Shown in pieces: positions 1 to 25,302 of a stretch of DNA of 25,302 nt. The position numbers and the translations under genes were made by a program. Numbering within the stretch: position 1 is the stretch's first letter; each line of letters opens with the position of its first letter. The notes beneath the pieces were generated by a model. The model did no database searches. It was given only the letters and a program-made list of their open reading frames with translations, and was not told where the DNA came from. The stretch is from a virus: positions 1 to 25,302 of IMG/VR virus record IMGVR_UViG_3300017719_000182. One strand, written 5' to 3'.

Positions 1-114
1 AGTGAGCCCAATTTGTTTGGTGGCTTCCACACTCTGGTGTGTCAATCAATATGTACGTGTGCTTCTATACGAGAGCTTTTTCCACAGCGGTATTAGTAAA
101 CTGGCCCGCCAACC
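1..114. other. Left edge, no gene assigned
   Basis: This stretch lies downstream of the GIY-YIG nuclease gene, and nothing in it can be called with confidence. On the minus strand one frame reads as plausible protein (ending YILIDTPECG then SHQTNWAH at the edge). It follows an in-frame TAG and has no ATG or Shine-Dalgarno sequence, so a partial downstream gene is possible but unproven. Short hairpins can be drawn, for example CACAC-TCTG-GTGTG at about 29 to 42. There is no U-tract for a terminator, and no tRNA fold was found by eye. Confidence 0.3.
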
Positions 115-564
115 TTATGTGTTGGAATGCTTTGCCTGGAGATGTTGTTCTAACAATGCCTGTTTGAGTTTGTCTGATCCGCCTACTCTAACATTAATAA
201 TACCATTGTAGTATTCATCTGTCTCAAGTACACGCCTATCAAACTGTTCTCTTGCCTCTATGTAGGACATTTCGCCCCTACCTTTACATAGGTATAATAT
301 TTCTCTTGTAAAATTATCTTCGCCTAGTGATGCTACGTCTGCATTAAGCCTATCACTGGATCCCCAATAAGTTCTCCAGTCGCTTTCTTTGTAGCCTCTA
401 CGTTTATTCTTCTTGCCTTTGAGTGGTGGCTTGGTAGTTTTAAACTTTGCTAGTTTTTTGCCTATGTATTTTTGATTGTTAGTTAAATTGGTAATAAGAT
501 AAACAAATCCTTCGTACTCATCTGGTATTTCAGTAATTTCTTTACCTTTGTATGTCCAATTCAT
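115..564 (-). CDS. GIY-YIG domain endonuclease, 149 residues
   Basis: This is a small nuclease of the GIY-YIG superfamily, which cleaves DNA using a conserved Tyr/Arg/Glu site. The first signature strand is FVYLITN (residues 20 to 26), the second motif is YIGKK (33 to 37), and a basic stretch follows (GKKNKRR, 50 to 56). The segment SDWRTYWGSS (61 to 70) and a Glu in YIEARE (101 to 106) fit the expected catalytic region. It has no obvious DNA-binding tail, unlike the Seg homing enzymes of T4, so it may be a free-standing repair or host-DNA nuclease instead. It is the last clear gene of the gp47-gp46 operon and starts 7 bases after the preceding stop. Its own Shine-Dalgarno is weak, so coupling is likely. 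The family call is good; the exact role is unknown. Confidence 0.8.
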   Translation of the reverse strand: MNWTYKGKEITEIPDEYEGFVYLITNLTNNQKYIGKKLAKFKTTKPPLKGKKNKRRGYKESDWRTYWGSSDRLNADVASLGEDNFTREILYLCKGRGEMSYIEAREQFDRRVLETDEYYNGIINVRVGGSDKLKQALLEQHLQAKHSNT

Positions 565-571
565 ACTGTAG

Positions 572-817
572 TTACTTCTTCTTCAGTGCCTCACGTGCCT
601 TTTTTGGATTATTATTTTTTCTACCGTCTTCTATGTGCCTAATATGTTCTTCCATGATTTCATCACGCCTTACTTTGCAAAGATCACGCAGTTCGCCTAG
701 TTTCTTTCTGACTTTTCTGCGCTTCAACTCTGCAGGACGTTGTTGGAATATTTCATTTAGCTCAAAATATTCCAACACTGTCTTGATTATTTTGTCATGC
801 GTGTCGTCTTCAATCAT
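572..817 (-). CDS. Small basic protein of unknown function, 81 residues
   Basis: I do not recognise this protein. It begins acidic (MIEDDTHD) and then becomes strongly basic and helical. A charged stretch, ELKRRKVRKKLGELRDL (about residues 30 to 46), could form a coiled coil or bind nucleic acid, and the C-terminus is KKAREALKKK. There is no membrane segment or signal peptide. The ATG overlaps the gp46 stop as ATGA, so translation is probably coupled to gp46, and the nuclease gene follows within 7 bases. Its place in the operon points to a role near recombination or replication, for example as an accessory to the gp46/47 nuclease, but this is inference from position. It does not resemble T4 UvsY as I remember that sequence. 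Confidence 0.75.
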   Translation of the reverse strand: MIEDDTHDKIIKTVLEYFELNEIFQQRPAELKRRKVRKKLGELRDLCKVRRDEIMEEHIRHIEDGRKNNNPKKAREALKKK

Positions 818-2592
818 TCTACAATTTCAGTGTCGTTCTCATATGACGTAAAGCCGTTTTCTTTAACAACTTTAAGCACATTGTTCACTCTGCCTACTAG
901 TTCGTCTTTGTGTGAAATTAAGAATATGTTTTTATCACGTTCTCTAGTCATTTTCTTTAGTATGCCTATGCTATTCTCTACACCAGCAGTGTCCATGCCG
1001 CTATCAATCAATTCGTCAATGAACAATAAGTTGATATTCTGATATAATGACTCCCAAACATCTCGAAATGCAAAGGAAAGACCTAGTATTAGTCTGTTAC
1101 GTTCACCACGTGACAGGTTATCAAAGTCTAAGTCTTGCCCTAGCTGGGTAATCTCTACTGCTAAGTCGTTTAAGAACACTACTTGGTGTGGTAAGCCTAT
1201 CTTGTCTAAGTAATATGTGAGCCTTGCGTTTAAATATGCCAAGTTTTGATCGATAATCTTCTTTCGAATGAAAGAATCTTTGTTTGTCAATAGTTTAAGC
1301 AAGAACTCTTGGTGTTCTTTTAAACTAGTGAGCTGATTTACCACTGTCCAGTCAATTACTTGCAAGGCAGTGTTGGTTAAATCTTCAATTTGTGCCTGGT
1401 ATGGGTCTTCTTCTTGTTGTTTACTTACCAGAGTTTGGCGTAAGTTATCTACGTTGTTTCTATGCTCGTATGCTTCACGAGCAGTATCGTAGAATGTATC
1501 TGGTCTACCGTTAATATCACCAATATCGTCCAGTTGTTTCATAACAAGTTCTAATTTGTTAGCAACTTCAGTTTGATATGCCATTGAATCGGTTAAGTCT
1601 TTGGTCTTTGTAGCAACAATCTCTGCTTTTTTATCTTCATGTAGTGCTTGACCGCATGTATAACAAGTTGCATCGTCTAGATCGGTAATATCTTTGTTTG
1701 CTTTGTCAACACTCTTAGTTGCCCGCATCAATGCAGTTTCTAATGTTGACCTTTCTTTAGTCAATGCATTAATTGATGCATTTAGTTCGTTCCAATTAAG
1801 TAGTTTCTCGTGACTGTCTAGTTCTGTATCAATATCTAGCTGTTCTAGTTCTTTAATACCGTTATCTAGACGTTCGGCATCGCTTCTCTGCTTACTTAGC
1901 CATGCTTTTTGACGTTTACCCAGTTGATCAATGCTAGTTTGTATCTTTTCGTTGCTACTTTGTACTGCTTCAATACGCATTGTTTCCTCTGTAAGCGTAT
2001 CTTTAGTACTTTTGACTTGATCTTTAAGCATAGCAGCCTTTTCGCTGAGTATAGTGATACCCAATAACTGCTCGATTATCTCTCTTTGGTCGTTTGTACG
2101 CATACTTAGGAACGGTTCGGTATATGTGTTTAATGCAACAATATGTTTGAACATATTGTGACTCATACCAAGTAGTTCTTGGATACTTTGTTGAGTTTTC
2201 CGACTATCACCTTGGCTGTTATCGGCTAGTTCGTCAACTTGCTCTTGTTCGTTGATGTAATACTTGAGTACATTAGGAGATCTACCACGTTCGATACGGT
2301 ATTGAACATTGTTTTTCTCAAAGTTTAGTGTAACCAACATGCCCTTGCTATTGGTTTTGTTTATCAAGTTGTTTCTCTTGATGTTTGTTAGTGCTTGGCC
2401 GTACAGTGCATATGATAATCCGTTGATAATCGTAGTTTTGCCTGTACCGTTGCGTGAGCCTGAATCGTCACCTCCTTGGTCTAAGTTTTCACCAAGCACT
2501 AGAGTGAGTTGTTCCTCTTGGAAATCAACTGCTTGGGTAACATTACCCACACTCATAAAGTTTTTAACTGTAAGATCTTTTAATTTTATCAT
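814..2592 (-). CDS. 46: Recombination endonuclease subunit gp46, Rad50/SMC-like ATPase
   Basis: gp46 is the ATPase that pairs with gp47 to resect DNA ends for recombination-dependent replication. The 592 residues show the complete ABC/SMC layout. The N-terminal P-loop ends NGTGKTT (48 to 54). Two long charged coiled-coil arms flank a zinc hook, CYTC (C310 and C313). Then come the signature LSRGER (493 to 498), Walker B LLFIDE (D526, E527), a D-loop-like SGMDTAG and the H-loop ISHKDE. The P-loop is unusual in having about a dozen residues between GEN and NGTGKTT. The ATG overlaps the gp47 stop (ATGA), and its stop overlaps the next start the same way. T4 gp46 is of similar size (560 residues). 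Confidence 0.96.
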   Translation of the reverse strand: MIKLKDLTVKNFMSVGNVTQAVDFQEEQLTLVLGENLDQGGDDSGSRNGTGKTTIINGLSYALYGQALTNIKRNNLINKTNSKGMLVTLNFEKNNVQYRIERGRSPNVLKYYINEQEQVDELADNSQGDSRKTQQSIQELLGMSHNMFKHIVALNTYTEPFLSMRTNDQREIIEQLLGITILSEKAAMLKDQVKSTKDTLTEETMRIEAVQSSNEKIQTSIDQLGKRQKAWLSKQRSDAERLDNGIKELEQLDIDTELDSHEKLLNWNELNASINALTKERSTLETALMRATKSVDKANKDITDLDDATCYTCGQALHEDKKAEIVATKTKDLTDSMAYQTEVANKLELVMKQLDDIGDINGRPDTFYDTAREAYEHRNNVDNLRQTLVSKQQEEDPYQAQIEDLTNTALQVIDWTVVNQLTSLKEHQEFLLKLLTNKDSFIRKKIIDQNLAYLNARLTYYLDKIGLPHQVVFLNDLAVEITQLGQDLDFDNLSRGERNRLILGLSFAFRDVWESLYQNINLLFIDELIDSGMDTAGVENSIGILKKMTRERDKNIFLISHKDELVGRVNNVLKVVKENGFTSYENDTEIVE

Positions 2593-3602
2593 TCTAATCC
2601 GTTGTATATGTCCAGTAGCAATGCTTTGTCAAAGTTTTCGCTATCAATTGCAAGTATTTCGTTAGATACAATTTGATCAACACTTTCAAATTGCTCAATG
2701 TCTAAGTCGGTGGTTATTTCTTCAATACTCTTCTGCGGAATAAGTGTAATCTCTCTACACTTATATTCGTTCATAAATGTTTCTTTGATAAACGTTGCTT
2801 CTTCGAAGCTAATTGGTAAGTCTAATGTAACTCTTAGATACATTTTGCTCTTAAGCATAGTATCTTTTTCATCAATTAGCTGAGATAGCTTTACTGTACG
2901 ATACTTAGGGCAGTCTGGCCAGTTAATATACACTGGGTCAGCACTGTTCTCACGGTCTAGTACCATCATTCCACGATCGTCGTCCCAAGCATCTGCATAG
3001 TTATGCGGAAAGGAGTTACCGATGTAGTGTACATTCTTCTGACTTTGGCGCTTGTGGAAGTGTCCAGTAAACACATAGTCAGGCTTTGTTAAATTTTCTG
3101 CTTTAAGGTCACCGTGGTCGGGCATTCTTACCATAGCATTCATTAAGAAGCTAGGTAGTTCAAAGTGTCCAAACATATACTTACAGTCAAGACTAGCAAC
3201 CTTCTTTGATTCTTCGCCTACCATCCATGGTACCATTGCTACATCTTCGATCTGCGTAATCTCTTCAACAACAGTTACACCTGGAATATGTCTTGCAAAC
3301 TCAGTGCTCTTAACATCACGTTTGTCTTTATAGTACAAATCATGGTTGCCAGCAAACATGTAGAAGTTGTCAAATGCCGCTCCTAGCTTCTCTAATGCAC
3401 GGATACCCGCATCCATTGTGGTTAGGTTAAGACTATTTCGATTATGATTCCAGTCACCGCAAAAGATTGCTGTCTCACAACCTTCTTCCTTTGCAGTTTT
3501 GATGAACCAGTCAACAAAATCTTCGCAATCTTGGTTATGAATACGGCTATTGCCTTTCATGCCAAAGTGTATGTCAGTAAATACTGCTGCTTTTTTAAAC
3601 AA
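2589..3602 (-). CDS. 47: Recombination endonuclease subunit gp47, Mre11-like
   Basis: gp47 is the metal-dependent nuclease subunit that works with gp46. The 337 residues carry the calcineurin-like phosphoesterase motifs in order: DIH (D10, H12), GDWNH (D50), GNHD (N86, H87), GHFE (H146) and GHFHKR (H181, H183). These are the expected ligands for two metal ions. The length is close to T4 gp47 (339). The start is a TTG at 3600 to 3602; no ATG or GTG fits as well, and a GGAG lies 7 bases upstream. The metal motif begins at residue 10, which supports this start. A strong sigma-70-type promoter sits just upstream, between this gene and gp55, and gp46 overlaps its stop. Confidence 0.95.
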   Translation of the reverse strand: MFKKAAVFTDIHFGMKGNSRIHNQDCEDFVDWFIKTAKEEGCETAIFCGDWNHNRNSLNLTTMDAGIRALEKLGAAFDNFYMFAGNHDLYYKDKRDVKSTEFARHIPGVTVVEEITQIEDVAMVPWMVGEESKKVASLDCKYMFGHFELPSFLMNAMVRMPDHGDLKAENLTKPDYVFTGHFHKRQSQKNVHYIGNSFPHNYADAWDDDRGMMVLDRENSADPVYINWPDCPKYRTVKLSQLIDEKDTMLKSKMYLRVTLDLPISFEEATFIKETFMNEYKCREITLIPQKSIEEITTDLDIEQFESVDQIVSNEILAIDSENFDKALLLDIYNGLE

Positions 3603-3624
3603 AATTATACTCCGTGTAGAGTTT

Positions 3625-3653
3625 ATTGTAATTTAGATCAAGAACAAAGTCAA
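3625..3653 (-). promoter_or_regulatory. Host sigma-70 type promoter for the gp47-gp46 operon
   Basis: On the minus strand, TTGACT (3653 to 3648) and TACAAT (3630 to 3625) are separated by exactly 17 bases. These are one-mismatch matches to the -35 and -10 consensus. Initiation would fall roughly 15 to 20 bases before the TTG start, upstream of the GGAG ribosome site. The -35 box overlaps an 8-base palindrome, AACCGGTT (3652 to 3659), which could be a regulator site or chance. The promoter lies in the only gap between gp55 and gp47. It suggests that the recombination genes are read by unmodified host polymerase. Confidence 0.75.
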
Positions 3654-3657
3654 CCGG

Positions 3658-4482
3658 TTATTTGCCTTCGGTTTCTCTTCGTACTGCTGCGTCCCATTCG
3701 CCGCTGTGCAATCTTGTGTAACTTGGATTAAGGTCATTCATTTCAAGAATATCGTCTCGTATGTTTTGATTGCGTTTTTCCAAGTTAATCACACGCACAA
3801 AACTGTTTGTAACTGCTGCTGTATAATATGCAAAAGGATTCTGTGACTTTGATTCATCAAACTGTAGTCCAATTTGCGATAGTTGAAGGATTGCTTGACC
3901 TTTCATTTCGTCATTGTAAGTGTATCCACGCACATTGCCTCTTGTAGCATAACGATCAACTAATTTCATCCACATCCTTGCTAATTCGTTAGTAGCTTTA
4001 CCGTGTTCAAGGCTGAAATATCCATTTTCCATGCCTCCAGTCCAATGGCTTTTTCCAACACATATTAAGTTATCATCATCGTCAAACTTATAGTGCTGAT
4101 AAGGAGGAAATGGCAATTTAACTTTATGATCAGCAACTGTTTTTGGGTTCTTTTTTCTACCAGGTTGGTCTGGAATATGGTCAAACATCATAACACGAAA
4201 AATTAGTTCAGTCTTTTCCATAGTTCTATAATCAATTTCGCAATCTGCAACTTTAACACGTCTACCAGCAGCCTTAGCTGCTTCGTAGTCGATTGTTGAC
4301 AGTTTTTTTGCTTTATTTCTTTTTGCTTCTGCAATACTATTCCGGTTTATCTTGTCGATGCTTGGTAAGATAATATCGTAATTTGCAAATCCAGGTTCCA
4401 TAAAACTGCTGTAGTTAATTTTGCTCTTGTGTATTTCTGATAGCATGTCTCTATTATTAAGATACTTTACTCTTCTAGCCAT
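3658..4482 (-). CDS. 55: Late-transcription sigma factor gp55, long form
   Basis: gp55 replaces host sigma on RNA polymerase and recognises the short late-promoter box. The start at 4482 (MARRVKY) is chosen because AGGAG lies 5 bases upstream; a start 13 codons earlier would fall inside the promoter. The 274 residues begin with YLNNRDML (7 to 14), which matches the T4 gp55 N-terminus. The sigma region-2-like part is residues 164 to 245, with GYTYNDEM, NPFAYYTAA and FVRVINLEKR aligning well with T4. T4 gp55 is 185 residues; the extra length lies mainly between residues 35 and 155, a basic, aromatic-rich segment with no function I recognise. No T4-like acidic clamp-binding tail (LDFLYE) is seen at the C-terminus. 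Confidence 0.9.
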   Translation of the reverse strand: MARRVKYLNNRDMLSEIHKSKINYSSFMEPGFANYDIILPSIDKINRNSIAEAKRNKAKKLSTIDYEAAKAAGRRVKVADCEIDYRTMEKTELIFRVMMFDHIPDQPGRKKNPKTVADHKVKLPFPPYQHYKFDDDDNLICVGKSHWTGGMENGYFSLEHGKATNELARMWMKLVDRYATRGNVRGYTYNDEMKGQAILQLSQIGLQFDESKSQNPFAYYTAAVTNSFVRVINLEKRNQNIRDDILEMNDLNPSYTRLHSGEWDAAVRRETEGK

Positions 4483-4487
4483 AATTG

Positions 4488-4492
4488 CTCCT
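4488..4492 (-). promoter_or_regulatory. Ribosome binding site deciding the gp55 start
   Basis: AGGAG on the minus strand is followed by CAATT and then ATG. This fixes the translation start of gp55 at 4482 rather than at the upstream in-frame ATG at 4521. Confidence 0.85.
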
Positions 4493-4503
4493 ATTTTATA
4501 TTT

Positions 4504-4532
4504 ATTATAAACTACGTACATATCTTTGTCAA
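4504..4532 (-). promoter_or_regulatory. Perfect consensus sigma-70 promoter for gp55
   Basis: The minus strand carries TTGACA (4532 to 4527), a 17-base spacer, and TATAAT (4509 to 4504). Both hexamers are exact matches. The expected transcript start is near 4497, giving a leader of about 15 bases that contains the AGGAG site. A perfect host-type promoter implies strong expression of the late sigma factor by the unmodified host polymerase, before late transcription begins. Confidence 0.85.
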
Positions 4533-4539
4533 CTAAATA
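4532..4539 (+). promoter_or_regulatory. Candidate late promoter for the baseplate operon
   Basis: ACTAAATA lies 17 bases before the gp48 ATG. T4-type late promoters consist of a single TATAAATA box, often NATAAATA in marine relatives, read by gp55 polymerase. The match here is 6 of 8, with the TAAATA core intact. Initiation would fall near 4545, just before the AGGAG at 4547 to 4551. No sigma-70 -35 is visible at the right distance on this strand. The box shares one base with the -35 of the divergent gp55 promoter. The mismatch at the second position keeps confidence moderate. Confidence 0.45.
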
Positions 4540-4556
4540 CTATAACAGGAGTATAC

Positions 4557-5417
4557 ATGGGATTTTTTAACTTTCTTGACACAGTTGCCGAAAATGTAAA
4601 CAAAGTCAGCAGCACTGTGCAATCAGCACGTAACTTTGTGGATATGGTAAGAGATCCTGCAAAGTTGATTAGTAGTATTAGAAGTAGGAGTATTCCTTCT
4701 GGTGCTGTTCCTCAAGGTAGGCGAACTGTAAACGGAAGTTTTGTTGTTGCAGATCAAAAAGATGGACAAGACTGGCGTGTTCGAATACATTTACCTGCGC
4801 AACCTAGCACATTTGAAACTTCAAAGATATTGCAACCTTTGGTTAAGAGTAATGGAAGTATGGTTTTTCCTACTACGCCACAAATTCTTGTAACACACGG
4901 TGCAAATTATAATATGATGCATCCTGTTCATACAAATTATGCATATCCTGTTTATGAAAACAGTATGGTTGAAGATATTACTATCAGCGGAGAATTTCCT
5001 GTAGAGAACGAAGCAGACGGTGCATACTGGATTGCATCAGTACACTTTATGAGAAGTATAACAAAAATGTTTTACGGCGAAGGTGATTTACAAGGTTCAC
5101 CACCGCCGAGATGTGCGTTAAGTGGATACGGAGACTTTATATTTGATCAAATGCCTATTGTAATCAAGATGTTTAGTATTGATTTACCTAACAATGTTGA
5201 TTATATAAAGGTTCCAATTGACGGCGAAATATATCAAGATGCAATACTAAGGCAGCAAGGATATGTACCCAAGACAAGTACATATACCTATGTTCCAACG
5301 TTAAGTACTATTAATATTACTGTTGCACCTGCATTTAGTAGAGATGCAACTAGGCAATTTAACCTTACAGATTTCATTAATGGTGATTATGTAGGCAACG
5401 GTGGAGGATTTATCTAA
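4557..5417 (+). CDS. 48: Baseplate tail tube cap protein, gp48-like
   Basis: gp48 caps the central baseplate hub and starts the tail tube. The 286-residue protein begins at the ATG at 4557, because AGGAG (4547 to 4551) sits 5 bases before it; the frame is open further upstream but without a ribosome site. The N-terminus is a helix-prone segment (FLDTVAENVNKVSSTVQSA). The rest is mostly beta. The stretch GYGDFIFDQMPIVIK followed by FSIDLPNNVDYI (about residues 193 to 220) is the tube-like fold segment I associate with marine T4-like gp48. The downstream order gp53, hub and spike supports the call. The alternative would be gp54, which belongs to the same tube-like fold group. It overlaps gp53 as TAATG. 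Confidence 0.75.
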   Translation: MGFFNFLDTVAENVNKVSSTVQSARNFVDMVRDPAKLISSIRSRSIPSGAVPQGRRTVNGSFVVADQKDGQDWRVRIHLPAQPSTFETSKILQPLVKSNGSMVFPTTPQILVTHGANYNMMHPVHTNYAYPVYENSMVEDITISGEFPVENEADGAYWIASVHFMRSITKMFYGEGDLQGSPPPRCALSGYGDFIFDQMPIVIKMFSIDLPNNVDYIKVPIDGEIYQDAILRQQGYVPKTSTYTYVPTLSTINITVAPAFSRDATRQFNLTDFINGDYVGNGGGFI

Positions 5418-5722
5418 TGGCAAAAACATTTTATGCAAAATCAAGTCCGTATTACAAAACTCCAGTATTCGACAGACAAATGGGATACTTTAATAAACGT
5501 AATATCCCAGCTGATATAAATGACATCACATACGAAATTGAACCTCAGTATGCTTACAGACCAGATTTGTTAGCATATGACTTATATGGGAGTGCAAAGT
5601 TGTGGTGGGTATTTGCAACAAGGAACATAGATAGTCTTAAAGATCCTATTTTTGATTTTGTTCCTGGACTAAAGATAAAGTTACCGCAAAAACCTACTAT
5701 TGATGCATTAATTGGATCATGA
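5417..5722 (+). CDS. 53: Baseplate wedge protein gp53
   Basis: gp53 links wedges to one another and to the hub. The 101-residue protein has the family core YRPDLLAYDLYGSAKLWWVF (residues 47 to 66), followed by NIDSLKDPIFDF and GLKIKLP, where other members carry a LysM-like end. It is about half the length of T4 gp53 (196) and corresponds to the minimal marine form. GGAGG (5403 to 5407) inside the gp48 tail is its ribosome site, 9 bases upstream. Its stop overlaps the next start (ATGA), so the three genes are probably translated together. Confidence 0.88.
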   Translation: MAKTFYAKSSPYYKTPVFDRQMGYFNKRNIPADINDITYEIEPQYAYRPDLLAYDLYGSAKLWWVFATRNIDSLKDPIFDFVPGLKIKLPQKPTIDALIGS

Positions 5723-8259
5723 GTATACAACCAAATCCTTTGGCAAAATTTGCTAGTTATAATTATAGATATAAATTAGGAGTTGTTTCTCCTGATAAGG
5801 TAAACAACCCTGAATTGTACATTGAGAACGGCCCTGACGTTACAATAATAGCATCTGGCGGAGCTGCTGGCAAAAATGTTACAACATTTGCCGAAGAACA
5901 ACTAGGAGTAAATGTAGAATTTTTTATTGATGACTTTAGCAGCGAATATCTAGTTGTTCCTAACCAAGCAACAAGTGTAAGTAATCAAATACAATTTGAA
6001 TTTAAAGTAACCGAACCGTTGAGTGTAGGGTTATTCTTTCAAACAATAAAACTTGCAGTAAATCAAGTGTACAACAGTGAATTTAGTTATTTAGAAGTTC
6101 CATTTTTGTTAGAGCTAGATTTTGTTGGATACGATGACGACGGAAACATATTTCAAGGGGCTGAATATGGTATACCAAAACATAGTTTATTAATAAAACT
6201 TACAAATGTTACATTTAATGTTGACCAATCTGGTTCTATTTACACAGTAACAGGGATGCCGTGGAATCATCTAGCACTTACAAATAATGCATCAAAAATA
6301 CAAACAGATTTTAAACTTGCTGGCGATACAGTTGAAGCAATGCTAGAGGGTAGTGAAAATAGTTTAACTGCACGTCTTAATAAAATTGAAAAAGAATTAG
6401 AAGCTACTGCCGGACAAGAAGGCAGACACAAAATAGTTGGAAATAGGTATCGTATAAGTTTTCCAAACGATCCTAGTACAAAACAACCTACATTAGATTT
6501 ATTTCAAGTAAACACCAGTAACGATCCTAGAGAAATTGAAAGACAAGCCAACGGAAATTTTGTAAACAACAGTGACGACCTTAATGCACATCTAGCAAAT
6601 GATACTGCTAGGACCTATAGTGCTACGCCGACAACAATAATGACACCCGGCGGCCCTGAAGAAATAGTTCAAGGCGCATCTGAACTTTTGCAACGGCAGA
6701 ATGCACTATCTCAAGTGAGAACATCAAGTGCTACTGCTAGTGGTAGTGTAAATTATCTAGGACAAAGTGCAATTATCACAGACTTTACAGATTACGGAAC
6801 CAATCCGTTTGGAATAGATAGTGTAGTGTTTAACTTTGATGAAGGCGATGACGATAGAATAGGCGATGAAATATATACTCGTGGTCCTTTAACAATTGAT
6901 GCAAATACTAGAGAATTTCAATTTGATATTGGCACAAAAATATCTAAAATTATTGCTGATGTAATTTTATCCAGCGATTGGGGCTTGAATCTAATCAATC
7001 AAAAACCTGACGATAAAGGAAATATTGAATGGTTTAAAATTCACACCGACACAAAGATACGTGGCATTGAAGAATTAAAAAATACAGGAAATTTAGCATT
7101 TGACTATAATTTTATAGTAACTCCTTATAAGACTGATGCAAGTCTAATTGCAGGAAATACAGTAGCACACAATTATACTGCAAAAATTGCAGATTGTGTA
7201 AAAAGTTATCAGTACATTTACACTGGACTAAATCAAGATATTATTAACTTTGAATTTAACATAGACAATGCATTCTATAAAGAAATATTTAGAAGCAACG
7301 AAGGAAATATTGATAATGCCGCAGACGGTGGTACCGCAGTAACTACAGATGTAGTTGAGAGACATGTTGGACGTAACAGTGTAACTAACGGAGCAGGACT
7401 TGCTTCAATGGGAGCTAAGGCAGCAATTGTACCTAGTGCTAGTACCAGCGGTGGTAGCGGTGCAAGAACAAGCAAAAGAGAAGTTGCAGACTTGTTTGCT
7501 AATGCTGTCTTAAACAGTGATATTGATATGGTTACACTTGATTTAAAGATTTGGGGAGATCCGTATTACTTTATGGATAGCGATGTTGGCAATCAACGAA
7601 CTCCAAGCGGTGGCAATCCAAATGTTACAATAGATGGAAAAATTGATCCAGCAAGAAACGAAGTATATGTGTTGATTCAATTTAAATCTGCTGTAGATTA
7701 CAATGGCAATATATTACAAATGGATCCAACTAATTTATTCAGCGGAATTTATAAAGTTGTAACATTTACCAATGATTTATCCGGCGGTTTATTTACTCAA
7801 ACACTTAACTTAATTAGAATGCCAAATCAAACCGAAGAAAGTGTTGAAGCTAGTAATTCTATTGTAACAGCAAATGCACAAGGAAACTTGCCTTTGGTAC
7901 TATCAAACTTGCAAACTGAAAGTGCTAATAGAGCTGCTGATTTTGAAGCATTAGTACAACAAGCAAGTGATTTACAAACACTACAAACAGCGTTTAGTCA
8001 AGCAGGTATACAAGATTTTGAAAAGATTCTAAATGGCGGGCAGATATTTGATATTGCCCAAAATTTAGGAGGTGCGTTTAATCAGTTAGCAACAGCACAA
8101 CAAGGTTTCCAAGCTGCACTTAATGTATTAAATGGAGGATTGCCTGGATTGTTAAATCGTGCTATTGGAGATACTAATCTAGGGCAAACAGTTAACAAGG
8201 TAACAAACATTAGAAACAATGTTAATAATATACGAAATGATATCAGAGGACTTTTTTAA
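5719..8259 (+). CDS. Probable baseplate hub protein, VrlC-like (gp27 position)
   Basis: This 846-residue structural protein lies directly before the spike gene, where marine T4-like genomes carry a protein often named VrlC-like. The first 210 residues are beta-rich. A central segment (about 395 to 530, from FQFDIGTKISKIIADVI to IYTGLNQDIINFEFN) looks like the repeated tube-like domains of hub proteins such as gp27, and a hub would seat the spike trimer. Residues 555 to 595 are Gly/Ser/Ala-rich linker. The C-terminal 120 residues are Gln/Ala/Asn-rich, helical and end in NNVNNIRNDIRG. The hub role is inferred from position and general fold, not from clear identity to gp27. The start overlaps the gp53 stop (ATGA). 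Confidence 0.6.
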   Translation: MSIQPNPLAKFASYNYRYKLGVVSPDKVNNPELYIENGPDVTIIASGGAAGKNVTTFAEEQLGVNVEFFIDDFSSEYLVVPNQATSVSNQIQFEFKVTEPLSVGLFFQTIKLAVNQVYNSEFSYLEVPFLLELDFVGYDDDGNIFQGAEYGIPKHSLLIKLTNVTFNVDQSGSIYTVTGMPWNHLALTNNASKIQTDFKLAGDTVEAMLEGSENSLTARLNKIEKELEATAGQEGRHKIVGNRYRISFPNDPSTKQPTLDLFQVNTSNDPREIERQANGNFVNNSDDLNAHLANDTARTYSATPTTIMTPGGPEEIVQGASELLQRQNALSQVRTSSATASGSVNYLGQSAIITDFTDYGTNPFGIDSVVFNFDEGDDDRIGDEIYTRGPLTIDANTREFQFDIGTKISKIIADVILSSDWGLNLINQKPDDKGNIEWFKIHTDTKIRGIEELKNTGNLAFDYNFIVTPYKTDASLIAGNTVAHNYTAKIADCVKSYQYIYTGLNQDIINFEFNIDNAFYKEIFRSNEGNIDNAADGGTAVTTDVVERHVGRNSVTNGAGLASMGAKAAIVPSASTSGGSGARTSKREVADLFANAVLNSDIDMVTLDLKIWGDPYYFMDSDVGNQRTPSGGNPNVTIDGKIDPARNEVYVLIQFKSAVDYNGNILQMDPTNLFSGIYKVVTFTNDLSGGLFTQTLNLIRMPNQTEESVEASNSIVTANAQGNLPLVLSNLQTESANRAADFEALVQQASDLQTLQTAFSQAGIQDFEKILNGGQIFDIAQNLGGAFNQLATAQQGFQAALNVLNGGLPGLLNRAIGDTNLGQTVNKVTNIRNNVNNIRNDIRGLF

Positions 8260-11200
8260 ATGCCAGGTGGAATGAGAAGAACACGTGATGGAAGAACCAA
8301 AGATAGTGTAGAATCTAGAAATATAAAGCCCGGTATTCATATCGGTAGAGTAGTAAATCATTTAGACCAAAGATTTATGGGTGCTCTTCAAGTACAGCTA
8401 TTGAAAATTACAGAAGGTGGCAACGACTTTCAAGAAGGCGGCCAACTTATTACCTGTCAATATGCTCCACCGTTTGCAGGACAAACACCTTTACAAAATG
8501 TAGGTGCAAACAACACATATGCTGAAAGCCAGCAAAGTTACGGATTTTGGGCAGTGCCTCCTGATGTAGGAACAAAAGTTATTGTACTACTAATTGAAGG
8601 AATGCAAGATTTTGGATTCTGGACAGGATGTGTACAAGATGATTATATGAATTTCATGGTACCGGATGGTAGAGCTGCAACAGCAAACAACAACGACGGT
8701 ATTAAACTTCCTACCGGTGAATACAACAAAGCACTAGTTGAACCCGATGGCGAGTTACAACCTACAAGATATCCCAAACCTGTAAACACAGACTTTGTTG
8801 AAAGTCTTTCAGAACAAGGATTGTTGGAAGATGATATTAGAGGACTTACTAGCAGTAGTGCTAGACGTGAAGTTCCTAGTGCAGTGTTTGGAATAAACAC
8901 ACCTGGTCCTCTTGATAAAAGAAATGGTGCTCCGAGAAATCTCAGAGGTGCAACTGGCCAAGAAGCTAGTGTGCCAAGCAGTAGACTTGGTGGTACCAGC
9001 ATTGTAATGGACGATGGCGACGATAAGATTTTACGTACCGGTTCTCCTGAAACTAGTCCAAGTGAATATGTAGACATTGAAAACAGTTCAGGTTCAGGTG
9101 ACAATACTCGTCCTGCTAATGAATTGTTTAGAGTACGTACTAGAACAGGACACCAAATATTATTACACAATACCGAAGACTTGATTTATATAGGCAATGC
9201 TCGAGGAACAAGTTGGATTGAAATGTCCAGCAACGGTAAAATAGACATATATGCCGAAGACAGTATAAGTTTACACACTAGTCAAGATTTCAACTTCAGT
9301 GCAGATAGAGATATTAATTTAAATGCAACAGAAAATATCAATATTGCAGCTGGTAACAAAATCAAAACCACAGCAGGTGCAAGTATGGATTTTACAAGTG
9401 TTGAATATACTAGTTTTGTTGCAGGTGGAAGTTATACTGCAAAAGCAGATAGTTATATTTCCTTGAGCTCAGACAGCACAGTAGGTATTGCGGGCGTAAA
9501 CAGTGTTGCAGTTACAAGTAGTGCAGCAGATGTCAATTTATCAGCTGCTAAATTTGCAAATGTTGCAGGAGTATCTGGAATAAAAATGGGCAGCAGCGGC
9601 GATGCGCATATGAAAATTGGCGGTAATATTTTCCAAGAAACTAATGCTTATCACGTAAACTCGCAAGAGTTTTTTGCATATGCAAAAGGACAACTTAACT
9701 TAAAATCTGATGCCGATATGTTTTTGAATTCTGCTGTCACTATGAACATCAAAGGCAAAAGTGCATACATCAACTCCTTATCCGGAGACACACATATCAA
9801 AAGTGGTGCAGATGTTAAAATCAACGCCGTGGCAGACATCAGTAATTATGCAGTTAATGTGCTGAGAAATGCAACAGCAAATATTCAAGATAGAGCTGCT
9901 GCTGCAATTGATGTACAATCAACTGGTGGATATATTAGGTTAAATGCTGCAACTACAATGGATGTCAAAAGCGGCACTGCTATGAAAATTACCGGTAACA
10001 CTATGGATTTAAAAACACTAGGCGGTGTACTAATAGCAGAAGCAAGCAGTGATTTAAAATTAGAAGGTGCGTTAGTAAAAATTGACGCCGGTGATACTGC
10101 AAGTGCAGCAACAGCAGGATCGGCAAGTGTTGCAAGTGTTGCAATCGGTGCACAATCAGCAACACCGGCTACTCTTGCTATCAGGCCAAATCCTGTTACT
10201 CCTCAAACTCCGATAATAAGTTTAATAGCAAAAATTCCAAGTCGTGTTCCACAACACGAACCGTGGCTGCAACATGAAAATTTAAACCCGTTAGAATATG
10301 TTCCAGAAAAAACACGAGCAGGAAAAGAATCAGTTGACTCTTTTGTACAGCCTATACCAGATACGTTTGTCAACATTGGCAATAGAACCACCGCAGGAAC
10401 AACAACTGCATCAGATAGAACATCTGATCGCGGCTATAATCCTACAGATGGAGATTACGAAGAAGAAACTTTAGGAGATTTCAAAAACTTAGCAAGAGAT
10501 ACAATATATGTAGTTGGAGATTTTCATGCAGTAGGAATACAATCTGCAGGAGGCTTCCAAGGTTCTCCTAATGCTAGTGCAACAGCAGAACAAATTGCAG
10601 CAAACCAAGTAGGAAGAGTTCCTGAAAATAGTGTAGTAATTGTTGCTGCTGGTGCTAATAGTTCAGATAGCAGTCCAGATGTTGTACAAAAAACAGTCCA
10701 GGAAAAAATAGTAGATCCTCTTCTGAGAAAGAACTGCTATGTATTGTTTGTGAATTATCCTACTGTTGACTTAGCAGGGTCCTATGCAAGTGCTTATGAT
10801 GCTGCCGGCATTGATGCAAATTATAATGCGGTCCGAGGTGCGTTAGATCAAGTTGGCGCAAACGGCACTATAGATTTAAATCAATCTGAAATTGATCCAG
10901 CAGATCCTAGAAAATTACGTGCAACAACGGCTGCATATGAACGAATAGTGCAGGCTGCCGAAGCAGCAGTTAGCGCTCTTCCAGATCCTTCACCGTTTGG
11001 AGAATACAATGGCACGATGGGCCCGTTACTTGCTGCTATAAGAATTTGCGAAGTTAGTGATGCAAGTCCTCCAGGATATAGTATTGTTTACGGTGGAATT
11101 ACAGGATCATCTAGACCTCCAAGACCAATAACACAAATGAGTGTGCAAGAAGTAAATAATTGGCAATTTAGTATTAGAAACAATGTTACTAGTACAGCAG

Positions 11201-12291
11201 CTGGTGCTTATCAAATTATTTCAACAACATTAAAAGGGTTGATCGACAGCGGCGCATGTTCTGGCAGTGATAGATTTGATGCTGCTACACAAGACAGGCT
11301 TGCTCTATCATTGCTTAACCGGAGAGGAATGTCAGGATGGAAAGAAGGGCAAACCAGCGACGAACAGTTTGGATATAAGATGGCTCAAGAATGGGCAAGT
11401 ATGCCTGTTATGATAACTGGCGTTAAACTATCTAGCGGAACATCTACAAATGTTAATAATGCATATTACGGCGGAGTTGCAACAAATCCAAGTAACGCTC
11501 GAAGACCGGCCAGTTTTATTAAAGATGCACTTGTAAGAAGTAAGAGCGGCGAGACACAGGAAAATGAAGAAACAGAAGCAACACTAACTGGCGAAGAACT
11601 AGAAGCATTAGGATTTGAAGGCGGCGATCCTTATGCAAACTTATCAACACGTAGTACGTTTACCACACCAGGATATGTCGGAGGAACAGGTACAGAACGA
11701 GTTCGTCAACGCCAAATTGGACAGAATAAATTCCGAAGCTTGCCAGTGCAGCAGCAGCTAATTGATATACTTAATAATGCAGCAAATGCAACTGGATGCT
11801 ATGTTCATATTAGCAGTGGCGGACAAATGTCCGCTTCAGACTGGCAAGCCTATCCTGCGTCTAGGAGATCTGGAAGCGTAGGCGGCAAATGTTGGGTAAG
11901 AGAACGTGCCGGCGGTCCTCTAGTTAAAGCTAGAACAGGATCGCGACGACATGATAGTGGCATGGCCGCTGATTTGCAAATATCAAGGGATCCTAGTCCA
12001 ACTACTAACAATTTTGTTAGTTATAACTTTAATAATCTTCCAAATCTTAACGGAAGTAACGACCGCCGCAGTGCTGATAATATACTTTGGGATAAGTTTA
12101 TATCAAATGCTTTTTATTATGGTATGCGAGGATTTGGCTTCAGATATATGGGAGCCACAACTATTCACCTTGACACACTAGGTGCTTACATTAGGGCAGA
12201 AGGTCGATACGTCAATACCGTGGTTGGACATTGGGAAGCCACTCCGGCATGGTGTGTTCAGCAAGCACAAAACGGATTGGACGCATCATGA
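8260..12291 (+). CDS. 5: Multidomain baseplate spike with cell-wall enzymes, gp5-like
   Basis: This is the membrane-puncturing spike, extended to 1343 residues (T4 gp5: 575). Visible parts in order are: an N-terminal OB-fold (about 22 to 130, IGRVVNHLDQRFMGALQVQLL); a linker; a triple-stranded beta-helix (288 to 611) with short repeats such as DINLNATENINIAAGNKI; an SGNH-like domain (745 to 905) lacking its nucleophile (VVGDFHA, F755); a lambda-lysozyme-like transglycosylase (922 to 1065, candidate E931, STAAGAYQI at 978 to 986); and an M15A-like peptidase (1165 to 1330) with H1231, D1238 and H1303. Thus T4's GH24 lysozyme appears to be replaced by two other wall-cutting folds placed after the beta-helix. 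AGAGGA lies 9 bases before the ATG. The next gene overlaps its stop (ATGA). Confidence 0.88.
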   Translation: MPGGMRRTRDGRTKDSVESRNIKPGIHIGRVVNHLDQRFMGALQVQLLKITEGGNDFQEGGQLITCQYAPPFAGQTPLQNVGANNTYAESQQSYGFWAVPPDVGTKVIVLLIEGMQDFGFWTGCVQDDYMNFMVPDGRAATANNNDGIKLPTGEYNKALVEPDGELQPTRYPKPVNTDFVESLSEQGLLEDDIRGLTSSSARREVPSAVFGINTPGPLDKRNGAPRNLRGATGQEASVPSSRLGGTSIVMDDGDDKILRTGSPETSPSEYVDIENSSGSGDNTRPANELFRVRTRTGHQILLHNTEDLIYIGNARGTSWIEMSSNGKIDIYAEDSISLHTSQDFNFSADRDINLNATENINIAAGNKIKTTAGASMDFTSVEYTSFVAGGSYTAKADSYISLSSDSTVGIAGVNSVAVTSSAADVNLSAAKFANVAGVSGIKMGSSGDAHMKIGGNIFQETNAYHVNSQEFFAYAKGQLNLKSDADMFLNSAVTMNIKGKSAYINSLSGDTHIKSGADVKINAVADISNYAVNVLRNATANIQDRAAAAIDVQSTGGYIRLNAATTMDVKSGTAMKITGNTMDLKTLGGVLIAEASSDLKLEGALVKIDAGDTASAATAGSASVASVAIGAQSATPATLAIRPNPVTPQTPIISLIAKIPSRVPQHEPWLQHENLNPLEYVPEKTRAGKESVDSFVQPIPDTFVNIGNRTTAGTTTASDRTSDRGYNPTDGDYEEETLGDFKNLARDTIYVVGDFHAVGIQSAGGFQGSPNASATAEQIAANQVGRVPENSVVIVAAGANSSDSSPDVVQKTVQEKIVDPLLRKNCYVLFVNYPTVDLAGSYASAYDAAGIDANYNAVRGALDQVGANGTIDLNQSEIDPADPRKLRATTAAYERIVQAAEAAVSALPDPSPFGEYNGTMGPLLAAIRICEVSDASPPGYSIVYGGITGSSRPPRPITQMSVQEVNNWQFSIRNNVTSTAAGAYQIISTTLKGLIDSGACSGSDRFDAATQDRLALSLLNRRGMSGWKEGQTSDEQFGYKMAQEWASMPVMITGVKLSSGTSTNVNNAYYGGVATNPSNARRPASFIKDALVRSKSGETQENEETEATLTGEELEALGFEGGDPYANLSTRSTFTTPGYVGGTGTERVRQRQIGQNKFRSLPVQQQLIDILNNAANATGCYVHISSGGQMSASDWQAYPASRRSGSVGGKCWVRERAGGPLVKARTGSRRHDSGMAADLQISRDPSPTTNNFVSYNFNNLPNLNGSNDRRSADNILWDKFISNAFYYGMRGFGFRYMGATTIHLDTLGAYIRAEGRYVNTVVGHWEATPAWCVQQAQNGLDAS
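9121..10092 (+). repeat. Beta-helix repeats coding for the spike shaft
   Basis: This is an in-gene protein repeat rather than an exact DNA repeat. It encodes about 320 residues of alternating short strands, with recurring D-I-x-L or D-x-x-F-x-A turns such as QDFNFSA, RDINLNA, ENINIAA, ASMDFTS and SDLKLEG. This is the pattern of the gp5 and VgrG needle, three chains winding into one prism. It begins with ELFRVRTRTGHQILL, the usual lead-in to the needle. Confidence 0.75.
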
Positions 12292-14444
12292 GTAATTATG
12301 TAGATCCAGAAAAAGTCTATCCGTTTGTACACCCGGATGAAACCGAAGTTGTACTTAACGGTGCCGTTGGTCCAGAACCATATGCTATAAAGACATTTGA
12401 CACACTTGATAGATTGGAAGAATACTTTGTCAATGACAAACCTCCGTTTTCAGATCTTGAAGGCTATAACGTAGCACCAGGCTGGAGTTTTCTAGTTAGA
12501 GTTAACGAAACCTACGAAGGTATTGCTGGCAGATTAATATTATTTTATGCAGCTGATAGTGGCATTGAGTCGTCAACTCGTCCTGGGCAAAATATTTCGA
12601 ATCTGCAGGAAATTCCTATAAAAGATCCGTATGCTGCAAATCCGGGAGCTAGTTATCAAGATGGCGGAGAATTTGACTATGTAGAATTAGAGCCAACTAC
12701 TATTCCGGCAGAGACACTTGCATTCTACGGAGTTATAAGAGAGAACAACGAAAATCCTAATCAAACTGAACCAAACACAGAGGATGTAGGTCTTGAAGCT
12801 ACTGCTGAAAAATCCGCAGAACCTGCTAAAGATGCTACAGATGCCCAAGCCGAAGAAACAAAAGATGCAACAGATACAAGCGATACAAGTAATCCGGTAG
12901 GTGCAGCTACAGCACAAACCAATGCTGATTTAGCAGCAGCATCTACAGTCGAATCTGATATTAGGAATGGTGCTCCTCCTGGCTCTACTCCAGAAGTTGT
13001 TGCAGAATTTGAAGCAAACGCAGATGAATATGCTGCACTACAAACTGAATTAAGTACAAATCCTCCTATCACTCGTGTTGCTGAAATCACAGATAGATTA
13101 CAAGAAATATCAACATCTCTACCACCAAATTTATCATCTGCAACTACTGCAATCACCAATGCAGTAACACCCTTGCAAAATCCTGGAAATATACCCGGAT
13201 ATGAAAGTTTAGTTTCTCAAGCAACTGCAACCGCAGGAGGTTTTGTTCCTGATGCACGAAGTGCAGTAAACGCTGCTACCGACTTGTTAGATTTTGATGC
13301 AGGACTTGATCTTAATCAGTTAGCTAATTTAAGTCAAACATTACAAACTGGATTAACTCAAGCATCTGGGTTATTATCCGGCGGCAACTTATTAGACAAT
13401 TTGCCAGATGTTAATGAACTGTTTAAATTTGACCCACAGGCACTGATTAAAAATATAGACCTAGGATCGGTAGTTGATAGTCTTTCAACAGTTAATTTTA
13501 AAGATATAATTGATGACGTCGGCGGCGATCTCACTAATGTAATTAATTCACTAGAAGGAGCTTTTGGAGCTATTGGCAAATCGTTTGCAAATATTCCTGC
13601 ATTGGCTGATTTAGTAGGCTCGGATACAGGATTTGGAAATAATAGTACACCGTCGATTACCGGTGGAGAACAAGTACAACGAAGAGTTATTGCAACTCCT
13701 GAAGATCCTGCGGGCGGACCTGATCCTGTAAGCACTACTCCTTACGAAAAATTAATCGAAGTGTTAGAAAAAACACTTACACAAGACTGGGCAGTTAAAT
13801 CCGGCAATGGCGATGGTATAAAGCCTAGCGAGCTAGAAGAATCAAGAGATCCAAGGGGAAAAGATCAAATACCTCCTGTGCCTCCGAATACTAATCCACT
13901 AATTATGGAAGCGTACAGGATAAGTGGAAAAACTGGGTTTACTAGAGATGGAACTACAGGTGAATATTCTTGGCACACTGCATTTGTTAATTGGGTACTA
14001 ACAAAAGCCGGATTTACCGCTGTAGGATCAATGAGTGCGCAAGCATATAATTCCTACGGCAACAGAGTTAACCATACAAACTTCAATAACCTACGTGCTA
14101 GAAAAGGCGATATTGTAATCTTCAACAGTAGGACGGGTGCAAAACATATTGGATTTTTCTGGAGAATCAATAAGGGTGCTAGGTCTATAACAATACTAGG
14201 TGGCAATCAAGCTGGTACAGTTAAGTTGAGTAACTTTCCGTTTAGTTTGACAGATGGCGATTTTTATGTAACTCACATACGCAGAAATTGGGAAGTACCT
14301 GCAGAAGTCGAAGCAGCTGGACCTGAAGCAGATCCTGATGCAACTGATCCAAGGGGAGATCAGACAGGTACTACATCAAACGAAAGTGCAATTGTTCCGA
14401 CAACATCGAGTGTGTTTAAAACAAGCTCAAGCAATGTACAATAA
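12288..14444 (+). CDS. Baseplate-associated protein with a C40/CHAP-like domain, catalytic Cys replaced
   Basis: This 718-residue protein sits between the spike and gp25. The N-terminal 150 residues form a distinct domain (PGWSFLVRVNETY then GRLILFYAAD) that I do not recognise. Residues 165 to 250 are an Ala/Asp/Thr/Glu-rich linker, and 250 to 500 are largely helical and low in complexity. Residues 530 to 655 match the TIGR02594-type C40/NlpC-like fold: SWHTAFVNWVLTKAGF, KGDIVIF, KHIGFF (H620) and LGGNQ (N640). Family members read W-C-A-A-F at the active site; here it is W562-H563-T-A-F, so the nucleophile Cys is missing. The ATG overlaps the spike stop (ATGA) and has no strong ribosome site. 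Likely a structural or wall-binding component that is no longer hydrolytic. Confidence 0.75.
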   Translation: MSNYVDPEKVYPFVHPDETEVVLNGAVGPEPYAIKTFDTLDRLEEYFVNDKPPFSDLEGYNVAPGWSFLVRVNETYEGIAGRLILFYAADSGIESSTRPGQNISNLQEIPIKDPYAANPGASYQDGGEFDYVELEPTTIPAETLAFYGVIRENNENPNQTEPNTEDVGLEATAEKSAEPAKDATDAQAEETKDATDTSDTSNPVGAATAQTNADLAAASTVESDIRNGAPPGSTPEVVAEFEANADEYAALQTELSTNPPITRVAEITDRLQEISTSLPPNLSSATTAITNAVTPLQNPGNIPGYESLVSQATATAGGFVPDARSAVNAATDLLDFDAGLDLNQLANLSQTLQTGLTQASGLLSGGNLLDNLPDVNELFKFDPQALIKNIDLGSVVDSLSTVNFKDIIDDVGGDLTNVINSLEGAFGAIGKSFANIPALADLVGSDTGFGNNSTPSITGGEQVQRRVIATPEDPAGGPDPVSTTPYEKLIEVLEKTLTQDWAVKSGNGDGIKPSELEESRDPRGKDQIPPVPPNTNPLIMEAYRISGKTGFTRDGTTGEYSWHTAFVNWVLTKAGFTAVGSMSAQAYNSYGNRVNHTNFNNLRARKGDIVIFNSRTGAKHIGFFWRINKGARSITILGGNQAGTVKLSNFPFSLTDGDFYVTHIRRNWEVPAEVEAAGPEADPDATDPRGDQTGTTSNESAIVPTTSSVFKTSSSNVQ

Positions 14445-14459
14445 TAGGGTAAATACAAC

Positions 14460-14903
14460 ATGAGCACATTAGAAAAAAATCTGTACAAAAATCTAAGAGT
14501 TAGATCGCCTAAGACTAATACACAGCCTATTATTGACAAAAGCTACAAAGGCATTAGTACAGTAAGCTCAGAAACAAAAAACTATAGATTACGAAATATT
14601 GAATTAATTAAACAAGATATTGTAAATCACTTTCATATAAGAATGGGTGAAAAACTAGAACGCCCAGAATTTGGAACTATTATTTGGGACGTTCTATTTG
14701 AGCCCTTAACAGACAGCCTCAAAGAAGCAATAACACAAAATGTAAATGACATTATTAACTTTGATCCTAGAGTACAAGCTGAAGAAATTGTTGTAGATTC
14801 TTTTGAAAATGGTATACAAGTATATACAACTTTAACATATCTTGATTACAATATCACCGAACAATTGCGCTTTACATTTGATAAAGAAAACGGTCTCATT
14901 TAA
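14460..14903 (+). CDS. 25: Baseplate wedge protein gp25
   Basis: gp25 is the conserved lysozyme-fold wedge protein that joins gp6 and the sheath. The 147 residues (T4: 132) contain the family core RMGEKLERPEFGTIIWD (61 to 77) followed by VLFEP, the position of the widely conserved EPR-type motif. The C-terminus TLTYLDYNITEQLRFTF is typical. AGGG (14446 to 14449) is 10 bases before the ATG, a rather long spacing. There are 15 bases between the previous stop and this start. The order gp25 then gp6 is shared with most contractile tails. Confidence 0.93.
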   Translation: MSTLEKNLYKNLRVRSPKTNTQPIIDKSYKGISTVSSETKNYRLRNIELIKQDIVNHFHIRMGEKLERPEFGTIIWDVLFEPLTDSLKEAITQNVNDIINFDPRVQAEEIVVDSFENGIQVYTTLTYLDYNITEQLRFTFDKENGLI

Positions 14904-14923
14904 TCTGCGCACTTTATTTTTTT

Positions 14924-14931
14924 CATAAATA
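14924..14931 (+). promoter_or_regulatory. Candidate late promoter before gp6
   Basis: CATAAATA differs from the T4 late box TATAAATA only at the first base and fits the marine NATAAATA form. It lies in the 51-base gap between gp25 and gp6, one of the few real gaps in this arm. Initiation is expected near 14937, before the AGAGG at 14942. The surrounding AT-rich tract (TTTATTTTTTT) gives no clear hairpin, so I do not call a terminator here. Confidence 0.6.
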
Positions 14932-14954
14932 TTGTATTAGTAGAGGAAGTGCGA

Positions 14955-17900
14955 ATGTCGGCAACCGATAGACAAAATAAATTATTGTTAGCAGAAGATT
15001 GGCAAACAATTTACCAAAGTTTTAAATATGCAGATTTCAAAAGTTATGATTTTGATACACTGCGTAGGACAATGATCAATTATATCAGGTTAAATTATCC
15101 TGAAGACTTTAGCGATTATATTGAATCCAGTGAGTACCTTGCATTAATTGACTTGATTGCATTTCTTGGACAAAATATTAGTTTCCGCACAGACTTAAAT
15201 GCTAGAGAAAATTTCATTGAATTAGCAGAACGTAGAGAAAGTGTACTAAGATTAGCAAGACTTATTAGTTACAATCCTACACGAACACAGCCGGCAAACG
15301 GACTACTAAAAATTACAAGTTTACAAACAACTGAAAATATCATTGACAGTAACGGAACAAATCTATCAAGTAGAAATATTAGATGGAATGATAGTGTAAA
15401 TGACAACTGGTTTGAGCAATTTATTAAAGTTTTGAATAGCTCTCTTACACAAGAAAATAAATTTGGTACACCTAGAAAAGCCGAACTAGTTGCTGGCATT
15501 AGAACAGAAAAATATAATGTTGACAGCAGACCAGATGTTTTTCCGGTATTTGCCTTCAATAAAAACATCAATGGCAAAAGTTTGCCATTTGAAGTTGTAA
15601 GCACAGATATAGCTGATGGCGAAATTATTGAAGATAGTCCGTCACTTGGCAAAAAGATAGGCATGCTTTATAGAGACAACGGACAAGGTGCTGGAAGTGC
15701 AAACAGTGGATTCTTTATGCACTTTAGACAAGGTACGTTACAAAAAGCAGAATTTACTGTTAGTTTGCCTACACCAAATCAAACTGTTGGACTAGAAAGT
15801 TCAAACATCAACAACCAAGATATATGGTTATACCAACTAGATTCCAATCAAGTTGAACAAAAATTATGGACAAAGGTTGATGCAGTAGAAGGCAACAACG
15901 TCATTTATAATAGTGTTGCAAAGGGTGTTAGAGATGTTTATGCTGTTCAAACTAGGACAGACGACAGAATAAATTTAATCTTTAGTGATGGAGTGTTTGG
16001 TGAACTACCAAAAGGAAACTTTAGAGCTTTCTATCGCACTAGCGAAAATTCTGATTACACTATTACTCCTAATGAAATTTCAAATATTAAGTTAAACATT
16101 CCGTATGTAAGTGCAACCGGAAGTAACGAAACGCTCATTGTACAACTGTCACTTAAACAGACAGTAAGCAATGCTGCAAGCAGTGAAAGCACTGATAGCA
16201 TTAAGCAAAATGCTCCAAGTACTTACTACACTCAAAACAGACTTATTACCGGAGAAGATTATAACATTGGTCCTCTTGGTATTAGTCAGGACATTATTAA
16301 AACTAAAGCAATAAATCGAACCAGCAGCGGCATAAACAGGTATTATGATTTGCGTGACAGCACTGGAAAATATAGTACAACTAATTTGTTTGGTACAGAC
16401 GGAATTTTGTACAAAGAATATTTAGATATAAAATATAACTTTAGTTTTCAAACTAAAACAGATATCGAAGCTACTGTTGAAAATCTTGTCACTGAAATTA
16501 TTGCAGATAATAATACCAAAAACTTTTTTGCTGATCAGTTCTTAGACCAAGATTATACGGATCTTGATCTTGCTTGGCAACAGCAAACTAAAGAAACAAA
16601 TACAAGCACTGGATTTTTGTTAGACAACAATCAATTAGGCGATGCAGATCCGCAGTATTACTCAGTAGGAACAAGCACACAAGGTCCGTTAAGATTCTTG
16701 CAAACTAATGCTTTAGTTAAATTTGTTGCACCTTCGGGCAGTCACTTTATGCCCGATGGTACTATTATGAGTGGCCCAGCAAACCATGCTGGAAGCAGAA
16801 CTTATATTTGGACAAAAGTAGTAGCAGTTCGTAACACTGGTTCTGAACTAGATGAGGCAACAAATACAGGTCCTATCATTTTCAGTGATATAATCCCAAG
16901 TGGTGCATTATTGACTAAGGTTAAAATAAAGTACACTAGAGATATACTTACAAGTATAAAGCAAGATATTATAGACCAAGTATTTGCATATAGAACATTT
17001 GGATTACGTTATGATAGAGAACTAAGAAATTGGTTTATTATTACACAGGATAATATTAATATTAAGGATAGTTATAATATTGGATTAACTGGAGATACTG
17101 CTGGACAAAATCTAGACAGAAGTTGGATATTATTATTTGAAACAAACGGCATTGATTACACAATTACAGTAAGAACATTGCGTTATATTTTTGAAAGCAA
17201 TGAAGAAATACGTTTCTATTATGACAATAACAAAAAGATTTATGATAGCAAAACAGGCAAAATAGTTAGAGATAAAATTAGTGTTCTTAACATTAATACA
17301 GACCTTGCAAGTGCTGGGCAAACTTCACCGTTTACGATTGATTTTGATTGGGCCATTAGCAAAGAGTACAGAGACGATATCGGTTATGTTAACAGCAAAA
17401 AAGTTGAAGTAGTATTTTTTGATGAAGATGACGATGGTATAGTTGATAATCCTCAAATTTTTGACGATATCGTTTCGCCAGATACAGTTCCTACTTTAGA
17501 AAAATATGTGTTTACAAAAAAATATACAGAGTTTGATACTGAGTATTATAGATATATTTCTCAAAGCAGCGAGAATATTATAGTTGTAAATTCTTATAGA
17601 AGTATTAACGCTTCTACTGTAGGAAATCCGGTTTACTATGTTGTTGAAACTGATAGCTTTTGGAAAGTTACTACAGCGACAAGAACTATAGCACAAGTAT
17701 TTGACTATAAATCATTTGTTGGTAGAGATAATTTAAAATTCCAGTATATTCATGCTTCAGACGAAAATGCAAGAATTGATCCTGCAAGTAGCAACATTAT
17801 GGATACTTATGTACTTACAAGACAATATGATTCTCAATTCAGACAGTTTCTTAAAGGCGAAGTAACTAACATGCCTTATCCTGCAAGTAGCGATCAATTG

Positions 17901-18458
17901 TATAGAAGTTATGGTAAAGAAATAAACAAAATTAAAAGTATTAGTGATGAAGTAATTTTTCATCCTGTACAATATAAAGTATTGTTTGGAACATCAGCGG
18001 AGACAAATTTGCAAGCAACATTTAAAGTTGTAAAGAATAAGAATCGTGTAGTAAATGATAACGATATTAAAGGTAAAGTAGTTGATGCAATCAATGAATT
18101 CTTTAGTTTAGAAAATTGGGACTTTGGTGAAACTTTCTATTGGAGCGAACTTAGCGCATATATTGTAAAACAACTATCTCCAGATTTAGTAAGTATTGTA
18201 CTTGTGCCAGTAAGTGGACAAAGTAGTTTTGGTAGTTTATTTGAAGTAAAATCTGAAAGTAATGAAATCTTGATAAGCGGTGCAACTGTTTCCAATGTAG
18301 AAATTATTACAGCAATCACTGCCGATAGATTAAAATCAGAAGGCAATATTGTTACATCAGTTACTGCAACTGGCGAAGTTATTCAAAGTGCAGCAGAAAC
18401 AGTAACAAGTACAACTAGTACAGTAGGCACTAGCAACACCGGAGGAAGTAGTTACTAA
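14955..18458 (+). CDS. 6: Baseplate wedge protein gp6
   Basis: gp6 forms the inner ring of the baseplate, binding gp25, gp53 and gp7. The ATG at 14955 is preferred over the in-frame GTG six bases earlier, because AGGA (14944 to 14947) is spaced 7 bases from it. The 1167 residues are much longer than T4 gp6 (660). The N-terminus (YADFKSYDFDTLRRTMINYI, then SEYLALIDLIAFLGQNISFR) is typical of marine gp6. The C-terminal part near residues 1036 to 1085 (VVDAINEFFSLENWDFGETF, then SELSAYIVKQL) is the conserved segment shared with baseplate J-like proteins. The middle carries the additional length. It ends in a Ser/Thr/Gly tail and overlaps the next start as TAATG. Confidence 0.92.
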   Translation: MSATDRQNKLLLAEDWQTIYQSFKYADFKSYDFDTLRRTMINYIRLNYPEDFSDYIESSEYLALIDLIAFLGQNISFRTDLNARENFIELAERRESVLRLARLISYNPTRTQPANGLLKITSLQTTENIIDSNGTNLSSRNIRWNDSVNDNWFEQFIKVLNSSLTQENKFGTPRKAELVAGIRTEKYNVDSRPDVFPVFAFNKNINGKSLPFEVVSTDIADGEIIEDSPSLGKKIGMLYRDNGQGAGSANSGFFMHFRQGTLQKAEFTVSLPTPNQTVGLESSNINNQDIWLYQLDSNQVEQKLWTKVDAVEGNNVIYNSVAKGVRDVYAVQTRTDDRINLIFSDGVFGELPKGNFRAFYRTSENSDYTITPNEISNIKLNIPYVSATGSNETLIVQLSLKQTVSNAASSESTDSIKQNAPSTYYTQNRLITGEDYNIGPLGISQDIIKTKAINRTSSGINRYYDLRDSTGKYSTTNLFGTDGILYKEYLDIKYNFSFQTKTDIEATVENLVTEIIADNNTKNFFADQFLDQDYTDLDLAWQQQTKETNTSTGFLLDNNQLGDADPQYYSVGTSTQGPLRFLQTNALVKFVAPSGSHFMPDGTIMSGPANHAGSRTYIWTKVVAVRNTGSELDEATNTGPIIFSDIIPSGALLTKVKIKYTRDILTSIKQDIIDQVFAYRTFGLRYDRELRNWFIITQDNINIKDSYNIGLTGDTAGQNLDRSWILLFETNGIDYTITVRTLRYIFESNEEIRFYYDNNKKIYDSKTGKIVRDKISVLNINTDLASAGQTSPFTIDFDWAISKEYRDDIGYVNSKKVEVVFFDEDDDGIVDNPQIFDDIVSPDTVPTLEKYVFTKKYTEFDTEYYRYISQSSENIIVVNSYRSINASTVGNPVYYVVETDSFWKVTTATRTIAQVFDYKSFVGRDNLKFQYIHASDENARIDPASSNIMDTYVLTRQYDSQFRQFLKGEVTNMPYPASSDQLYRSYGKEINKIKSISDEVIFHPVQYKVLFGTSAETNLQATFKVVKNKNRVVNDNDIKGKVVDAINEFFSLENWDFGETFYWSELSAYIVKQLSPDLVSIVLVPVSGQSSFGSLFEVKSESNEILISGATVSNVEIITAITADRLKSEGNIVTSVTATGEVIQSAAETVTSTTSTVGTSNTGGSSY

Positions 18459-21400
18459 TGGCATACGATAAGGATCAACAGGATTTTCCATTACCGGCAG
18501 GTAAAGAACCTGAAAGAAAAGCAGAAAACTTTTTGCCAAAATATTTTAGAACTGATACAAATAAAAAGTTCTTACAATCAACAATTGATCAATTTATTAA
18601 TGAAGGTGTTGTAGAAAAACTTAACAGTTTTGTAGGTAGACGAAGTGCAAGAGCACGTATTCCTGCAGATACATATCTTAACGATGTATCAGCTAATAGA
18701 GAAAATTATCAATTTGAGTCTACTGTTGTTTATAAAGACGAGTTAAACAACCTTGATTTCTTTGCAGATTACAATGATTATTTAGGTCAACTTACAAACT
18801 TCAAAGGAACAACTGCAAATCAACGAGTATTAAACCAGCAGGAATCTTATAGCTGGAACCCACATATTGATTGGGACAAATTTAGTAACTTTAGAGAATA
18901 TTATTGGTTGCCAATGGGTCCTCAACCTATTCCTGTAAAAGGACAAAGCAACAAAGTTGTAAGTACATATACAATTCAAACAGTTGATGATGCAGGAGCT
19001 GTAAGCTATGTGTTAAGTCCGGACGGCTTAACTAGAAACCCAACTTTAAATTTGTATAGAGGTCAGGCTATTACATTTGAGATTAATTCTCCTGGGTTTC
19101 CTATTGCTTTTGCCAAATCAAGAGATTTTGATGATGCTGATCCTTTACTAGGAGTTGACCAGCAAAATAATAGCATCTTATATACAGACAATATTAAAAA
19201 GTACATTCTAAACGATATCGGCGAGTATGTTGAAACACAGGACGACTATATTGAAGAAGGCAGAATTATTTTTGAACCAGACAACGATACTCCTGATGAA
19301 TTATATTATATAAATCAAAGAAATATAAACATTAGCGGATTAGTAAATGTTTATCAAATTGAAGAAAACAGTAGTATTGATGTTTCTAAAGAAATAATTG
19401 GAAAAAGAAATTACAAAACAAGTGACGGTGTAGAATTATCAAATGGTATGAAACTATACTTCCTTGGAAATGCTACACCGGAATCATACAATAGTGGATA
19501 TTATTACGTTGAAGGTGTCGGAGATAAGATTATACTTGTTTCTGAAAGCGATTTAGAAGTACCGGCAGTATTTACAAATTTAGAACCTGTTCCTTTTGAT
19601 AATGCAGAATATGGTTTTGATAGATTTCCTTTTGAAGATGCTGCTTCTTATCCAGCAAACAAAGATTATATTACAATTAATCGAGCAAGTGCAGACAGAA
19701 ATCCTTGGAGTAGATATAATCGTTGGTTCCACAAAGATGTAATAGAAACAAGTGCTAGAGCCAGTAATCTAGATATAAATTTAAATCAAGCACAAAGGGC
19801 AAAAAGGCCTATTATTGAATATAACGCAGGTATTAAATTATATCAACATGGACATAAAGCAAAACAAAATGTTAATATTGTAGACACTTATACAAAAGAT
19901 GTCTTTAGTACAATTGAAGGATTAGAAGGTTATATAATTGACGGAGTAACATTAGCTGATGGTATGCGTGTGTTATTTACTGCCGATACTGATGATCTTG
20001 TTAAAGGAAAAATTTACAAAGTAAACTTTATTAACTTTGGAACTACAGAAACTAAGAAAAGACAAATTAGTTTAGTTGAAGAACCTGATGGATTACCTGC
20101 AAACGGTGAATGTATTCTTGCATTAGAAGGCACAGAAAATGCAGGACAAATGTATTATTATAATGATGATGCGTGGTTCAAGAGTCAAAAGAAAACAACA
20201 ATTAATCAATCACCGTTATTTGATCTATTTGACAATGATACGATTAATTTTTCTGATACTATAAATTACACTGCTAGTAGTTTTGCTGGCAACAAATTAT
20301 TTTCCTATGCCATAGGCGCTGGCGCAAATGATCCAGAATTAGGATTTCCTTTAAAGTACAAAAACATTAATAATGTAGGCGATATAGTATTTGAATTTAA
20401 TTTAGTTAAAGATCAGTTTACATATCAAAATAGTACACAAGATCAATTCACCAAAACTTCTGATACAGGTTACTTACAGATTTATAACAGATCATCAGAT
20501 AGTTTTTCATACGAAAATGGTTGGACAAAAACTTCAAATAAACAAACAGTTAGAGAAGGTGTTGTACAAGTATTCGAGAATCAAACAAATAACTTTGATA
20601 TTGATGTGTATACTGATACAACAAAAGATATTTTTGTAAAAGTTTATATCAACGGCGTTAGAAAACAAAAAACAGTTGACTGGAATTTAACTCAAGGTGC
20701 AAACAATAAAATTGTAACATTAGTAACACCTGCTAAACCGGGCGATTTAGTTGTTCTAAAAACTTATTCTAGTTCGTCAAAAAATGAAAAAGGGTATTAT
20801 GAAATACCGCAAAACTTAGAAAGCAATCCTGCAAACTCTAATGTTACAGACTTTACCTTAGGCGAAGTAAATTCACATGTTGAAAGTATCATTGAAAATG
20901 ACTCGTCTTTTGTTGGTGTATATCCAGGAACAAGTAATTTAAGAGATGTAGCATCTCCTACAAAATATGGTACAAGATTTATGCAGCATAGTGGTCCTGC
21001 TAATCTATCAATTTACCATATTACAGATAGAACTGCAAACGTAATAAAAAGTATTGAATTTGCAAGTAGAGAATATAGCAAATTTCAACAACAATTTATT
21101 AAAGAATCTGAACTTACAGGATTTCACGGCTCAGCAGAAAAGCATGTTGATTTAATCCTAACAAGATTGAATGCAGATAAGAATACCGACTTTAGTTTCT
21201 TTGCAAGTGATATGCTAGGATATAAACCAAGTGTAACTACTTCTCATAAAATTGAATATGATGGCGAAGCTTTTTTTGCATTATCTACACCTTTTGATTT
21301 AAGTACATTAACCAACAAAGCAGTTAATGTTTACTTAAACAATGAACATCTTGTCTTTGGCACAGATTATATTTTTGAAAACGGTTTTGTAAAAGTTACT

Positions 21401-24400
21401 AGAAGTTTAGTCGAGGACGACGAAATTATAGTTGTTGAATACAATAATACAAATGGTAGTTATATTCCACCTACTCCGAGTAAATTAGGATTATTACCAA
21501 AGTTTGTACCGGTATTGTTTCCTTATGTAACTACTAATGGAACAACAGTTAATATGATACGTTGTCATGACGGTAGTTTAACAAAAGCATATGATGATTA
21601 TAGAGATGAACTTATTCTTGAATTAGAATATAGAATTTATAATAACATTAAAACTTTATATAATGCTGATGTTCTCGATTATTATGATTTCTTTCCAGGG
21701 TATTCAAGAAACACAAATATATCAAAACAAGAAATTGATAATATATTATTAAAAGACTTTAGCAACTGGTTAGAAAAAGCAGGTAACCCAGATTACAGTG
21801 ATGCATCTTTTTGGGACTCGTCAAATAGCTTTACATATAACTATAGTAATTCAACAGATATAAATGGCGTGCCGTTACAAGGTAGTTGGTATAATATATA
21901 CCAAACTTATTTTGATACAACAAAGCCACATTTAACACCGTGGGCAATGCTAGGATATGATATAGCACCGACATGGTGGTATTCAGTATACGGTCCTGCT
22001 CCATACACTCGAAATAATACTATACTTTGGAATGACTTACGTGACGGTGTTATAAGAGAGCCGGGCAAGTCTGTTATTATAAACAAAAAACTAGCAAGAC
22101 CAATACTTAACGATGTAATTCCAGTAAACGAATTTGGACAACTTATAAGTCCGCTTGAATGCGGATTAGCAGTTAATTTTGTATTACTAGAAAGTAAACA
22201 AAGTTACGTATTCGGAGATCAAGCACCAGTTGAAAGAGCCTGGAGAGAAAGCAGCGAATATAATTTTGCGTTACTTAAAGCATGGGTGTTATTACAGCCT
22301 GCAAAACTATTAGGTGTTGGATTTGATATAAGCAGAATAGAAAGAGATATTGCTGGAAATATTGTATACTCTGCTACAGGAAAAAGAATTGCGTTACCAG
22401 ATTTATTATATCCAAATGTAAATGGTGAAGATAATACAACACTTACAAGCGGCCTAGTAAATTATATTTCAAATTATGTAAGATTTACAAAAGCTGGAAA
22501 GTACGAAAGTTATCAAACCCAGTTAAGCGGCCTTAAAAATCAGTTAGGATTTAAATTAGGCGGCTTTGCAGATAAGTCAAAATTAAAGCTAGTATTAGAT
22601 AGCAGAAGTCCTTTAAACAAAACAAGTGTTTTTGTTCCTGATGAAAACTATGATATATATCTAACTACAAGTAGTCCGCAAGATACTCCTGCTCTAAGCG
22701 GTATTATTATTGAAAAAGTTGTAAATGAAAAATATCTTATCAAAGGATATGATAAACAGAATCCTGTATTTACAATTAATCGAGCAATTCCTAAACAATC
22801 AGATACTGCTATTACAGTAGGCGGTGTAAGTGAAACGTTTATTACCTGGAATGAAGAGAAAACATATAGCATTGGATCTATAGTAGAATATAGTGGTGCA
22901 TATTATAGAACAAAAATTACTCATGTAAGCACATCTGATTTTGATACAACTAAATTTACAAAACTAGCAGAATTGCCAATAGTTGGCGGAGAAACAGCAG
23001 TGTTGCGTAAATCCTTTGAGGAAGAAACAACAAATATTCCATACGGAACATTATTTGATAGTGTGCAAGATGTAGCAGACTTTATGCTAGGATATGAATA
23101 TTATTTAAACTCGCAAGGATTTGTTTTTGAAAGTGTTAATCAAGAAACAGCACAAGTAGAAGACATGAAACTTGTATTACAAGAATACTTATTCTGGGTT
23201 ACACAAAATTGGTCTGCAGGTACAGTAATTGCAATAAGTCCAGTAGCAAGTGAAGTAAAGTTTAGTAGAGATTATTACAGTGTTGACGATCTTTATGATC
23301 CTTTCTATGAAACTAACATACTTACTGGTAATGGAACAGCATTAGGTCCAGAATTTAATAATATTTTCAGAGACAAAGATGTTGACTTTACTTTACGTCC
23401 AATAGAATCTGATTCGGGTGTTTATCTAATCAAACTACCCTTAGTACAAACTGAACATTTGGTTTTGATCGATAACGAAACTGTATTTAATGATACAATT
23501 TATGATCCTACTGCTGGCTTTAGACAAGACCGTATTAAAGTAGTTGGATATAGAACCGATGGCTGGACTGGTAATTTAAACATACCTGGGTTTGTATATG
23601 ACAGAGCTGAGTGTAGAGTATGGACCCCGTTTACTGATTATACAATTGGAGACTTGGTAAAGTACAAAGAGTTTTATTACAGTGCATTTGGTAAACACAC
23701 AAGCGGTCAAATATTTGATAATAAAAATTGGAGAAGACTGGCCGAAAAGCCTACGTCACAAGTCTTGCCAAACTGGGATTATAAAGCAAATCAATTTGCT
23801 GATTTCTATGATTTAGATACAGATAACTTTGACACTGAGCAACAACGACTTGCACAGCATTTAATTGGATATCAACCAAGAGAATACCTTGCTAACATTA
23901 TTACCGATACTGTAAGCCAATACAAGTTCTATCAAGGATTTATACAAGAAAAAGGTACTGCAAACAGTTTAACAAAATTATTTGATCCGCTAAGTGCAGC
24001 TGATAAAGATAGTGTTGAATTCTATGAAGAATGGGCAATACGTTTAGGGCAGTACGGTAGCATTGATAACCTAAGAGAAATCGAATACAAATTAGACGAA
24101 AACAAGTACAAGCTCGAACCTCAAGTATTTGAACTAACAAATAGTATTAATCAATCTAGAGTTGATCTTGTAAATGAGATTCCTAAATCAACTGTTTACA
24201 AAAAACCAGCAAATTATGATCATACAATCGTTCCTGTACTAAATGATAATACAAATTATACTAGGAATGCAGGATATGTTAAAAACGATCAAGTATCTTA
24301 TGTTATTACCAATTGGGAAAATATATTAGACATAAACATAGATTCACTTAATGTTGGCGAAAACATTTGGATAACACAAAACGAATCAAACACATGGGCT

Positions 24401-25302
24401 ACTTACAAACATGTTAGATCTGATCTTGTTGTAAAATCTTATGCTGCTTCAACATTCTCGGACATAGAGACAGTTGAAATTGTAGCTGATAGCTACATTA
24501 AAGATATTAAAGTCGATGATTTTGTTGGAGTTCTAGCACCTGAACTATCGGGGTTTGCACAGGTTGTAGATGTAAACTTAAACAAATTACAACTTATTGG
24601 ATTACCTACCCCGCCAGCAATCGATGTTGACGACAGTACTGATAATCCTTATGCTAATGCATCAATTACAAAATTTGTTAATAGACGTTACAACGATACT
24701 AATGACATGGCCACTAACATTACAAATATTGAAAAAGACAATGTAGATACAATATGGTTAGATAATAATGGCACAGGCAATTGGTCTGTTTATGAAAATA
24801 GATCAATATACGATTTAACTAGAGAGTTAGGCAATCCTACTAGTGACCTAGGATTTGGAGAAAGTTTTGATTTAAATGCTACAAATAATGTTTTAGCAAT
24901 AGGCAATCCGAGAACAGAAAAATTACAAATATATTCTAGATTTGCCCAAAAATTTAACTTTAGCGAAATACAAGATTATGGAGTTTCAACTGATTACCAC
25001 AATGCTATTTCAGACTATGGACACAGTGTTGCAGTATCTCCAGATGGAAATACAGTAGCAGTTGGAGCACCGTTAGCAAGCAATACAACTACTAGATTCA
25101 AAGGTCCGCTTGTAGCAGGACAGGCGTATATAGCTGGCGATATTGTTAGCGAAAGCGGTACGTTATGGAAAGCAAAAGTTGATATAACATCTTGGGAAGA
25201 TGCACAAGGCGATAGCAGTACTATAACAAGCAACGACCAAGATTGGGAAGCTGTTTACTTTATTACAGCTGGAGAAGGAACAGGCTCAACTTTAGCACAA
25301 GA
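18458..25302 (+). CDS. Giant baseplate-linked structural protein at the gp7 position, partial
   Basis: The frame is open from the ATG at 18458 to the window edge, giving at least 2281 residues with the C-terminus missing. GGAGG (18441 to 18445) precedes the ATG, which overlaps the gp6 stop. The N-terminus (NFLPKYFRTDTNKKFL, about 23 to 38; NPHIDWDKFSNFREYYWLP, about 135 to 153) and later blocks (NPWSRYNRWFHKDVI near 415; CHDGS near 1036; GDQAPVERAWRESSEYNFAL near 1254; HLIGYQPREYL near 1801) look like the very large virion proteins of marine T4-like phages. Three CBM5/12-like modules start near 1464, 1722 and 2219. FG-GAP-like beta-propeller blades begin near 2130. Gene order suggests the wedge role of gp7 (1032 residues in T4), with possible receptor-binding decoration. 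That role is inference. Confidence 0.8.
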   Translation, partial: MAYDKDQQDFPLPAGKEPERKAENFLPKYFRTDTNKKFLQSTIDQFINEGVVEKLNSFVGRRSARARIPADTYLNDVSANRENYQFESTVVYKDELNNLDFFADYNDYLGQLTNFKGTTANQRVLNQQESYSWNPHIDWDKFSNFREYYWLPMGPQPIPVKGQSNKVVSTYTIQTVDDAGAVSYVLSPDGLTRNPTLNLYRGQAITFEINSPGFPIAFAKSRDFDDADPLLGVDQQNNSILYTDNIKKYILNDIGEYVETQDDYIEEGRIIFEPDNDTPDELYYINQRNINISGLVNVYQIEENSSIDVSKEIIGKRNYKTSDGVELSNGMKLYFLGNATPESYNSGYYYVEGVGDKIILVSESDLEVPAVFTNLEPVPFDNAEYGFDRFPFEDAASYPANKDYITINRASADRNPWSRYNRWFHKDVIETSARASNLDINLNQAQRAKRPIIEYNAGIKLYQHGHKAKQNVNIVDTYTKDVFSTIEGLEGYIIDGVTLADGMRVLFTADTDDLVKGKIYKVNFINFGTTETKKRQISLVEEPDGLPANGECILALEGTENAGQMYYYNDDAWFKSQKKTTINQSPLFDLFDNDTINFSDTINYTASSFAGNKLFSYAIGAGANDPELGFPLKYKNINNVGDIVFEFNLVKDQFTYQNSTQDQFTKTSDTGYLQIYNRSSDSFSYENGWTKTSNKQTVREGVVQVFENQTNNFDIDVYTDTTKDIFVKVYINGVRKQKTVDWNLTQGANNKIVTLVTPAKPGDLVVLKTYSSSSKNEKGYYEIPQNLESNPANSNVTDFTLGEVNSHVESIIENDSSFVGVYPGTSNLRDVASPTKYGTRFMQHSGPANLSIYHITDRTANVIKSIEFASREYSKFQQQFIKESELTGFHGSAEKHVDLILTRLNADKNTDFSFFASDMLGYKPSVTTSHKIEYDGEAFFALSTPFDLSTLTNKAVNVYLNNEHLVFGTDYIFENGFVKVTRSLVEDDEIIVVEYNNTNGSYIPPTPSKLGLLPKFVPVLFPYVTTNGTTVNMIRCHDGSLTKAYDDYRDELILELEYRIYNNIKTLYNADVLDYYDFFPGYSRNTNISKQEIDNILLKDFSNWLEKAGNPDYSDASFWDSSNSFTYNYSNSTDINGVPLQGSWYNIYQTYFDTTKPHLTPWAMLGYDIAPTWWYSVYGPAPYTRNNTILWNDLRDGVIREPGKSVIINKKLARPILNDVIPVNEFGQLISPLECGLAVNFVLLESKQSYVFGDQAPVERAWRESSEYNFALLKAWVLLQPAKLLGVGFDISRIERDIAGNIVYSATGKRIALPDLLYPNVNGEDNTTLTSGLVNYISNYVRFTKAGKYESYQTQLSGLKNQLGFKLGGFADKSKLKLVLDSRSPLNKTSVFVPDENYDIYLTTSSPQDTPALSGIIIEKVVNEKYLIKGYDKQNPVFTINRAIPKQSDTAITVGGVSETFITWNEEKTYSIGSIVEYSGAYYRTKITHVSTSDFDTTKFTKLAELPIVGGETAVLRKSFEEETTNIPYGTLFDSVQDVADFMLGYEYYLNSQGFVFESVNQETAQVEDMKLVLQEYLFWVTQNWSAGTVIAISPVASEVKFSRDYYSVDDLYDPFYETNILTGNGTALGPEFNNIFRDKDVDFTLRPIESDSGVYLIKLPLVQTEHLVLIDNETVFNDTIYDPTAGFRQDRIKVVGYRTDGWTGNLNIPGFVYDRAECRVWTPFTDYTIGDLVKYKEFYYSAFGKHTSGQIFDNKNWRRLAEKPTSQVLPNWDYKANQFADFYDLDTDNFDTEQQRLAQHLIGYQPREYLANIITDTVSQYKFYQGFIQEKGTANSLTKLFDPLSAADKDSVEFYEEWAIRLGQYGSIDNLREIEYKLDENKYKLEPQVFELTNSINQSRVDLVNEIPKSTVYKKPANYDHTIVPVLNDNTNYTRNAGYVKNDQVSYVITNWENILDINIDSLNVGENIWITQNESNTWATYKHVRSDLVVKSYAASTFSDIETVEIVADSYIKDIKVDDFVGVLAPELSGFAQVVDVNLNKLQLIGLPTPPAIDVDDSTDNPYANASITKFVNRRYNDTNDMATNITNIEKDNVDTIWLDNNGTGNWSVYENRSIYDLTRELGNPTSDLGFGESFDLNATNNVLAIGNPRTEKLQIYSRFAQKFNFSEIQDYGVSTDYHNAISDYGHSVAVSPDGNTVAVGAPLASNTTTRFKGPLVAGQAYIAGDIVSESGTLWKAKVDITSWEDAQGDSSTITSNDQDWEAVYFITAGEGTGSTLAQ
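22847..22981 (+). other. Carbohydrate-binding-like module 1 inside the giant protein
   Basis: The encoded segment has the pattern W, then TYSIGSIVEYSGAYYRTK, then H, then FDTTKFTKL. This is the Y-x-x-G-x-x-V-x-x-x-x-x-Y/W-x-A/T core of CBM5/12-type (chitin-binding-like) modules, about 45 residues long. Such modules are common in phage tail and fibre proteins. Ligand unknown. Confidence 0.55.
23621..23757 (+). other. Carbohydrate-binding-like module 2 inside the giant protein
   Basis: The encoded segment is WTPFTDYTIGDLVKYKEFYY, then H-T-S-G, then FDNKNWRRL. It is the clearest of the three CBM5/12-like copies and matches the first module nearly residue for residue in spacing of the aromatic and Gly positions. 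Confidence 0.6.
24851..25302 (+). other. Start of an FG-GAP-like beta-propeller with an inserted third module
   Basis: Two blade-like repeats are visible: GFGESFDLNATNNVLAIGNP, and GHSVAVSPDGNTVAVGAP beginning near 25019. They match the G-x-S-V-A-x-S-x-D-G-N-x-x-A-V-G-A-P form of FG-GAP-type propeller repeats. A third CBM-like module (AYIAGDIVSESGTLWKAK, 25112 to about 25255) appears to interrupt the second blade. More blades probably follow beyond the window. Confidence 0.55.

Follow-up and report, generated by a model that had tools for sequence, protein, structure and literature searches.

The best described systems close to the control region considered here are the late promoters of bacteriophage T4, which are read by the sigma factor gp55 together with gp33 and gp45; these promoters have no conserved sequence at the −35 position, gp33 itself reads no sequence, and the T4 clamp adds 13 bp upstream of the late polymerase footprint (Geiduschek and Kassavetis 2010, PMC2988020). 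The T4 late box spans positions −13 to −6 relative to the start, and the late promoters of phage Aeh1, which are predicted boxes only, read CTAAATA (both according to PMC1524935). The jumbo phages CBB and GAP32 have an ATAAATA late motif and, upstream of gp55, a TGAAACG-type promoter (PMC5259590), and in phi29 a switch between the early promoters A2b/A2c and the late promoter A3 has been described (Camacho and Salas 2010, PMC3100819). At the locus described below an early and a late promoter appear to be packed into one short gap beside a gp55 gene, and no description of such an early/late promoter overlap was found among the papers searched.

The DNA analysed (the window) is a 25.3-kb viral fragment from IMG/VR, positions 1–25302, and its features relevant to the argument are as follows.

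3625–3653, minus strand: separate early promoter of gp47, TTGACT-17-TACAAT, from a promoter scan, with counterparts at gp47 in contigs G001 and G004.
3658–4482, minus strand: gp55, T4-type late sigma factor, 274 amino acids (PHROG 12791, E 1.3e-75; phrog_234, E 6.6e-21).
4499–4504, minus strand: second TAAATA, toward gp55, overlapping the −10 (TATAATAAATA), in 17 of 53 loci.
4504–4509, minus strand: −10 TATAAT of the gp55 early promoter, read in the sequence and in a promoter scan.
4513–4518, no strand assigned: TACGTA, putative upstream element of the late promoter, inside the early spacer and starting 21 nt upstream of TAAATA.
4527–4532, minus strand: −35 TTGACA of the gp55 early promoter, read in the sequence and in a promoter scan.
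4533–4539, plus strand: late box CTAAATA, toward the structural operon, read in the sequence.
4547–4551, plus strand: ribosome-binding site AGGAG, read in the sequence; the leader that holds it is predicted to be 12 nt long.
4557–5417, plus strand: virion structural gene, first in the rightward baseplate operon (phrog_12050, E 5.5e-49).
14906–14911, plus strand: TGCGCA, putative upstream element at the late promoter of gp6.
14926–14931, plus strand: TAAATA late box of gp6, in 27 of 27 nonredundant gp6 loci.

The initial annotation, made from the letters of the window, had called the left-hand gene a late sigma factor and the right-hand genes a structural operon, and the profile matches agree on both counts: the phrog_12050 gene is directly followed by a baseplate wedge subunit gene (phrog_7145), the rightward series continuing with hub/lysozyme and gp6, and leftward from the gap gp55 is followed by homologues of gp47 and gp46. 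The gp55 product is about 90 residues longer than that of T4, the extra length being mostly N-terminal, and phmmer matches its residues 172–237 to T4 gp55 in PDB entry 7d7c (E 4.6e-4); this homology, which covers the sigma region 2 part, places it in the T4 gp55 late sigma family. The mean pLDDT of its AlphaFold model is 59, so that a fold search for a DNA-reading role of the extra N-terminus is not supportable. A profile search for the sliding clamp (PF02916) gave no match in seven records, nor did its controls give one. At the right end of the window, an open reading frame of more than 2281 amino acids (18458–25300) runs past the end and probably encodes a giant baseplate or tail protein.

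Relatives of the window are T4-like jumbo phages, and the clade is a large group of T4-like bacterial viruses, uncultured and for the most part marine; it is widespread, a gp55 search of IMG/VR giving at least 600 matches. The collections searched contained no cultured member, and a DNA search with the gap of one relative returned weak, scattered matches only and no cultured close relative.

Between gp55 (starting at 4482, minus strand) and the structural gene (4557, plus strand) there are 74 bases, 4483–4556. The perfect sigma-70 promoter (TTGACA-17-TATAAT) originally noted here as pointing left into gp55 was borne out, with 12 of 12 bases matching over 4532–4504 (minus strand) and a spacer of 17 bases; it is the sole 12/12 match in the 20 kb scanned and the sole exact match in the full 25.3-kb record, and similar sigma-70 promoters were found upstream of other clade genes. 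By its match, its spacing and its place upstream of an early gene it would qualify as a sigma-70 early promoter, for which standard sigma-70 spacing predicts a leftward start near 4497. The TAAATA said to point right is likewise present in the gap (4534–4539, plus strand), directed toward the structural gene, and T4 spacing (PMC1524935) predicts a start at about 4545, as the initial annotation had done; a TATAAATA-like box some 6 nt before a predicted start is what a T4-type late promoter would be expected to show. The proposal that the two promoters share base 4532 holds if the late box is taken to be the T4 eight-base box ACTAAATA (4532–4539), but not for the hexamers TTGACA and TAAATA, which have no base in common and are separated by C4533. 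As for the second TAAATA, facing gp55, the idea that it is a conserved autoregulatory late box was dropped in view of its presence at 17/53 loci only.

Conservation of this arrangement was assessed in 80 viral contigs selected by gp55, three further contigs and the window, from which 54 nonredundant loci were taken whose gp55 DNA differs by at least 10% pairwise (less than 90% identity). The relatives are the best matches to one query, so that the most distant members of the clade are under-represented. TAAATA faces the structural gene at all 54 loci, and its loss in relatives that keep the gene order, an outcome against which the initial annotation had asked for a check, was not seen. The fused block TATTTAGTTGAC occurs at the −35 in 52/54, the remaining two loci having both boxes at a changed distance, and a second gp55 query, whose sample overlaps the first, again gave 52/54. 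Alignment of the gap in relatives thus upholds both boxes throughout, but the exact overlap is not universal. Variation within the early promoter is confined to TTGACA (42 loci) or TTGACT (12) and TATAAT (43) or TATTAT (11), with a spacing of 17 in 53/54. Pairwise identity is 97% at the late box and 94% at the −35 and −10, as against 68% in the early spacer, and fourfold third positions in the same genes are 44% identical where 36% would be expected from composition alone, so that unconstrained sites are near saturation. As judged from these alignments, the fused arrangement is conserved far beyond chance.

A search of IMG/VR for the exact fused pattern that was blind to gp55 led back to the same place, 99 of 120 sampled matches lying at gp55 (94 placed by tblastn, and five at contig ends judged by eye). 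At all 49 loci with enough flank, a divergent open reading frame of 228–333 amino acids begins 0–23 nt past the late box, mostly at 12–23 nt, the few shorter values reflecting upstream alternative start codons, and it was phrog_12050 in all ten cases tested. The possibility that GTCAA is a general extension of the late box was ruled out, since TCAACTAAATA occurs only once or twice per clade contig, and an orientation bias of TAAATA upstream of genes proved weak as evidence because its anagrams are biased similarly. Taken together, conservation strongly supports a putative divergent early/late promoter pair in the gp55 gap.

Exceptions to this arrangement are of three kinds. L068 has lost 1 bp between the boxes and kept both. 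One lineage, L043/L411, L412 and L413, retains the late box in TATAAATA form after decay of the old early −35 and −10 and has a new TTGACT-16/17-TATAAT about 60 bp nearer gp55. The named phage Atu_ph07 retains the fused block (TATTTAGTTGACAAATTAACTAC) with a decayed −10, and TTGCAA-17-TATATT can be read in its sequence further in. From these exceptions it follows that the block is made of two separable elements rather than one. Among named jumbo phages, the divergent order of structural gene and gp55 is kept in PA5oct, Atu_ph07, 121Q, GAP32, RaK2 and a Vibrio phage (in Atu_ph07 and Phosso a nucleotidyltransferase-type gene is inserted on the structural side), and TAAATA is directed toward the structural gene in all seven examined; its distance to the gp55 promoter is varied, mostly short, and the spacing is looser. 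Exact overlap, missing from one lineage and from the named jumbo phages, is not obligatory, and exact fusion would be mainly a feature of the uncultured clade, compact divergence being older. The overall reading first proposed therefore stands, through conservation, as regards the promoter pair, but not as regards an exact overlap, which is lost in L043/L411, L412 and L413 and looser in the named jumbo phages.

The initial annotation missed one component, the palindrome TRCGYA, through which the early promoter comes to lie within the late one. The early spacer has a core, [AG]CGTA, conserved in fixed register beyond what sigma-70 needs, and TRCGYA is exact in the gp55 gap of 30/53 loci and within one mismatch in 46/53. 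A general early-promoter feature was ruled out, as among clade promoters the register RCGTA..TTATAAT recurs only at gp55. At gp6, 10 kb away, a TRCGYA core again lies 20–21 nt upstream of TAAATA, within one mismatch in 27/27 nonredundant loci (19 exact; shuffled controls averaged 2 and never exceeded 8). In L043, L412 and L413 TRCGYA stays 21 nt from the late box despite the lost early −35 and −10. Because it is shared with gp6 and survives decay of the early promoter, TRCGYA is best assigned to the late side, from which it follows that the early gp55 promoter would be nested inside an extended late promoter.

In 733 kb from eight contigs, TRCGYASTTWA is intergenic at 20 of 24 sites, where intergenic DNA makes up 7% (p 1e-19, a count that treats homologous sites in different contigs as separate); the reversed motif is intergenic at none of ten. 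The composite RCGYASTT-N9-13-TAAATA has 12 matches in the clade contigs, at gp6, the gp55 gap and a few other places, and two in 2.1 Mb of six named phages; its backward control has none. The notion that TRCGYA occurs at all late promoters was rejected (discovery set 12/84 vs 10/262; held-out set 4/92 upstream vs 3/280 other), and its distribution makes it a feature of a subset of putative late promoters, namely those of gp6, the gp55 gap and some tail genes. Recognition of the element could fall to the gp55 polymerase itself, to a partner resembling gp33 or to a regulatory protein. Near-perfect palindromes such as TTAACTGCGCACTTAA also lie between genes near TAAATA (G001 161611, G005 13757, G006 24732 and G001 95525), some of the flanking genes being structural, and these look like operators.

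Overlap of early and late boxes is not confined to gp55. At the GTP cyclohydrolase gene (L251–L330) a TAAATA of the same direction lies inside the early spacer in 46/52 nonredundant promoters, usually as TTGACA-N6-TAAATA-N5-TATAAT (also at G001 43866, locus L215), and this may be a dual early-plus-late promoter. The HNH endonuclease phrog_1314 (L331–L410; G001 49627; G004 111980) has a nested TAAATA in 20/23 nonredundant promoters, 4–7 bases after TTGACA. Most TAAATA anagrams are absent from these nested spacers, and those that occur (such as AAATAT and AATATA) largely overlap TAAATA itself. Together with gp55, the two cases indicate that these phages repeatedly let early and late boxes overlap, in divergent form at gp55 and nested in parallel elsewhere. 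The DNA polymerase gene of G001 also has a nested TAAATA, absent from its G002 homologue.

Among its 15 anagrams TAAATA ranks lowest or second lowest in abundance in each of the five contigs counted (the window, G001, G004, G009 and G010), with 19 observed against 45 expected in the window, which suggests that stray late boxes are avoided. A late box need not be active at every site where it occurs. Several other placements were seen. In a compact late-late pair, TTCCTTAAATACTGTATGAGTATTTATAG, the divergent boxes are separated by a few bases only (G001 106694–107442 and the homologous G004 55818–56851). At a small MSRPKPK gene, TAAATA-TA-TRCGTA precedes an inverted copy that lies at the start codon (TATGCGTAGTTTATATTAAAGGATACGCATATG; G004 114299–114330, G001 47763 and G002 72675), possibly a hairpin over the ribosome-binding site. 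Finally, the start codon of the gp25-like gene follows its TAAATA box at a distance of only 10 bases (TAAATACAACATG, window 14450–14460), as it also does in G001, G004, G009 and G010, and a near-leaderless late mRNA is predicted.

The nested arrangement and its conservation can be read from the sequences themselves, and with slightly better than even confidence the gap is interpreted here as a divergent early/late control region in which the two polymerases exclude each other and gp55 damps its own early promoter. Early in infection, host sigma-70 polymerase would transcribe gp55 from the left promoter. The gp55 polymerase, on opening the right promoter for the structural operon, would then cover the early −35 and −10 and so block the early promoter, and gp55 would lower its own early transcription as late transcription begins; conversely, a strong sigma-70 complex would keep the late promoter closed until sigma-70 activity drops. 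The footprint of a sigma-70 polymerase is by standard −40 to +20. At the left start it would cover about 4477–4537, most of the late box included, and a late polymerase at the right start about 4505–4565, where a T4-like clamp would reach beyond the left −10. The predicted starts, 4497 and 4545, are 48 bp apart and the footprints overlap by more than 30 bp, so that the two complexes should be unable to sit together and the early promoter of gp55 would be expected to fall silent once late initiation begins. The footprint sizes behind this deduction are those established for E. coli and T4; mutual exclusion and the shutting by the late sigma of its own promoter are inferred, and both are compatible with the geometry. 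Having their own early promoter, gp47 and gp46 need not follow the shutdown of gp55. A more specific proposal, made tentatively and with the balance of probability against it, is that late promoters of the clade include an extended class, TRCGYASTTW-~10 bases-TAAATA, whose upstream element, lacking in T4, is specifically recognised, and that at gp55 this element would also form the centre of a two-way switch, its reader activating the structural operon and shutting the early gp55 promoter in a single step.

It could be argued instead that two independent promoters stand back to back for compactness, their offset being locked because an indel would harm one of them, with no regulatory effect. 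The looser, varied spacing of the boxes in other jumbo phages favours this, as do the survival of L043, L412 and L413 after splitting the boxes and the occurrence of divergent late-late pairs elsewhere in the clade. However, starts so close together leave no room for two polymerases, so that physical interference is to be expected, and the offset is fixed in 52/54 loci even though separation is evidently possible; independence is accordingly regarded as doubtful. A different objection is that the decisive agent may be a phage or host DNA-binding protein that sits on the palindrome WTAASTRCGYASTTWA, activating the late promoter and blocking the early one much as p4 does in phi29, with polymerase competition secondary. 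The strongly intergenic placement of TRCGYASTTWA speaks for a regulator, as do its often near-palindromic form (the example at G001 161611 among others), its position about two turns of the helix ahead of TAAATA at gp6 and gp55, and the late boxes that flank it on both sides, at 19–21 nt, in L043, L412 and L413. Against this, no candidate protein is named, the position of the palindrome relative to TAAATA varies at other sites, and in the gp55 gap conservation does not extend to both half-sites, left and right, which makes the regulator unlikely.

It might even be supposed that GTCAACTAAATA is a single composite late promoter or operator in which TTGAC is no working −35, as the retention of TATTTAGTTGACAAATTAACTAC by Atu_ph07 despite decay of the matching −10 would suggest. 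This is very improbable, given that GTCAA is absent at other late promoters, that L043, L412 and L413 lose TTGAC and keep the late box and TRCGYA, and that the −10 and the 17-base spacing are conserved as well as TTGAC.

If mutual exclusion of the nested promoters does operate, feedback would be hard-wired in T4-like phages: the late sigma would shut its own early promoter and, from the same DNA, turn on the structural genes. Late promoters with an upstream element would also make the question of sigma region 4 replacement testable in a new system.

Compared with T4, the clade has the same gp55-family sigma, a TAAATA-type box about one turn before the start, an AT-rich start region and structural genes; it differs in the TRCGYA that precedes the box by 20–21 nt at gp6 and the gp55 gap, and in a late box that adjoins an early −35. 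Since the absence of upstream conservation that marks T4 late promoters does not extend to it, the clade late promoter would be an extended variant of the T4 kind. A C precedes TAAATA as in Aeh1, for which, however, the accessible part of PMC1524935 reports neither a fused early −35 nor an upstream element. With CBB and GAP32 the clade shares the gene order structural gene, gp55, gp47, gp46 and the prediction of both kinds of promoter, and with GAP32 also a TAAATA in the gp55 gap, but the gp55 promoter of those phages is of a variant class with looser spacing, and GAP32 has no match to the TRCGYA composite. As in phi29, early and late promoters would be controlled at one shared region with late activation paired with early repression; phi29, however, uses the regulators p4 and p6 with the host polymerase, whereas in the clade the early gene product is itself the late sigma.
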